Origin: Fuerstiella sp.
GTDB lineage: Bacteria; Planctomycetota; Planctomycetia; Planctomycetales; Planctomycetaceae
Direction: 5' to 3'
Length of the DNA: 64,000 nt
Assembly: GCA_022447225.1 (NCBI GenBank)
Contig: JAKVAZ010000006.1
Span: 124,001-188,000, forward strand
Made by a program: the position numbers and the translations under genes. The notes beneath the pieces are model-generated. The model searched no databases. It saw only the letters and a program-made list of their open reading frames with translations, and was not told where the DNA came from. Below, piece by piece: positions 1 to 64,000 of this stretch. Every line of letters starts with the position of its first letter. Positions within the stretch are counted from its first letter, which is position 1.

Positions 1-795
1 ATCGCGGGATCCGGGGGACTTTCCAATACTCCAACCAGTAACTATACGCGAGATCAGGGCTGGGGAATGGGACATCATGTCGGAGCCATTCCCAGCGCAA
101 TTGGTGGTCATGATATTTCGCTGTCACACGTAGGATGTGTTTTCGAAATTTCCGAGGAGTCGATGCCGCGATGGCGGAAGTGGTACAAACACGTGTGCCG
201 CGATCAACTGGTTGTGTGGCTTCCTGCCTGCTTTGTGGGCCTGGCACTTCCTGCGATGCTGTCCATTGATTTTTTGGATCGTGGCACACAGGCCGGCAGT
301 AACTGGACAATGGCGGTCATGACCGCCGAGGGCGTACAGGAGACCGTCACAAATCAGTCCGGTGCCGGCCTGGGCAGCTTCTGCTGGTTTATGACTATTC
401 TCTGCGGCTTTCTGGTACTGGCCCCGACAATGTCCACATCGGCAGACGGAATTATTCGACGCTGGGTCGACGTGTTCTGGACCAGCAGTAAACGCCTGAG
501 GGCAATGGATGCGCGACATATCAAAGTCGTGTATTTCAAAGTTTTGCTGGGCTATGCGGTTTTCGGTTGCGTCATGCTGTCGCTCAATCCGGGAGACTTA
601 ATTACCTACGCAACAATGTTCTTTAACATTGCCCTTGGCTTCAGTTGCTGGCACACACTGGTGATCAATGTCACGCTGCTGCCGAAGCCGCTGCGCCCCG
701 GCTGGTTCGTTCGCACGGCCCTGTCAGTGGCAGGAGCTTACTACATGATGCTGGGAACTTTCGCTATCGCACAGACGACCGGTCTCCTGAAGTAA
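1..795 (+). CDS. Nramp-like divalent metal transporter family protein, 3' part
   Basis: The reading frame is open from the first base of the window to the TAA at 793-795, so this is the C-terminal part of a longer gene whose start lies outside; the ATG at 67 is internal. The visible 264 residues include a conserved-looking stretch near the start (SNTPTSNYTRDQGWGMG, then a GAIPS segment), then four to five hydrophobic segments, consistent with the C-terminal half of a multi-pass inner-membrane protein. From memory this resembles the large Nramp-related proteins common in Planctomycetes and Verrucomicrobia. Nramp proteins move Mn2+ or Fe2+ with protons, but the metal-binding helices (TM1 and TM6) are not in the window, so substrate cannot be judged. 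The downstream 546 bp hold no gene. Alternative: an unrelated planctomycete multi-pass protein. Confidence 0.6.
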   Translation: MAGSGGLSNTPTSNYTRDQGWGMGHHVGAIPSAIGGHDISLSHVGCVFEISEESMPRWRKWYKHVCRDQLVVWLPACFVGLALPAMLSIDFLDRGTQAGSNWTMAVMTAEGVQETVTNQSGAGLGSFCWFMTILCGFLVLAPTMSTSADGIIRRWVDVFWTSSKRLRAMDARHIKVVYFKVLLGYAVFGCVMLSLNPGDLITYATMFFNIALGFSCWHTLVINVTLLPKPLRPGWFVRTALSVAGAYYMMLGTFAIAQTTGLLK

Positions 796-1341
796 CGTAT
801 TCGCTCTCTGCAGAATCGATCGATCGTTTAACGATTGTATTTCGTGGAGCTACTGTTCCTGAGTCCCCGACAGGTTTACAACATGCCCCCGGTAATAGAG
901 ACCACGCTTTTTGTGAGCCCATCCGGTTTGGCCGGTGGACGATGCGGCTCGCGACCGGACACATCGGATCCGATCGGCAGGCAGAAAGCTTCGTGATCTC
1001 CGGCAACCGGATCAGACGATCGCGATTTACTGCAGCACCCGGATGCTGTTACGGAACCTACTCGTTGGTTTGTCCATGTTCGAAATTTACCAACGTGCCC
1101 GTACTGCTGGCGCTGGTGTTCACAATACCTCAGAAATCTCAATTTCGAAATCACCTCAGTTCATGGATAGAGAATTAACCGTTCTCTGTCGTCAAAACCA
1201 TTCTGTTACCAAAACCACTGCAACGTCATTACTGCAACCAAGTGAAACTTTTCTCATACAGATTTCTTCTGTGGCTGTCGAGTGGCCGCACCACGATCCT
1301 GTGTAAACTCTTTCTGTACTCAATCCCTCAACGAGTTGACC
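796..1341. other. Intergenic stretch without recognisable gene
   Basis: The open frames here (for example plus-strand frames around 645-1178 and 935-1306) overlap other genes or give low-complexity translations with many Ser, Arg and Thr. I see no tRNA, clear terminator hairpin or strong promoter. Confidence 0.5.
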
Positions 1342-2166
1342 ATGCTGCCCGCAATGATAATGAGCCTGACACTGACTGCCGGTCTTTCAGCGATTCCGGC
1401 AGTTCGATCTGTACCCGATACGACTGCAGGTGAGCAGACGAGGTTTGGCGGTGTGAAATGTGAAGGCGACTATCAACATCATCTGCAGGGAGTCTGTACC
1501 AATCAACGCGATTCCATTTACTGGTCGTTCACAACAGTCCTGGTCAAAACAGATCGCAATGGCACAGTCAGGAAGAGTCTGCCGGTGGCAAATCATCACG
1601 GCGATCTTTGTTTTCATAAAGGCAAACTGTATGCCGCCGTAAATCTGGGACGATTCAATGATCCGGACGGTAACGCTGATTCATGGGTCTACGTTTACGA
1701 CGCGGACACCCTGCAGGAAACGGCAAAACACCGGACACCGGAAGTGTTCCATGGTGCCGGCGGCATTGGTGCCATGCAGGGTGAATTTTATGTCGTGGGA
1801 GGCCTCCCGGACGGGGTTGAGCAAAATTACGTCTACCGGTATGACTCACAGTTTCACTTTAAACGGAAACACGTCATCAGGAGTGGCTGGACAGAACTGG
1901 GAATACAGACGGCCACATTTCACCACGGCAGCTGGTGGTTTGGCTGCTACGGCACACCGAAAATCCTGTTGAAAACCGATTCCGGTTTCCGGATGCAGGG
2001 ACGCTACGAGTTTGATGCATCACTGGGAATCGTGGGTGTCCACAACGACCATGTTCTGGTCGCAAAAGGGCTTCGCACAACAGAGCAGCGCTGCCTGGGT
2101 TCGCTGCATCTGGCACGACCCGATTCGGAGCAGGGGCTGGTGGTCGTCCCGGGCGGTAACGAATGA
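1342..2166 (+). CDS. Secreted hypothetical protein, beta-propeller-like
   Basis: A 274-residue protein. I chose the ATG at 1342 because it opens a hydrophobic signal peptide (about residues 1-22, ending near the alanine in SAIPAV); the upstream in-frame ATG at 1282 would put 20 polar residues in front of it. The mature part has repeated short strands with Trp/Tyr/Gly pattern (VYVYDADTL, YVYRYDSQFHF, WWFGCYG) and evenly spaced loops, which suggests a propeller-type fold exported to the periplasm. No catalytic motif is recognised. It stands alone on the plus strand, converging with the symporter gene 18 bp away. Function unknown. Confidence 0.65.
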   Translation: MLPAMIMSLTLTAGLSAIPAVRSVPDTTAGEQTRFGGVKCEGDYQHHLQGVCTNQRDSIYWSFTTVLVKTDRNGTVRKSLPVANHHGDLCFHKGKLYAAVNLGRFNDPDGNADSWVYVYDADTLQETAKHRTPEVFHGAGGIGAMQGEFYVVGGLPDGVEQNYVYRYDSQFHFKRKHVIRSGWTELGIQTATFHHGSWWFGCYGTPKILLKTDSGFRMQGRYEFDASLGIVGVHNDHVLVAKGLRTTEQRCLGSLHLARPDSEQGLVVVPGGNE

Positions 2167-2184
2167 CCGCAGCCCCGGGCTGAC

Positions 2185-4155
2185 TTACGGTACCGGTTGG
2201 TAGAAGTACTTTTCGACCAGGTCCCGTGGTGGCGGCGGAGTCAGCAGAGTCACCCCATACCCCACCAAAAAGGAAGTCGTCAGCCCAATAATGATGGGAT
2301 CCATGTCGAACAGTCGGTAGGCAGAAAATCCGTTGCCCTGCAGAAAGCCGATCAGATACATCGACAGGTGAGAACCAAATCCGGAGAGCATGGCTGCGAT
2401 ACATCCCTGAGCATTCGCACGCGGCCAGTACAGAGCATAGACAACCGCTGCCAGAAAACAGGCCGCCAAACCACTGCCGGTATACACGATAATGTCCTGC
2501 AGAAATTCAGGTGGATTCATCGCTCCAAACAGCGCCCCCAGGCCCGCCACCAGGGTGATCACGTAACTAAAGGTCTTGATTTTCTTTTCCTGTACCCCGG
2601 GATTGATGTTCCGCTGGTAGATGTCGCGAACCAGCGCGGAGGAGATCATCAGCAAAAAGCTGTCAACGGTGGACATCACGGCGGCAAACGGAGCCGCAAT
2701 CAGCAGCCCGGCCAGCCAGCCCATTCCGATATTCGTGGTCAGTTCAATCGCCATCTGAGGCATAATCCGATCCGGTTCTGATTCCATGCCGGGCATCAGC
2801 ACACGAGCACAGCAGAAGATGATCACCAGGGGGAAATAAATGGCGGAGTAATACACAGCAACAGTGAAGATCGACCGTCTCAGGGTGACGGTATCTTTAA
2901 AGGCCATCAGGCGGACCATATTGCTGGGTTGTCCGGTCCCGGAAATGGCCCACATGAAGAAGAACGAAATCGCCAGACTCAGCGGCAAAAATCCATCTGA
3001 TTTCAGGCGGTGCGGTCCCGGTCCGGTGACGTACGATCCCGCCTGTTCCGGTTTGGCACCATAGGCGTAGTCGTTGATCTCGCTGATCTCCAGAGTGACC
3101 CGATCTGTGACGTTGCTGCGCTCGCGTCCCGATTCAAGTCGCCGCCGAACCTGTTCGATATCGTCCGCTGAAACGATTTCCCAGATTTCCACATTCGTCG
3201 CTTCCGGCTCACTGTTGGTGAGATCGAATCGGTCTTTGATCTTGAACAACCGCTCCCCGTCATTCTGTCCGGTGAAGATCCATGATCCCGACGGGACTGT
3301 CACGTCAGCGTTGTCCCCGATCGCTCTGATGATTCCAGTCCCTCTTCGGGGGGGAACCATTCTGACCATGCGATGAGTGACCTGTTCCAGTCCCGCCCCA
3401 TCAACGGTTTGGGCAATATTTCCGGCCTGGTTGATCGCCAGCGGTAACATGATTACCACGCCAATCACCATCACCACCCCCTGCATCACATCGGTCCAGA
3501 CCACCGCGTGAAAACCACCGTAAGTGGTGTACACAATCACCGCGACGCCAAAGACAACCAGGCACAAGAGGTATTCATTGCCCTGAGAACTAAGATTACC
3601 AATCCAGTCGGGCAGGCTGGCTGCTGCTGAAGTAAAAGCGTCAATCGGTCCCAGCAGGGTTTTGAGGATAGTGCTGCCACCCTTAAACTGAGCAATCAGA
3701 TTAAACGTCATAAAAAACACGATCAGTGAGACTGAAATCAGCCCGAACGACACACTACGAAACCTGTCACGAAGGATATCGGGAATCGTGATCGCCCCGG
3801 CCGTTCGCGCCACCTCATTGATCCGTTTGCCCAGCAGCCCCATCACGCAGATCGGCACCACCATGTAACTGCCGATCCACAGGCCGAGACTCCAGCCGTG
3901 CGTGTAGATCTTACTGGGAAACCCCATGAAGCTGCCGCCGGAGGAACTCGTCGCCGCAAGCGTCAGTGCGAACGCCCACACCCCCAGACCACGACTGCCC
4001 AGGAAGTATTCGCTCAAAAAGCTTCGACCTTTGAGTAAGCGGTTTGACAGGCCCGCAATGACAAACACACCAACAATGTAGACCAGAAACGTCCATAAGA
4101 CCGCCTGGCCTGAATCGGCCTGTCCCAGAGTTATCAGTTGCCGGATTCCGTTCAT
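2185..4155 (-). CDS. Sodium:solute symporter family protein with large soluble insert
   Basis: A 656-residue inner-membrane protein of the SSS (solute:sodium symporter) family, which couples Na+ entry to uptake of sugars, amino acids or organic acids. Family hallmarks visible: many hydrophobic helices, the TYGGFHAVVWTDVMQG block (residues 211-226) and a GTGQPSNMVRLMAFKD block (405-420) matching the GQP..R.MA signature of PutP-like members. Between these blocks, roughly residues 255-388, sits a charged soluble segment much longer than the usual loop. The ATG overlaps the stop of the upstream small membrane gene (ATGA at 4152-4155), indicating translational coupling. The substrate cannot be inferred; PanF/PutP-like is the closest impression. 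Confidence 0.88.
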   Translation of the reverse strand: MNGIRQLITLGQADSGQAVLWTFLVYIVGVFVIAGLSNRLLKGRSFLSEYFLGSRGLGVWAFALTLAATSSSGGSFMGFPSKIYTHGWSLGLWIGSYMVVPICVMGLLGKRINEVARTAGAITIPDILRDRFRSVSFGLISVSLIVFFMTFNLIAQFKGGSTILKTLLGPIDAFTSAAASLPDWIGNLSSQGNEYLLCLVVFGVAVIVYTTYGGFHAVVWTDVMQGVVMVIGVVIMLPLAINQAGNIAQTVDGAGLEQVTHRMVRMVPPRRGTGIIRAIGDNADVTVPSGSWIFTGQNDGERLFKIKDRFDLTNSEPEATNVEIWEIVSADDIEQVRRRLESGRERSNVTDRVTLEISEINDYAYGAKPEQAGSYVTGPGPHRLKSDGFLPLSLAISFFFMWAISGTGQPSNMVRLMAFKDTVTLRRSIFTVAVYYSAIYFPLVIIFCCARVLMPGMESEPDRIMPQMAIELTTNIGMGWLAGLLIAAPFAAVMSTVDSFLLMISSALVRDIYQRNINPGVQEKKIKTFSYVITLVAGLGALFGAMNPPEFLQDIIVYTGSGLAACFLAAVVYALYWPRANAQGCIAAMLSGFGSHLSMYLIGFLQGNGFSAYRLFDMDPIIIGLTTSFLVGYGVTLLTPPPPRDLVEKYFYQPVP

Positions 4156-4517
4156 GCGGCACCTCCCGCGGTCTGCACAGCATCAGTTGCCAGCCCGTCT
4201 TCATCACCGGCTGCGCCCAAATCGTCATCCTTCATGAAAAAAAAGCAGATCCAGGCAGTGATCACGTCAGCCACGATCCACGGCAGCAGGATGCCGCCAA
4301 ACAGCCAGCTGGGAATCCCCAGTGTTGTATTTAACGTTTCCACGCTGACCTGCCGGCCATAACCATTGATGTAACAGTAAGGGACTGACCAGCACAGCGC
4401 GACAAACCAAACGGCGAAAATCACCATCGCCTCGCGCCGCGAGTTGAGAAAGACACGGGTCGGTTGCAGACCAGTGGTTGTGTCTGTGGAAACGGGCGTG
4501 ACGTCCTGGGAACTCAT
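4152..4517 (-). CDS. Small membrane protein, symporter partner (YhdT/DUF997-like)
   Basis: A 121-residue protein with two hydrophobic helices (about residues 33-52 and 68-93) flanked by polar tails; the C-terminus is acidic then alanine-rich. It sits directly upstream of the sodium:solute symporter gene with a 4-base ATGA overlap. In Enterobacteria the pantothenate symporter panF is preceded by a similar small two-helix gene (yhdT, DUF997), and the sequence pattern here (R..A..VF..W, then a W.FGG..PW segment) fits that kind of partner. Role inferred only from position: a small subunit or chaperone of the symporter. A nearly perfect hairpin lies 53 bp upstream of the start. Confidence 0.7.
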   Translation of the reverse strand: MSSQDVTPVSTDTTTGLQPTRVFLNSRREAMVIFAVWFVALCWSVPYCYINGYGRQVSVETLNTTLGIPSWLFGGILLPWIVADVITAWICFFFMKDDDLGAAGDEDGLATDAVQTAGGAA

Positions 4518-5134
4518 CCGAGACCTCGTGATGCCGGTGAAACAAAAAACATCCGTCGACCGCCGTGTGGCAGGAACTCCGAAAAAAAATAATTTCGGAT
4601 GTTCCTGCTGCGGCCATACGCCAGGCAGTTCAATAGTTGCGGATGTTGTATCAGATCATCAGTCGGAACAAACCGTATATGCCCGTTTCCGGTTGTTCTG
4701 TTGAGAAGACACCGCGCTCTGCATTCCCGGAACCACCACGGATCTTCAGCATCGGTCCCCGTGACACCTCAGCGGCTACCGTCTGACACCCCCCATGTCT
4801 GGTTAACGAACTTTTACTTCACTGAAACCGAAAATCAGCTCAGCGGCGCAGAAACTCGAACGGCCGACAGTCAGGCTCCTTATTAACATCAATGGGCAAC
4901 TGTTCATCCTCCTGTACGTCCGGGGTCTTTCAGTGATATAATTACCGTCTGCTGAGCACCAACCAAAACTGGTTACTGTTCGGCAGATGGAATCCATTCG
5001 CGGCCTCCTGTGCAGCAGAGTACAGCATCAGTGAGGACCGATCCGGCGTTCAGGCTGGTTCTCGGACTAAATGAGACGCTGCTGAACCACAACTCCAACT
5101 CCCTGTTATTGCCACTCACGTCAGGAATCGAGTG
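4518..5134. other. Divergent intergenic region
   Basis: This 617-bp gap separates the minus-strand symporter operon from the plus-strand flavoprotein. Apart from the hairpin at 4570-4608 and a TATAAT hexamer at 4937-4942 without a good -35 partner, I see nothing. Short open frames here are not convincing. Confidence 0.5.
4570..4608. repeat. Inverted repeat (hairpin) upstream of the symporter operon
   Basis: Arms GCAGGAAC-T-CCGAAA (4570-4584) and TTTCGG-AT-GTTCCTGC (4593-4608) pair over 14 base pairs with a small 1x2 internal mismatch and an A/T-only loop of about 8 bases. It lies 53 bp before the start of the small membrane gene on the minus strand. There is no run of T after either arm, so it is not a standard intrinsic terminator. 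It could be an operator for a dimeric regulator or a 5'-leader hairpin. Confidence 0.6.
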
Positions 5135-6193
5135 ATGGAAATATGTTCGTCAGCTGAACTGCCAGGATACGACCGGCATCAATCCTACGAATGGAATTAT
5201 GAAAGAGCACCATCGCCTGTGTCTTTGGAGGTACCGGCAGTCCAGGGAAAATGGTCGCTCTGCGGACTGCCCGTGGATTCACCGCTTGGTATTCCTGCCG
5301 GTCCGTTATTGAATGGTCGCTGGTGCCTGTATTATGCCAGTCTCGGGTTCGATGTGGTCACCTACAAAACTGTCCGCAGCCGGGCTCGCGAGTGTTATGT
5401 GATGCCCAACCTGCAGCCGGTGAAATGCGACCAGGTCTCCGAGCACATCACAGAGCTGCCGGCGTCTTCAACCATGAACGGAAGCTGGGCTGTGTCCTAC
5501 GGCATGCCGTCCATGGAACCTGACGTGTGGCGGAAAGATGTGCAGGCAACTCGGACTGCCCTGCCACCAGGAAAACTGCTGTCGGTCTCCGTAGTAGCAA
5601 CCGTGCAGGAGGGCTGGACCATTGACGACATAGCTGAAGACTACGCACTGTGCGCCAGGTGGGCAGTTGAAAGCGGTGCAGATATCGTTGAAACCAATTT
5701 CTCCTGTCCGAATGTTTCAACCAGGGACGGACAGCTGTACCAGAATCCGGATGCAGCACAGCAGGTAGCAGATTGTGTCCGGTCTGCGATCGGTCAGACG
5801 CCCTATATCGTCAAAATCGGCCATGTCCCGTCTCACGCGGCGGCGGCAGATCTGCTTGATGCGCTAAGAACCTCAACGTCAGCCATTGCCATGACTAACA
5901 GTGTCGCCACCCAAGTACGCGACGGTTCGCATTTGCTGTTCGACGGACAACGTCGAGGTATCTGTGGACAGGCAATTCTGGATGCGTCTGTGGATCAGGT
6001 AGCCATGTTCCATCAGCTCGTGGTGGAACGTCGTTCCGATATGGAGCTGATTGGTGTTGGAGGAATCAGTTCGGCAGCCGACGTTCAGCGATATCTGAGC
6101 TCCGGTGCCAGTGCGTGCCATCTGGCAACGGCTGCCATGACCAACCCTGGAATTGCCCTTCAGATCCGTTCTTCGCTGCAACCAGCAGGCTGA
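5135..6193 (+). CDS. Dihydroorotate dehydrogenase-like FMN flavoprotein
   Basis: A 352-residue TIM-barrel flavoprotein of the DHODH / dihydropyrimidine dehydrogenase superfamily. Diagnostic elements: GIPAGPLLNG near residue 54 (phosphate/FMN loop), VVTYKTVRS (about 75-83), ETNFSCPNVS around 186-195, VKIG near 230 and the C-terminal GVGGISSAADVQRYLSSGA glycine loop that grips the FMN phosphate. The ATG at 5135 is preferred over the GTG immediately before it; AGGAA lies about 8 bases upstream. Length fits class 1/2 enzymes. No pyrimidine genes are adjacent, so use in pyrimidine synthesis is not assured; it could oxidise another dihydropyrimidine or be a family member of unknown substrate. Confidence 0.8.
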   Translation: MEICSSAELPGYDRHQSYEWNYERAPSPVSLEVPAVQGKWSLCGLPVDSPLGIPAGPLLNGRWCLYYASLGFDVVTYKTVRSRARECYVMPNLQPVKCDQVSEHITELPASSTMNGSWAVSYGMPSMEPDVWRKDVQATRTALPPGKLLSVSVVATVQEGWTIDDIAEDYALCARWAVESGADIVETNFSCPNVSTRDGQLYQNPDAAQQVADCVRSAIGQTPYIVKIGHVPSHAAAADLLDALRTSTSAIAMTNSVATQVRDGSHLLFDGQRRGICGQAILDASVDQVAMFHQLVVERRSDMELIGVGGISSAADVQRYLSSGASACHLATAAMTNPGIALQIRSSLQPAG

Positions 6194-6335
6194 ACCAATA
6201 CAAAACGGGGTCCCGGACCGTCACCGAAATACAGGACGGACGGACAGGCATTCCCTACGGCTGCATCAGTCAGTACGGAGTGACACCAGTACCAAATCAG
6301 CAGAACAAGACAGCCCGACCATCCGCAAACGCAAA

Positions 6336-6737
6336 TTAAATACGCGCCGGATGATCACGAAACGCCACCGACGTATCGATTTCGTATTCGTTTTCAAACG
6401 CCTCACCAAAATCGTAGACGTCAACAAAATCCTCCAGCCGATCATCTTCCGTCTTGCGCATGCGGCCGGATTCAATGAGTTCAAACACGATTCGCCCAAA
6501 ATCCTCTGTGGTCGTGATTCCCCAGGCCGCAAGAACTGTTTTTGCCATTAAACCGAAGTGGCGCAGCGCCATTTCACGAACACCGTCCAGCAGTTCCTCG
6601 CCCGAAATGTGTCCGGCCTGTGGGGTCCCCCGATCGCGCCCCAGTTTTTCCTGAGCATACTGCAGAGCGGCAAACACAAACTGGTACGCATTAACATGAT
6701 AAGCTGAACGACGGCTTTGGCCGCGAAGAACAGTCAT
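6336..6737 (-). CDS. Minf_1886 family protein
   Basis: A 133-residue soluble protein matching the small conserved Minf_1886 family of Planctomycetes, Verrucomicrobia and relatives. Shared features include a Tyr/His..AY.FV..AL.Y start, a conserved HISGEELLDGVREMAL block (residues 43-58), FG.MAKTVL.AWG, and DFG.IVFELIE near 78-90, followed by an acidic ED...YDF.EAFE segment. The function of the family is unknown. It lies 84 bp downstream of the PSP1/RicT-like gene on the same strand, so the two are probably cotranscribed, and it converges with the flavoprotein gene. Confidence 0.85.
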   Translation of the reverse strand: MTVLRGQSRRSAYHVNAYQFVFAALQYAQEKLGRDRGTPQAGHISGEELLDGVREMALRHFGLMAKTVLAAWGITTTEDFGRIVFELIESGRMRKTEDDRLEDFVDVYDFGEAFENEYEIDTSVAFRDHPARI

Positions 6738-6821
6738 GGGACGCGCTCGATAACGGGCTGTCGGAAAGATCGGATGCTGTTACCCATCATAAGGTCGAAG
6801 CAGCGCTGACTGAAGGGTCTG

Positions 6822-7712
6822 TCACAGATTTTGATCAGGATCTGAGTCGGACCTTCGTTTGTTTTCATGATTTTGCTTTGAAACGACGGTGACAATATCG
6901 TCCTGACCAGTAAGGAGTCGCCGCCCGTCATCATAACTCACCAGCAACTGGCGAGATAAAAGTTCCAGGGACACAACACGTCCCTGTCCCTGTTTGGTAA
7001 CGACAGTTGATCCAACCGACGGCATTTCGCGACGGTTTTCCTCATAAGTTTCATATTCGTAGCGCAGGCAGCACTTCAGTCTTCCGCAGCGTCCGGAAAT
7101 CTTGGCCGGATCGAGTGTGGCCTTTTGAAGCTTGGCCATTTTCATGGAGACCGGAGGCATCTCATCCAGATGCGTATTGCAGCACACCGGTTTTCCGCAG
7201 TCTCCGTAATCGGCAAGCAGTCGCGCTTCGTCGCGAACCCCCATCTGCCTCATTTCGATCCGAGCGTTAAACTCGCCGGCCAGCTCCCGCACCAACTCCC
7301 GAAAGTCAATCCGCTTCTCGGCCAGGTAGAAAAATACGATTCGCTCACCACCGAAGATCTGCTCCACATCAACCAGTTTCATTTGCAGTTTGCGGTGATT
7401 GATGATTCGTTCAGCATCGACGAAGTATTGTTTTTCCCGTTCTGCGACTTCATCCCGTGAGCGTCTGTCCTCGTCTGTAGCAGATCGCAGAATCCGACCG
7501 ATTCTTCCGTTTTCACCCAGCCACTCCCGAGTCCTCGAGGAGGACTGACTCAATACGGTCCCCCATTCGACTCCTCGATCTGTTCGGATGATGACCGCGT
7601 CACCACGTCTTACGGTATCCCGCGGCCGCGTCGTGAATTCCCTTAGAATCCTCATCGCCCCGTAGCGCACCACCACGCGGGAGAAGTCATCCGGCTGATT
7701 CGTCTCTGACAT
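6822..7712 (-). CDS. ricT: PSP1 domain protein, RicT/YaaT-like
   Basis: A 296-residue cytoplasmic protein of the PSP1 family, whose Bacillus member RicT (YaaT) belongs to the Y-complex with RicA and RicF and affects RNA processing. Cysteine motifs typical of the family are present: CGKPVCC near residue 193 and CGRLKCCLRYE near residue 225; in RicT such cysteines help bind an iron-sulfur cluster. The start at 7712 (MSETNQPDD) is fixed by a strong AGGGGG Shine-Dalgarno at 7718-7723; the longer frame to 7829 has no such site. Followed by the Minf_1886 gene. Whether the Ric complex exists in this organism is not shown by the window. Confidence 0.85.
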   Translation of the reverse strand: MSETNQPDDFSRVVVRYGAMRILREFTTRPRDTVRRGDAVIIRTDRGVEWGTVLSQSSSRTREWLGENGRIGRILRSATDEDRRSRDEVAEREKQYFVDAERIINHRKLQMKLVDVEQIFGGERIVFFYLAEKRIDFRELVRELAGEFNARIEMRQMGVRDEARLLADYGDCGKPVCCNTHLDEMPPVSMKMAKLQKATLDPAKISGRCGRLKCCLRYEYETYEENRREMPSVGSTVVTKQGQGRVVSLELLSRQLLVSYDDGRRLLTGQDDIVTVVSKQNHENKRRSDSDPDQNL

Positions 7713-8030
7713 ATCGTCCCCCTTATTACCGGACCGAATGACACCGCAGCTCAGCCCCCCAGTATAGGACATACAAAGCGGAAATGAGAAGTCGGTGGAA
7801 TCGAATCTGTTTTTGAGATTTTTCTGCACGAAATCCGAAACAAATTGTCACAGATACTCCTGCAAAGACTGATTTTGACTGCGGAACGTCCCAGTTCGGA
7901 TGTGCTCGGTTGTACGAGTCGGCCGGTCCGACTCTTTCGGAATTTGCGATTGCGGAAGATCATCACTTTTCGTTCGTCCGGCACCCGGTATTCGGTATAC
8001 CCGCTGAGAGGAACATAGGAATCCATTTCC
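7713..8030. other. Divergent promoter region
   Basis: A 318-bp gap between the minus-strand ricT-like gene and the plus-strand anti-sigma-like gene. It should carry promoters for both; the only clear signal is the Shine-Dalgarno of the ricT-like gene at 7718-7723. Confidence 0.5.
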
Positions 8031-10295
8031 ATGCGACTAACACTGCGAACACTGCTGGCCTATCTGGATGACCGATTGTCATCTGCCAATGCCCGCGAAA
8101 TTGGAAGAAAACTAAACGACAGCGCTTTCGCTCAGGATCTTGCGGATCGAATTCGAACAGTCATGCGTCAACGCCGGCTCACAGCACCGGGACGCCGAGT
8201 CAAGTTGATCGATCCGAATTTGATCGCCGAATACCTTGATGACCAACTCACTCCGGAACTGGTCTCACTGATCGAAAAGGAAGTTCTGTCGTCGGATTTC
8301 TCGCTGGCAGAAGTCGCTGCGTCTCATGAGGTTATCGGACTGTTGGGGGACCCGGTCGATCTGGCCCCGCGTCTCAGAGAACGGCTGCACAATCAGAATC
8401 CTCATCGCCGGAAAAAAACTGAGACCACTGATCACGAACATGAGAAGGCCGGTCAACAAAAAGATTCAGAACCACAGCAGGAAGTGTGGAAACCGCTCGC
8501 GCCCCAGCGGCCATTTTCGCCACGTTCACCGGCACTGATTCTGGCTGTCCTGCTGGTCGGCTGGCTGGCACTGTTGCTGACGGACAAGCTGTTTATGGAA
8601 TCCAGTTCGAATCTCGCTTCATCGGATATGAATTCGCTGCCGGCAAACAATCGGGAACCGGAAAATAAACAACCCTCGGACGCTGAGGAAGCGGTTGGGG
8701 CAAAATCACAACAGTTTCCGGCAGAAGACACCAGTTCGGACCCGGAAATCGCGAACCAGGAAAACCAGGTCCCACCCGCCGGGTCTGAGAATCCGGCAGG
8801 AATAATGACAGACATTCCTGGTGCAGATTCCCAAGTCATCGCCAACGAAAACAACAGGGAAGACAGCCACCCGGTGGAAACTCGACCGGCCTTGTCCCCC
8901 GATCAATTGCCGAACCACACAGAGATTGCAGATACCGGATCACCAGACGGCCCTGACAGCGAAAGATCAGCTGAGGCTGACGACAATGAGACAGCCACCC
9001 CGCCTGTGCCTCGGAAATTCGAGTTTCTGTTGGATGATCCCGGTGAAATGCTGCTTTCCCGTTCACAGGACGGCAATGACTGGATGAGAGCTGCGGCGCT
9101 TCAGGCCAATGGTTCGGACTGGCACGATCTTGTTACAGATCGCATTTTGGCCCTGCCGAATCCATTCACGGCACAGATCAGCCCCGTCAGTGCCGGCTGG
9201 ACAGCCACCTTGGTTTCCCCCTGTCTGGCACAGTTTCAGGACGGTGTGTGGCCGGAACTTCATCTGTATGACGGCCGTTGCATTGTGCTTCCCGAACAGT
9301 GGAATATCGATGAGGATGCTGCGGTACTGAAACTCGTTGCCGGAGGAACGTCGGTGAACTGTTCCCTGGCCGATGACGACCTGCGATTGGGGATTCTGGT
9401 TATTCCGACCCCGCCCGTTTCCCCGGAATTATCCCGGCCTGATCCAAACGATCTCCTGGTTCCCGGCAACGGGGAAAATCCACCGGTTCCCGCAGATACC
9501 CAGGATGACCTTGAAAACAAAACCGAACAACTTCCGCTCACCGGGGACGCATCTGTGGTCCTGTACCTCGCCGGAGGCAGCATGGTGGTCAAAGCCGACG
9601 GGATCGAAGACATCAACGTTGACAAAGGACAAGCGATCCGGTGGGCAACAGTATCAGGAAGTGTGCAGGGAGTTCAGCTCAGCGACCGGACCCGGCTGGA
9701 TACGGTCCCTGACTGGGTGTTTACCGCCGGAGAACCTGCCGTCATCGAAATTGAACAGGCCAAATCAAAATTCGCGGCTGATCTGAAACATTCTGAGTCA
9801 GTGATTCAGAATGCACAGCAGCTTTGTGAAGTCAGGAATCCGCTGCAGGCCAGGTTCGCCGCTTCCGTGCTTTCGGTATCCCGTGAGGTAGACATTCTTG
9901 CCCAGGTTCTGCTGCAGACTGATGAAGAACAGGTTCGCATTGAAACGATTGATGGATTGCGTAACGCGGCAATTCAGACGCTGCCCGGTCGGCAAGCCGT
10001 CATGCGAGCACTTGAAAACAGACTACCCATGCGGGATCTGGGACATTTTATGCGACTGTTCGAAGGAGTCACGCGGGATGATGCACAACAGGAAGAAACC
10101 AGTCTCTGGCTGGTTGCCATGCTGCGACATGACCGGGCACCCATCCGACAACTGGCATACATGACTCTAACTGATCTCACAGGAAAGATTTATGGCTATC
10201 ACCCGGACAGCCCCTCCGGTCAGCGCAACGACTCCGTGCGTCGATGGGAACGAGTGCTCAAAAATAACGGAAATCGTATTCTGGTTCCTCAGTAA
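8031..10295 (+). CDS. Single-pass membrane protein with anti-sigma-like N-terminal repeats and helical C-terminus
   Basis: A 754-residue protein of uncertain role. Residues 1-120 contain two similar segments (LLAYLDDRLSSANAREI near 8 and LIAEYLDDQLTPELVSLIE near 63) that look like the helical pair of anti-sigma domains but lack the His/Cys zinc ligands. A single hydrophobic helix lies at about 167-187 (LILAVLLVGWLALLL). After it comes a long Pro/Glu/Asp/Asn-rich linker (about 190-330), a beta-rich region (about 340-580) with weak resemblance to FecR-type domains, and a C-terminal alpha-helical segment (about 590-740) that may be HEAT-like. The topology suggests a cytoplasmic N-terminus and a periplasmic or paryphoplasmic C-terminus. 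It precedes the STAS gene by 263 bp. Confidence 0.7.
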   Translation: MRLTLRTLLAYLDDRLSSANAREIGRKLNDSAFAQDLADRIRTVMRQRRLTAPGRRVKLIDPNLIAEYLDDQLTPELVSLIEKEVLSSDFSLAEVAASHEVIGLLGDPVDLAPRLRERLHNQNPHRRKKTETTDHEHEKAGQQKDSEPQQEVWKPLAPQRPFSPRSPALILAVLLVGWLALLLTDKLFMESSSNLASSDMNSLPANNREPENKQPSDAEEAVGAKSQQFPAEDTSSDPEIANQENQVPPAGSENPAGIMTDIPGADSQVIANENNREDSHPVETRPALSPDQLPNHTEIADTGSPDGPDSERSAEADDNETATPPVPRKFEFLLDDPGEMLLSRSQDGNDWMRAAALQANGSDWHDLVTDRILALPNPFTAQISPVSAGWTATLVSPCLAQFQDGVWPELHLYDGRCIVLPEQWNIDEDAAVLKLVAGGTSVNCSLADDDLRLGILVIPTPPVSPELSRPDPNDLLVPGNGENPPVPADTQDDLENKTEQLPLTGDASVVLYLAGGSMVVKADGIEDINVDKGQAIRWATVSGSVQGVQLSDRTRLDTVPDWVFTAGEPAVIEIEQAKSKFAADLKHSESVIQNAQQLCEVRNPLQARFAASVLSVSREVDILAQVLLQTDEEQVRIETIDGLRNAAIQTLPGRQAVMRALENRLPMRDLGHFMRLFEGVTRDDAQQEETSLWLVAMLRHDRAPIRQLAYMTLTDLTGKIYGYHPDSPSGQRNDSVRRWERVLKNNGNRILVPQ

Positions 10296-10558
10296 TTATC
10301 AGCACAAATGATTCAGACCGAATCAACTGAACGTTTCGCTTCCGGACGAATGAATTACCCGCAGTCCACCCACTCACCCACAACGCACGAACACCCTGAA
10401 AGCAGGTAACCCGCACGAAAAAACGGAAATAAAATCCCGCGGAACACAACCGCATGTCGATAGCATGCTCACGGCTCATTTTCTACGATTCCAGTGGTGT
10501 GAGAATACACCAACTTCGGACCGTAAGTTCTGCGTCACAATGCCGGGGTTGTGCTGAC

Positions 10559-11293
10559 ATGAGTGGATTCTCTTTCGATAACCGTCGTGGTTACTGCATC
10601 GTCCGGTTTGAGTCGACTCTGCTTGATATGTCGTGGGGCGACGTTGAAAGCGGAGCAGCTGAGATCTCCGAAAAACTTCGGGCAGCTGATACGGGTAATG
10701 TAATCGTTGACCTGACTCCGATGGAGTTGATTCAGAGTGATCTGGTCGCATCGATGCTGCGAATGTGGAAGTCCACAGATCATCACTCCAAGCGTCAACT
10801 AGTTGTTGCGGCACCCAGTGATGTCGTCAAAGAAGTACTGCGGTCTGCCGGACTGTTCAAAGTTTTCTCCGTGGTACACAGTCTTGACGATGCTTCCACT
10901 GAGATTGGAGCAGCCAAGCTCGAACAGAGACACAAGCAGGGACCCTCGTCCGGAGGCAGCCGTTCTTCGTGGGCTATCGCAGTCGTGATGCTGCTGGTCG
11001 GCGTCGCAGTTGGTGCTGCTGCGATGTACTTTGCTAATTCAGGTGGCGGTCAGAATGATGAAGCCGGGTTGTCGCCGATTGGATATGGCAATATTAACAA
11101 CGAAGGCTCTGAAGAAGCTGATGAATCAGAGACTTCGGACGACGCCGTCAGCAGCGAATCATCCATCCTGGATAAAACTGGTGAACTGACCGTCCGCGGC
11201 AACAAGCCGGAACCGGATAATGATGACGACAATGATGACGGTGTCATCGAGGCTGACATCGAAGCACCCGATACTGATTCTGAAGACAATTGA
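10559..11293 (+). CDS. STAS-domain protein with transmembrane helix and acidic tail
   Basis: A 244-residue protein: residues 1-115 form a STAS-like domain (anti-sigma-factor-antagonist fold, with DLTPMELIQSDLVASML at 51-67, where S60 falls near the usual phosphorylatable Ser/Thr), followed by a Gly/Ser linker, a transmembrane helix at 138-159 and a strongly acidic Asp/Glu/Ser-rich tail to the end. The start at 10559 (MSGFSFDN) is chosen because upstream sequence to 10454 is Cys/Arg-rich and not STAS-like. STAS domains usually act as soluble partner-switch proteins; fusion to a membrane helix and an acidic extracytoplasmic tail is uncommon. Followed after 102 bp by a secretion-type ATPase gene on the same strand. 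Confidence 0.75.
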   Translation: MSGFSFDNRRGYCIVRFESTLLDMSWGDVESGAAEISEKLRAADTGNVIVDLTPMELIQSDLVASMLRMWKSTDHHSKRQLVVAAPSDVVKEVLRSAGLFKVFSVVHSLDDASTEIGAAKLEQRHKQGPSSGGSRSSWAIAVVMLLVGVAVGAAAMYFANSGGGQNDEAGLSPIGYGNINNEGSEEADESETSDDAVSSESSILDKTGELTVRGNKPEPDNDDDNDDGVIEADIEAPDTDSEDN

Positions 11294-11395
11294 TTTGTGC
11301 TGGGCGCCGGGAAGTGCTTTACCATCCGCCCCGAATGGCCGCATTTCCCCGTCAGCGTGTTCTCCCCTGGAGCCTAAGTAAAAGGTACAGTGACT

Positions 11396-12637
11396 ATGTC
11401 ATCTACCACTTCCGGACGACCCGACAATGCAGCGCTGTCAGCGGAACTGATCGAATTGCTGGGCGTCGTGGAACCCGGTGCGATTGCAGATATGCTGCTT
11501 CAGCGAGCACATTCCTACGGTGCCACAGACATCCATCTGGATTCGGTCGCAAATGGGATGCGGATTCGGTTCCGGATCGACGGATTTCTGCAGGACATTT
11601 GTCCGGTTCCGGCAGCAAAAGCCACAAACATCATTTCACGAATCAAAGTTCTGTCCAACATGGACATAACCGAACGTCGCCTTCCGCAGGACGGACGTAT
11701 TTCGTCTACTCACCTGGACGGCGTCGACCGTGATGTTCGTGTCGGAACGATGTCCACCATTTATGGTGAACGGATTGTCATGCGACTGATGCCGGATCCG
11801 ACTCAGTTGACGACACTGGACAGTCTTGGAATGTACGAAGATCAGCTGGAGCAGATTGAGCGTCTGCTCAAGACCCCTTACGGACTTGTTCTGGTTGTGG
11901 GACCGGTGGGTGCAGGAAAAACTACGACTCTGTACAATTTTGTCTCTTCCCTTAACCGTCCCGAAAAGAGCATCGTGACCATCGAGGATCCGGTGGAACG
12001 AAGGCTTACCGGTTCCAGCCAGATTCAGGTGGATAACAAATCCGGCCTGACGTTCCCTGTGGCATTGCGAGGAGTTCTGCGTCAGGACCCAAATATCATG
12101 TGCATTGGTGAAATCCGTGACGCAGAAACCGCGAAAATTGCCAGCCGGGCAGCTACCACCGGGGTGCTGGTCATGTCGACCCTGCATGCAAACGATACCG
12201 CATCCGCAGTGGATGTCCTGCGTCAGTTTGGAATCCCCTCAATGGTGATCGCAGACTCGTTACGTGCCGTGATTTCACAGCGGCTTATTCATCGCCTCTG
12301 TGAAACTTCTCGACGAGAGATTGCGCCCGATGAAGCGGCTCGCCGGGTACTGAACCTGCCCGACGACGACTCAACCACCAAAATCGCCGAAGGTGTCCCG
12401 GCGCCATGTAACTTCCAGACCGGATACAATGGCCGCACGGCAATTTTTGAGACGATGATGGTCGGACGGCACTTGAAAGAAGCTATCCACAAAGATGCAG
12501 CATCCTATGAAATCGCAGATGCCGCACTGGAAGACGGAATGATCTCACTCGAAGAGTCTGCACGCCGTCGTGTGCTCGATCATACGACGTCGCTGTCCGA
12601 ACTGCATCGCATGATGATCGACAAATCTCTGCTGTAA
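11396..12637 (+). CDS. GspE/PilB/PilT-family secretion ATPase, reduced form
   Basis: A 413-residue hexameric-type ATPase of the type II secretion / type IV pilus superfamily. Visible: N2-type domain (HLDS...MRIRFRIDG, residues 47-63), Walker A GPVGAGKTTT (169-178), Asp box (EDPVE), Walker B IMCIGEIRD (234-242) and His box STLHANDT (261-268). The usual N-terminal MshEN/N1 domain is absent, and the four-cysteine zinc motif of GspE/PilB is degraded: only single cysteines remain near LIHRLC and APCNFQTGY. The ATG at 11396 is preferred over a GTG six bases earlier; AAAGG lies upstream. No pilin, GspF or secretin genes are near, so it may serve a secretion system encoded elsewhere or an independent role. 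Confidence 0.85.
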   Translation: MSSTTSGRPDNAALSAELIELLGVVEPGAIADMLLQRAHSYGATDIHLDSVANGMRIRFRIDGFLQDICPVPAAKATNIISRIKVLSNMDITERRLPQDGRISSTHLDGVDRDVRVGTMSTIYGERIVMRLMPDPTQLTTLDSLGMYEDQLEQIERLLKTPYGLVLVVGPVGAGKTTTLYNFVSSLNRPEKSIVTIEDPVERRLTGSSQIQVDNKSGLTFPVALRGVLRQDPNIMCIGEIRDAETAKIASRAATTGVLVMSTLHANDTASAVDVLRQFGIPSMVIADSLRAVISQRLIHRLCETSRREIAPDEAARRVLNLPDDDSTTKIAEGVPAPCNFQTGYNGRTAIFETMMVGRHLKEAIHKDAASYEIADAALEDGMISLEESARRRVLDHTTSLSELHRMMIDKSLL

Positions 12638-12669
12638 CGTCCGGAATTTCAGCCAGTGCGTAACAGCGA

Positions 12670-13059
12670 CTAAAAGATTCCCAACTGGTCACGGGCATCG
12701 TCTGTCATCCGCTCCGGAGTCCATGGCGGTGACATTGTCAGACTGATTTTTGCCACATCAATGTCGTGCAGCCGCTCCAGTGCCATTTTGGCCTGCTGGA
12801 CAAGTTGCGGCCCGGCAGGACAGGCCGGACTGGTCAGGGTCATTTCGACGGCAACCCCCTGTGTCACGTCTTCATCTTCATCGGCTGCCACCGAATAGAT
12901 CAGCCCCAAGTCCACAATATTGACCATCAATTCCGGATCAATCACCTGACGCAAGGCGTCCAGCCAGTCGGTTTCTGTCGAGGAAGCAGTCTGGGCAGCG
13001 GCTACTGCTTCATTCTTTTTGTCGATGGACTCGTCGGGGCTCACGGCATCGTCTGACAT
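12670..13059 (-). CDS. MIP18/DUF59 family protein, SufT-like Fe-S assembly factor
   Basis: A roughly 129-residue protein with a MIP18 (DUF59) domain: LRQVIDPELMVNIVDLGLIY (about residues 43-62), the MTLTSPACPAGPQLVQQ block holding the conserved cysteine, and the SPPWTPERMT motif near the C-terminus. Family members such as SufT help mature iron-sulfur proteins. The start is uncertain: ATG at 13059 or 13077; the frame to 13263 runs into the Rieske gene and is not needed. It lies 65 bp downstream of a Rieske ferredoxin on the same strand, an iron-sulfur context that fits. Confidence 0.85.
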   Translation of the reverse strand: MSDDAVSPDESIDKKNEAVAAAQTASSTETDWLDALRQVIDPELMVNIVDLGLIYSVAADEDEDVTQGVAVEMTLTSPACPAGPQLVQQAKMALERLHDIDVAKISLTMSPPWTPERMTDDARDQLGIF

Positions 13060-13124
13060 GCGAATCAATCCGAGCATACTGGGGTTGTAGAGGTCTGGTG
13101 GATGTTCCCAAAAACAACAGGCAT

Positions 13125-13427
13125 TTAGCCAGGACCGGCCCAAACACCGTCTTCCCGAACTTCCACATGGAACGTACGAATTCCGCTGGTTGCCGGCATA
13201 CAAAGGGCAGCGCCGGTTTTCAAGTCGAATTTCGCTCCATGCCGCGGACATTGAATAGAACAACCATCAACATTCCCCTCCGTGATCGGCTGACCGTCGT
13301 GTGAACAAACATCTTCGATTACAAAATAATCATCGTCAATTCGAATCAGCAACGCCGGAAGATCGTCGACAAAAACGGATCGACGTTCTCCCGGCTGCAG
13401 TTCCCCGGTCGTGGCAACCTGTTCCAT
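13125..13427 (-). CDS. Rieske [2Fe-2S] ferredoxin
   Basis: A 100-residue stand-alone Rieske protein. The two ligand motifs are intact: C41-S-H43 (EDVCSHDG) and C60-P-R-H63 (IQCPRHGAKFDLKTG), with the usual 16-residue spacing. Small soluble Rieske ferredoxins pass electrons to oxygenases or have roles in Fe-S metabolism; NirD-like and BphF-like members are of similar size. The ATG at 13427 (MEQVATTG) is selected because the family begins close to the first strand; an upstream extension to 13529 is Phe/Pro-rich and unlike the family. Probably transcribed with the SufT-like gene downstream. The electron partner is unknown. Confidence 0.9.
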   Translation of the reverse strand: MEQVATTGELQPGERRSVFVDDLPALLIRIDDDYFVIEDVCSHDGQPITEGNVDGCSIQCPRHGAKFDLKTGAALCMPATSGIRTFHVEVREDGVWAGPG

Positions 13428-13818
13428 GATGTGCACTGGTAATCTAAAAAAGAATTGATGTGGCGAACTCAAACCGCGAGGACGAGGCAGAACACAAAAA
13501 AAGGAAAACGGGCAGTTACATGTCCGCAAACACCCCGACGTCCGGTCCGGATCTGCTCATAATGTCCACTGGTCAGAAAATCATTTCGGCGACCAGCCTG
13601 CGTGAGCACTATAACATTTCTCGCAGTCGATTTAACGTGTTCCGACATGGAAACTCAGCGCAATACGGACGGTTTTGGTCTGCAGCAGCAGCCGAAGCAT
13701 GCCATTGGTTTCCCGGAGATTCAGCACGCGAGCAAGATACTCAACCGAAAATGAACACCAGACGCCCCCTGCTCGCCAGGTAAATTCGTGACAGTTTTCA
13801 AGTAAATACCATGTCCTT
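13428..13818. other. Intergenic stretch without recognisable gene
   Basis: A 391-bp gap between the Rieske gene and purine nucleoside phosphorylase, both on the minus strand. A 107-codon plus-strand frame (13460-13783) gives a low-complexity, family-less translation and is not accepted. No terminator hairpin is evident. Confidence 0.45.
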
Positions 13819-14694
13819 CTAATGACCGTTCTTCTCAGGCGGGTCGTCAATGACAGTCAGTAACCGTTTGAGCCAGTCGATCAACCTGTTTTCAACACGG
13901 GCAGCAATCAGGCTGATGTCCTGATGATCCAGCGGAACTCCGGCACGTCCGGCTGCCGGATTTGTGATGCACGATATTCCCAAAATTTCCATTCCCAGCT
14001 GCCTTGCCATGATGGCTTCCGGCACCGTACTCATCCCCACCGCATCAGCTCCCAGCATGGTCAGCATCCTGACTTCCGCCGGTGTTTCATAGTTAGGACC
14101 GGGCATCATGGCGTAGCAGCCGGTATGAATCGGCAATTCCGTTTCGATTTGATGCGCGATCTTCCGCAATCGGTGACTCCACACAGGCTCACCGGCCTGG
14201 AAGACACCTGGGCAGGTCGCCTGAATCTTCAGCGGGCTCATGTCAATCAAACTCAGATGATCGACAATGGTCATCAGGTCACCAGGCCGCAGAAACGGAC
14301 TGATTGCCCCGGCCGCATTGGTCAGGATCAGGGTTCGAACTCCCAGTTCAGCCAACAGAGATACCGAAAACGTCACATCAAAAAGTGACCAGCCTTCATA
14401 AAAGTGCGATCGCCCCTGCAGAAATACACAACGCCTGAACGACCGGCCTCCGGCGACAATACGCCCCGCGTGTCCCGCGACTGCGGACACCGGCATCCCG
14501 GGAACGTCTTCATAAGCCACAGCGGTGGCGCCGCTGCGCAGTGCCCGGTCGGCCACCCCGCCGAGGCCGGACCCAAGAATCACGGCCACCAGTGGAGAGT
14601 CATGGATACCGGCACGAGCCCACATGGCACTCACCATGTCGGCAGCCGTGCGCACCCGTGAAACACTGTCGGTCGGGGATTTCAGCTTTGACAT
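13819..14694 (-). CDS. Purine nucleoside phosphorylase
   Basis: A 291-residue enzyme of the trimeric PNP/MTAP family, which splits inosine, guanosine or related nucleosides with phosphate to free base and ribose 1-phosphate. Family motifs in order: VILGSGLGG (39-47, phosphate loop), AGHAGR, GRSHFYEGW near 94-102 (phosphate-binding His), TNAAG near 125, MPGPNYETPAEVRML (about 197-211) and GADAVGMSTVPE (about 214-225), ending with ISCITNPAAG. All expected positions look intact. Length matches the PunA/XapA type. Divergent from recQ with a 266-bp region between them. Purine specificity rather than methylthioadenosine is inferred from the SMSTVPE-type region. Confidence 0.9.
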   Translation of the reverse strand: MSKLKSPTDSVSRVRTAADMVSAMWARAGIHDSPLVAVILGSGLGGVADRALRSGATAVAYEDVPGMPVSAVAGHAGRIVAGGRSFRRCVFLQGRSHFYEGWSLFDVTFSVSLLAELGVRTLILTNAAGAISPFLRPGDLMTIVDHLSLIDMSPLKIQATCPGVFQAGEPVWSHRLRKIAHQIETELPIHTGCYAMMPGPNYETPAEVRMLTMLGADAVGMSTVPEAIMARQLGMEILGISCITNPAAGRAGVPLDHQDISLIAARVENRLIDWLKRLLTVIDDPPEKNGH

Positions 14695-14960
14695 GGTTGA
14701 AGAAATCTGCAGGAATCAGCGGGGAACGCCGGAGCATGAGCGTACGGGATTAGAACTTCCCTCGCCGATCCGCAGACCGCGAAATCCACGGATTTTCGGA
14801 AAATCACTCAACATCCAAACCCGCAATCATTCGGTGAACAATGGCTCTGCCGCCCTCAGCTGACAGAACAATCCATCGATGATTTCAGCTGTGGGCTCAA
14901 TCCGATTAACATGAGAACTCCCGTCACCCAATTCCATCGCTGTGCTGAAAAATAATTGAC

Positions 14961-17162
14961 GTGTCCACTTTACTCACAACCGCAGCCGCTGACAGCGCAG
15001 CAACTGAACGCTTACGGACCTCTCTCAAACGATACTGGGGATATGATTCCTTTCGACCGCTGCAGCTGGAGTCGATGCAGCTGGTGATGCAAAAACGCGA
15101 TTCAGTAGTCGTTCTGCCGACCGGAGGCGGAAAATCTCTGTGTTACCAGGTGCCGGCTGTTTGTCGTGAGGGCATGGCGATCATCGTCAGTCCTCTGATT
15201 GCTCTGATGAAAGACCAGGTCGATGCACTCAGCGCCTGCGGTGTCCCGGCTGCATTTGTCAATAGTTCGCTGAGTCTGGATGAACGCCGAAGTGTCGCAC
15301 AACGGGTAACATCCGGTGAACTCAAAATGCTGTTCGCAGCACCGGAACGTCTGGTTCAGGAATCAACGATTCAATTCCTGCGACAGACCACCATCAGTTT
15401 CATTGCAATTGACGAAGCCCACTGCATCAGTCACTGGGGACATGACTTTCGACCGGAATACCGTCAGCTTCATGTCCTTAAAACAGCATTTCCGGAAGTA
15501 TCGTTCCATGCATTCACTGCCACCGCGACCGAACGTGTCCGCAGCGACATCTGTCAGCAGATGGAATTGGTCGATCCCAAGGTACTGGTTGGATCATTTG
15601 ACCGTCCCAATCTGACCTATCGTGTCGAACGACGTTATGATGCAGTCAATCAGATCCGCGGCGTGCTGCAGGGGCGGCAGGGCGAGTCCGGAATCATATA
15701 CTGCATCAGCCGCAGCAATGTGGAGGAAACCAGCCACGCATTGAATGCCCTTGGCTACCGAACGCTTCCGTACCACGCAGGACTCGATGCCGACGTCCGC
15801 AGGAAACACCAGGAATCATTCATTAATGACGATGTGGAGATCATTGTTGCCACGGTAGCCTTTGGAATGGGTATCGACAAAAGTAATGTTCGCTTCGTAA
15901 TTCACGCCGAAATGCCACGAAGTGTGGAAGCATGGCAGCAGGAAAGTGGTCGCGCCGGACGCGATGGTCTGGAAGCCGACTGCTGGCTGTTCTTTTCCGG
16001 CCGCGACGTGAGTACCTGGGAGTTTCTGATCGATCAATCGGAAACCGAAGACAATCGCGTCGCTTCGCGAGCAGCCTTGTCCGAAATGGAATCATTCTGC
16101 ATCAGCCATCGCTGCCGGCATCGGCACATTTGTGCACATTTTGGTGAAACACTCAACAAAACCAACTGTGGGGCCTGTGATATATGCCTGGAAGAAACCG
16201 AACTGGTGGCTGATGCCACCACCATTGCTCAAAAGATTCTTTCCGGTGTGTGTCGACAGAATCAGGGATTCGGAGCCAGCTACACCTGTCAGGTTCTCCG
16301 GGGATCCCGCAACAAAAAGATTCTTGCCAATGGACACCACAGGCTCAGTACGTGGGGACTGTTGAAAGAGGAATCCGAGCACGTCGTTCGCAGCTGGATC
16401 GACCAGTTGATCGGTGGTGAACTGCTACTCAAAGATGGTGAGCACTCGGTTCTGAAAGTCACGGAGGCCGGATGGGAAGTGATGCGAAGTAACAGAGAAG
16501 TGACACTCTCCCGCCCACGTTCTCGTCGGCACAGCGCGGCTGTCAGCGAACGCTGGGATGGTGTAGACCGGGGGCTGTTCGAACATCTGCGGGGAATTCG
16601 AATGGAGATCGCCTCAGAACGCGGTGTTCCCCCTTATGTGATCTTTGGTGACGTGACGTTGCGGGAGCTTGCCAAACGCCGTCCAACGACCGCAGCGGGT
16701 ATCCTGCATATCTATGGAATCGGTGCTCAGAAACAGGAACAATTTGGTACGCAGTTCACATATGAAATCGCACAATGGTGCACAACTCACGGACTCGACC
16801 ATGATCTCAGCATCGATAACCGTCACCCTTCCACACAATCACTACCAAAGTCCGCCGGATCGGAACGTACGTCGACTTCCAGCCGTTATTTCGACCTGTT
16901 TGAACAGGGTCTCAGCATCGAAGACGTCTGCCTGCAACTCGATCGCGTTCAAAGCACCGTGGCAGGCTACCTGGTCACGTTCATCCAGCGTCGAAACATC
17001 AGTGACCCGTCGAGGTGGGTACCTGCCGAGACAGTCGCAAAGATTGAAGCCGTACTCGCGAAACAGGACAGTCAGCAGCTGAAGCCGATATTCGAAGCAC
17101 TCCAGCGTAAAATCAGCTTCGAAGACATCAGGATCGTCATTGCCTGTCAGAACAACAGGTAA
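14961..17162 (+). CDS. recQ: ATP-dependent DNA helicase RecQ
   Basis: A 733-residue 3'-5' DNA helicase of the RecQ family, acting in recombination and replication-fork repair. Domains: RecA1 with Walker A LPTGGGKSLCYQ (about 52-63) and DEAH (about 152-155), RecA2 with the QESGRAGRDG motif (about 326-335), RQC zinc-binding cysteines in CRHRHIC and CGACDIC (about 384-411), winged helix, an HRDC-like segment around 545-610 and a C-terminal helix-turn-helix-like segment (FDLFEQGLSIEDVCLQLD) as in longer RecQ proteins. The start is a GTG; no in-frame ATG lies before the first helicase motif. Alone on the plus strand, divergent from PNP. Confidence 0.95.
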   Translation: MSTLLTTAAADSAATERLRTSLKRYWGYDSFRPLQLESMQLVMQKRDSVVVLPTGGGKSLCYQVPAVCREGMAIIVSPLIALMKDQVDALSACGVPAAFVNSSLSLDERRSVAQRVTSGELKMLFAAPERLVQESTIQFLRQTTISFIAIDEAHCISHWGHDFRPEYRQLHVLKTAFPEVSFHAFTATATERVRSDICQQMELVDPKVLVGSFDRPNLTYRVERRYDAVNQIRGVLQGRQGESGIIYCISRSNVEETSHALNALGYRTLPYHAGLDADVRRKHQESFINDDVEIIVATVAFGMGIDKSNVRFVIHAEMPRSVEAWQQESGRAGRDGLEADCWLFFSGRDVSTWEFLIDQSETEDNRVASRAALSEMESFCISHRCRHRHICAHFGETLNKTNCGACDICLEETELVADATTIAQKILSGVCRQNQGFGASYTCQVLRGSRNKKILANGHHRLSTWGLLKEESEHVVRSWIDQLIGGELLLKDGEHSVLKVTEAGWEVMRSNREVTLSRPRSRRHSAAVSERWDGVDRGLFEHLRGIRMEIASERGVPPYVIFGDVTLRELAKRRPTTAAGILHIYGIGAQKQEQFGTQFTYEIAQWCTTHGLDHDLSIDNRHPSTQSLPKSAGSERTSTSSRYFDLFEQGLSIEDVCLQLDRVQSTVAGYLVTFIQRRNISDPSRWVPAETVAKIEAVLAKQDSQQLKPIFEALQRKISFEDIRIVIACQNNR

Positions 17163-17254
17163 TTTCAGGTGGTGCTGATCAGCCCGAATCAGCTAACCGG
17201 ATTCGCCCATTCCGACGATGGCAAAAATCCCTCACCACGGTGCGCCTGGTGATT

Positions 17255-17533
17255 TTATTCGCTGAAAGGGTCCCGGGGATCCACCGTCCGTTTGCGGTTA
17301 CCATCACCAGGCCGGACCTGCAGAACGCAGAATTCATAGACAGGCCCAGCACGGATCACCAAACGAATGCTTGCGGCAGGCGTACGGATGATCGAAACTG
17401 TATGAGATAAGCTCCGTTCGACTGGGACTTCGGATTTCAGAAAATCTGCTTCGCGTGAGTCAATCGCGTCGACCAGCAGGCATCCCGGCGACCAGGGAGG
17501 CGGAAACTCGTCTGGTCTGATCCACCTGCCTTG
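17255..17533 (-). pseudogene. Possible gene fragment without ATG
   Basis: On the minus strand a frame stays open for about 92 codons from a TAA in the upstream direction to the TAA at 17255-17257 and has coding-like codon choice (many CTG, GTC, GAC, CGC). Its translation alternates strands (SHTVSIIRTPAASIRLVI) and ends in DPRDPFSE. There is no in-frame ATG, only TTG and GTG late in the frame. It may be the 3' remnant of a displaced gene or a real short gene with a rare start. No family recognised. It lies in the 464-bp gap between recQ and the DUF1549 gene. Confidence 0.3.
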
Positions 17534-17626
17534 TTAGAGTCTGTTCAGAACGACGGCAAACAGACTCCGTCCGAGCCACAGGTGTCCGGAAATCCGACAA
17601 TTTTCAAGACTCCGCCGGAACGATTT

Positions 17627-20554
17627 ATGCGATATCTCACGTCCTGTATCCCATTTCTTTGTATGGCCGCCACCGTTGCTGAAGAAGGCCCTTCACCGGA
17701 AGGCATCGCGTTCTTCGAAACGCACATTCGCCCGGTGCTGATCGAAAAGTGTTACCAGTGTCATTCCGCCAAAGCACAAAACGCAGGCAGGCTTCAGGGT
17801 CAGCTTCTGCTGGACAGCCGGGATGCGATCCGAAGCGGTGGCGACAGCGGTCCGGCCATTCTGCCGGGAGACCCCAATTCCAGTCTTTTGATCTCTGCGA
17901 TTCAGCACGAGTCACTGGAAATGCCACCGAAATCCAGGCTGCCACAGGACGTGATTGACCATTTCATCCGCTGGGTGACCATGGGGGCTCCGGACCCCCG
18001 TGACGGTGCCGGCCCGCTGCAAACCAAACCGGATATCGACATCGCTGCCGGTCGAACATTCTGGTCGTTCCGACCACTGCAAAAACCGTCACCCCCCGAT
18101 GTGGCCCAGGCTCCCTGGCCCCGCAACGACATCGATCGTTTCATTCTGGCGAAGCTCGAAGCGGCCAACATCGCTCCCAACCAGACGGCTGACCGGGTAA
18201 CACTCATCCGTCGGCTGTACTTTGACATCCAGGGACTGCCTCCGGAACGTGCTGCGGTGGAGGCTTTTGTCAGCGATACATCACCGGACGCCTACGAACG
18301 GCTGGTTAATGATTTAATGGGAAGCCGGCATTTTGGGGAGCGGTGGGCCCGGCACTGGCTCGACCTGGCAAGGTTTGCAGAAAGCAACGGATACGCGTTC
18401 GACAACGATCGCCAGGCGGCGTTTCACTTTCGTGATTTTATCATTAAAGCGTTCAACGACGATATGCCGTATGACGAGTTCATTCGGCTGCAGGTGGCAG
18501 GAGACCTCATCGCCCCGCAGGACTACATGGCCCAGGCCGCTACCGGTTTCCTTGCCGCCGGTCCGTTCACCACCCAGCAAACTCAGAAAGAACGTGAACG
18601 AAGTCGCTACGAGCAGCTGGACGACATCGTTGGAACACTGGGCACCTCAATGCTGGGACTGACGATCGGATGTGCCCGTTGCCACGATCATAAATTTGAT
18701 CCGGTGGGCCATCACGACTATTACCGCTTTACCTCGTGCTTCGAAAGAACAGGATTCCAGGACTACGACTGGGATCCGGATCCGACGGGCACAAAAGCCG
18801 CACTGGATGCTTTCAACGCGGAGCACCAGCCTTATATCGATGCACGCTCTGACTTTCAGCAAAAAACTCTGCCCGGTCGTCTGGCCGACTGGGAGCAGGC
18901 CAGCAAACAAACCACGGCCGAAATAGACCTTAGCCCCTGGCACCATATCGGACCGTTTACTGCCGATGATTTCAGGACAACCTTCGATCAGACATTTGAA
19001 CCTGAAAACTCCATTGACCTGAAACAACCGATTGGAAAACGGAAGTGGGCCGTAAAACCGGAATGGAAAGATGCCACTGTTCATAATACTTTGAGTGGCG
19101 ATCACGCAGCGAACTATCTGTTTCGCACGATTGAAGTTTCAGAAGCAACGCAACTGGATGTGTCATTCGGATTCGATGACGGCATTAAAGTATTTTTGAA
19201 TCAGAAACTCGTGTTGAATGAACCGGCAATGGGGCCCGTGTCTGCAACTCAGCAGCTGATGACTTTGACACTGCCGGAAGGACGCAGCGAGCTGCTGCTG
19301 AAGATTGTCAACGCCGACGGACCATCAGGTTTCTATTTCGATTCCCAGGCAACGCCTCCTCCTGAAAACATTGGGGCAATTCTCGCTCTGGCAGACAGCA
19401 CACGAAGTGAGCCTCAGCAGCAGGAACTGCTGAACTGGTTCGCACCGCGCGACCGGGAGTGGGCCAGACTGGATCAGGCGGAAAAACTCCATCTGCAAAA
19501 CAAGCCGCAGCCGCCGTACACCAAGGTGTTTGCGGCGCGCACCGGGGGAGCCACCTACAGTTTTGGTGAAGATACCCGCAAGGTGTACTTCCTCGCCCGC
19601 GGCAATTCGAATTCCAAAACAGGACGAGCAACCCCGGCGTTCCTGCGTGTCCTGATGACCAGTGATAATCAAGAACAAAAATGGCTTATGAGCAGTACAG
19701 AGGGAGCAGAACCCGCCGCCAGACCTCCTCGTATGGCCCTGGGTGAATGGCTCACCGACTCTCAGCACGGAGCCGGCCACCTGTTAGCGCGAGTGATCGT
19801 CAACCGTCTGTGGCAGCATCACTTTGGTATGGGCATCGTTGCCACACCCAGTGACTTCGGCCGTCAGGGGGCCCTTCCCACTCATCCCGAACTCCTTGAT
19901 TACCTTGCCAGGAAACTGATTGAAGGTGACTGGAAGCTCAAACCGATCCACAAACTCATTTTGACGAGTGCCGTTTACAGACAAAGCGGAGAGTCCCGCC
20001 CCGCCGGTCTGAAGAACGATCCTGACAATCGTCTGTGGTGGCGGCGACCGCCACAGCGTCTGGACGCCGAAATCATTCGTGACAACCTGCTTGCCGTCAG
20101 CGACACACTCGATCTGCGAATGTTTGGGGCCGGATCCCTCGAGCAAACCGACGTGCGACGCAGCGTGTACCTGAAAATGAAACGAGGAAATCTGATTCCG
20201 TTCCTGCAGCTGTTCGATGCACCCGACGGTATGCAGGGGATCGGGGATCGAGGCGTCACCACGGTTCCGCCGCAGGCACTGGCAATGATGAACTCACCAT
20301 TGATTCGCAAGAAGGCAGAACAACTTGCCGCTCGACTTGAGAAACAGTCAGCCATGATTCCCGCGGAGATTGTCCGCAACGGATTCTGGACAACATTGTC
20401 TCGACCTCCGCAGCCAGGTGAAGCCAAACAGATGGTCGGATTCATCAACGATCAGGCAGCCATGTATGGCAACAAGGAAACGGCGATGACCACCGCTGTT
20501 GCCGATTATTGTCAGCTGATGTTGTGTCTGAATGAATTTATCTATATCGATTGA
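17627..20554 (+). CDS. Planctomycete cytochrome-type / DUF1549 / DUF1553 secreted protein
   Basis: A 975-residue exported protein of the most characteristic planctomycete surface family. Signal peptide about residues 1-20 (RYLTSCIPFLCMAATVA). Next comes a planctomycete cytochrome C domain with haem-type motif CYQCH (42-46), then DUF1549 with a second CARCHDHKFDP motif (about 349), an inserted beta-rich domain (about 425-590) and DUF1553 to the end (VNRLWQHHFG, RLDAEIIRDNLLA, PPQALAMMN). The ATG at 17627 is preferred to an upstream TTG because it starts the signal peptide. Followed by a DUF1501 gene on the same strand; DUF1549/1553 and DUF1501 genes are typically paired. Biochemical role is not established; redox or polymer breakdown at the cell surface is often proposed. 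Confidence 0.93.
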   Translation: MRYLTSCIPFLCMAATVAEEGPSPEGIAFFETHIRPVLIEKCYQCHSAKAQNAGRLQGQLLLDSRDAIRSGGDSGPAILPGDPNSSLLISAIQHESLEMPPKSRLPQDVIDHFIRWVTMGAPDPRDGAGPLQTKPDIDIAAGRTFWSFRPLQKPSPPDVAQAPWPRNDIDRFILAKLEAANIAPNQTADRVTLIRRLYFDIQGLPPERAAVEAFVSDTSPDAYERLVNDLMGSRHFGERWARHWLDLARFAESNGYAFDNDRQAAFHFRDFIIKAFNDDMPYDEFIRLQVAGDLIAPQDYMAQAATGFLAAGPFTTQQTQKERERSRYEQLDDIVGTLGTSMLGLTIGCARCHDHKFDPVGHHDYYRFTSCFERTGFQDYDWDPDPTGTKAALDAFNAEHQPYIDARSDFQQKTLPGRLADWEQASKQTTAEIDLSPWHHIGPFTADDFRTTFDQTFEPENSIDLKQPIGKRKWAVKPEWKDATVHNTLSGDHAANYLFRTIEVSEATQLDVSFGFDDGIKVFLNQKLVLNEPAMGPVSATQQLMTLTLPEGRSELLLKIVNADGPSGFYFDSQATPPPENIGAILALADSTRSEPQQQELLNWFAPRDREWARLDQAEKLHLQNKPQPPYTKVFAARTGGATYSFGEDTRKVYFLARGNSNSKTGRATPAFLRVLMTSDNQEQKWLMSSTEGAEPAARPPRMALGEWLTDSQHGAGHLLARVIVNRLWQHHFGMGIVATPSDFGRQGALPTHPELLDYLARKLIEGDWKLKPIHKLILTSAVYRQSGESRPAGLKNDPDNRLWWRRPPQRLDAEIIRDNLLAVSDTLDLRMFGAGSLEQTDVRRSVYLKMKRGNLIPFLQLFDAPDGMQGIGDRGVTTVPPQALAMMNSPLIRKKAEQLAARLEKQSAMIPAEIVRNGFWTTLSRPPQPGEAKQMVGFINDQAAMYGNKETAMTTAVADYCQLMLCLNEFIYID

Positions 20555-20627
20555 TACGTTTGCACGTTCTGTCACATGCCAGCCATGCCTGCACGACAAC
20601 AGGACTCAGATTTAAACAGGTGTCTCC

Positions 20628-22076
20628 ATGAACTCACCGACTTTTGATTTTGAATCACGACGACGGTTTCTGCAAACAGCGGCTCTGGGAAGCGGCAGCC
20701 TTGCTCTGACCAGGCTGCTGAGCGATCAGGGGCTGCTGTCCACCGCAGATGCCGCCGGTGACACTCAACTGATGCAGTCCCGAAATCCGCATTTTGAACC
20801 GAAAGCAAAATCCATCATCTGGCTGTTCATGCCAGGCAGTCCGTCGCAGGTGGATACGTTCGACTATAAACCGGAACTTCAGCGTCGTAACGGTCAGAAA
20901 CTGAAAGGCGCCGATCCGAAAACCGGGTTCTTTACCACCAGCGGCAAACTGTTGAAGTCCCCGTTTCGATTTCGCCGTCACGGTGAATCCGGTGCCTGGG
21001 TCTCTGAGATTTTTCCTCACCTCTCAAATCACGTGGACGACATGTCGTTCATCTATTCGTGCTTTTCACAGTCAAATAATCACACGCCGGCAATGCTGGA
21101 AATGAATTCCGGAATGTTCCTGCAGGGCCGCCCTTCTGTGGGATCCTGGATCACCTACGGCCTGGGGACAGAAAACCGCAACCTGCCGGGATTTGTGGTT
21201 CTGCACGGACACATGCCGCGGGGAGGCAAGCCAATCTGGTCACCCGGATTTCTGCCTAAAGTGTACCAGCCAACATCAATCGACGGTCGCAGTGAACAGC
21301 CGATTTCCAATCTGGGTCGTCGGGCCTCCATGTCAGATTCTCAGCAGCGCGCACAGCTTGATGTACTCAAAGCAATGAACGCGGCACATCGGGAACTCAG
21401 GCCGCATGAAGCCGATCTGGCTGCTCGGCTGGAGTCATTCGAACTGGCTTACCGTATGCAGACAGCAGCACCGGAAGCCATGGACATTTCCAAAGAATCC
21501 GAACAGACACAAAAAGCTTACGGTGTCGATCAGGAAGACACCAAACTCGTCGCCAGGCAATGCATTACGGCCCGTCGTCTGGTCGAACGTGGTGTGCGTT
21601 TCGTGCAACTCTACGCGGGAACAAACGGAAAGGGCGGCGGGGTTGCCGACGTGCCCTGGGACGGCCACAGCGACATTCAGACCAATCACCGCGGAGCCGC
21701 TGTCAGCGTTGACAGACCAATTGCCGCGTTACTGGCCGATTTGAAGGAACGCGGACTGCTGGAGGACACCTTAGTGATCTGGGGAGGTGAATTTGGTCGA
21801 ACTTCCGACTCACAGGCAAGTCTGGGCCGCGACCACAACCCCAACGCATTCACCATGTGGATGGCCGGCGGCGGAATCCAGGGAGGTGTCCACTATGGAG
21901 TCAGCGATGATTTTGGTTACAAATCTGTGGAAAACCGTGTTAGCGTGAACGACCTGCACGCCACGATTCTGCATCTCATGGGAATCGATCACGAGAAACT
22001 CACATACCGATTCAACGGTAGGGATTATCGTCTCACCGACGTCGCCGGCAACGTAATCAATGAGATCATCGTCTAA
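20628..22076 (+). CDS. DUF1501 protein, Tat-exported
   Basis: A 482-residue member of DUF1501, a family related to the alkaline-phosphatase/sulfatase superfamily. The N-terminus carries a twin-arginine signal (SRRRFLQTAALGSG), so the protein is folded before export. Family blocks visible: SIIWLFMPGSPSQVDTFDYK (about 63-82), MSFIYSCFSQSNNHTPAML, a GGEFGRTSDSQ motif near residue 387 and the GRDHNPNAFTMWMAGGGIQGG block. It starts 73 bp after the DUF1549/1553 gene, the usual arrangement for the pair, suggesting a functional complex outside the cytoplasm. Substrate unknown. Confidence 0.93.
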   Translation: MNSPTFDFESRRRFLQTAALGSGSLALTRLLSDQGLLSTADAAGDTQLMQSRNPHFEPKAKSIIWLFMPGSPSQVDTFDYKPELQRRNGQKLKGADPKTGFFTTSGKLLKSPFRFRRHGESGAWVSEIFPHLSNHVDDMSFIYSCFSQSNNHTPAMLEMNSGMFLQGRPSVGSWITYGLGTENRNLPGFVVLHGHMPRGGKPIWSPGFLPKVYQPTSIDGRSEQPISNLGRRASMSDSQQRAQLDVLKAMNAAHRELRPHEADLAARLESFELAYRMQTAAPEAMDISKESEQTQKAYGVDQEDTKLVARQCITARRLVERGVRFVQLYAGTNGKGGGVADVPWDGHSDIQTNHRGAAVSVDRPIAALLADLKERGLLEDTLVIWGGEFGRTSDSQASLGRDHNPNAFTMWMAGGGIQGGVHYGVSDDFGYKSVENRVSVNDLHATILHLMGIDHEKLTYRFNGRDYRLTDVAGNVINEIIV

Positions 22077-22358
22077 ACAATCTGTGTCACGTGACATCCG
22101 AACTGACAACAGCCGCAGGTTACTGCCACGTCAATTCACAACCAGCCCCGTCTGTGCCTGATATCCGCACCGCCCGCCCGCAGTACCGCCAAACGTCGAT
22201 AATACTTGGTCCGAACCCTCATCTTGTGGTAAATTAGCTCAGTGCTCGTCTTGTCCAACCGAATGACGGAGCTGTGATCAGCATTTTTTCGATGCCGCAG
22301 CACTGCTGTCCGGGACACTGACTACGTTTGACCGTTCATCGACTGCCGGAGAAATCGA

Positions 22359-23696
22359 ATGCTGGAAATTGGCGATTTTCGGGCGGTTACCTGCGGCGGT
22401 GTCACACGTCGGTCGTTTCTGCAGTTCGGATGCTCGCTCCCCGCAGCCCTGGGACTGGCGGGAGCTCCGGCCCAAGAAACAGCCAGAGCCAAATCTGTGA
22501 TCTTCGTGTTCCTGTGGGGAGCACCCAGCCATCTGGACACCTTCGACCCAAAACCGACGGCACCGGTAGAATATCGAGGACCGTTTGGAACGATTCCAAC
22601 CCGAACCCCCGGGGTTCATTTCACCGAACTGCTGCCGCGCACTGCGATGCGCAGTGACCGCTTCAGCCTGGTTCGAACCAACGTAGGAATCAGCTCGTCC
22701 GGAGGACACCCCAGAGGAGGAACGGTTGCGCTCACCGGTTTCGAGGAAATGCCGGAACCTGTTCAACAGCCGACCTTCGGGTCGATCGTCGGAAAGCACC
22801 GGGGAAACACCGGATCCCTTCCCGGATTCTTCTCACTCACCAACGGAAAACTGACCGCAGGCGGTGAGTATATCAAAGGTGACGGCGGCGGCATTCTTTC
22901 GAGGGCTCAGGATCCGTTTATGGTCGGTTGCTCCCAGCAGGGCGTCGTCAAAATCCCTTCGATGAAACTGCTCAATGGCCTGAGTCCCGCACAGATCAAT
23001 GACAGAAAAACGCTGCTAACACACCTCAACGCTGATCGGGTCACTCTCGACAGCGGAGCAGTGCGCGACTGGGGGAGAACTTGGGGAACCGCCTACGACC
23101 TGCTGATGGATTCCAGTGCACGCAGCGCACTGGATCTCACCCGTGAATCCACCGCAACCCGGGCGCGGTACGGACAGTCGGAGTTCGGTCAAAGCGCCCT
23201 TTTGGCACTGAGACTGGCTGAAGCCAGGGTTCCCTACATTCAGCTTAACTACAGTCGCGACTGTGATGCATTCAATCCGGGTTTCGAAATCGGCTGGGAC
23301 ACCCACATCTACAATTTCGAACTGCTGCAGGATCAATTGTGTCCAATTTTTGACAGAGCCTTCTCGGCGTTACTGGACGACCTCAGTGATCGGGGAATCT
23401 TGGAAGAAACCCTCGTCGTTTGTATGGGGGAATTTGGCAGAACACCAAAAATCAGCAATCGGGCCGCACGGGACCACTGGACGAAATGTTACTTTTCGCT
23501 GTGGGCCGGTGCAGGCATTCAGGGAGGACACGTGATCGGCGAAAGTGACCGCACCGGCCAGGAACCTCATTCCGGCCCCGCCGTCACGGCTCTTAACGTG
23601 GGAACCACGATTGCCGAACTGGCCGGCGTCAACAGTCAGGCTCGAGCCGAAATGAAGGTCCTCGAAGGGGGAGCCGTGATAAATGAGCTTCTTTGA
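22359..23696 (+). CDS. DUF1501 protein, second copy
   Basis: A 445-residue DUF1501 paralogue, divergent from the preceding one. It has a twin-arginine motif (TRRSFLQFGCSLPAALG), SVIFVFLWGAPSHLDTFDPK near residue 46 and a MGEFGRTPKISNRAARDHW block near 358. GGAG sits 8 bases before the ATG. Its stop overlaps the start of the following PD40 propeller gene by 14 bases, so the two are cotranslated. Having two DUF1501 genes in a row of different subtype suggests distinct partners: the first with DUF1549/1553, the second with the propeller. Confidence 0.92.
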   Translation: MLEIGDFRAVTCGGVTRRSFLQFGCSLPAALGLAGAPAQETARAKSVIFVFLWGAPSHLDTFDPKPTAPVEYRGPFGTIPTRTPGVHFTELLPRTAMRSDRFSLVRTNVGISSSGGHPRGGTVALTGFEEMPEPVQQPTFGSIVGKHRGNTGSLPGFFSLTNGKLTAGGEYIKGDGGGILSRAQDPFMVGCSQQGVVKIPSMKLLNGLSPAQINDRKTLLTHLNADRVTLDSGAVRDWGRTWGTAYDLLMDSSARSALDLTRESTATRARYGQSEFGQSALLALRLAEARVPYIQLNYSRDCDAFNPGFEIGWDTHIYNFELLQDQLCPIFDRAFSALLDDLSDRGILEETLVVCMGEFGRTPKISNRAARDHWTKCYFSLWAGAGIQGGHVIGESDRTGQEPHSGPAVTALNVGTTIAELAGVNSQARAEMKVLEGGAVINELL

Positions 23697-24567
23697 CCGC
23701 GTGTGTCTGTACGCTGTCGCCTGCTTGGTCGTTGTGGTGTGTGCGGGGCAGCATAGTCAGGCCGATTCGCTGCGACTCACCAGCGACGGAATCCTCAAGG
23801 CGAGTCCGGTGTACTGTAAGGACGGCACCGAACTGGTCTATGCCCTGCTGGAGAATGCAGAGCGATATTGTCTGATGAAAATGAATGTCGCCAACGGACA
23901 CATCGAGTCACTCCGTAAGGACGCAACCACGGCCGAATTTGAACCGGCCTGCTCTCGTGACGGCCGCTACTGTGCCTTTATACGTCAACGAGGAGTATTG
24001 AGTCTGTCGATGGCCATCTTCGACCGTCAGTCGAATTCACTGGTGGAAGTGCTGCCACCGGCAGGGTTTGCGGGAATGCGCAGTCCGGCGATTTCACCCG
24101 AAAATTCCCGGGTGCTGTATTCGTTTGCTGACGGAGGACGGCAGCACATTTATGTGACCAATCTGCAGGCAGAGAATCCGGTGAAGCTGACCGACAGTTC
24201 CGGTATCGACAACTGGCCGAGCTTTTCACCGGACGGTCGGTTGATCGTGTTTGGCTCGTCCCGTGACGGAGCGTTTGAGATCTATGTCATGCAGCGCGAC
24301 GGTTCTGGAGTCAGACGCATCACTCACTGTCCGTTTCAGGACATTCGACCACGTTTTTCGCCCGACGGACAACGGATTGCATTTGTCAGTCACCGCGACG
24401 GCAATAGTGAGATCTATGTAGTCAATGTCGACGGCAGCGGTCTTACCCGGGTTACCAATCACACGGAACGGGATGATTACCCGGACTGGCACCCGGACGG
24501 AAAGCGACTGGTGGTGGTCTCAGAACGAAACGGTCAGCATGATTTGTATCTGCTAAACGTTCCGTAA
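23683..24567 (+). CDS. Secreted TolB-like (PD40) beta-propeller protein
   Basis: A 294-residue exported protein: signal peptide about 1-28 (CLYAVACLVVVVCAGQHSQA) followed by PD40/TolB-type propeller repeats. Repeats show the family pattern P.FSPDG..I.F.S.RDG..EIYVM..DGSG..R.T, visible at FSPDGRLIVFGSSRDGAFEI and FSPDGQRIAFVSHRDGNSEI. The start codon lies inside the DUF1501 gene and has a GGGGGAG ribosome-binding site, indicating translational coupling. TolB-like propellers act as protein-interaction scaffolds; here probably a surface partner of the DUF1501 protein. No catalytic motif. Confidence 0.88.
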   Translation: MSFFDRVCLYAVACLVVVVCAGQHSQADSLRLTSDGILKASPVYCKDGTELVYALLENAERYCLMKMNVANGHIESLRKDATTAEFEPACSRDGRYCAFIRQRGVLSLSMAIFDRQSNSLVEVLPPAGFAGMRSPAISPENSRVLYSFADGGRQHIYVTNLQAENPVKLTDSSGIDNWPSFSPDGRLIVFGSSRDGAFEIYVMQRDGSGVRRITHCPFQDIRPRFSPDGQRIAFVSHRDGNSEIYVVNVDGSGLTRVTNHTERDDYPDWHPDGKRLVVVSERNGQHDLYLLNVP

Positions 24568-24592
24568 GTCCCCAAGGCTCTGTTGTTTGCTG

Positions 24593-25939
24593 TCAGGGCG
24601 CTGCAGAAAACCAGACCAGTGCATCGGTCTGATCGGGATCCCAGATTCGAATCTCTCCATCATAGGCACCGGAAGCAATACGATCGGTAGCTGCGTGAAA
24701 ATCAACACTCAGTGGCCAGTCAGCATGCCCCTTGAACTGATGGATTTCCTTGTTTTCCTTAACTTCGAACTGACGTACGGTGCCGTCCGCCGACACACCG
24801 AACAGGTGCGACCCCACAACGGCCAGCTGAAAGACTTCGTTGTCAAAAGCAATTTCAGCCGACTTGGCGCCGTCGGCCGTTTTCCAACGGTGGATTTTGT
24901 TGTCGCTTCCTGAGGAATACACCTCTTCGCCGTCAGGATGGAAGGCTACTCCCCGAACCGGTTTTCCGTGTCCGCTGTAGGTGTGTTTCAGTTCACCCGT
25001 TTCGGTATCAAACAACTTGCAGGTTTTGTCGCGACTTCCGGTGACGAGAATGTTACCGTCCGCACTCCAGGCAACGCTTGTCACCCAGTCGGAATGACTG
25101 TCGATTGCCAATCGTTCGTTTCCGTCAGTCACATCATAGATCTTGACGCCACTGTCCACCGTGGCAGCGGCCACGCGTGAACCGTCGGGACTGAATTTGA
25201 CATCAAGCACGAGATCTCCGGCGGTCCCGATAACCTGCTTAAGGCGACCGGCGTTCACATCAACGATGCGGACAGAACCACTGCGGCCCGGTGCTCCGTC
25301 TCCAACAACCAGCATCGTACCGTCAGGAGACAGATCCAGCCCCGACGTGCGTTGACCGATATTGGGGATACGACGCACCAAAGCACCGTCACTGGTATTC
25401 CAGACAGTGAGCTCATGATACCCACCGGCAAACAGCTGTGTTCCATCCTGATTAAACTGCAGTGCATTCACCGGAATTCTATGTTCATATTTCTCAGGGG
25501 CCTCCGGCTGATCAGATCGTGCCACGATAGCGGACAGACTCGTTTTAGGGTTATCGCCGTCAAACACGGCTCCCTGGTCGATCCATCGTTTCAGCAGCTC
25601 AATCTGCTCTGCTGGTAAGGCATCACGATCCAGCGGCATGCGTTCATCTGCGTCATCCGAAAGAATGCGTCGAAACGCTTCACTCTCTTCCAAATCTCCG
25701 CCCACGAATCCGGCCAGACCCGAATCTCCTTCACGGAGAGCAAATTCAAAGGAATCAACGCGGTAACTGCCTTCAGCCTTCTTTGTACCGTGACACCCCT
25801 CACAGTTTTGCAGAAGCAACGGAGCAATGCTTCGCGAGAAACTCACGGGCTGAGGCGATGCGTCACCGGCAGCCGCCAGCAACGGAACAGCGATCACACA
25901 CAAAAGCACACGCAATCCGGCAATCATGATGCGTCTCAC
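24593..25939 (-). CDS. Planctomycete cytochrome C domain fused to WD40 repeats
   Basis: A 448-residue secreted protein: signal peptide (about 1-27), a planctomycete cytochrome C domain with CEGCHG (about 46-51) and the RMPLDRDALPAEQIELLKRW end block, then about six WD40 repeats (for example HSDWVTSVAWSADGNILVTG and SGHGKPVRGVAFHPDGEEV). I keep the GTG at 25939 because AAGGGG precedes it by 5 bases; ATG at 25927 is the alternative. WD40 fusions to this haem-like domain are common in Planctomycetes and rare elsewhere. It follows the DUF1549/DUF1553 gene on the minus strand after 91 bp and probably belongs to the same operon. Confidence 0.92.
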   Translation of the reverse strand: MRRIMIAGLRVLLCVIAVPLLAAAGDASPQPVSFSRSIAPLLLQNCEGCHGTKKAEGSYRVDSFEFALREGDSGLAGFVGGDLEESEAFRRILSDDADERMPLDRDALPAEQIELLKRWIDQGAVFDGDNPKTSLSAIVARSDQPEAPEKYEHRIPVNALQFNQDGTQLFAGGYHELTVWNTSDGALVRRIPNIGQRTSGLDLSPDGTMLVVGDGAPGRSGSVRIVDVNAGRLKQVIGTAGDLVLDVKFSPDGSRVAAATVDSGVKIYDVTDGNERLAIDSHSDWVTSVAWSADGNILVTGSRDKTCKLFDTETGELKHTYSGHGKPVRGVAFHPDGEEVYSSGSDNKIHRWKTADGAKSAEIAFDNEVFQLAVVGSHLFGVSADGTVRQFEVKENKEIHQFKGHADWPLSVDFHAATDRIASGAYDGEIRIWDPDQTDALVWFSAAP

Positions 25940-26030
25940 TCCGACCCCTTACAACAGCGACTGTTTTGTGCAGGCCCGCGAATTTCCCGGCGAACACGAC
26001 ACTCCGATGATTGCTGATACGTCCAGCGGA

Positions 26031-28865
26031 TTAATGGTTAAACAGAAACTCATTCCTGTTCAGAAGCACCCAGCAGATATCTTCAAGTGCCACCAGACGA
26101 ATATTTTCCGGTGACATGACAGAGTCCTGCAGTTTTGCGAAACCGGCTTCGGATTCGGTCAACTGTTTCTGCTGTTCTTCGGGCAGTTCTTTCAGCAACT
26201 GCTCGTCAGTGATCTCCCGCAGAGCTCCAAGTTTTTCCACCAAATAAATCTGCACGGGGCTGCGTTCCTGTTCTGCAGTTGTCACCGCAACCCGAACATC
26301 GTCCCGAATGGCTTCCGGAACCGTCAACAAACGAATATCAAACACCTGATCCCGCAGGGTCTTCTTCAGTTCTTCCAGCGTCTGCCCGGTCAGCTCAATC
26401 TCCGCCTGCAGCCGAACATTTTCTTCTTCCAGCTGAATTTTCTTACTGGCCACGTGTCCGATCTCCGCTGCCATCTCTTCACCGGTTGGCACACGGGCCA
26501 GGGCTGCCAGGTTCAGCTCCGTGATGATTTCCTCATCCGACTTTCCGGAACTGACCAGCGAACGAAACCGATTGGATCCGTCGCGCACTTTGTTATGAAT
26601 CAACGGTCCGTTGAGGAACTGAATGGCCATTCCCAGGTTGGATTCGGTGGTGCGCTCACATTCACACGCGGTTTGTCGTTCGGGCTGCCCAAAGACCTTT
26701 AAAAATTCATGATTGACAAGGTCAGGAGCAGGTAACTGAGTTGCTTTCATCCCTGGAGGAAGTGATTCAAAAGTTTCTTCGATCCCGGTGACGTGGCAAA
26801 TCGCGTCCAGCATTTGTTCGGCAGTCAGCAAACGCGGCCAGTAGTGCGAAAAGTATTTGGAATCATCACGATTGAAATCATTCGGACGGTGACTCATCTG
26901 ATAGGTACGACTGTTAACAATCCTGCGTATCACATGCTTGCGGTCGAATCCGTGTTCGACAAAATCCTGAGCTAGAGCATCCAACAGCGGTCCGTTTGAA
27001 GGCGGATTGGATTCTCGAAAGTCATCGACAGGATCCACAATGCCGCGTCCCAGCAGATGACTCCAGATCCGATTGACTTCGATCTTTGCGAAAAACGGGT
27101 TATCAGCAGTCGTCAGCCAGTCTGCAAACGACTGTCGACGATCGATCTCACTCAACTGTTTGACATTTCCAACCACCGGAACCCAGGGCTGCATGGTCTG
27201 ACCGGTTCGAGGCTGTGTGACGTCTCCGGTCGGGGCCGACCACACAAACACTTCATCCGGCCGACGCGTCTTTTTGCGCTGAACCCGGTTGAAAAACGCC
27301 CCCATCCCGTAGTAATTGTCCTGAGTCCAGCGTTCAAACGGATGATTGTGACACTTGGCACACTGAAGTCTTGCACCCAGAAAGATCTGAGAAACGGTTT
27401 CCACACAGTCGTTCATATCTTTGGTGGTCCGGAAGAAGTTGGCAGCGGGATTCTCCAGCGTACTCCCGGAAGCCGTCAGCAGCTCTCGTGCGAATTCGTC
27501 ATACGGCATGTTGCTGCTCACCGCCCGCTCGATCCAGCGATGATATTTGTGAACACCGTCGTCTCCTACCTGTCCTTTGGTAAGCCGCAGAATATCACCC
27601 CATTTGAGAGCCCAGAATTTTCCGTACTCCGGACGATCCAGCAAACGGTTCACCAGTTTCTCACGGCTGTCAGCAGACGAATCACTAAGAAACTGCTGCG
27701 CCTCTTCGATGGAGGGCAAACTGCCAACCAGATCAAGGTAGACACGTCGGAGAAATTCCTCGTCCGTGCACAGATCTGATGGCAGATACCTGAGTTTCTG
27801 CAGTTTCGCATGTGTCAGGGTATCGACGTAATTGTTTACCGGCTGTGTCTGCCATTCATAACCGTCAATGTCTTTTACGAAAGTCAGAATGGTTGATTCG
27901 ATGAATTCCAGATACCTGACAATCACGGCCGCTTCACCGCGATCCTTTCCGATCACAAAACCTCCACGGGTGACCTGCGCGACCTCCGTATCTGACGTGG
28001 AATACACGGCCAGTTCGGTGACGTCCCGCACAGTACCGTCTGAGAACTCTGCCATCACGCACATCTGCTGCGTATGAGCCGGACGAATCAAAACACGGTT
28101 TTCTCCTGGCGTGACTCTAATCCCTACACAAACCGGGGCATCCTCCGGATCCGTCTGACAACCACCGGCAATCCAGTCTCTCAGAATGCTGTAAGCTGGA
28201 TCGTGTTCATTCAATTTTAATCCGCCACCATGAGTCACTTTCATCAGTGGCTTGAGCAGCAGCAGGCTGTTTTCCGGATCCAGAGCATCCGTCCGCCGTC
28301 CAAATTCTTCTCGCAGCAGTGTGTACTGATCCAGTTCCGCATCAAAAGCCCGCAGCGACAGTCGAAAACCGCCTTTGCCGCTGGGAGAACCGTGGCAGGC
28401 ACCGGAGTTACACCCCTGTTTTGACAGCGCGACAAGCGTTCCGTACTGAAAGGACACAGGATGAGATTCCTGCTGACCGACAACTTCAATCCGTGCTTCG
28501 GCAGTGAGATCTCCTGCAGCCACGGTCACAGAAGCCATACCGTCTGACACCGGTAACACCACCCCGGCTTCGCTGACGGAAATGTTCGCATCGTTTACGG
28601 AAAACATGGCAGTACGTGTCAGATCCTGGACACTGCCGTCTGCGTAGTAGCCAGTGATGATCAGCTGCAGTTTTTCCCGCGGTCCCAACAACCTGAATTC
28701 TTCCGGGGAAACCTCAATCCGATCCGGCGAACCCACAATCACGGGCTCCTGTGGCAACGTGCTGCCGGCATCTTCCTCACCGGCCTGATTCGTGCCACCG
28801 TTGACCGCAAATGCCACGGCAACCCCCGCGAGAAGAAATCGAACATTCAGTCCATCATGTTGCAT
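26031..28865 (-). CDS. Ig-like / DUF1549 / DUF1553 secreted protein
   Basis: A 944-residue exported protein. The ATG at 28865 (MQHDGLNVRF) begins a signal peptide and has GGTGAG just upstream; the longer frame to 28985 overlaps the preceding gene and is rejected. After the signal comes a bacterial Ig-like region (about 40-125), then the GCNSGACHG block (CxxxxCH rather than CxxCH, about 151-159), a second Ig-like segment, DUF1549 with CAKCHNHPFERW (about 496) and DUF1553. The C-terminal part contains a coiled-coil-like stretch (LEEENVRLQAEIELTGQTLE) . The atypical haem-like spacing in GCNSGACHG is typical of this subfamily. It starts 10 bp after the PPC gene, making one operon. Confidence 0.92.
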   Translation of the reverse strand: MQHDGLNVRFLLAGVAVAFAVNGGTNQAGEEDAGSTLPQEPVIVGSPDRIEVSPEEFRLLGPREKLQLIITGYYADGSVQDLTRTAMFSVNDANISVSEAGVVLPVSDGMASVTVAAGDLTAEARIEVVGQQESHPVSFQYGTLVALSKQGCNSGACHGSPSGKGGFRLSLRAFDAELDQYTLLREEFGRRTDALDPENSLLLLKPLMKVTHGGGLKLNEHDPAYSILRDWIAGGCQTDPEDAPVCVGIRVTPGENRVLIRPAHTQQMCVMAEFSDGTVRDVTELAVYSTSDTEVAQVTRGGFVIGKDRGEAAVIVRYLEFIESTILTFVKDIDGYEWQTQPVNNYVDTLTHAKLQKLRYLPSDLCTDEEFLRRVYLDLVGSLPSIEEAQQFLSDSSADSREKLVNRLLDRPEYGKFWALKWGDILRLTKGQVGDDGVHKYHRWIERAVSSNMPYDEFARELLTASGSTLENPAANFFRTTKDMNDCVETVSQIFLGARLQCAKCHNHPFERWTQDNYYGMGAFFNRVQRKKTRRPDEVFVWSAPTGDVTQPRTGQTMQPWVPVVGNVKQLSEIDRRQSFADWLTTADNPFFAKIEVNRIWSHLLGRGIVDPVDDFRESNPPSNGPLLDALAQDFVEHGFDRKHVIRRIVNSRTYQMSHRPNDFNRDDSKYFSHYWPRLLTAEQMLDAICHVTGIEETFESLPPGMKATQLPAPDLVNHEFLKVFGQPERQTACECERTTESNLGMAIQFLNGPLIHNKVRDGSNRFRSLVSSGKSDEEIITELNLAALARVPTGEEMAAEIGHVASKKIQLEEENVRLQAEIELTGQTLEELKKTLRDQVFDIRLLTVPEAIRDDVRVAVTTAEQERSPVQIYLVEKLGALREITDEQLLKELPEEQQKQLTESEAGFAKLQDSVMSPENIRLVALEDICWVLLNRNEFLFNH

Positions 28866-28875
28866 GGTCTCACCG

Positions 28876-30891
28876 TTAGTCAGCTTTTTTTGCTGACTCC
28901 TTTCCTTCCGGCGGTGCTTCGGGCCTGACGATCTGCAATACCACATCCTGCATAAATGTTTGAGTGCGGCCGCTGTGTTCGCCAATCACGACCAGTCGAG
29001 CCGTCTGATCGCCTTCCGGCGCGTCATCGTCGCAGGTCACAGTAACCGTGTATACATCTTCTTCGGTCTTCACTTGGATTCCACAGCCGACAGGCAACTG
29101 CTCAGCAAAGATCCGAACCGCCCCTTTGAACTCCTCATTCCTGCGTTCGAGCTTCAGCGGAATCGCCTGTTGTGTTCCGGAAACAATCGTATGCTCAGCA
29201 AGCTCACAGGTCATCAGAAAAAATGGTTCGACCGCGGGCACCACACTCGCAGTGAACAGTCCGTCCAACCACGGATAAGGGTAGGCCAGCTGGGGAATGG
29301 TGGAACGCACGGTGGCCTCCGTGGTGACCGGTCGCTGAACCTTGCGGCCGTCGATTTCAGCAATTCCATCGAACCGCAGCGGCCAGAACTGACCTTCCTG
29401 TGCCTCCGATGGAAGCACAGCATACACCCGAACCTCGTTACTGCCCGCAGGAATGGTCTGATTGTACAGATCCAGCGATGGACCTGGTTCCCGGATATCC
29501 AGCCGGATCGGCCCGGAGTAACCTCGCCGCTGAACACTCACTGTCATCGCCAAAGCCCGATCACTGACAGGAATCGGAAAACTGACGGTAGTCTTGTCTT
29601 CATGCTTGAGATTCAGGGAATAATCGGCCCCCGTACGAATCGCCACACGATAGGCAAACGATTCTCCGCCCCGGTAGATCAGGTCACGCACAGCCAGTCG
29701 AAAGATCCCGGCCTCTGCTGCCGTGTAGCTGAACTGTGAATCATCCGAATCATTAATCGAGGTTTCCGCCATCGATCCGCCCGCGGCGTCCGTCAGCTGC
29801 ATATGAACCAGAGCATGAGAACCGTACCGACGACTCTCCCCAACGCAGTCGATCCTCTGTCCCTTCGCCAGCGCGAACTCGAAGTAATCCTGATCCTTCT
29901 TTGTATTCAGCACACCGCTGACGGCACAGGGAACCGTCACGCTTACACTATGTTCAGGCTGATTATTGGGTTCAATTTCTGTAAATTCCGGCAGTTCACT
30001 CACCGCAATTTGCGCCATGGCGGAACTCACACCACCATTCCGCTTCACACTGATCGCGATTTGATCTTCTGTAAGAGTCACCGGAAGGTGTTTGATCAGC
30101 GACAACGGTTCGTTCGACGGCTGCCCGGTGAACCCGAAGCGGGTTGTGGCTCCCAGTCGGCCACCCATCGGATAAGGCGACGTGAGTATCGGAAAATCAC
30201 CTATCCGCAGGCGGTAGTCTCCACCGCTGCGATAACGATTATCACGTACTTCGACGATGTAATCACCGTCCTCAGGCGGCTGAAACAGCAGGTGGCAATC
30301 CGCTCCGAATCCGGGACTGTCGTCGGCAATCATCAGTTCATTGCCCTGAGTGTCAAGCACGCGGAGGAACGGATCCAGCGGGGAAGCCATCCTCTGCGAA
30401 ACCACTTCCACGGACGTCGCCTGACCTGTTTTCAGACGGACCCGATAAAAGTCGGACTGAGGCCCGTCAAACACTCCGTCAACCGCTACTGCCGGCGGCA
30501 CTTCCTGAGCTTCCACAATCGAATGATTGGCCGCATTGTCGGCAACGGAACTCAGATCATCCACCATCAAAAACAAAGGAGGAGTCACTCCGGCAGCGTT
30601 GGCTGCAACCAGCCCCACAACACCGACCGGACAGTCTGAGTCTGCCGTCATTTTGCAGGTCAGTGACTTCGCATCGTCCGCTACGTTGATGTCTGCGATC
30701 GTAATCGGCGACGGCGACCACAGTTGCAGCGGTTTGGCAAGATTGTCTCCCTGAATTGTCACCAGCGTTGCCTGTCCCGGCAACAGTCCCCGAGGAGTCA
30801 GATTCGAAACAGACGGCTGGCCCTGTACCGGCTCCGACATAACGAAGCAGATACCAAGAAATGTGACCAGGACGCGTGAAAGGAAAGGCAC
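28876..30891 (-). CDS. Secreted protein with PPC (pre-peptidase C-terminal) domains
   Basis: A 671-residue exported protein: signal peptide (about 1-24, cleavage near VQG-QPSV), an IPT/TIG-like first domain (SNLTPRGLLPGQATLVTIQG), then at least two PPC-like beta domains recognisable from DFYRVRLKTGQ..SVEV and DYFEFALAKGQRIDCV with PEDGDYIVEVRD. PPC-containing planctomycete proteins of this type are regularly encoded directly upstream of DUF1549/DUF1553 proteins, as here (10-bp gap). Likely a structural or ligand-binding surface component; no enzyme active site is visible. It is the first gene of the minus-strand operon running down to the WD40-cytochrome gene. Confidence 0.88.
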   Translation of the reverse strand: MPFLSRVLVTFLGICFVMSEPVQGQPSVSNLTPRGLLPGQATLVTIQGDNLAKPLQLWSPSPITIADINVADDAKSLTCKMTADSDCPVGVVGLVAANAAGVTPPLFLMVDDLSSVADNAANHSIVEAQEVPPAVAVDGVFDGPQSDFYRVRLKTGQATSVEVVSQRMASPLDPFLRVLDTQGNELMIADDSPGFGADCHLLFQPPEDGDYIVEVRDNRYRSGGDYRLRIGDFPILTSPYPMGGRLGATTRFGFTGQPSNEPLSLIKHLPVTLTEDQIAISVKRNGGVSSAMAQIAVSELPEFTEIEPNNQPEHSVSVTVPCAVSGVLNTKKDQDYFEFALAKGQRIDCVGESRRYGSHALVHMQLTDAAGGSMAETSINDSDDSQFSYTAAEAGIFRLAVRDLIYRGGESFAYRVAIRTGADYSLNLKHEDKTTVSFPIPVSDRALAMTVSVQRRGYSGPIRLDIREPGPSLDLYNQTIPAGSNEVRVYAVLPSEAQEGQFWPLRFDGIAEIDGRKVQRPVTTEATVRSTIPQLAYPYPWLDGLFTASVVPAVEPFFLMTCELAEHTIVSGTQQAIPLKLERRNEEFKGAVRIFAEQLPVGCGIQVKTEEDVYTVTVTCDDDAPEGDQTARLVVIGEHSGRTQTFMQDVVLQIVRPEAPPEGKESAKKAD

Positions 30892-31205
30892 GGCAGGCAG
30901 ACGGAGTCAAAGTGAAGCGACGCGTTTCCGGACTCAACGAAACCGGTGAGCGTAAAGAGAGTCACACAGTCACGGTGAATCGAGTATTCCGATGCACCCC
31001 CAAACTGGTAATTCCCGTAATCTTACTCTGATACATGCAACCCGCGGAGTCAACAAATCGAATGAAGGTCACCCGAATAACGGGCAAAACGCCGGAAAAT
31101 CCCGATTGAACCAAATAATTGTACCGAACAACAATCACCACCCGCACGCAGACTGCACACGCCAGCCGCCGGTGTGACACTTACAGACCGTGTATTCGCA
31201 CCTGG
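30892..31205. other. Intergenic region
   Basis: A 314-bp gap between the PPC gene start and the end of the transhydrogenase-like gene on the same strand. It should hold the promoter of the PPC-DUF1549 operon. No hairpin or recognisable box stands out. Confidence 0.4.
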
Positions 31206-32588
31206 TCAGGCAGGTGCGCGGTCATTGGTGCCGGTGTTCGGCCAGATCGTCATAGACTCCTGAAACAGCGATGTCAGGTCCTGTTCTGTTGCCGGGCGGG
31301 GTGACAGTTTTGTGACCCGGTGTTGAGGCAACGTTCCCTGAACAAGATCAGGGATACTGGCCGCCGTGTATCCGATCGATTCCAGTCCGTTGGGCATCTG
31401 CATCAGCTGCATGAAATCAATCACACGTGCGGCGAGGACTTCGCCAGAGTCTTCCGGCGAAACACCACCAACGTCTGCTCCCAATGCGGCGGCAGCCTGC
31501 AGATGCCGTTCCGGGCAGGCGGGCGCCGTGAAACGGACCACGGCCGGAGTATTCAATATGACTGACATTCCGTGCGGCACCAGGGGATGATCAACATCGA
31601 ATCCCTGCGGCTGAAAGGATTTTACCATGCCGGCCACCGGATAAGACATCCCGTGCGGCAGATGCACGCCCGCATTCCCAAACCCAATCCCGGCAATGGC
31701 GGCTGCCAGCATCATGTTGCCCCGGGCTTCATCGTCTGTGGTATCCGCAAAGGCTCGAGGCAGAAATTCGGCCATCAGTTTCAACGCATGCACAGCCCAG
31801 ATATCACTGACAGGATTGGACCCCTGATAAGCAGGCCGGTGCAGAGGCCCCTCCGGTCTGGGACGATCTAGATAAGGCATCGCCGTGTATGATTCCAGAG
31901 CATGGCTCAGAACATCCAGTCCGCTGGAAGCGGCCACAGCAGCCGGCAGCGTTTTGGTATTTTCCGAATCAATGATTCCCAGTGTGGGTTTCAGATATCG
32001 GTGAGCAATCCCGGTTTTTGCCCGCTTGTCCACGTAATCAAAGATAGCAACACCGGTTGTCTCACTACCGGTACCGGCCGTGGTCGGTACCGCAATCAGT
32101 GGTTTCAGGGGAGCCGGCACCGGCTGACCATCGCCAATCGGTGCGTTGACATAGTGAAAAAAATCTGCCGGCCAGGTGGAATAAAGATTGGCGGCTTTTG
32201 CCGTGTCGATTGTGCTGCCACCTCCCACAGCCACGAACGCATCAAAATTGCCGTCAGCAGCGACAGCGGCCGCATGCTGAAAACTGGCATCGGTCGGTTC
32301 AACGGAAACTTCATCAAACAGCACGAAGTCAATCGACTGCCGTTCCAATGAATCCGTCACAATTTCAGCAACAGGCAGCGATCGCAGATTCGGATCCATC
32401 AGAACCATGGTTCGTCCGGCCGACATATCCCGCAGATCCATGCCGATTTCGGCCGTGCATCCTGCTCCAAATCGAATATTGGAAGCCGCCATCTGAAAGA
32501 CATTGTCAGTTTCCATGCCGTCCACTTTATTTTCCGGATACTCAGAGGAATTGGATTCCATGAAGCCCGCCGGGAGACCAGGCTGCAT
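31206..32588 (-). CDS. Iron-containing alcohol dehydrogenase, hydroxyacid-oxoacid transhydrogenase-like
   Basis: A 460-residue enzyme of the iron-dependent alcohol dehydrogenase family. It carries the GGGSTIDTAKAAN nucleotide-binding block (about 123-135) and metal-ligand regions SSGLDVLSHALESYT and GVHLPHGMSYP, with DHPLVPHGMSV. The RPAYQGSNPVSDIWAVHALK stretch and an extra loop are characteristic of ADHFE1, the transhydrogenase that converts 4-hydroxybutyrate plus 2-oxoglutarate to succinic semialdehyde plus 2-hydroxyglutarate. Start uncertain: ATGs at 32588, 32561 and 32516 are all possible; the last gives METDNVFQMAASNIRFG, where the conserved part begins. Substrate is inferred from family only. 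Confidence 0.88.
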   Translation of the reverse strand: MQPGLPAGFMESNSSEYPENKVDGMETDNVFQMAASNIRFGAGCTAEIGMDLRDMSAGRTMVLMDPNLRSLPVAEIVTDSLERQSIDFVLFDEVSVEPTDASFQHAAAVAADGNFDAFVAVGGGSTIDTAKAANLYSTWPADFFHYVNAPIGDGQPVPAPLKPLIAVPTTAGTGSETTGVAIFDYVDKRAKTGIAHRYLKPTLGIIDSENTKTLPAAVAASSGLDVLSHALESYTAMPYLDRPRPEGPLHRPAYQGSNPVSDIWAVHALKLMAEFLPRAFADTTDDEARGNMMLAAAIAGIGFGNAGVHLPHGMSYPVAGMVKSFQPQGFDVDHPLVPHGMSVILNTPAVVRFTAPACPERHLQAAAALGADVGGVSPEDSGEVLAARVIDFMQLMQMPNGLESIGYTAASIPDLVQGTLPQHRVTKLSPRPATEQDLTSLFQESMTIWPNTGTNDRAPA

Positions 32589-33102
32589 TCCAGGAAGACC
32601 TGTGATGGAACGCGTGGGTCATACGGGTGATGTATAAGATCTGACGTTTCAAATTGCCGCAATCGCGGCCGACGTGCGAACAGGAAAGTCTCAATGAGTG
32701 AATGAAAGGTTTTCAATCAAACAGTCATCTCAACTGAAATACGGGCAGCCTGCGACGACAGTCAGCAAAGTCGTTCGCCGACACGGGTTAAAAAAATGTT
32801 GAAGCCGGCGACTGCCCGATTCCTGCACCATTGGCATTATTGTTTACGATCATTCTAAAGAAAACCAGTACAGTAGTGGCAGAGATCTGCTCGCCAGCGG
32901 GTCCGCCTGCTTCCTGCCGCGTATCAAACCAGTGTCAATCCCCCAGCAGTCCATGCCGGTATGCCGACTTTAACAACCTGCGAACGTACAACGGTCTGAT
33001 GCAACGTTGCCAACCGATGGTGGAGTGTAAATTCCGACCTGAAATCTTCGCTGCACCCGCCGGAGTAGATTGGTTTGAGGTGAATCGGGTCACCTATTGA
33101 TT
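32589..33102. other. Intergenic region, no recognisable gene
   Basis: A 514-bp gap between two minus-strand genes. Frames here overlap the nitrilase gene or give Cys/Arg-rich translations. The half nearest 32589 should hold the promoter of the transhydrogenase-like gene. Confidence 0.45.
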
Positions 33103-33996
33103 TCAACCTGCTCCGGCCACAAGTTGTGTATAGGTTTCCGGGCGGCGAGCGTGGAGGAAATCGCCCGATCCGGCCCGCCACTGTGCCAGAACCTGCGGAT
33201 CCAGGTCCACCATCAGCAACCGCTCATGGTTGTGGTCGCGGGCCGATTCACTGATCCACTCACCGCCAGGATCAATGGCAAAGGAATAACCAGGCCAGCG
33301 ATGCATGGCACCTGGTTCAACCCAGGATGCTCCGGCAATCCGATCATCGTCAGCCACATTTCCTGCATGATTCACGCCCAGCACGAAAACACGGTTTTCA
33401 TAGGCCCGGGCAGACGCCCAGCGAGCCACCTGTGCGGGCCATTCCTGCGGATCCTGCGACCGCCCGCAGGAATCACAACGTCCGGTGGCAAAGGACATCA
33501 GAACAATCTCGGCTCCGTTGAGGGCCAGACACCGCGCAGCCTCAGGAAATTCCGCGTCATAGCAAATCGCCGTCCCCACACGGGCAAATCCCAGGTCCAC
33601 AACGGGCCACCCGGATCCCGCGTGAAACATTTGTGCCTCCTCACCACAAACATGAACTTTTGCGGCAAACCCCAGGGGACCGTCTGCACCCAGGAACACC
33701 TGGGCATTGAACACCTTATGCTCCTGCCGGACCGCCATGCCGACGGAGATCACCAGGCCCGATCGGGCTGCGACATCCACCAGACGTTGACAGGACGGTC
33801 CGTCGAGTGGTTCGGCCTGCCGCTGCATCAGACTCCGATCCGTGTGATAACCCTGAAGACAAATTTCCGGAAAACAGACGATGTTCGCCTGCTGTTCCGC
33901 AGCCGTTTCGCTCCAGTGGACAATCCGCTGCAGATTCTCTTCCGGCCGGCCAAATCGACTGGCCATCGACACGATTGCTGCCCGGGTCCTGTGCAC
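33103..33996 (-). CDS. Carbon-nitrogen hydrolase (nitrilase superfamily)
   Basis: A 297-residue cytoplasmic amidase-type enzyme. The catalytic Glu-Lys-Cys triad is in place: Glu in CFPEICLQGY (about 43), Lys in GFAAKVHVCGEE (about 113) and Cys in GTAICYDAEFPE (about 146). C-terminal fold elements NRVFVLGVNHAG and SFAIDPGGEW also match. The start is GTG with GGAGCAGGA upstream. A long plus-strand frame opposite this gene is only its shadow. Such enzymes split amides or carbamoyl groups; the substrate cannot be called. No obvious operon partner. Confidence 0.9.
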   Translation of the reverse strand: MHRTRAAIVSMASRFGRPEENLQRIVHWSETAAEQQANIVCFPEICLQGYHTDRSLMQRQAEPLDGPSCQRLVDVAARSGLVISVGMAVRQEHKVFNAQVFLGADGPLGFAAKVHVCGEEAQMFHAGSGWPVVDLGFARVGTAICYDAEFPEAARCLALNGAEIVLMSFATGRCDSCGRSQDPQEWPAQVARWASARAYENRVFVLGVNHAGNVADDDRIAGASWVEPGAMHRWPGYSFAIDPGGEWISESARDHNHERLLMVDLDPQVLAQWRAGSGDFLHARRPETYTQLVAGAG

Positions 33997-34343
33997 TGTC
34001 CTGCTCCGTTTGAACTCGAAATTTTCATTAAGCGCCGCTGCGTATTCATTCTTATCAGTTCACTCGATCAATCAGTTCACAACATCGCACTGTTTACAGA
34101 TTGAATGAGTTGACCGTTGCATCTGTTCAGCAAACGGACGTGCTCGGAATGATGATCCGTTCGTTCACGGAAACAGTAAACCCGGTTAATCGAGTTCGAT
34201 GATCTGTACGTCAACAACACAAACAACAGATTTGTCAAAGGGCATGCCGAAAGTATTCCCGCCAACGACACCAAAGCAGTCACGAGGCCTGCACGGGCGT
34301 GCTGAAAACAGTGTTTTTCAGGCATTTATCGCTACAAACAGGC
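33997..34343. other. Intergenic region
   Basis: A 347-bp gap between minus-strand genes. A short AT-rich inverted repeat (34302-34321, CTGAAAAC / GTTTTTCAG) sits next to the end of the aldo/keto reductase gene; it is too weak to call a terminator. Otherwise nothing seen. Confidence 0.4.
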
Positions 34344-35237
34344 TCAGTTGATCAGTGCAGCGACACGGTCTGCGATCTGCCTGTAAAGATCATCGGGCAG
34401 AGGGCCTTTCTCAAAGGCAGAGACATTTTCGGCCAGATGTCCCGGATCGCACGTACCGACAATTGTGGTGTGACAGTGTGGGTGGCTCAAAGTGTAACGC
34501 AAAATCAATTCAGCTCGTTTCATGCCCGGCGAAAGCAGTTCATCCAGTCTGGCCTGGTTCCACACGTCGTTGAGTGCGGGGCGCTGGATCTCAGCATCCG
34601 GACCGCCGTGGGCGACGCCTCCCCGTACAATAATCCCGGCACCGGACTCAGCTGCGGCTGTTATCAGGTCATGATGCTGCGGAGCCAGGCAGGAATACGG
34701 AATTTGAAACGTGTCAAAAACGTCCAGATCGATGAGAGCTGCCAAGTGCGGGATGGTACTGGATGCTCCAATGAATCGGAGCATGCCCTGATCCCGAAAG
34801 TCCCGGAGCAGTTCAATCAAACCTTCCTGCTGCAGAGTTGCCGCGTCCACCCCGTGAAACTGAAGGATATCCACATGATCAGTCTGCAGACGCCGGAGGC
34901 TGGTCTCAAGATTGCGAGAGATAACGTCTTTTTTCCAGACATGGTTAATCTCAAGATGATCGGCGTGTTGAGTGTAAACACAGCCACATTTGGTGGCGAG
35001 ACAGAACTCGCTGCGTCGTGTGCTGATGTAGCGACCAATGCGTTCCTCACTGATTCCATAATCGGGAGACGTATCAATCAAATTGATACCGGCGTCGAGC
35101 ACCGAATTGAGGAACGCTTCCGCTGCCTGTTCCGTCACAACCCGCACGCCCCATGTTTTGGGCCCGCGGATCCCCATGCTCCCGTAACCAAGCTGGGTCA
35201 CTTCGAGCCCCGTTCGTCCAAGTTTCTTTTTGATCAT
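34344..35237 (-). CDS. Aldo/keto reductase
   Basis: A 297-residue NAD(P)H-dependent oxidoreductase of the aldo/keto reductase superfamily (TIM barrel). Expected catalytic residues are visible: Asp and Tyr in INLIDTSPDYGISEERIG, Lys in CLATKCG and His in ILQFHGVD; a late TTIVGTCDPGHLAENV block corresponds to the coenzyme-binding IVG..... region. The ATG at 35237 (MIKKKLGRTGL) begins exactly at the family's first strand and has AGGAA upstream; the frame continues to 35402 but that stretch is unlike the family. Substrate unknown. Adjacent sequence upstream is decayed. Confidence 0.9.
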   Translation of the reverse strand: MIKKKLGRTGLEVTQLGYGSMGIRGPKTWGVRVVTEQAAEAFLNSVLDAGINLIDTSPDYGISEERIGRYISTRRSEFCLATKCGCVYTQHADHLEINHVWKKDVISRNLETSLRRLQTDHVDILQFHGVDAATLQQEGLIELLRDFRDQGMLRFIGASSTIPHLAALIDLDVFDTFQIPYSCLAPQHHDLITAAAESGAGIIVRGGVAHGGPDAEIQRPALNDVWNQARLDELLSPGMKRAELILRYTLSHPHCHTTIVGTCDPGHLAENVSAFEKGPLPDDLYRQIADRVAALIN

Positions 35238-35417
35238 GACTGCCGGATTCCTGCATTCAGACGAAGAATTCGAGGACCACATTAACTTCGACCTCAGTGA
35301 GACGGAAGTCGCACCAAGCCTAACAAGGGGCCAGGCGTTCGTAGTCAAGGGATACTCGTTCGTGCGCCGCGTTCCGGGCACACGCATCGCATGTCCACCC
35401 ATCGACCAGTCCGCGTG

Positions 35418-35674
35418 TCATGAGGATCTCCCAGGAATAATCCGCAGCGCAATGTAAGGGGCAAAATTCAACAGTATGACGCTCAGCTTGTAGAAGCCAA
35501 TGAGCTGGTAATGAAGCTCATCGAAGCGATCCGCGGACAGCCCCGGAAACATGGAGCAGTGGATCTGGTAGACGACATTGTGGGCCAACAGGAACCCGAA
35601 GAACCAAACCGTCAGGAACCCGAAGTTGATCACCGCACACCACCCAGGATCCCGCGAAGATCTTCCCTGGTCAT
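35418..35674 (-). pseudogene. DUF6868-like small membrane protein gene, frameshifted
   Basis: The C-terminal part in one frame (WCAVINFGFLTVWFFGFLLA, then YQIHCSMFPGLSADRFDELH and a YIALRII ending) matches the small two-helix DUF6868 family of about 80 residues. In the neighbouring frame an ATG at 35674, preceded by AGGAG (35684-35688) at 9-base spacing, gives MTREDLRGILG, which is the expected N-terminus. Joining the two needs one extra base near 35641-35647 (CTG-GG-TGG where CTG-GGN-TGG is expected); the total 257 bp is one base short of 86 codons. Thus a single-base deletion, or a sequencing or assembly error. Confidence 0.6.
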
Positions 35675-35865
35675 TATCCCAATCTCCTGAAAAACATCTC
35701 ACTGGATGAAACTCAAAGACCAGCTTAGCCACTCAAAATCCCTGTCTGAAAGCGTCTTCAGGCTACCGATAGTGTTCGCGGGACAAAGATCCAGCGGGCC
35801 ATTGAACTCACCGTATTTTACGGCCCCGGAAATGAAATCGCGATGGCGGTAAGTTTTAATTTGAG

Positions 35866-36114
35866 CTATGGCGCAGTCGGCAGTTTCAAGGACGACTGAG
35901 CCACAGAGGGATCTCGCGGCATCGCCCTGAAGGCAACTCCGGCAGCGGTTATTAGCTGGACGGGGAGCCTCGACTGCTTGCCCGCCAGGACGATGAGTCT
36001 GAGGATGTCATGGGTTCGGCAAGCGAAGACCGAGTGGTTGTAGCCGGCGTATTTGCGGCGGTTGCAGACGGTCGCGATCCCGGTGATGGATTTGTCGGAA
36101 GGCAGGAACCGCAC
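35866..36114 (-). pseudogene. Possible gene remnant with GC-rich codon use, family unknown
   Basis: An 82-codon minus-strand frame whose middle part (GIATVCNRRKYAGYNHSVFA and onward) uses almost only G or C at third positions, unlike neighbouring genes. It begins without a ribosome-binding site and its ends look ragged, so I read it as a fragment of a transferred gene. The family is not recognised; an overlapping plus-strand frame (36010-36318) is less convincing. It lies in a roughly 1.1-kb patch (35238-36366) with the frameshifted DUF6868 gene and no intact gene. Confidence 0.3.
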
Positions 36115-36366
36115 AAACGGGATCCGAGTCGGGCTCTATGTCGTCAGGGATGCAGAGGCGTACCAGTAACATTCCTGTCGACTCACGCTGAATTTATTCA
36201 GTCGGTATTGAATCTTCAGAATCAGATGCCTAGAAAACCATGGAACGGAATCAGTGCAGTTGAGACTCTTCCGGAGCGCAGGCTGCAGCTGTTAAAAGCA
36301 AATACCTGTGTCTGTTAACAGCACATCCATAACAACCAACAAGGCAATTCACAGGATCCATAATAA

Positions 36367-36744
36367 ATGAGACAGTCATTTCTTGGGACAGTCACGCCCA
36401 TCGCATGTATTGCAGCAGCAGTCATTATCCTTTCCGGTTGCGGGGAAACTTCATCAACTCCGCAAAGCCCCTCACTGATGATTCAACAGTGTCTGGAGTC
36501 CAGCGGCAGCAAACTGGATGAATCTCTTGCATCAGGTGATTTGCTTGCAGCCACCCGGGAGATTGTCCAGGTACTTGACGACTTCGAAGACACGCCCGCG
36601 ATGGCTCCCTATATAGAATTTCACGAGGGGATCGAATTTCTCGAGAACCTGGCCTCAAAGCGAACCTCGGAAGGAGAACTGAAAGAAGTAATCGAGCAGT
36701 TAAAAAATCTCGCGGCAGACCTCCTGTCGAAAAATGCCGCGTAG
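36367..36744 (+). CDS. Small secreted lipoprotein
   Basis: A 125-residue protein with a lipoprotein signal: hydrophobic segment IACIAAAVIILSGC with a lipobox LSGC (residues 22-25), so the mature N-terminal cysteine would be acylated. The mature part is about 100 residues, acidic and helical (LDESLASGDLLAATREIV; GELKEVIEQLKNLAADLL). AGGA lies about 10 bases before the ATG. No family recognised. Codon use is normal for the window, in contrast to the decayed region just upstream. Confidence 0.75.
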   Translation: MRQSFLGTVTPIACIAAAVIILSGCGETSSTPQSPSLMIQQCLESSGSKLDESLASGDLLAATREIVQVLDDFEDTPAMAPYIEFHEGIEFLENLASKRTSEGELKEVIEQLKNLAADLLSKNAA

Positions 36745-37067
36745 CGGTAACACTCATCCTTTTCACGTTTTCCGGCACCGCTCACTCTGCTTTTTACCGT
36801 CCGGTTTGGACGAAAAAATCTCGTATTTCACATAACCACGCTTCCTGTACTGTAACGCAGTGCTAGTGGCTGGTGTACGATTGAAGTTCACAGAGACCGC
36901 CGGGCAACACGTACCGCGAAACCTCTTCCGATTTCCGATTCGTTTTGGAGCTGTGGCAATCGGTGCCGCAGGAGATGTCTACAGAACGCGGCGTATTGCT
37001 TCCGGAGGTCTGACTGCATCTGCGAAAACAACGAATTGTTTATCACGAATTTTGATGAATTCCGGTC
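36745..37067. other. Convergent intergenic region
   Basis: A 323-bp gap between the lipoprotein gene and bioD, which converge here. It contains a palindrome at 36791-36818 (T5, CGTCC, loop, GGACG, A6); the T and A runs flank the wrong sides for a standard terminator on either strand. No gene seen. Confidence 0.4.
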
Positions 37068-37757
37068 TCATTCGAACCATTGCAGAAAATCGACTTCCTG
37101 CGACAGACCGCACACTTCGCCACCATGCTCTACTGTGCACAGTAAAACACCAGGCATCAAACGTTTCAGTTCATCCTTGTTGGTCTGCAGTAAAACCGGA
37201 TCCAGGTCCGGGGAAACTTCGTTCAGCACCACTGCTGAGACCTTGATTCCGCGGGACTCAGCTGCTTCAACGGTTGCCAGTGTCTGATGGATGGTTCCCA
37301 GCCGGTTGGCCGACACGATCACAGTTGGCGATACCAGCCGCTGAGCGAGCTCAGCCACCAGCATTCCGTCAGAAACCGGACTCAACAGACCACCGGCACC
37401 TTCAATCAGCACCAGATCGGCGTCATCTCGCCACGCGTCCAGTCCTGTGACAAGATCATGGTCTGCCAGCACTCTTCCTTCCAGTCTCGCGGCAACGTTC
37501 GGAGCCATCGGAGCCTGGAAACGATGGGCGCAGATGCGATCCATCAGAGTAATGTCCGTGTCATGAACACCGATTGCTGAAGCCAGAGATCGGATATCTT
37601 CCCAAAGGAGTCGTCCGTGCTGGCGAACCGCACCGCTGCACACGGGTTTCCATGCCCCCATACGAAATCCTCTGCGTCTCAACTCTGCAAGGATCTGACA
37701 GGAAACCCAGGTCTTGCCGACGTCAGTATCTGTTCCGGAAACAAACAGTGTCTTCAT
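37068..37757 (-). CDS. bioD: Dethiobiotin synthetase
   Basis: A 229-residue ATP-dependent carboxylase that closes the ureido ring of dethiobiotin from 7,8-diaminopelargonic acid and CO2. The P-loop TDTDVGKTWVS (about 9-19) is canonical, Lys in MGAWKPVCSG (about 37) matches the substrate-binding lysine, and VLIEGAGGLLSPV (about 107-119) is the family's second hallmark. The start is the ATG at 37757 because MKTLFVSGTDTDVG is exactly how the family begins; the frame to 37940 is a spurious extension overlapping the divergent gene region. Other biotin genes are not in the window. Confidence 0.95.
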   Translation of the reverse strand: MKTLFVSGTDTDVGKTWVSCQILAELRRRGFRMGAWKPVCSGAVRQHGRLLWEDIRSLASAIGVHDTDITLMDRICAHRFQAPMAPNVAARLEGRVLADHDLVTGLDAWRDDADLVLIEGAGGLLSPVSDGMLVAELAQRLVSPTVIVSANRLGTIHQTLATVEAAESRGIKVSAVVLNEVSPDLDPVLLQTNKDELKRLMPGVLLCTVEHGGEVCGLSQEVDFLQWFE

Positions 37758-37916
37758 GTTGGCCCACTGGCATTTGTGCGACTTAACTTGAATCACTCTG
37801 TGCAAGTTACCCTGAACCGAAAGGAAATTGCCATGTATTTTCGCTAGTCTATCGGAAATGGAAACTTCTGAGACCCTTGGTGAGTTTTTCCGTCTGAAAG
37901 CGCCGGATTCACTCTC

Positions 37917-39236
37917 ATGTGGCAGGTACTGATGAGTCACCTTGTTGAATCAGCCCCGATCTGGCTCCCTCGGACAGGTGCCATGGTCCTGCTGATACTG
38001 TTCTCCGCATTTTTTTCTTCGAGTGAGACGGCCTGTTTTTTTTTGTCACGTGATCAAATCGGCCGATTTTCCGCGGGAAACAACCGCGAAAAAATTCTGG
38101 CATCGCTCATGGGCAATCCGGATCGACTGCTGACCGGTGTGCTGTTCTGGAATCTGGTCATCAACCTGACATATTTTGCGGTTGGCATTGCTCTGGTCCG
38201 ACGACTGACACTGGCCGGTTATCCAGCGATTGCTGCTGCCGCCGGTGTTCTGAATCTGCTGGGTATGATTATCTTTGGTGAAGTCCTCCCCAAGAGTGTG
38301 GCCGTTGTGCGAGGGCAGGCTCTGGCCCGGGCTGCCGCCTGGCCGCTGGCGACGGCACTGTTCATACTGGATCCGCTGATTCCCCTGTTAAGCCGAATGG
38401 CCCGGATCCTGCGCCGCACGTTCTGGCCGGATGTAAAACAGGAAGCTCAGTTGAATCCCGCCGATCTGGAACGAGCACTGGACACGTCAGCAGCACTCGG
38501 TCGGGACATGCTTCAGGAAGAACAGCATGTGATGCACAATGTGCTGGATCTGAACGAAATGCAGGCCGAAGAGGTCATGTGTCCTCGCAGACACTGCCTT
38601 TCCGTTCCACCGGACGGACGGCTGAATTCAACGAATCTTCCGAATGTGCGACATGTGGATTTCCTGCTCGTCCAGGACAGCAAAGACAGCGAAATTTACG
38701 GCGTCCTTCCTCTTGACCATCTCCACACAGCTACGGATCAGACGTATGCCGAACTGGCTGAACCTGTCGTGTTCGTTCCGTGGTGTGCCAGTCTGGCTCA
38801 GGTACTGACCCAGCTTGAAGGACGTAACCGCGAAGTTGCAGTGGTTGTCCACGAACATGGTGAAATGGTAGGCATCCTGCCCTATGAGGACCTGATTGCC
38901 AGCGTGCTTAGTGAGTCGCCCAGCCGCACCAAGCGTATTTTACGTCGCGAGCCACTGATTGAAGTCGATTCCAATCATTACCATGCTGAAGGACTGGTGA
39001 CGCTGAGATATCTGGCCCGACGTCTGAGGGTCACACTGACGGCACATGATGAATCGCTGTACACCCTCGCCGGCTTATTCCAGGATCGACTGGAACGAAT
39101 TCCTTTGCGGGGAGACCAGTTCGAATGGCACGGCTGGGTTTTTACTGCAATCGACGTGACCGACCGGGGTCTGGTGAGAGTTCTTGCAGAACCCGCAGAA
39201 TTGCCGGGGCCGGCCCAGGAGGTCTCTGAACGATGA
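37917..39236 (+). CDS. CNNM/CorC-type transporter-associated protein (DUF21, CBS, CorC_HlyC)
   Basis: A 439-residue membrane protein with an N-terminal DUF21/CNNM transmembrane domain (LILFSAFFSSSETACFFLS, about 26-44; IFGEVLPKSVAVVRGQ near 120), a CBS-pair region (EVMCPRRHCLSVPP, GILPYEDLIASVL) and a C-terminal CorC_HlyC domain (EGLVTLRYLARRL). CNNM-type proteins take part in Mg2+ or divalent cation export. AGG precedes the second ATG (37932) better than the first, so the protein may be five residues shorter. Its stop overlaps the next gene, another CNNM protein, by 4 bases (ATGA). Confidence 0.9.
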   Translation: MWQVLMSHLVESAPIWLPRTGAMVLLILFSAFFSSSETACFFLSRDQIGRFSAGNNREKILASLMGNPDRLLTGVLFWNLVINLTYFAVGIALVRRLTLAGYPAIAAAAGVLNLLGMIIFGEVLPKSVAVVRGQALARAAAWPLATALFILDPLIPLLSRMARILRRTFWPDVKQEAQLNPADLERALDTSAALGRDMLQEEQHVMHNVLDLNEMQAEEVMCPRRHCLSVPPDGRLNSTNLPNVRHVDFLLVQDSKDSEIYGVLPLDHLHTATDQTYAELAEPVVFVPWCASLAQVLTQLEGRNREVAVVVHEHGEMVGILPYEDLIASVLSESPSRTKRILRREPLIEVDSNHYHAEGLVTLRYLARRLRVTLTAHDESLYTLAGLFQDRLERIPLRGDQFEWHGWVFTAIDVTDRGLVRVLAEPAELPGPAQEVSER

Positions 39237-40240
39237 TCACGGTACTGATACTTTCCGTGTCGTTTGCACTGTTTCTGACCGGAATGCAGCTGTCGGCATT
39301 CTTCAGCGGGTCGGAAACCGGCTTCTACCGTGTGAGCCGCCTGCAACTGACACTGCAGGAGCAACAGGGCGACGAAGCTTCGCGTCATCTGGTCGAGTTC
39401 GTCCGTCACCCGGAACGCTTCGTAGGTACCACACTGGTTGGAAACAATGTGGCCAACTATCTGACCACACTGGCCATCGGACTTTTTGTTGCTGAAGCCA
39501 GCGGTTATCCCGGTCCGTCAGGATCCACTGAACTCACCGCAACTCTAATCCTGGCCCCCATCGTGTTTGTCTTCGGTGAGCTGATACCGAAAAGTCTGTA
39601 CTATCGTTCGCCGCTGTCACTGCTGCGCCGCAGAAGTTCGATCTTTCGGTTCTTCTATTATCTGTTCCTCCCGCTGAGTTTCCCGCTCACACTGATCGCT
39701 CGCGCCGTTTCCAGATTCACAGGACAGGAAACCCCTTCAGTCGACACGATGTTTGGGCGAACCCGGATGTTTGGACTGATTGCCAGTGGAGAGCGTGACG
39801 GAATATTAACACAGGTTCAGCGGCGCATGGCAGACAACCTCATCCACACCGAAGAATTGACACTGGCTGAACTCATGGAATCACCTGGTCAGATTCCAAG
39901 GGTTAGGCAGTCCGCGGGTCTGGAGACGGTGCTCGGTGTGGCAGCGGCGTCCGGCAGCGCTTGGGTCTTCCTCGAGCGTGAGCAACAGGAAGTCACCGGT
40001 GTAGTTCGTGTTTCCACGCTGATGTTGTCCCGATTCTCTCCTGCCGCAGTATCGGAACCTTTGCCACAGTTCAGCCAGGAAACACATCCACTGGTGGCAC
40101 TTTCTGAATTATTCCGACAGCACGCACAGTTTGGGATCGTACGGGATCATGGTATCACCGTGGGAGTAATCCGTCGCAGTATCCTGAGCAGTCAGCTGTT
40201 AATGTCCCGAAAGGCCCCTGCGGTACCAACGACGGCATAG
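39233..40240 (+). CDS. CNNM domain protein, second copy
   Basis: A 335-residue paralogue of the preceding gene: DUF21 transmembrane domain (LSAFFSGSETGFYRVSRLQL, about 21-40; VFGELIPKSLYYRS near 116), followed by a shorter CBS-like region; the CorC_HlyC domain appears absent. The ATG overlaps the upstream stop (ATGA, 39233-39236). The arrangement of two unequal CNNM proteins in an operon is seen in several bacterial groups and suggests a heterodimer. The next gene starts 2 bp after its stop. Confidence 0.9.
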   Translation: MITVLILSVSFALFLTGMQLSAFFSGSETGFYRVSRLQLTLQEQQGDEASRHLVEFVRHPERFVGTTLVGNNVANYLTTLAIGLFVAEASGYPGPSGSTELTATLILAPIVFVFGELIPKSLYYRSPLSLLRRRSSIFRFFYYLFLPLSFPLTLIARAVSRFTGQETPSVDTMFGRTRMFGLIASGERDGILTQVQRRMADNLIHTEELTLAELMESPGQIPRVRQSAGLETVLGVAAASGSAWVFLEREQQEVTGVVRVSTLMLSRFSPAAVSEPLPQFSQETHPLVALSELFRQHAQFGIVRDHGITVGVIRRSILSSQLLMSRKAPAVPTTA

Positions 40241-40242
40241 GA

Positions 40243-41445
40243 ATGACAGCACACCGCATCAACGTCATTTTCCGCACGGCCATCGTGGCGGAGCTGGTGC
40301 TGATTGCCACGACCTGGCGTCTATGGCTTTGTGCTGCAGAATTCCCTGTTGTCCCGCTTTTTGGCATCTTTCTCCAGATACCGCTGATGCTGGTTCGACT
40401 CGTTTCGCTGACATTTGTTGCCGCTTTACTGGTGGCTGCCTTCACCGGCCGTGGAAAACGTTTGATGCCCGGACGACGTATCTCGGCCGTGAGCCTCCTG
40501 CTGGCAGGTCTGGCCGTCTGCTGCAATCAGCATTGCCTGCAGCCGTGGCACTGGTTGTTTATGCTCACCATGTCTTTCCGCATGATTCTGTCGAACGACG
40601 ACGTGCTGAACGTACTCCGGCGGCTGTTGCCGTGCATTTACGTCTTCGCCGCTGTCTCTCGTTTCGGACCGAACATCGATTCCGGAATGAGCCGCAGCGT
40701 CGTCACTGTACTGCTGGAATCTGCGGATCTCACACATCTGACCGCATCGGAAGAAACAATGTTCTGGGCCTGTCTGCTAAGCACAATGCTTGAGCTGTCT
40801 GCCGGGCTGTTGTTGTGGATATCACGGACCCAGTCCGTGGGCAGGGGACTCGCTGTCGCCATGCATCTGATCCTGATCACAGCTCTGGGTCCCTGGGGAC
40901 TCAACCAGCATCCGGCTGTTATCATCTGGAACGCGTTCCTGGCCTTATGGGTTATTTTTCTGTTTCCTGTGCCGTTCATGCATCAGAAATCTCCATCGGC
41001 TTCGGTCACTGCAGCTGCCGGATTGTGTATAACATGGTCAACACTTGCGCTGTTCGGTGTCACCGACAGCTGGACCGGCTGGCAACTGTATTCCCCTCGT
41101 CCGGAAACACTTCATCTCCGGATCCACTCCGCTGCTGCCGCTGAACTGCCTGCGTCAGTGGCTCCGTTTGTATCTGATTCAACGCCCCTGGACGAATGGC
41201 ACACGGTACGTCTGGATCGCTGGAGCCTGGCCGCCGCCGGCGTGCCAATCTATCCGCAGGCGAGATTTCAGCTGGCCGTGGCCGGAAGATTGATCAGAGA
41301 CATGGACAGTAGTCAACACGTCAGAATCGGGCTGAATGTGCCGGACCCGATAAGGTGGTGGCGTCGAACCACCGTCTCACTGTCCGGAAAACCAGCCATC
41401 AAAGAAGCCACACAGACCTGCCGGCTCAATGCCACTGCCCGCTGA
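40243..41445 (+). CDS. Multi-pass membrane protein, unknown family
   Basis: A 400-residue protein with about seven to eight hydrophobic helices in residues 1-265 and a soluble C-terminus. Its first helices resemble HTTM/VKGC-like or MauE-like membrane domains only loosely (LVSLTFVAALLVAAF, GLCITWSTLALFG); a MHLILITALGPWGLNQHP motif near 205 is distinctive. The soluble C-terminal 130 residues contain W/Y-rich strands. It starts two bases after the second CNNM gene (translational coupling), so it probably acts with the CNNM pair. No reliable family assignment. Confidence 0.75.
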   Translation: MTAHRINVIFRTAIVAELVLIATTWRLWLCAAEFPVVPLFGIFLQIPLMLVRLVSLTFVAALLVAAFTGRGKRLMPGRRISAVSLLLAGLAVCCNQHCLQPWHWLFMLTMSFRMILSNDDVLNVLRRLLPCIYVFAAVSRFGPNIDSGMSRSVVTVLLESADLTHLTASEETMFWACLLSTMLELSAGLLLWISRTQSVGRGLAVAMHLILITALGPWGLNQHPAVIIWNAFLALWVIFLFPVPFMHQKSPSASVTAAAGLCITWSTLALFGVTDSWTGWQLYSPRPETLHLRIHSAAAAELPASVAPFVSDSTPLDEWHTVRLDRWSLAAAGVPIYPQARFQLAVAGRLIRDMDSSQHVRIGLNVPDPIRWWRRTTVSLSGKPAIKEATQTCRLNATAR

Positions 41446-41532
41446 TCAAGATGACAGTGTGGTACCGTGTAACGAAAAAACATGGCTGCGAAATACCGGC
41501 TGCGCCCGACTGTTCCAAAGGGCCGCGGCAGA

Positions 41533-42312
41533 TCAATGATTGAACTCCGGTCGTCGGTCGCCAAGTTGTTCTTTCATTCGCGCAACGATGCTGCTGTGCA
41601 TCTGACTCACCCGGGACTCAGACAGTCCCAGGGTGGTTCCGATTTCCTTCATTGTCAGTTCTTCGTAGTAATACAAAATGATGATCAGTCGTTCATTACG
41701 ATTGAGTCCCCGGGTGACCAGTTTCATGACATCCAGTTTCTGGATGCCGTTTGTCGGATCTTCACCCTTCGCATCTTCCAGCACGTCAACTTCGCGGACA
41801 TCTTTGTAGCCGTCAGTTTCGTACCACTTCTTGTTCAGGCTGACCAGGTTCACTGCGCTGGCTTCAGCCTTAAGTTTTTCAAACTCCTGGATGGGAAGAC
41901 CCATTTCCCCGGCGATTTCGACATCCGTTGGTGGACGGCCGACCCTGGCAACAACCGATTTCCGAGCGGCCTCCAGCTTGCTGGCTTTGCTGCGTACAAG
42001 ACGAGGAACCCAGTCCATGGTTCGCAGTTCGTCCAGCATGGCCCCGCGAATACGTGGCACGCAGTAGGTTTCGAATTTAACGCCACGTTCCATATCATAG
42101 GCTTCGATGGCATCCATAAGACCAAAGACACCAGCAGACATCAGATCGTTAAGATCCACACCTTCCGGCAGTTTGGCCCACACGCGTTCTGCATTGTATT
42201 TCACAAGTGGCAGATACCGTTCCATCAGCCGGTTCCGCAAGGCTTGATTGCGCATGTCCTTTTTGAATTCTATCCAGACATGCACTATATCTTCACTGAG
42301 CTTGCTGGTCAT
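41533..42312 (-). CDS. FliA/WhiG-family RNA polymerase sigma factor
   Basis: A 259-residue sigma-70 family factor of the FliA/WhiG type. Region 2 (RYLPLVKYNAERV, LNDLMSAGVFGLMDAIEAYD, FETYCVPRIRGAMLDELR) and the PRLVRSKASKLEAA segment followed by RPPTDVEIAGEMG in region 3 are typical, and region 4 ends with ELTMKEIGTTLGLSESRVSQ, a clear helix-turn-helix. GGAGG precedes the ATG by 5 bases, the strongest ribosome-binding site in this part. In motile bacteria the family drives flagellar genes; no flagellar gene is in the window, so the regulon is undetermined. Confidence 0.93.
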   Translation of the reverse strand: MTSKLSEDIVHVWIEFKKDMRNQALRNRLMERYLPLVKYNAERVWAKLPEGVDLNDLMSAGVFGLMDAIEAYDMERGVKFETYCVPRIRGAMLDELRTMDWVPRLVRSKASKLEAARKSVVARVGRPPTDVEIAGEMGLPIQEFEKLKAEASAVNLVSLNKKWYETDGYKDVREVDVLEDAKGEDPTNGIQKLDVMKLVTRGLNRNERLIIILYYYEELTMKEIGTTLGLSESRVSQMHSSIVARMKEQLGDRRPEFNH

Positions 42313-43232
42313 TCAATCCTCCATAACGAACATCGCACCGGAAACGGGTGCCACCTGGTATCCGATAGTTTCGGAACCCTTACGGCCTCCAATCCAGTAA
42401 AACCGGTTCAACACACCGGCTCACCGGATTCATCTACACAGTCCTGTGGGGACTGATCTGAGACAGATGGTTTCGAGTGCTGCTCTTCTCTCCCGCGATC
42501 AATATTCAACTTCTGTCACATCACCGGGTGGAACCGGTAGAATTTTTCAATCCGGTTTCACCCGAAAATCATTTGATACAGGCCCGCATTTCTGCACTAC
42601 CTGTACCGCTCACCGGCAGTCACCGGACCGTCACTTTTCATGACGGTCCCCGCATGGTGGTACCAGCGATTTCACGGTTGATAATTGAGCAGCTTTGGAG
42701 TTGTCCAGAGGGATGGAAGACCGAAAAACGGAGTTTCTTAGTCCAGGCCATTTGTTCGGCAGAAACAACCGAATTTGTTTCAACTCGTCGGCAGTTTCAT
42801 CCTGCACACTCCCAATGCGTCGCCGATACAAAAGTCAAGTCGCACAAATTGCAGAATCAGGATCAACCCGATCCGGAATGAACCACAACCGAACGCTGGC
42901 GACAGGGCACAAAAAACACGCTGCACCTCAAACCGCGACTCCAACGTCTAAAATGGCTTCGGTTGCAGTCGCCATGATCAGAATCCACTAACTGTTCTGT
43001 AAAACGGCAGAATCTGCTCAATACGGGAACCTTCGCTGAGACCACACACCGAATGACCCGGACAAAGTTCAGCGATTCGGCCCGATCAGGAAGAATGGAC
43101 ACAGGTAACTCTGCGGTTTTCACAAAAACCCAAATACCAGGGGCAAGTCGGTATTTGACGGCAAACATTCCTGATATTTTGTTAAATGGGGTTAGTCTGC
43201 GGGGTCAGTGGAATTAGCGTCTCCGACGGACG
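42313..43232. other. Long divergent intergenic region, no recognisable gene
   Basis: A 920-bp gap between the sigma factor and the KAS III-like gene. A perfect inverted repeat lies at 42625-42649. A TTGACG at 43155-43160 could be a -35 element for the KAS III-like gene, without a good -10. Plus-strand frames such as 42477-42881 give repeated Gln/Ser/His translations and match no family. Confidence 0.5.
42625..42649. repeat. Perfect 9-bp inverted repeat
   Basis: Arms GGACCGTCA (42625-42633) and TGACGGTCC (42641-42649) with a 7-base loop CTTTTCA. No T run follows on either strand. It may be an operator or a small hairpin. Confidence 0.5.
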
Positions 43233-44414
43233 ATGTGTTTTGGAGCTATGCTCAAAGGATTAACAGTGGGTGAATTTGCTGGGGTCGGTTCGGGAAATTT
43301 GGGTATTTCCACAATCGCCGATGTCTACGATCAGCATGATCTGTTCGATCTGCTGGACGACGAGGCTGTGCTTGAGTTGTCTCGACAAGGCGGCTCGGCC
43401 GGCTTTGCAAGTCTGTCGAGTATCAGAAAATCCACGGGGATCCGTACCCGCCGAATTTTGCGGGAGGGCGTCTCCGCCGGGGATTTGGCGGTACGACTTT
43501 GCGAACGCCTCGAATGTGAATCCGAAACAGATCTCCGTGACTGTCATGCGATCCTGCTTTGCCATTCGCATACCGACCACAGTGCCTGCCATCGACTCGC
43601 CCAATCAATGGAATCTTCCCTGGGCCTGCCGAAAGGTTTGATCACCCCGTTTAACTATGGCTGCACTGGATTCCTGAAACTGCTGCAGGAAGCAAGTATT
43701 GAATCTGATCACATGCCACCCGGAGCAAAGATCGCTGTGCTGTCGATTGAAACCCCGGAGTTCTGGCACGACGGATCTGATCGCTTATTTTGTGGTCTGA
43801 TTTCCGCAGGGGCTGTTGGCGCGATCATGGAACACGGTGGCGGAATGCCGCTCGATCTGATCTCTGCGGATGACTTTCTTATTCCGCAAAATCGACGTCC
43901 TAATCCGGATCCGCTGTTCCGGACCGAACGGTCAGATGTCTTCACTTTCCGCGGCGCACCTGTTCGGCGCGCCGTGATGAGGATGAATCCGGAATCTGTG
44001 TTCATCAATGCGATTGAATTGATGCTGTCCAACCTTCGTGCAGCGATGGATTCGTTCGAACCTCAACCACACGAACGCGTTGTGGTTATCCCTCATCAGC
44101 CAAGTGCTAAACTGCTGAAAGCGCTCGTTGCTACAGGTCAGCCCGAGTTTCCTGAGGTGGAATTCCTTAATAATCTTTCAGGATACGGAAACGTGATCTC
44201 AGCGTCCGTCCCTACGGTTCTTTCCCGTCTGGACGAAGTCCTGGCTCAAAACGGAAGAGCACCGATGAACGATGGAGATCATCTGATTCTACTGGCAGCC
44301 GGAATCTGCATGACGCATATTGCTGACCAAATGTCGGCAGGTTTTGCGCATATCCGCTGGGCTTCGGTTTCCTCAGCCATTGAGCTCGAATCCGGCGTGA
44401 TCCCACACGTCTGA
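43233..44414 (+). CDS. 3-oxoacyl-ACP synthase III-like thiolase-fold enzyme
   Basis: A 393-residue thiolase-fold condensing enzyme of the KAS III/FabH type. The Cys-His-Asn triad is intact: Cys144 in FNYGCTGFLK, His288 in VVIPHQPSAK and Asn320 in SGYGNVISAS. It is about 60 residues longer than housekeeping FabH, with a longer lead-in region (FADLSSIRKSTGIRTRRI-like) and an insert near 205-245. The start is uncertain (ATG at 43233 or 43248). No other fatty-acid or polyketide gene is adjacent, so it may build a specialised lipid or aromatic-type product, not the main fatty acids. Confidence 0.82.
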   Translation: MCFGAMLKGLTVGEFAGVGSGNLGISTIADVYDQHDLFDLLDDEAVLELSRQGGSAGFASLSSIRKSTGIRTRRILREGVSAGDLAVRLCERLECESETDLRDCHAILLCHSHTDHSACHRLAQSMESSLGLPKGLITPFNYGCTGFLKLLQEASIESDHMPPGAKIAVLSIETPEFWHDGSDRLFCGLISAGAVGAIMEHGGGMPLDLISADDFLIPQNRRPNPDPLFRTERSDVFTFRGAPVRRAVMRMNPESVFINAIELMLSNLRAAMDSFEPQPHERVVVIPHQPSAKLLKALVATGQPEFPEVEFLNNLSGYGNVISASVPTVLSRLDEVLAQNGRAPMNDGDHLILLAAGICMTHIADQMSAGFAHIRWASVSSAIELESGVIPHV

Positions 44415-44518
44415 GGTTCCGCCTGAACGTTGTTCCCTAGGCGTTTGAGACTGATCAGGAATGCAAGTGCTGCGGTTCACAGGGTCGCGCACAGGCAGGA
44501 ATCCTCCAAACCGGCGAA

Positions 44519-45274
44519 TCAGGTCGCTTGCCCGGAAACCCGGGTAAGAACGGCGACGTGACACTGCTTCACACCGGACTGATTCAAAATGCGCACGGCT
44601 TCATCACAGGTCGCTCCTGTGGTCAACACGTCATCTACCAGCAGAATTCGCCTGCCGTCTACAAGGTGTGAGTCCTGAATTCGGAACGAGTCACGCTGAC
44701 TCGCCTGCCGACCGGAAACAGTCGCTCGTTTCTGAAGCGGGGTACCTCTTGACCTTCCCAGCACATTGACGTCCACCGGTCGTTTCAGGGCTTTGCCAAT
44801 CTCCGTTGCCAATAAAGCTGCAGGATTGAAATTACGTATGATTCGCCGGTGCCAGATCTGAGGTATCGGAATGATACGATCAATGCCCAGAGCCTGAAGT
44901 TCCCGGGCACGAACATCAACAAACACTTTTGCCAGCGTCCGGATACTGTTGGAGGAAAATGACCATTTTCCGGACAGCAGCAGCGTCTGTAGAGCTCCCT
45001 CGTACATGGCCAGACACGTTACCGATTTGAAACGGAAACGTCGTCCGCGACAGTGGGGACATTTCCCGGCCGGATCGGCGTGGGGCCCCAGAGATGCACC
45101 ACAGTTTGCACAGGTAACAACCCGCGGTGGATTCAGAAGCTCAAGACAATCAACACAGATCGTCGCCGGTACGTGGTCCGGATTGATATCAGTCACTGTC
45201 TGACAAAGCAGACATTCTGACGGCAGCAGCCATTCAAGAAAGTCCCGGGATGTCCGTCGAAGCAGGGGTCGCAC
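44519..45274 (-). CDS. ComF family phosphoribosyltransferase-like protein
   Basis: A 251-residue ComF family protein: an N-terminal zinc-finger region with four Cys pairs (CLLC, CVDC, CANC, CPHC within residues 19-70) followed by a phosphoribosyltransferase-type domain containing the PRPP loop ILLVDDVLTTGATCDEA (about 211-227). In Bacillus and others ComF assists DNA uptake for transformation; outside those groups the role is open. The start is a GTG with AAGGA upstream, 15 bp after the ThiE fusion stop on the same strand, so the two may be cotranscribed. Confidence 0.9.
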   Translation of the reverse strand: MRPLLRRTSRDFLEWLLPSECLLCQTVTDINPDHVPATICVDCLELLNPPRVVTCANCGASLGPHADPAGKCPHCRGRRFRFKSVTCLAMYEGALQTLLLSGKWSFSSNSIRTLAKVFVDVRARELQALGIDRIIPIPQIWHRRIIRNFNPAALLATEIGKALKRPVDVNVLGRSRGTPLQKRATVSGRQASQRDSFRIQDSHLVDGRRILLVDDVLTTGATCDEAVRILNQSGVKQCHVAVLTRVSGQAT

Positions 45275-45289
45275 AACTGCTAATGTCCT

Positions 45290-46948
45290 TCAAACGTCGT
45301 TGAACCATTCACTTAGATCGCGAACGATTCTGTCCGGTTCTTCAGCGCCAATCACAGCCGATGAAACAGCGATTCGTTGGGCACCGGCACCGGCAACCTG
45401 CTCGACACGATTCCGATCAATTCCGCCAATCGCAAACCAGGGCTTTGTCACAAACCCGGCTGTAGCCATTAATTCCGGTCCTGCCAGGCTGTCAAAGTGT
45501 TTGGTACTGGACGCGAATACCGGTCCGACACCCAGATAGTCCGCTGCATGCGCCGCCGCTGAGTCAATGTCTGCAGCATTGTGGGTGGACAGACCAATCA
45601 ACAAATCGGCACCAACCACGCGCCGGACGTCTTTCACGCAGCAGTCCTGCTGCCCCAGATGGACTCCGTCTGCTCCGCTAAGGTAAGCAATATCGGATCG
45701 ATCATTGACAATGCACAACGCACCGGCCTCATGACAGATCTGAGCCAGCCATTTCGCTCGCGACAGAAGTTCGGAATCGTCCAGATGTTTCTCACGAAGC
45801 TGAATCATATCAGCTCCTCCCTGCAGGCAGGATTCGACAACCTGCTTCCATCCGTGCCGACACCCCTGTTCAGTGATCAGTACACAAACGGTTGCCTGCC
45901 CAAGTCGTTTTAGGCGGAAATAGCCGAAAACGACTCCGGTCAGCATGCGTTGATGAATTTCGTAAGCCCGGTAACGCAACTGCTTCATTTCGACAGAGAA
46001 CTCAGAGCTTATCAGCTTGCCAAATTCTTCGAGGCTGCGCAGAGATTCCTGGATCCTTTTTGAATTGGCATTCACAATATCTATTGTCCCGTGGCGGATC
46101 TGTTCCACAGACCCCGTGAGACCCGTTCCGCAGTCTCCCGGGACATCCCGTTCCAAAACCACAGAATGACTGTGAACACGGTCCGGATCAGTCGCCGCCA
46201 GTTTCTGCTCAGAAACCGCCAGACGGTGCCGCAGATCCTTCAACTCCCTTACCAGCGCGCTGTCGTCCGTGACGAAACGTGCACAGTCCTCAAGCACACG
46301 AATTCCTTCCCGAGCCCGGTTCATACAGGCATCCAGCACACGTGAAGGCTTACACGAATCATGGCTGAGCATTCTGTGATCAGCAGCGCCCGAACTTTCT
46401 ACCTCTGCTCCGGAAGTCACCCGAACGGTGACGGAATCAGCCTCGGCTTCCTGTATACCGCAGTTTGTCAGCAATAACTCCGCAGTCACCCCGTGTTGGC
46501 GCAACGTCCGGCAGACAGGAGTATTGAACTGCAGCATCGCTGAAAGCAGATGTTGACTGGAAATTGCTGCAGACCGCAGATCCATACGGGCGATTCGTCG
46601 CGTTTCCTCAATGATTCGGACCATCCCGGACGGGAGATGCAGGCTTCTCACAGCAACTGAAGCATCAGTATCGCTGTGTGTCGCAGTGGAAAATTCTTTT
46701 GCCGGAGTAAAGAAATTTGTGGCGACATCGTCTGTGGTCACACCGGCGGACCTCAACAAATCGCCTGCCGGACATTCCTGCTCGAGCAGGACACAAATCA
46801 GATGACCGGTACACTGAGCGAGTTCTTCAGACCCACAGCATTCTGCAACGCGCTGCAAAATTCGGAAAACAGACGGTGTCAACAGGAGCTCAGCGTCATC
46901 ACAAGGCAACTTGAAAACTCCAAACGCCTGTCCATTTTGCGCAAGCAT
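45290..46948 (-). CDS. thiE: Clp-N domain / ThiD2-like / ThiE fusion (thiamine-phosphate synthase)
   Basis: A 552-residue fusion. Residues about 15-170 carry two Clp-N type repeats: TPSVFRILQRVAECCGSEEL...HLICVLLEQECPAGDLLRSAG and MVRIIEETRRIARMDLRSAA...QHLLSAMLQFNTPVCRTL, of the class that begins ClpC. Residues about 195-335 match the ThiD2 domain that precedes ThiE in many bacteria (LDACMNRAREGIRVLEDCAR). The C-terminal 210 residues are ThiE, which joins HMP-PP to thiazole phosphate; MIQLREKHLDD, NDRSDIAYLSGADGVHLGQ and LGVGPVFAS are intact. The start at 46948 is the first ATG; a TTG at 46966 is possible. It is divergent from clpC. The Clp-N fusion is unusual. Confidence 0.85.
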   Translation of the reverse strand: MLAQNGQAFGVFKLPCDDAELLLTPSVFRILQRVAECCGSEELAQCTGHLICVLLEQECPAGDLLRSAGVTTDDVATNFFTPAKEFSTATHSDTDASVAVRSLHLPSGMVRIIEETRRIARMDLRSAAISSQHLLSAMLQFNTPVCRTLRQHGVTAELLLTNCGIQEAEADSVTVRVTSGAEVESSGAADHRMLSHDSCKPSRVLDACMNRAREGIRVLEDCARFVTDDSALVRELKDLRHRLAVSEQKLAATDPDRVHSHSVVLERDVPGDCGTGLTGSVEQIRHGTIDIVNANSKRIQESLRSLEEFGKLISSEFSVEMKQLRYRAYEIHQRMLTGVVFGYFRLKRLGQATVCVLITEQGCRHGWKQVVESCLQGGADMIQLREKHLDDSELLSRAKWLAQICHEAGALCIVNDRSDIAYLSGADGVHLGQQDCCVKDVRRVVGADLLIGLSTHNAADIDSAAAHAADYLGVGPVFASSTKHFDSLAGPELMATAGFVTKPWFAIGGIDRNRVEQVAGAGAQRIAVSSAVIGAEEPDRIVRDLSEWFNDV

Positions 46949-47488
46949 AAAGCCCGAACATTCCAATCCCTGGCCGAACAGTCAGTTAAAAGCAACCCTA
47001 AAGCCGGCTGTCCGCCAAAAAACCTCAGGAATACGGGGAAACAAACGACCGACGAATCCCGTTTCTGCGGCACTACTTCAGGAAGTCACCGGACGAGTGT
47101 ATCGGACAATCTTGTCGATCTTCACCGTCACCCATAGAATTCGGTATGTAATTCGCGTAACCGGACAATCTCGACTCAGCCTGCCACAGTGGCGGTCCGA
47201 CGGTGGGGATTGAACGGAACTTAACGATTTGACGGATGAAAGTCGCAGGATTCACTGGGGGACACAATGCGATAAGCTATTGCTCTCCCTGTAACCGATA
47301 TCGAACCTGAGGCAATTCTTTGTGTGCGTCGGTTAATCCAGACCCGGTATAAAATCCCGCGCTAGATTGACTGTAATCAGCCAAAGTTTCAACCGTCGGC
47401 CGAAGGACCCAGAAACATCAAAAGCTTTGAGGCTTGGAAGAGCTGACGAGCCTGTTGTTGAGACACTCTTTAACGAGAGGGAAGCCGA
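46949..47488. other. Divergent promoter region between thiE fusion and clpC
   Basis: A 540-bp gap. TATAAA at 47348-47353 could be a -10 element for clpC, but the hexamer 17 bases upstream is not a convincing -35. No CIRCE-type or CtsR-type box recognised. No gene seen. Confidence 0.4.
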
Positions 47489-50053
47489 ATGTACGAAAGA
47501 TTTACAGACCGGGCTCGCAAAGTGATGCAGCTGGCCAATCAGGAAGCCCAGCGATTCAATCACGAATACATCGGCACTGAACACGTCCTGCTGGGACTGG
47601 TCAAAGAGGGTTCCGGCGTTGCTGCGAATGTCCTGAAGAACCTGGACATCGACCTCCGCAAGATTCGAATCGAAGTCGAGAAGATTGTTCAGACCGGTCC
47701 CGACATGGTCACAATGGGCAAACTCCCGCAAACGCCGCGTGCAAAAAAGGTCATCGAGTATGCCATGGAAGAAGCGCGGAACCTGAACCACAACTATGTT
47801 GGCACGGAGCATCTGCTTCTCGGCCTGCTGCGGGAACAGGAAGGTGTTGCGGCACAGGTCTTAATGAATCTGGGAATGAAACTTGAAGATGTTCGTGACG
47901 AAGTCCTGAATCTTCTTGGGCACGGACTGGAAGCCGCCGAAGCAGGAGGTGGCGGTGAACGGACTGAGGGCAGTTCACAGCGAAGCGGAAGCCGCAGCAA
48001 AACGCCTGCCCTAGACAGCTTTGGTCGAGATCTGAGTGAACTGGCAAAGCAAAAGAAACTGGACCCGGTGATCGGCCGCGAACGCGAAATCGAACGTGTG
48101 ATTCAGATTCTTTGCCGTCGTCAAAAAAACAACCCGGTCCTGCTGGGTGAGGCCGGTGTCGGCAAGACTGCCATCGTGGAAGGCTTTGCCCAAATGGTCG
48201 TTGACGGGAATGTTCCCGATCTCCTTGCAGAACGTCGTATCATTGTCCTGGACTTGGCAATGATGGTCGCGGGTACCAAGTACCGTGGTCAGTTCGAAGA
48301 ACGTATCAAAGCGGTGATGAATGAAGTTCGCCGCGCGCGTAACACCATTCTTTTCATTGATGAGCTGCACACGCTTGTCGGAGCCGGTGGTGCAGAAGGC
48401 GCCATTGACGCTTCCAACGTTTTAAAACCGGCGCTCAGTCGTGGCGAACTCCAGGTGATCGGAGCCACAACACTGGATGAATATCGCAAGTACATCGAAA
48501 AAGACGGAGCACTCGAACGACGTTTCCAGACAGTAATGGTCAATCCTCCGTCACCCGAACAGGCCGTGGAAATCCTCAAAGGCCTGCGCGAACGTTATGA
48601 AGAACATCACCGGGTGCAGATCACGGATGATGCACTGGAAACAGCTGTCGAAATGTCGACTCGTTACATCACCTCCCGCTGTCTGCCGGACAAAGCCATC
48701 GACGTCATTGATGAATCGGGGGCCCGTATCCGTCTGAAATCGATGGTGCGGCCTCCGGATCTCAAGGAAATCGAAGATGAAATTCAGCGACTGAACCAGG
48801 CCAAAGAAGACGCCGTGGCAGAACAGCAGTTTGAAAAAGCGGCGTCGCTGCGTGATCAGGCCGATAAGCTCCGGCGAAAGAAAGACCAGCTAACCGAAGA
48901 ATGGCGTGAAAAATCACGCAAGACAGACGGTGTGGTGGACGCTGAAGTTGTGGCCGAAGTGGTGGCCAAGATGACCGGAATTCCACTCACTCGACTCTCC
49001 AGCGAAGACGCCGTCCGCCTCCTGCAAATGGAAGACGAACTTCACAAACGTGTGATCAGTCAGGATGAACCGATCACACAGGTCTGCAAAGCCGTCCGAC
49101 GAAGCCGCAGCGGCCTGAAGGATCCTAAACGACCAACCGGTGCGTTTCTGTTTTCCGGCCCCACCGGAGTCGGTAAAACACTGCTGGCCAAGACCTTGGC
49201 CGAATTTATGTTCGGAGACGAAGATGCACTGATCCAGATCGACATGTCCGAGTACATGGAAAAACACAACGTCAGCCGACTGATCGGTGCTCCTCCTGGA
49301 TACGTGGGCTATGAAGAAGGTGGTCAGCTCACCGAAAAAATTCGCCGGCGCCCTTATGCAGTTGTGCTGCTGGATGAGATCGAAAAAGCTCATCATGATG
49401 TATTCAATATGTTGCTGCAGATCATGGAAGAAGGGCATTTGACCGACAGCTTCGGCCGAACGGTCGACTTCAAAAATGTTGTTGTGATCATGACCACCAA
49501 TGCCGGAGCCAACCAAATGGCCCACGGCGGCAGTATGGGACTCCACACTCTTCGTGATACGGATGAGGAGCAGTCTTATGACGACATGAAGAAAAACCTG
49601 ATGCACGAACTGCAGAAGCAGTTCAAACCGGAATTCCTTGGACGTCTGGACGAAGTCGTCGTATTCCGTAAACTGACCCGCTCAGAACTCATGGAAATCG
49701 TGGACATCGAACTGGCTAAGGTTTACGACAGACTGATGGAACGAGGCCTGCGTCTGGTGCTAAGCAATGAAGCACGCGGGTTTATTATCGATAAAGGCGA
49801 AGTGGACGACGGCCTGGATTACGGTGCTCGACCACTACGACGGAGTGTTGAGCGTTTCATCGAAGACACACTGTCTGAAGAACTGCTGCGAGGCACATTC
49901 GAAGGCAAAAATGTGATCAACGTGTCTGTCACTGAAGTCGGGGATCAAAAGCAGCTGAGGTTTGACGGTGACTTTGAAGAACCACCGGAAACAGTCGAAG
50001 AAGGAGAACTGGCCGGAGTCGGGTCCGGTGAGGAATCGACGGATGATCAGTAG
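47489..50053 (+). CDS. clpC: ATP-dependent Clp protease ATP-binding subunit ClpC
   Basis: An 854-residue HSP100 unfoldase. Domains in order: Clp-N repeats (1-145, [16 protein letters not shown] and [14 protein letters not shown]), AAA+ domain 1 with Walker [14 protein letters not shown] (about 215-227), middle domain with UVR motif ([20 protein letters not shown], about 448-467), AAA+ domain 2 with Walker [17 protein letters not shown] (about 556-571), and D2-small. A Gly-rich acidic tail closes the protein. GGGAAG precedes the ATG. ClpC feeds unfolded substrates to ClpP. A strong terminator follows at 50095-50123. Divergent partner: the Clp-N/ThiE fusion. Confidence 0.97.
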
Positions 50054-50094
50054 GCAACAGCGATGACGTCGGTCTCTGCCTGTAAACATGATTC

Positions 50095-50123
50095 AGTCCC
50101 CGGTCACCTGACCGGGGACTTTT
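50095..50123 (+). terminator. Intrinsic terminator of clpC
   Basis: A GC-rich hairpin, AGTCCCCGGTCA then CC then TGACCGGGGACT, is fully complementary and is followed directly by TTTT, 42 bp after the clpC stop. Confidence 0.85.
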
Positions 50124-50258
50124 AAGTTATAAACAGCTTCTCATTAAGCAAATGTTCAGATCATGTCACTGTTTCTTTCGGGAATTCGTCCTTCCTGGCG
50201 AACAGGACACTGTCGAATGTTTTGCTGAACCTGCAGGACAGATGACTGCGGAACAGAC

Positions 50259-51665
50259 ATGCAGGAATTCCTGCTCAGACGGAGCCGGATGTTGAAACTG
50301 CGCCATGTTATCCTTGGAACCACCGGCTGGCTGACCGTCATTATCTCCGTCTGCCTGTCTACACACTCCAGACTGGCTCAACAGTCCGCAAGTCTGACGA
50401 AACTGTCAGGAGATCTCCGCGGCTGGATCACCGGCGCCCGAAACGTCGAACAGGCAAAAACTTCGGTACCACTGAGGATCGCTTTGCACGATCCCGTGTT
50501 TGTTGCCACAACCAATGACCGCTTCATTCAGGCAGGCTACGTCTCAAATATCGACGGAACCAGGGCCCACAATCCGAAGTACGTGCAGTCCGCGGAGATC
50601 GTGATCTATCACAGCGTGCTGGCTCAGTTTCCTGACGGTTGCCACCTGGAATATTACACCACTCCGATGAACCTCGACCAGGTCATCACCACAATGATTC
50701 CTCCGGAACGCCGCGTTGAGATTGCAGCGATGGTCCGAAGTGAGTGGGGTGTCCATGAGAACATTGTGCTGGAACAGCTGGAACCGGTGGTAAAAGAAGG
50801 AATGAATCGGGCCATCAGGGCTGTCGAAGCTGAACTGCCCGGAATCATCAGTAACTATCAGAAAGATTTTCAACACCTGAGTACTAGATTTCAGGCAGAG
50901 ATTCTGACCCGGCAGCTTATCCCGATTGTTCGCGAAGAGATTCTGCCAATCATTAAGGAAGAATCTCAACCGCTCGCAATGGAAATCGGCAGGTCACTTT
51001 GGAATCGCGTCTCACTGACATCATTCGCCTTACGCTATCTTTACGATGTTTCACCACTCCCGGAACGCAGCGCCGTCCGCACAGAATTCGAGCGATTTAT
51101 TGAACGTGAAGCCGTGCCGGAACTGGAGGCCCGCACTGATGAACTCATTGGTGTCACCAGGCAGATCATTAAACGTGTTATGGAAAATGAATCGGTTCGC
51201 AGTAAGGTTCGGGATACCATTCAACATATCATGGAAGACCCGGAAGCGAGCCGCGTCCTCGGAGTTATCGTCCGCAAGGCGACAATCGAAAATACCGTCC
51301 TGCACAGTGAGCTTAAACAGTACTGGAACAGCCGACAGACAAGAACCGCCCTTCGGGTCACCTCCGACCGACTCGAACCAATGGTGCGTTCCATCGGTGA
51401 TCTGATCTTTGGCAATCGTGAGAAAGGAATTACGGCCGAATTTTCGCGAGTACTCAGATCGCAGATACTCAGAAAAGACCGACGATGGTTCGTCATAGTT
51501 CCGGATAATCTCAGCAACCAACCCGGCTCTATTGAGATCCGGGTCGCAGGTAAACCGATGCAGTATCCGCTGAGATTTTTCGGTCAGCAGCAAAGCCCGC
51601 TGACTCCCGAATCTCAGCGGTTCGACTCATCTTCTTCTCCGGAAGTCAGGGGAGCATCAATGTGA
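50259..51665 (+). CDS. Membrane-anchored helical protein beside MlaFE-type ABC gene
   Basis: A 468-residue protein with an N-terminal hydrophobic helix (about 16-35, VILGTTGWLTVIISVCLSTH) acting as signal or anchor, a short globular region (60-130) and a long amphipathic helical body (about 150-400) rich in Glu/Arg/Val, e.g. MVRSEWGVHENIVLEQLEPV, NRAIRAVEAELPGI and TRQLIPIVREEILPIIKEE. The C-terminal part has a small beta segment. No MCE (MlaD) motif was recognised. It lies 122 bp upstream of a fused ATPase-MlaE permease gene on the same strand and is the natural candidate for its periplasmic partner. The start at 50259 could also be 50289. Confidence 0.7.
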   Translation: MQEFLLRRSRMLKLRHVILGTTGWLTVIISVCLSTHSRLAQQSASLTKLSGDLRGWITGARNVEQAKTSVPLRIALHDPVFVATTNDRFIQAGYVSNIDGTRAHNPKYVQSAEIVIYHSVLAQFPDGCHLEYYTTPMNLDQVITTMIPPERRVEIAAMVRSEWGVHENIVLEQLEPVVKEGMNRAIRAVEAELPGIISNYQKDFQHLSTRFQAEILTRQLIPIVREEILPIIKEESQPLAMEIGRSLWNRVSLTSFALRYLYDVSPLPERSAVRTEFERFIEREAVPELEARTDELIGVTRQIIKRVMENESVRSKVRDTIQHIMEDPEASRVLGVIVRKATIENTVLHSELKQYWNSRQTRTALRVTSDRLEPMVRSIGDLIFGNREKGITAEFSRVLRSQILRKDRRWFVIVPDNLSNQPGSIEIRVAGKPMQYPLRFFGQQQSPLTPESQRFDSSSSPEVRGASM

Positions 51666-51787
51666 ATTCGAAAAGTAACGTCCCGCAGTCTATGTGGCGT
51701 ATCAATGTGCTGCGAAAACAACGCTGCCAGTGTCTGACAGGCGAATTTTCATCTGCCAATCACTCCGAAAGCAACTGACTGTCCGCC

Positions 51788-53437
51788 ATGACAACCGATT
51801 CCGGCTTTGATACTCCCGCCAGTTCACAAACGGTCCCCCCCCCTGATCCCCCCCGAAAGACGGATGAGGGAGTCTCCGTTCATTTATCAGAAATGTCCAT
51901 CAGCGCAGGCGGGCGTTCACTGCTGTGCAACTCTGCAGCAGAATTTCCGGGCGGATGCGTCAGTCTGATCATTGGCTGCAGCGGTGTTGGCAAATCACTG
52001 CTACTGCGAATTCTCGCGGGCCTAATCGACTCGTCTGACGATGCTATCAGATGGACCGGTCAAATTGACCGTCAATCGTCCTCCGGCCCCCGCCCCGATT
52101 CTTCAGCGGCGGTCGTGTTCCAGAACTATGCGCTGTTCGACGAACTGACGCCACGGGAAAACGTGGAAATCGCACTGGATCACACAGCCTCCCCTTCTGC
52201 CACACAAGCCAGCGTCAGCGATCGGGCCTCAGGTCTCCTGGACCAGCTCGGAGTCCCCACCGATCGACCAACCTCCGTGTTAAGCGGCGGTCAGCAACAG
52301 CGTCTTGCCATTGCCAGAGCCGTTGCAATGGATACCGATATCATTCTCTATGACGAGCCAACATCCGGTCTGGATGCCGCCACGGCCGAACGAGTAGCCC
52401 GGCTGATCCGGTCAACACAGGAACAGTTCCGGCGGACTTCGGTGATTATCACTCATGACTTCCAGGCACTAAAGACGATCGCAGACCGGATCTATGTCCT
52501 GAATCATGTTCGTCATTCTCTTGAAGAAATCCCGCGCGAGCAATGGGACCGGTTAAGCAAAGCTATTGGCGACCCGCCTGACGTCGACACCGACAGCCCG
52601 CCACAACCCGGCCTACCAGCTAAACTCATGTCGGCGGGGTCGCGTTTTCTTGGTCGCAGCGGACAGTCCATTGAAGAAATCGTGAGGTTGCCCTGGTCAC
52701 TGCTGCCGATGTGGAACAGCTTCCGCTGGGGACTTCGAAGCACACGTCACTATCTGGGTCTGGTCGCCGGTCCGTCGGCCTGTGTCTACATCACGATTGC
52801 CGGAATCATCATCGGTTTCGTGTCTCAGGATTTTATTTTTCGTTATTTGCCCTTTCGTCAGTACACGGAACCTCTGCTGATTGAAAACCTGCTGCATGCA
52901 ACCGGTTTTTCACTTTACCGATTCCTGGTGCCGCTTCTGTGCACGATTCTGATCGCTGCCCGGTCTGGAGCTGCGGTGGCCGCCGATATTGGCAGTAAGG
53001 TCTATGGAAATCAGATCGATGCGATGAAAACAATCGGCATTGATCCCGAACGATCACTGCGGACACCCATTCTCTATGCTTTTCTGCTGGGAACTCCACT
53101 GCTGACACTGCTGAGTTATGCAGCAGCAACGCTCACTGCAGCAGTCGCATTTCTGGCCACCCATGCCGATCAGGGTGTGGTATTCTGGGATGCACACTAC
53201 CACAAAGAGCTGCGTGACCCGGCAGCAGTATTCTACTGCGGAAGCAACTGGTTAATTGCGAAGCTGCTGTGTTGCGCCGCCGGAATCGCAATGGTCGCCT
53301 GGAACTGTGGATCAACACCAAAGCAATCCGGACCGGAAATCAGTACCGGTGTCACGCGAACAATTCTCTGGTCAACGTTACTCGTCCTGCTGGTCCACCT
53401 GCTGTTCTCCCTGCTGGAATTCCAGGCTCCGGTTTGA
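51788..53437 (+). CDS. ABC transporter, fused MlaF-type ATPase and MlaE permease
   Basis: A 549-residue fusion. The N-terminal half is a complete ABC ATPase: Walker A GCSGVGKS (63-70), Q-loop FQNYALFDELT, signature LSGGQQQRLAIAR (about 164-176), Walker B IILYDEPTSGLD (about 185-196) and H-loop ITHDFQ. The C-terminal half (about 300-549) has the MlaE permease signature RSGAAVAADIGSKVYGNQID (about 395-414) then AMKTIGIDPE, and several hydrophobic helices. In Proteobacteria MlaF and MlaE are separate genes that move phospholipids across the envelope; here they are joined in one protein. The gene upstream encodes a possible periplasmic partner. No MlaD, MlaB or MlaC homologue is adjacent. Confidence 0.88.
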   Translation: MTTDSGFDTPASSQTVPPPDPPRKTDEGVSVHLSEMSISAGGRSLLCNSAAEFPGGCVSLIIGCSGVGKSLLLRILAGLIDSSDDAIRWTGQIDRQSSSGPRPDSSAAVVFQNYALFDELTPRENVEIALDHTASPSATQASVSDRASGLLDQLGVPTDRPTSVLSGGQQQRLAIARAVAMDTDIILYDEPTSGLDAATAERVARLIRSTQEQFRRTSVIITHDFQALKTIADRIYVLNHVRHSLEEIPREQWDRLSKAIGDPPDVDTDSPPQPGLPAKLMSAGSRFLGRSGQSIEEIVRLPWSLLPMWNSFRWGLRSTRHYLGLVAGPSACVYITIAGIIIGFVSQDFIFRYLPFRQYTEPLLIENLLHATGFSLYRFLVPLLCTILIAARSGAAVAADIGSKVYGNQIDAMKTIGIDPERSLRTPILYAFLLGTPLLTLLSYAAATLTAAVAFLATHADQGVVFWDAHYHKELRDPAAVFYCGSNWLIAKLLCCAAGIAMVAWNCGSTPKQSGPEISTGVTRTILWSTLLVLLVHLLFSLLEFQAPV

Positions 53438-53849
53438 CGGCCGGCAGCTTTCATACTTTGAGAGACCGCATCACTAAAACTGACGGTATGTTCTGCCGGT
53501 CTTTCTCACACAGACGGCTCTCCCTTAGACCATCAAACGCTGCACTGGAAGTCCTGTGCTACTGTTTGACCGAAATCCTGAGAGATGTAGCAAGTTCGGT
53601 TAGTTTTTTGATCACGAACACCGTCAGAAAGCACCCGTTAAAACATGACAGAACCAGCAAAAGAAACACGGTCAACACAGAACCACCCGACGGGCACTGC
53701 ACACAGCCTGCCAATATCGTCAAACACTCCTTCCGGCTTAGAATTCGGTCGCCTGAAACGACTGGAATTTCGGTCTCCGTAAATCCATCCGTTCCCGAAT
53801 CACACGATTCTTGCACGTGGTCCGTTTCACTAAGAGGTCAACACAGATC
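53438..53849. other. Convergent intergenic region
   Basis: A 412-bp gap between the ABC gene and the OstA-like gene. It contains one weak small-membrane-protein frame on the minus strand (listed separately) and no terminator that I could pair convincingly. Confidence 0.4.
53559..53816 (-). CDS. Possible small membrane protein
   Basis: A minus-strand frame 34 bp downstream of the OstA-like gene. The frame from the GTG at 53816 is 85 codons; a shorter form would start at a TTG with AAGGAG about 11 bases upstream and encode about 52 residues. The end of the translation has one good hydrophobic helix (SVLTVFLLLVLSCFNGCFLT) followed by a basic tail (VFVIKKLTEL). Plausible for a tiny membrane subunit, but start and codon evidence are weak. 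Confidence 0.25.
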   Translation of the reverse strand: MQESCDSGTDGFTETEIPVVSGDRILSRKECLTILAGCVQCPSGGSVLTVFLLLVLSCFNGCFLTVFVIKKLTELATSLRISVKQ

Positions 53850-56800
53850 TCAATCTGAAACATCCAGTTTGAAATTCCTGCCGGATAATCCCTGCGTTTC
53901 CAGATTGTACTGGTACCGTGGACCACTCACGATACGAAACTGTCCGGTTCCTCCCAATCGCTGACGCAGGTTGACCAAACGACCATTTTCGGCAGTCAAA
54001 GTGATCTGTGATTTGGAACGATCGTAGGAAATCCTGTCCGCGTCACCGGACAGGTCGCGGGATTCCAGTTGAGCATCGCCAACCGCTGTCACTGAAAACT
54101 CATCGCCGTCGGCACCAGGCACCGATTCAATGTAGACTTCTTCAGCCTGCAGCAGTCGACTGTCTTCCGGCATCGTCTCCGCCGGAAGTGACTCCAAGTC
54201 TATTTTCTCATCGAGTTCCTGCACAGGAACAAAAGCAATAGTCACGAAGTTTCTCAGACTTACGTCCCGGTCATTCAGACTTCCCTCCATCTGTCCAATA
54301 AACGACGCCCTCAGCCGAACAAGTGGCGATCTGCCAATTTCGGTTCGGCGATTCGACTCCACACGAATCTGCGTCACCGGACCGGATTTGGTGTTCGTTG
54401 TCGTTGACTCAATATATCCCGGACCAATTGCTGAAAATTTCCCGGTGCCTGGTTCCAGCTCCAGATCAACCATCTTTGCATTCAGCAAACCGTCCAACTC
54501 TCCGTCAGTAAAGGATTCCCGATGTATAAGCGTCTCACCCACACAACGAATCCGTTCAATTTCGGGAGAATCTGACGAACTAACTGAGTCAACGCTAATG
54601 CGTTCAGAGTTCTGCGAACCGGCGAGATTAATCGCATCAGCAAAAAAGACCATCAGTTCGGGCGTACGGATTTCCGCATCATGGACCTGTGGGTCATCCA
54701 CGGCATACTGGAGTTCGTCAACATCAACACGAATGCCACCGACAAAATGTGCCCTTTTACCGCGAACATTCATGTAGTCTGTCCAGCGAATCTTAATGGG
54801 AACCGGACTCGGTAACTGCTGTCCGTCGAAATCCTGATCAATCACCATTTCCAGCTTACCACCGCCATTGATTTCGGCCACACCCTCAGCCTGATGCAGG
54901 TCGATCCTCAGCCCTGTGACGTGCCCCGTTGAAGAACGGAGCATTGCTGGATTTCCAAACAACTTGATATCAGCCTGATCGCCAACACCATTTTCGGCAA
55001 TAAACGTACTGCCTTCAGCGGTATACGCGTCCTTCGGATCAATGCCCTGATGCTGGACAATGACGTCTCCGGCCAGCCGAATATGGCTCCATCGCTGCTG
55101 CCCAGAGGAATCATCGGAAAGCACAACTTTTGCCGTCATTTCCCGACCAAAGAATGTGGAATGTCCCTGATCGCCCGAAAGACGAGATTCAGTCTGCGAA
55201 GCACGTTTCTCGTTTGAACCGGACAATTCCTTTGTCTGTGAAATCACACTGATGTTTCTTTTGACACTGTCCTCATTCGGATGAAAATAAACCGTCAACT
55301 GATCCTTCAATTCACCCGAAACTCTTGGCGACCGAACAATCACATTTCCCTGAGCTACCAGTTTCTCCGGGCGTAAATCCGCCACATTCAGTGACAACTC
55401 CGGCGGAGTTCGGGACTGCCTCCCGGTAGGCACCTGTTCCGCAGCGTCCAGCCTGAGTTTGATGGTTCGGCCCTCAATCTTCATCTGACGGTCCGGAAGC
55501 GACACTTTTCCGCCACCGGCAATTGTGACAGTACAGGACTTGCCGGCGGCCTGCCGACGCACGTTGAGGTGTCGTGTCCACAGGACGGAAGCCGCGATAT
55601 CACGGTCCCCCACATTCCAGCGGGATTTTCCCGGACGTCCTAGAGAAGCAGGAAAGATAGAACCGGGTCCGATACATTCAATACGCTCAACGCCGGTCCC
55701 TTCACCGTGAAGCAGTCGCAGGTGAGGAACACGCAACACACGACCATTCTGCTGGATACTTAGTTTCCTTTGTTGTCGTTTTGAACTGTCCTGCGACTGG
55801 AGTGAACCGTACATATCCAGTTGACGAGCACCAACCTGATAGTCCAGCTGCATCATGCCGGCTTTAATGTCGTTCTCAGTCGAGTAATACCGGACAATTT
55901 TTTTCGAGACGCCTCTGGCTGAAACTTTGCCAAGATGAAGTCGACTGATATTGGCTCTGCCGGTGTCCTCAAGAACATTCTGGTAAAATGCCACATGGAG
56001 CTCCGGAGAATACATGCGGTCCGGTTCACCATCAGTCATTCGTTTCACCCGCACGTCCGTCTGCCGGTAGTCGTTACCGCCACGCATCCCGTAAAATATT
56101 CCCCGATTCGTCCTGAGATCGAATACAAAACTTCCGGGAGCAACAATCTCCAGTTCAGTTCCATTTTGGTTCCGTGGCTCGTCGAACTGCAGGCTGCACA
56201 CAACCGGACCATTCATTTTCACAGCTGTAACAGTATTCACCGAAGTGAGACCTTTGGCATTTTCAGAATCAGGTTCGAGCAAAATTTCAACACCATTGTC
56301 CGCATAACCACTGTGACTCTCCCAGTGAAAGTCAACACGGTTGAACGATTTCAGTTTCATTGAAATCTCATCCACTGAAAATTCATGTCCGGTGATGTGC
56401 AGACCTTTGGGACCCTGAATCACAACATTGCCGGTCAGCCAGCCGTTAATAATTCGTCCAACTGAGGAATTCTTTGCTGAGAATCGTTCAGAAAGCGTCA
56501 GACGCGCAGAATCCGCGGTGACGACGATCGGCTTGACGTCGGGATCTTGATTCTTCCAAAGCATTGCAACCGGCTTCAGATCAATTAACTGACCGGCAGT
56601 CTCGGCAGGACCGGCTGCCGGAACTTCTGTGGTTTCCTGGGTGTTAAAAAACAGATACTGACGGTCATTTCGAAAGCTTTTATTCGCCTGGCGGACCCAG
56701 GCACTTTCGGGAAACCACTGCAGCACCGATTCATCTGCGACGGAAATCACTTCTGCCTGTGAAGCCTGTACCGGACGTCTCCGCACACTACGTTCAACGT

Positions 56801-56906
56801 CCAGCCATTGTGAACAGAACTGTATGTAGCCAAAGCACAGGCCGCTTAACGTTACCGCCGCAACAAGACTTCGAAGCACTCGATCGGTTGGTGATTGCAC
56901 ATCCAT
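53850..56906 (-). CDS. Large LptA/OstA-like envelope protein
   Basis: A roughly 1018-residue protein with an N-terminal hydrophobic anchor (LVAAVTLSGLCFGYIQFCS) and a long beta-rich body. Several segments have the pattern of OstA/LptA jellyroll repeats (for example a stretch ending EKLVAQGNVIVRSPRVSG, and LLQAEEVYIES...DEFSVTAVGDAQLESRD), so it resembles a chain of LptC/LptA-type domains fused together. Such proteins bridge LPS through the periplasm. The start could be ATG 56906 (GGAAG 9 bases upstream) or GTG 56930, whose TG overlaps the kdsD stop. Coupling with kdsD recalls the E. coli kdsD-kdsC-lptC-lptA-lptB cluster. Function inferred. Confidence 0.72.
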   Translation of the reverse strand: MDVQSPTDRVLRSLVAAVTLSGLCFGYIQFCSQWLDVERSVRRRPVQASQAEVISVADESVLQWFPESAWVRQANKSFRNDRQYLFFNTQETTEVPAAGPAETAGQLIDLKPVAMLWKNQDPDVKPIVVTADSARLTLSERFSAKNSSVGRIINGWLTGNVVIQGPKGLHITGHEFSVDEISMKLKSFNRVDFHWESHSGYADNGVEILLEPDSENAKGLTSVNTVTAVKMNGPVVCSLQFDEPRNQNGTELEIVAPGSFVFDLRTNRGIFYGMRGGNDYRQTDVRVKRMTDGEPDRMYSPELHVAFYQNVLEDTGRANISRLHLGKVSARGVSKKIVRYYSTENDIKAGMMQLDYQVGARQLDMYGSLQSQDSSKRQQRKLSIQQNGRVLRVPHLRLLHGEGTGVERIECIGPGSIFPASLGRPGKSRWNVGDRDIAASVLWTRHLNVRRQAAGKSCTVTIAGGGKVSLPDRQMKIEGRTIKLRLDAAEQVPTGRQSRTPPELSLNVADLRPEKLVAQGNVIVRSPRVSGELKDQLTVYFHPNEDSVKRNISVISQTKELSGSNEKRASQTESRLSGDQGHSTFFGREMTAKVVLSDDSSGQQRWSHIRLAGDVIVQHQGIDPKDAYTAEGSTFIAENGVGDQADIKLFGNPAMLRSSTGHVTGLRIDLHQAEGVAEINGGGKLEMVIDQDFDGQQLPSPVPIKIRWTDYMNVRGKRAHFVGGIRVDVDELQYAVDDPQVHDAEIRTPELMVFFADAINLAGSQNSERISVDSVSSSDSPEIERIRCVGETLIHRESFTDGELDGLLNAKMVDLELEPGTGKFSAIGPGYIESTTTNTKSGPVTQIRVESNRRTEIGRSPLVRLRASFIGQMEGSLNDRDVSLRNFVTIAFVPVQELDEKIDLESLPAETMPEDSRLLQAEEVYIESVPGADGDEFSVTAVGDAQLESRDLSGDADRISYDRSKSQITLTAENGRLVNLRQRLGGTGQFRIVSGPRYQYNLETQGLSGRNFKLDVSD

Positions 56907-56926
56907 TATGACAGACTTCCGTGCAT

Positions 56927-57979
56927 TCACGCAGAGTATCGCTGTGAAGAATCAATAATCTGCTCACCGGACGACCGCAGGTCAATCAGATCCGTGATGT
57001 CAATCACTCCAACCGGACAACCCTGATCATCAATCACCGGTAACTCACTGAGCTTGCCGACAGACATCACTTCCACAGCCTGAGGAACCAGAGCTGACTG
57101 GTGAATTGTGCATGGATTTGCAGACATCACTTCGGCGATGGGACGATCGAGCTGATTTTCTCTGTGCTGCTCAAGCAGGCGCGTGAGGTCGCTGTCCGTA
57201 AAGATCCCACTCAGTGTTCCCTCATCGGAAACCAGCAGGACAGCCCCTGTACGGCGGCCAGGCAGCTGTTGATCAACCAGTACAGACCGAATTGTACGGG
57301 ACGGACTGGCCATCCTAAGATCCTCCCCGGTTCTCATAACGTCGCGCACGGACAGTAACTGACGACCAATGTCTCCCGCCGGATGGACCTTCGCAAAGTC
57401 ATGAACCGTAAACCCCTGAACCCTGCTGATCGTTAATGCCAGAGCATCTCCCGCTGCGAGCATCGCCGCTGTACTGGTTGTGGGCGCCAGCCTGAACTCG
57501 CCGGCCTCCTGATGATGGCCGATGTTTATGGTAACTCTCGCGCCACGGGCCAGCGGATTACAGCAGTCTCGTGTTAGGGCAATCACCGGAATATCGCGGT
57601 CCGAAAATAAGGGCAACAACCGCAGGACTTCTTCCGAGCGACCACTGTTGGAAATCATCAGCACGATGTCGTCGTCGTGAACGCAGCCGATGTCACCATG
57701 AAGCGCCTCTGTCGGATGCAAAAACCATGCACGAGTTCCCGTGCTGGCGAATGTTGCCACCATCTTTTGTCCGATCAGACCGGCCTTACCAACCCCCGTC
57801 ACAATCACGCAGCCGGACGTCCCGCCAACCAACCGAACCGCTTCGTAAAACGAAGTGTCCAGTGAATCCGCCAAGACCTCCAATGCCTGTGCTTCTTCGC
57901 AGATAACGTCACGCGCAAAACGTAACTGATCCACGGCGTCCAGAGGAATTACCTCAGACGACGTTGGCTGTTCCCGCAT
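56927..57979 (-). CDS. kdsD: Arabinose-5-phosphate isomerase (KpsF/KdsD)
   Basis: An isomerase that turns ribulose 5-phosphate into arabinose 5-phosphate, the first step to KDO for lipopolysaccharide. Domains: SIS fold (about 30-180, GVGKAGLIGQKMVATFASTG and MISNSGRSEEVL), then two CBS domains (RTIRSVLVDQQLP; LTRLLEQHRENQ; a VMSANPCTIHQSALV block). The ALHGDIGCVHDDDIVL metal-site region and ISNSGRSEE agree with KdsD rather than GutQ alone. Start: ATG 57979 has AGGGAA with good spacing; ATG 58012 is the alternative. The OstA-like gene overlaps its stop. Confidence 0.92.
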   Translation of the reverse strand: MREQPTSSEVIPLDAVDQLRFARDVICEEAQALEVLADSLDTSFYEAVRLVGGTSGCVIVTGVGKAGLIGQKMVATFASTGTRAWFLHPTEALHGDIGCVHDDDIVLMISNSGRSEEVLRLLPLFSDRDIPVIALTRDCCNPLARGARVTINIGHHQEAGEFRLAPTTSTAAMLAAGDALALTISRVQGFTVHDFAKVHPAGDIGRQLLSVRDVMRTGEDLRMASPSRTIRSVLVDQQLPGRRTGAVLLVSDEGTLSGIFTDSDLTRLLEQHRENQLDRPIAEVMSANPCTIHQSALVPQAVEVMSVGKLSELPVIDDQGCPVGVIDITDLIDLRSSGEQIIDSSQRYSA

Positions 57980-58913
57980 TGACTCTTCCCTGAATCCGGT
58001 GTCTGACGCCATCCTGGCCGTCCTAATCAACCCTGCTATGGTACCGCAACTGTCAAAAACGGGTCAATGTAGCCGTAAACTGTTTCGCTAACGGCACTTA
58101 AACACACCCCTTGCCATTTGCAGCATTGGGCTGTTTCTGCCGGAAACATATCACTGCAGTTCTCTTCACCGCTGTTGACTCACAGACTCACCTGAATTCC
58201 GGACAGCAACACGTTGAAAAACAAGGTATTCACTGCCATTTCATCCCTGTCACTGTTCTGTATGTCAGTCCGAAACAACCTCTCTGTACAGTCCCGAACA
58301 TGTGAGCCGGTGACTCATCATCGATCCGTGTTTCTCCCGCCTGATAGATTTCGTCAACATCGATAAACCAAATCGGTAACCCATACCAATTAATTTTCAT
58401 CGGTCATTTCGTTGATTCCTGCAAAAGTATTGTCTCAACTACAAAAGAGAATTTCAGATTTGCAGACATCCCGCTTAGAGGCTCGGTGCGGTGAATGTAA
58501 TGTCACCAGACACTTCTCCGGTCTTATCGAAAGAAACAGAGTTCGTCGTTGCGGAACTCTGACAGCAGGCCTGTCGGTTTCGATTGACATCGACAGGTAA
58601 GAAACCACAGCGAGTTTTGCTGACATGGCACAGCCAGACCAAAGTGACCTCGGCGGCACACACCTCATTGAAGGCATTCAGAAATACAACAGTCGTCATG
58701 TCCAGACCATCGGTGCCGGTTACAAAGGGTGATCACCTCAGTCAGCAATCGGCCCTGCCTCGTTCTGAATGCAAATCATCTTCTGAAATGCCGGAGCAGA
58801 CCGGTTACGTGTTTACCAGTGGAATGCCTTAACTGGTTCAACCAGCGATTCCACTGAGGACGTTTGTTCGCTCCAAAAAAGAATTCTGCTGATGAAACAG
58901 AAAAACGAACTCA
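57980..58913. other. Long intergenic region, no recognisable gene
   Basis: About 930 bp between kdsD and plsY, both on the minus strand. Frames here give Cys/Ser/Arg-rich translations without family likeness. A weak hairpin (CCTGTCG / CGACAGG) occurs near 58569-58596. No tRNA found. Confidence 0.5.
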
Positions 58914-59621
58914 TCAGACCTCGTCTGCTTCCGCAGATTCGTGTAGTACTCTCAATCCGTCCTCACTATCTGCAGATTCCGTATGCTCCGTAACCCGCGG
59001 TTCGGTACCCGCCAACATCCTTCGGATGTTGCTGCGATGCCGCCAAATAATCAGGAGTGGAACACAGACGGCAAATGCCGTCTGTGATGCTGACGAAGTA
59101 TTCCACGCGTGGTCCCAGTTCAACAGCAGATAAGCAGCACAAAATGCAGAGGAAGCCAGTATCGACCCGAGTGCCACCTGATGTGTCAACACCATTACCA
59201 CAACAAATACAACCAACGCCATTCCAAGGGCCTGGGGGGCAAGAACCATCACAACCCCAAGTGCCGTTGCAACCCCCTTTCCTCCGCGCAACTGCAGGTA
59301 CACCGGATACATATGCCCAATCACCGAACTCATCCCGGCAGCCACAGCCATGTGAGTCCACCACTCAGGAGAAATCAAAAATCCGGAGAGCCAGGCAGCA
59401 GCAACCGTGGGAATCAGCCCCTTGATTGCGTCCAGAATCAGCACCAAGGCACCCCAGTACCAGCCAAGGATTCGTCCGACGTTCGTTGCCCCGATATTGC
59501 CACTGCCGTAACTGCGAATATCATCTTTGACTACGAATTTTCCGACGAGAAATCCAAACGGGATACCACCAATAAGGAATCCCAGCACGCAACTCAAAAG
59601 CAGAAAGACAACAACTGGCAC
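58914..59621 (-). CDS. plsY: Glycerol-3-phosphate acyltransferase PlsY
   Basis: A 235-residue integral membrane enzyme that moves an acyl group from acyl-phosphate to glycerol 3-phosphate. The three PlsY blocks are present: SYGSGNIGATNVGRILGW (about 37-54), GHMYPVYLQLRGGKGVATA (about 101-119) and WRHRSNIRRMLAGTE near 193-207. Five or more hydrophobic helices. After the last helix a 30-residue acidic tail follows, longer than in the typical protein. The start is GTG; TAGGCGG sits directly upstream. The preceding gene on this strand is the histone-tail protein, 140 bp away. Confidence 0.95.
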   Translation of the reverse strand: MPVVVFLLLSCVLGFLIGGIPFGFLVGKFVVKDDIRSYGSGNIGATNVGRILGWYWGALVLILDAIKGLIPTVAAAWLSGFLISPEWWTHMAVAAGMSSVIGHMYPVYLQLRGGKGVATALGVVMVLAPQALGMALVVFVVVMVLTHQVALGSILASSAFCAAYLLLNWDHAWNTSSASQTAFAVCVPLLIIWRHRSNIRRMLAGTEPRVTEHTESADSEDGLRVLHESAEADEV

Positions 59622-59761
59622 AACCGCCTAAATCTGTGAAAGAGGAGATCCGTAATCAAAATTAGGATGAACCGGTAAGTCGGCCTGAGCAGATTTCAGA
59701 AAAATCCGAAGTCCCCCCGTCCGTTTCTCACAGAAAGGGGTGAACTGCGCACCACATACAG

Positions 59762-60361
59762 TTACAGGCTGTGCGTCTGCGAGAGTCGTTCCTTGAATTC
59801 CAGGGCAAACGCTTCGTCCTGTTCCAGACTACGGTTATTCATTGCCAGTATCTTGCGGATCCGACCAACCGTCTGTTTCGCGGGACTGGTGAGACGTCTC
59901 ACCAGTTCATCCGGCTCAAACTGCTCCAGCTCGCGAATGGTATGGATCCCCAGAAACACAAACGCATCCAGTGCCGACCGATCATTTTGAAACACAATGT
60001 CCAGGGGTGCATCAATCGGAATTTGAGATCTTCCGAGTTTGCGAGCAGGTTTGCCGGATCTCAATCCTGCCGTGGTTGTCGCCCGTCGTACTCCTTTGCG
60101 TTTTTTGACAGACTTTCTGGGCTGGGCAGCCGCAGCTGTGGTGCGCGACGCAGGGGATTTCCTGGCAACTGCGGCTGTTTTTTTCTTTGCGACAGTTTTT
60201 TTCGTGACCGCCTTTTTTTTGGCAGACGGTTTACCTGCAGTTTTCTTCTGTGTGGGCCTGCGAGAAGCAACCTTCTTTTTTGCTGCCGACTGTGACACAG
60301 TCTTCTTTTTTACGGCTTTCTTTTTCACAGCCTTCTTTTTCACAGCCTTCTTTTTCGCCAT
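59762..60361 (-). CDS. Histone H1-like Lys/Ala tail fused to helix-hairpin-helix-like domain
   Basis: A 199-residue basic protein. Residues 1-95 are built from Lys-rich repeats (KKKAVKKKAV four times at the start, then KKTAGKPSAKKKAVTKK and similar), as in histone H1 C-terminal tails and bacterial Hc1/AlgP-type proteins that condense DNA. Residues about 120-190 (DAFVFLGIHTIRELEQFEPDELVRRLT, split here for reading) look like a helix-hairpin-helix module near RNA polymerase alpha C-terminal domains. The tail would neutralise DNA charge while the HhH part binds the minor groove; a chromatin role is inferred. Upstream 15-bp DNA repeats produce the tail. Confidence 0.7.
   Translation of the reverse strand: MAKKKAVKKKAVKKKAVKKKTVSQSAAKKKVASRRPTQKKTAGKPSAKKKAVTKKTVAKKKTAAVARKSPASRTTAAAAQPRKSVKKRKGVRRATTTAGLRSGKPARKLGRSQIPIDAPLDIVFQNDRSALDAFVFLGIHTIRELEQFEPDELVRRLTSPAKQTVGRIRKILAMNNRSLEQDEAFALEFKERLSQTHSL
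60296..60355 (-). repeat. Tandem 15-bp repeat in histone-like gene
   Basis: Four 15-bp units read on the minus strand as AAA-AAG-AAG-GCT-GTG or close variants and encode KKKAV/KKKTV. Such repeats can change copy number by slippage. Confidence 0.8.
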
Positions 60362-60829
60362 GGAATTGAGACTTTCCGAATCGACACCAAAAGAAAAAGA
60401 ACAGGGTCCGTGATGGATGACTCCTGTTAAAAAACCGGCATGTGCACACGGAACTCATTAGCCCACTGAGCAGGCACCACGATCCGCGGTCAATATAGCG
60501 GCCCAATACCTAAAAGTAGCGAAATTAGCAGCGTGTCACCAGGAACAGCAGCTTTGAAGTGCCTGGAACGACTCGGTTTGCCGTCAATGAGCAGTTTGTC
60601 CGGGAAAACCGGCAGAATGGGCGAACTTCGTTGCCAGGACTTCCGCGGTTTCAGTACATGAATACTCACAATACTATAGCATTTCCGACTATTGAGACTG
60701 CCGAATCGGTCAGTGTGACCGGGATCATGCCACCATCGTCAGATGAACGAAAGCACCCGGCAGGAATTCTGGAAACCGCCACAAGGTCGGAACTCAGTTT
60801 GATTTAATGGTCCGATACCACGATTCGGA
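60362..60829. other. Intergenic region without recognisable gene
   Basis: A 468-bp gap between the histone-like gene and the end of the first kinase gene. A short plus-strand frame (60559-60807) is unlike any protein. It should carry the histone-like gene's promoter. Confidence 0.45.
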
Positions 60830-62569
60830 TCAAACCAGCAACTTCCATGCGGCATAAAGAATACCGGCCAGGAGCACCATCCCCACCAGCTCGGCAGCAA
60901 CGGTCAACCAGCCAGCCTCCTCTGAAAGAGAAGTCTGCCTGGAACTGATTTTCTTTTTCTGCAGAACAAATCCGGATCCGTCCATAAACGTAACTTTCGC
61001 ACCGGACCTTAACTGGGCATACGGGTCCAGTTTACCATCCACAAACGTGGGGTGAGTCTTTGAATGCTGCTTCAGATGCCAGACCCCATTGTTGAATGTC
61101 AGCGTACACTGATGTTCGTCACAGGCTTCGCCGCGAATTTGAATGTCACTGGAAGTCCCTTTGCCCACCCGAACGCGTGCTGTATTGAGCTTCATTCGTC
61201 GCCGACTGCTGATGGCCTGAACATACCATCCACGCGGAAGGACCGGAGACTGGCCGGTTCCGGAAGAAAGCAGTCCTGACGACCGTCCGCTTTCCGAAAC
61301 CTGTTGACTCTCACGGCGATCCGGCTGACGCACGGCGGGCGTTTCATTGCCGCTGAATGTCTCTTTTTCAGACTGAAGGTGCTGACTTGAATTGTCCACC
61401 CACGACAGAGTCGATGTGATAAACGAATTCGACCGGTCACGCTGTCGGTTTTCCCTGAGTTCGCGCTGGCGTGCCAGTCGGGCCCGAATCGTGATTAACC
61501 TGCGGAAGTCGAATTTGACTGTTCTGCGTAAAGACAACGGTTCCAAAGCGGCAGCCACTTCCGCCGCCGACTGATACCGGTTCGCAGGATCGCGAGCCAT
61601 CATTTTTTCGACAACGTCGGAAATCTCCACAGGCACACCAGGTCTGATCACGTGAACCGCCGGAGCCTTTCGCGTCCGCTGTGCCTCCAGCTTTTCCCGA
61701 TTGGTTTTACATTCAGAAAATGGAACCCGGCCGGTCAATGCAACATAAAAAGTGCACCCCAGGCTATAGATATCTGCACGAATATCTACGGCGTTACTGT
61801 CCAGTGACTGTTCGGGTGCGATGTAGTCAGGTGTCCCCAGACAATCATGCCCAAAAATCATGGCCAGCGAAAATTCATCGGCGCTTTCATTCCCGACCAG
61901 AGCCAGCCCGAAATCCAGAATCCATGTATGCCCCGTTTTATCGATCAGCACGTTTGCGGGCTTGATATCACGATGAATGATTTTCTTTTCGTGTGCAGCC
62001 TGCAGCCCCAGAGCGGCCTGTCGAAACATATCGCAGGCCATGGCAGGACGGACAGGACCACCAAGAGCCACCAATTCGTGCAGACTAATGGCTCGCATCA
62101 GATCCATGACCAGATACGTGACAGCTCCGGTGGAACCCAGTTTGTGCGTCCGTACAACATTGGGATGGTCAATGTGTATTCCTGCCCATGATTCCAGTTT
62201 CATACGAGCCAGCATGCCGGCATCCGCTGAATACCGGCTGGACAAAACTTTCAGAGCAACTTTTTGATTTGACTCAGGATCCTCAGCGATAAAAACACAA
62301 CCCATTCCGCCGACGCCAAGAATCTCACGAATACGAAATCCGTCGATAACAAACCCACGATAACGACCTTCCAGCAGGAGTTCTGCCTGAAACGGCGTCA
62401 GTATTCGTTCGGTGACCAGCTGACGAGCAAGATCGTCCCCCCGGCTGTCTGCTGACACATCAAAGGCCTGGCGAATTTTTTCGAGCTGCCGTGGCGAAAG
62501 CAGCCTGCTTTTTGTAAGCAGCTTCAGATAGCGTTCAGCCGTCACTGGTATCTGAGTTGTTTCAGGCAT
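60830..62569 (-). CDS. Ser/Thr protein kinase with FHA-like domain and C-terminal membrane helix
   Basis: A 579-residue Hanks-type kinase. Order: an N-terminal helical domain (about 1-60; RYLKLLTKSRLLSPRQLEKI and LVTERILTPFQAELLLEG), kinase domain (about 75-350) with glycine loop GVGGMGCVF, VAIK-type lysine in KVALKVLSS, catalytic loop HRDIKPANVL, DFGLA and APEQSLDS, a Ser/Arg/Gln-rich linker, an FHA-like segment (RVRVGKGTSSDIQIRG, about 467-482) and a membrane helix at the very end. N-terminal and catalytic residues are intact, so it should be active. ATG 62569 preferred over the GTG at 62602. Such planctomycete kinases are very numerous; target unknown. Confidence 0.9.
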   Translation of the reverse strand: MPETTQIPVTAERYLKLLTKSRLLSPRQLEKIRQAFDVSADSRGDDLARQLVTERILTPFQAELLLEGRYRGFVIDGFRIREILGVGGMGCVFIAEDPESNQKVALKVLSSRYSADAGMLARMKLESWAGIHIDHPNVVRTHKLGSTGAVTYLVMDLMRAISLHELVALGGPVRPAMACDMFRQAALGLQAAHEKKIIHRDIKPANVLIDKTGHTWILDFGLALVGNESADEFSLAMIFGHDCLGTPDYIAPEQSLDSNAVDIRADIYSLGCTFYVALTGRVPFSECKTNREKLEAQRTRKAPAVHVIRPGVPVEISDVVEKMMARDPANRYQSAAEVAAALEPLSLRRTVKFDFRRLITIRARLARQRELRENRQRDRSNSFITSTLSWVDNSSQHLQSEKETFSGNETPAVRQPDRRESQQVSESGRSSGLLSSGTGQSPVLPRGWYVQAISSRRRMKLNTARVRVGKGTSSDIQIRGEACDEHQCTLTFNNGVWHLKQHSKTHPTFVDGKLDPYAQLRSGAKVTFMDGSGFVLQKKKISSRQTSLSEEAGWLTVAAELVGMVLLAGILYAAWKLLV

Positions 62570-62781
62570 GCAGAAACTGTTGTAGTTATTGCAGTTGATC
62601 ACCGACGATGTGCTTAACGCCTGCCACCAGAACGGTTCCGGATCCGTTAAATTCTACTACACCCACATCGATTTCCGCATAATCCCGAGCAACCATTGGC
62701 TGGATTTGCAGTATTTGTCAGCTTCCGAAGAACTGGTCTGTCACGTCAAACGTAACGCCTGGAAGAATTGTGCAGATTTGA

Positions 62782-64000
62782 TCACGAACTCCACTGGTTC
62801 CAAAGTGAAGACAGCCTGCCACGACGAGTCGCTGACACACGTTGTCCGCGGTCACACAACAGCAGGTCCGAATACAATGATTCAGCGTTCTGATAACGAT
62901 CCGTAGGGCGTTTCTCAATACAGTTCATCACAACTGTCTCCAGATCGCGTGGGATCTTCGGCTGAATTTTTGAAGGACGTATGACACGCTCCTCACAAAT
63001 TCGCTGAATCAGCTCAGCTTCTGAATCTGCATCAAAAGCATACTGCCGGGTCAGCATTTCATAAAACGTAAGTCCCAGAGAATACAAATCACTGCGACGG
63101 TCAGAGACACCGCTGAAACGTTCCGGAGGCATATAACGCAGCGTGCCGTATGGAGCATCGGCCTCAAGGTTGGATTCAGATGCCCGCACAGTTCCGGAGA
63201 GTCCAAAATCCGTAATCCAGACGCGTCCGTCCTCGTTAACCAGTATATTGGCAGGTTTAATATCATTGTGCACAAGTTGCTGCTGATGAGCGTATCGCAG
63301 CGCCTCACAGACCTGCATCGCAATTTGGGTGAATGCTCGCCAGGATTCACGGGTCAACCTAGGTCGTCGCGAATTATTGTCCGTTGCTGCAGTGGCCTCC
63401 CGACTCCGGTCTGAATCCCCCTGCACGAAACGATTCGAACGACTCCGCTGTTCACGGACTATTTCGTCCCGATAAACGACCCCGTCAGTATCTCTCAGAC
63501 GAGTGATAATCTGCTCCAGCGTGACACCGTTGATGAACTGCATCGTGTAGTAACAGTAACCGTGTTCCTGCCCGAATCGATACACAGGAACGATATGCCG
63601 GTGGCGAAGTCGCGCAGCCGTGCGTGCTTCTTCTTCAAATCGATTCTGCCATTCGGGAACCATCGAAACCCGCCACGGCAGTACTTTGACTGCGACGATG
63701 TGATTACTATCAATATCACGTCCCTGATACACAACGCCCATTCCCCCGCGCCCCAGTTCACAGAGAAGTTTACATCGCCCCAGACGTGTGAATGGAAACT
63801 GCCGGGGTATACTTCGTCGCATGGCCCGGGATTCATTCTGCAACCGTGCCCGCTCAAGCATCGCCATCACGGGAAATGACTCACGAATCACTTCCGCGTG
63901 TACGGGATATCGTTTGGCATAGGTTTCAATAGAAGGTCGTTCTCCGCGACGCAGTTCGTCCACAAACTGACTGGCCAGCAACTCGATCGGCGTGCGCGAC
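62782..64000 (-). CDS. Ser/Thr protein kinase, 5' end cut by the window
   Basis: The frame is open to the window edge and the apparent TTG start at 63981 is not the true start (SRTPIELLASQ continues upstream), so the N-terminus is missing. About 406 residues are seen: an N-terminal domain with RPSIETYAKRYPVHAEVI, a kinase domain with glycine loop GRGGMGVVY, VAVKVLPW, catalytic loop LVHNDIKPANILV, DFGLSG, and a final SLYSDLLLC region. The catalytic loop has HND instead of HRD, the pattern of non-RD kinases. About 50 residues rich in Arg/Ser/Asp (VYRDEIVREQRSRSNRFVQG onward) are inserted between the lobes. No membrane helix visible. Confidence 0.88.
   Translation of the reverse strand, partial: SRTPIELLASQFVDELRRGERPSIETYAKRYPVHAEVIRESFPVMAMLERARLQNESRAMRRSIPRQFPFTRLGRCKLLCELGRGGMGVVYQGRDIDSNHIVAVKVLPWRVSMVPEWQNRFEEEARTAARLRHRHIVPVYRFGQEHGYCYYTMQFINGVTLEQIITRLRDTDGVVYRDEIVREQRSRSNRFVQGDSDRSREATAATDNNSRRPRLTRESWRAFTQIAMQVCEALRYAHQQQLVHNDIKPANILVNEDGRVWITDFGLSGTVRASESNLEADAPYGTLRYMPPERFSGVSDRRSDLYSLGLTFYEMLTRQYAFDADSEAELIQRICEERVIRPSKIQPKIPRDLETVVMNCIEKRPTDRYQNAESLYSDLLLCDRGQRVSATRRGRLSSLWNQWSS

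Follow-up and report, generated by a model that had tools for sequence, protein, structure and literature searches.

A Clp-N-type domain fused to the thiamine-phosphate synthase of many Planctomycetia as a possible docking arm for a protein partner

ThiE completes the synthesis of vitamin B1 by linking its two halves, and the N-domains of Clp proteins form the input port of Clp proteases. Fusions of ThiD2 with ThiE occur in cyanobacteria and other Planctomycetota (family NF002727), and the Clp-N fold occurs outside Clp unfoldases. Plant ClpT, for example, acts around Clp as one of the subunits that make up the ClpPR core in chloroplasts, and ClpT1 and ClpT2 are not fused to an enzyme. Mycobacterial ClpC2 also has a Clp-N domain without an unfoldase and acts around Clp; the accessible part of PMC10030653 describes it as a regulator and peptide sponge rather than an enzyme fusion. 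ClpN repeats are likewise carried by vWA proteins of conflict systems, whose partner domain and setting, as far as outlined in the accessible part of PMC7159879, are unrelated to ThiD2-ThiE. In ClpC itself, the N-domain of the S. aureus protein maintains the resting state and reads phospho-arginine through T7, R9, E32, K85, E106 and other residues, according to the accessible part of PMC12583610. Here, we describe a planctomycete protein in which a domain of this type precedes ThiD2 and ThiE.

The gene lies in a 64,000-nucleotide stretch of a Fuerstiella sp. genome, the whole of which is referred to as the window (Table 1). The original prediction gave its interval without a strand; the interval and the order of the domains were right, and the gene runs along the minus strand. 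Its ATG is preceded, at a distance of 18 bases, by an in-frame TTG, and the residues directly after the ATG are, by eye, similar to those of a congener (L002). As predicted, ThiD2 and then ThiE follow the N-terminal domain, with Pfam and NCBIfam matches over their cut-offs: ThiD2 (PF17792) scored 127.8 bits (cut-off 23.5), TMP-TENI 179.4 bits, NF002727 (thiamine phosphate synthase) 353.1 bits (cut-off 335) and TIGR00693 173.9 bits (cut-off 145.1). The order of ThiD2 and TMP synthase is the same as in the fusions of cyanobacteria and other Planctomycetota. In an alignment with thiamin phosphate synthase 1g4t, Q383-R385-K387, N415-D416, S454, T482-K483 and G508-G509 are present, and the QxREK, ND, S, TK and GG stretches, which we take to have catalytic roles, are thus in place. 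By its family score and these conserved active-site stretches, the window protein is a predicted TMP synthase. ClpC has AAA modules after its N-domain, whereas no AAA family was found in the fusion protein by Pfam at E up to 1, and so it is not a class I Clp unfoldase. The full-length model (mean pLDDT 84.9, pTM 0.62) is confident for ThiE and mostly confident for Clp-N and ThiD2, with weaker loops and a disordered stretch between these two domains. A frameshifted fusion of genes that are separate in relatives, which the original prediction had itself raised, was ruled out, since the relatives have one fused gene in a single open frame.

Table 1. Features of the fusion gene and its surroundings in the window
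Feature	Position	Strand	Basis or remark
comF-like phosphoribosyltransferase gene	44519..45274	-	15 bases downstream of the fusion gene, same strand
Clp-N-ThiD2-ThiE fusion gene	45290..46948	-	single open frame from ATG at 46948, 552 aa
ThiE / TMP-TENI domain (predicted TMP synthase), residues 356-532	45353..45883	-	Pfam, NCBIfam, 1g4t alignment
ThiD2 domain (HMP-P kinase family), residues 203-333	45950..46342	-	Pfam
Linker, disordered, residues 168-198	46355..46447	-	pLDDT <50
Clp-N double repeat, residues 22-165	46454..46885	-	Pfam (second repeat only), family profile, AlphaFold2 fold
Intergenic region, divergent, 540 bases	46949..47488	.	between the fusion-gene ATG and clpC
clpC, two Clp_N repeats and UVR motif	47489..50053	+	Pfam; divergent from the fusion gene

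The N-terminal domain had been predicted to consist of two Clp-N repeats, and this was borne out by a Pfam score over the cut-off, by a profile of the family and by structure prediction. The proposed profile search with PF02861 (Clp_N) was positive at residues 124-159, where the score of 23.6 bits (E 6e-05) exceeds the cut-off of 20.7; this score is modest by itself and the match spans the second repeat alone, the evidence for the first repeat being the family profile and the predicted fold. We aligned 46 N-termini (alignment A1), those of the window protein and of 45 relatives with a long N-terminus, leaving out eight loci without one, L055, which lacks ThiD2, and L001, which is the window's own copy. 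Clp_N matched 41 of the 46 rows at E 0.01, the window's row among them, with a best E of 6e-14. The family profile made from A1 matched the window protein, whose own row is not independent of it, at residues 22-165. In whole-sequence score, it gave 78.7 bits for the window's ClpC and 62.9 for ClpB, while by single best domain ClpB (62.9) stood above ClpC (54.6); the best unrelated ORF of the window reached 3.5 bits. An AlphaFold2 model of the N-domain alone had a mean pLDDT of 77.9. With this model, ClpC N-domains took the highest Foldseek rows, and four of them had an E of at most 0.001; ClpD stood at rank 11, and ClpD, ClpT, ClpB and other Hsp100 N-domains were among the 50 listed. VIA-align gave a Z of 15.7 over 132 residues, its 22 highest rows all being ClpC N-domains (Z 15.7 to 13.8), and ClpT1/T2, which like the fusion protein have the Clp-N fold without an unfoldase, matched with a Z of about 13. 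Bacillus subtilis has ClpC and McsB; the control genome bearing this name showed no match to PF02861 or PF00217 and is not a reliable control. Taken together, the profile matches and the model support a double Clp-N domain like that which opens ClpC, alike both in double-repeat fold and in profile match.

The architecture was sought across genomes, as had been suggested, and found to recur. In the relatives search, 59 genomes gave matches in 56, and the loci of 55 were read, the split match of G021 being left out. The class sample comprised 148 genomes, 147 with a classifiable ThiE match (G522 is unclassified). The class is taken to be Planctomycetia because some of its loci stand at zero tree distance from named records: L012 from L091 (Isosphaeraceae), L036 from L101 (Planctomycetaceae) and L047 from L104 (Pan216). 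In this sample, 115 genomes had a family-profile match starting no later than position 20, the match of G503 ended at a contig edge, and three partial matches were judged by eye, with Clp-N present in G504 and G041 (in the latter's ThiE also by Pfam) and absent in G506. Clp-N is thus fused to ThiE in 117 of the 147 classified genomes of the class, and the remaining 30 have ThiE without Clp-N. Across the phylum, sampled with 392 genomes, 30 of the matches listed start no later than model position 20, and every one of them belongs to the genus, family or class of the window; the other 10 class members listed start at 152-166, that is, without Clp-N. Among the matches listed, no fused one was found outside the class: those from outside it start at model position 92 or later, the earliest (G188) having an upstream part that is not Clp-N-like by eye, and the match of G104, from 114, has two internal stops. 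Among the best 80 of 564 named GTDB-contig loci, the extension was seen by eye in 12, all titled planctomycetes and including Singulisphaera acidiphila and Planctomycetes bacterium Pan216; all four of those scanned passed the Clp_N cut-off, and the case of L113 is weak. L156, a contig whose title is Candidatus Kuenenia stuttgartiensis, has a thiE/clpC pair with an upstream part that is not Clp-N-like; it groups with L177 of the window's class and is probably a misplaced contig or binning error. The ThiD2-ThiE fusions of cyanobacteria, unlike the window protein, have no Clp-N, with at most 68 residues before ThiD2 in the readable loci (L147 and L152 are not judgeable, and L133 ends at the contig end). 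We found no report of Clp-N fused to ThiE in the accessible parts of the open-licence literature searched.

The fusion protein is the only TMP synthase found in the window's genome, where ThiC is present. More widely, exactly one TMP-TENI match over the cut-off was present in each of 23/25 genomes with a match, the window's genome being in the sample. Full-length ThiD (PF08543) was found in four of the 25 genomes (G041, G039, G042 and G045), not including the window's. Partial PF08543 matches alone were found in 18 more, candidates for other kinases; that of the window's genome scored 40.5 bits, over the cut-off, at positions 119-225 of 246, and is likewise a candidate for another kinase. ThiD2 phosphorylates HMP monophosphate, not HMP, as stated in the accessible part of PMC12345177. 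In G041 (L178 / L055, G041:C155), Clp-N is joined to ThiE without ThiD2 and a full-length ThiD is present, a single case that fits ThiD2 standing in for ThiD; G039, G042 and G045 have both ThiD and ThiD2.

The original prediction placed the fusion gene divergently beside clpC, and the window agrees (Table 1). No TPP riboswitch or other Rfam family matched the window at the gathering threshold, and a scan of 3.3 kb for promoter-like sites gave one, which is not above the 1.4 expected by chance. The comF-like gene is presumably co-transcribed with the fusion gene, and a comF match adjoins thiE in L002, L003 and L176 as well. ClpC is present in 145 of the 148 class genomes (E up to 1e-150). On the question of whether the architecture always neighbours clpC, the answer was negative: thiE has clpC no more than 3 kb away in 29 of the 117 carriers of Clp-N vs 24 of 30 non-carriers, the two matches being on different contigs, or no ClpC match listed, in 65 carriers and five non-carriers. 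Where a distance could be measured, the counts are 29 of 52 carriers vs 24 of 25 non-carriers (23 of the 24 divergent), with distances running between matches rather than gene ends and kinship uncorrected. In 23 of the 117 carriers, clpC is far from thiE on one contig, which rules out adjacency as a requirement for the fusion. Moreover, four families (f2, 36 carriers; f3, 31; f4, 3; f104, 4) have the fusion with no adjacent pair seen, although 56 of these 74 have matches on different contigs or no ClpC listed. These counts and families imply that adjacency and fusion are separate traits. Elsewhere in the window, one 549-residue protein (51788-53437, plus strand) joins an ABC ATPase (residues 53-193) to an MlaE permease (329-542), which are usually separate proteins, and a 1026-residue protein (53850-56930, minus strand) carries, close to its C-terminus, an LptA/LptD N-terminal-like segment at residues 924-1012.

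In a tree of the domains, those of ThiE, ClpC and ClpB form three separate groups (SH-aLRT 93.7, 99.9 and 84.4, respectively). This tree holds 44 of the 59 ThiE rows of a larger domain tree; it was built without T_s21 and T_s7, both of them long, without the 13 rows that come from L055 and named loci, and without L197, L199 and a stand-alone protein of L025. In the larger tree, two changes are needed for ThiE. The ThiE Clp-N is possibly a copy from the neighbouring clpC, a parent that the three groups of the tree cannot tell. A presence/absence tree of 126 rows, 60 of them labelled Clp-N (partly by eye), requires at least nine changes of state; it is a quick tree with no inferred root and weak deep branches, and the changes may be gains or losses. 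Clp-N also occurs in other proteins of these genomes. The stand-alone protein of L025 (L025:409-1245, minus strand, G005) has 278 residues and three Clp_N repeats, lies between clpC and a Clp-N thiE, and groups by its first part with ClpC in the larger domain tree. In G043, a stand-alone double Clp-N protein of 166 residues (L197:684-1184, minus strand) falls beside the ClpC group. Clp_N also matched, weakly, two frames of 955 and 992 codons (L198, G039:C1:755108, and L199, G009:C1:400461), which are neither ClpC nor a ThiE fusion.

We compared residues in an alignment of the 46 ThiE Clp-N domains and the N-domains of 21 distinct planctomycete ClpC proteins, the S. aureus numbering being carried by motif to the window's ClpC (R8, E31, K86 and E107). 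The T7 position is Thr in 37 and Ser in nine of the ThiE domains. Arg is never found at the R9 position (0/46), the E32 position is Glu in about six, the K85 position is not conserved, and the E106 position is Glu in 31; in the window protein, the two Glu positions are occupied by Gly48 and Gln132. Ahead of repeat 2, the stretch corresponding to ClpC 76-81, which we take to be the site of cyclomarin contacts, is gapped in most ThiE rows. Many hydrophobic core positions are retained, and two near-invariant residues, R29 (46/46) and E58 (43/46), are new to the ThiE domains. The Glu32/Glu106 pair together with the Arg9/Lys85 contacts of the phospho-arginine-reading type was not found as a conserved set in the 46 rows. 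These changed contact residues argue against a ClpC-like reading, and the domain is unlikely to read phospho-arginine in the manner of ClpC. The original prediction had suggested that the fusion could direct ThiE to the protease or protect it from it; this would be a candidate role only, the ClpC residues for phospho-arginine and for the resting state being mostly changed.

We propose, tentatively and with less than even confidence, that the Clp-N domain is a docking arm that binds a protein partner, likely of the Clp system, and tunes the stability or amount of the enzyme. The domain would derive from a Clp N-domain and would then have diverged into its own group. It would not be a catalytic part of the enzyme but an arm on a flexible linker, and its partner would most likely lie within the Clp quality-control system, which would do this tuning through proteolysis or chaperoning. 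We counted in favour of this proposal the ClpC fold, the family profile, the spread of the fusion, the selection on the domain (see below), the case of G041, the disordered linker and the prevalence of ClpC and McsB; against it, the changed contact residues, the untied clpC adjacency, the changes of state and the carriers without ClpS. It is rather unlikely, though worth serious weight, that the fold is instead a structural module with no Clp link, serving oligomerisation, solubility or the placing of ThiD2 beside ThiE. The altered ClpC contacts over a retained hydrophobic core, the domain's own R29 and E58, and its own group beside ClpC and ClpB would all suit such a module, but the disordered linker and the pTM indicate no fixed packing on the enzyme, and ThiE does without Clp-N in 30 of the 147 genomes. 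A Clp-type partner is preferred over a purely structural role because unfoldase-free Clp-N domains elsewhere, in ClpT and ClpC2, act around Clp.

Selection on the domain was estimated as dN/dS by the Nei-Gojobori method for 39 pairs, two of them identical copies, with a defined Clp-N dS in 23. The figures are from the six pairs with a Clp-N dS below 1, namely window-L002 and five close pairs outside the window's genus. In the five pairs, dN/dS was 0.11-0.19 for Clp-N, 0.01-0.05 for ThiD2 and 0.03-0.09 for ThiE, and in window-L002 it was 0.31, 0.15 and 0.16, respectively. The linker gave 0.93 in window-L002 and 0-0.30, over 24 codons, in the five others. Clp-N is thus under purifying selection and evolves faster than ThiD2 and ThiE; with values that are low but above those of the enzyme domains, it is constrained, though less than the enzyme. 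The faster evolution and the patchy presence might be expected of a passenger of an old gene fusion, doing little, yet dN/dS is well below 1 in six of six pairs and 117 of 147 genomes retain the domain, which makes a passenger improbable.

The docking arm that we favour would act in genomes where an McsB-type kinase (PF00217) is common (24 of 25, the window's included). In the window's genome, an McsB-type protein arginine kinase is encoded near dnaK and clpB (L174:7435-8535, plus strand); it scores 430.6 bits with NF002194 (cut-off 385) and 377.7 with NF053707, below the cut-off of 500. That the domain works exactly like the ClpC N-domain, by reading phospho-arginine or by handing the enzyme over as an McsB/ClpC substrate, is very unlikely: the widespread kinase, its score over the NF002194 cut-off and the Glu kept at the E106 position in 31 rows speak for it, but the R9 equivalent is never Arg, the E32 equivalent is mostly lost and the window protein lacks both Glu residues. 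ClpS had no match in 38 of the 117 carriers in the class survey, the window's genome included, which rules it out as an obligate partner; the domain cannot depend on ClpS in every carrier. ClpS matched in 29 of the 30 genomes without Clp-N on ThiE (Fisher p 0.0008 vs carriers), a statistic strongly confounded by kinship, as 32 of the 38 ClpS-less carriers belong to the window's family. ClpS is patchy in the class, and 32 of the 37 genomes from that family lack a match. Least probable of all is a role as a sponge that soaks up peptides or antibiotics directed at the N-domain of ClpC, for which ClpC2 offers a precedent (accessible part of PMC10030653), but the 76-81 stretch is gapped in most rows and K85, a cyclic-peptide contact according to the accessible part of PMC12583610, is not conserved.

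If the Clp-N domain is indeed a docking arm for a Clp partner, many Planctomycetia would have their sole TMP synthase under direct, in-cis control by Clp proteolysis or chaperoning, with neither ClpC-like phospho-arginine reading nor a need for ClpS, a possibility that we consider less likely than not. The presence of Clp-N on ThiE suggests that making the vitamin and controlling the quality of proteins may be connected in a way not yet explored, and a direct coupling of cofactor synthesis with quality control becomes testable by deletion of the domain. In addition, the ThiE domains (59 in the larger tree) are a natural set of diverged, unfoldase-free Clp-N domains in which the regulatory residues of ClpC are changed, and which could help to tell the fold apart from its function.
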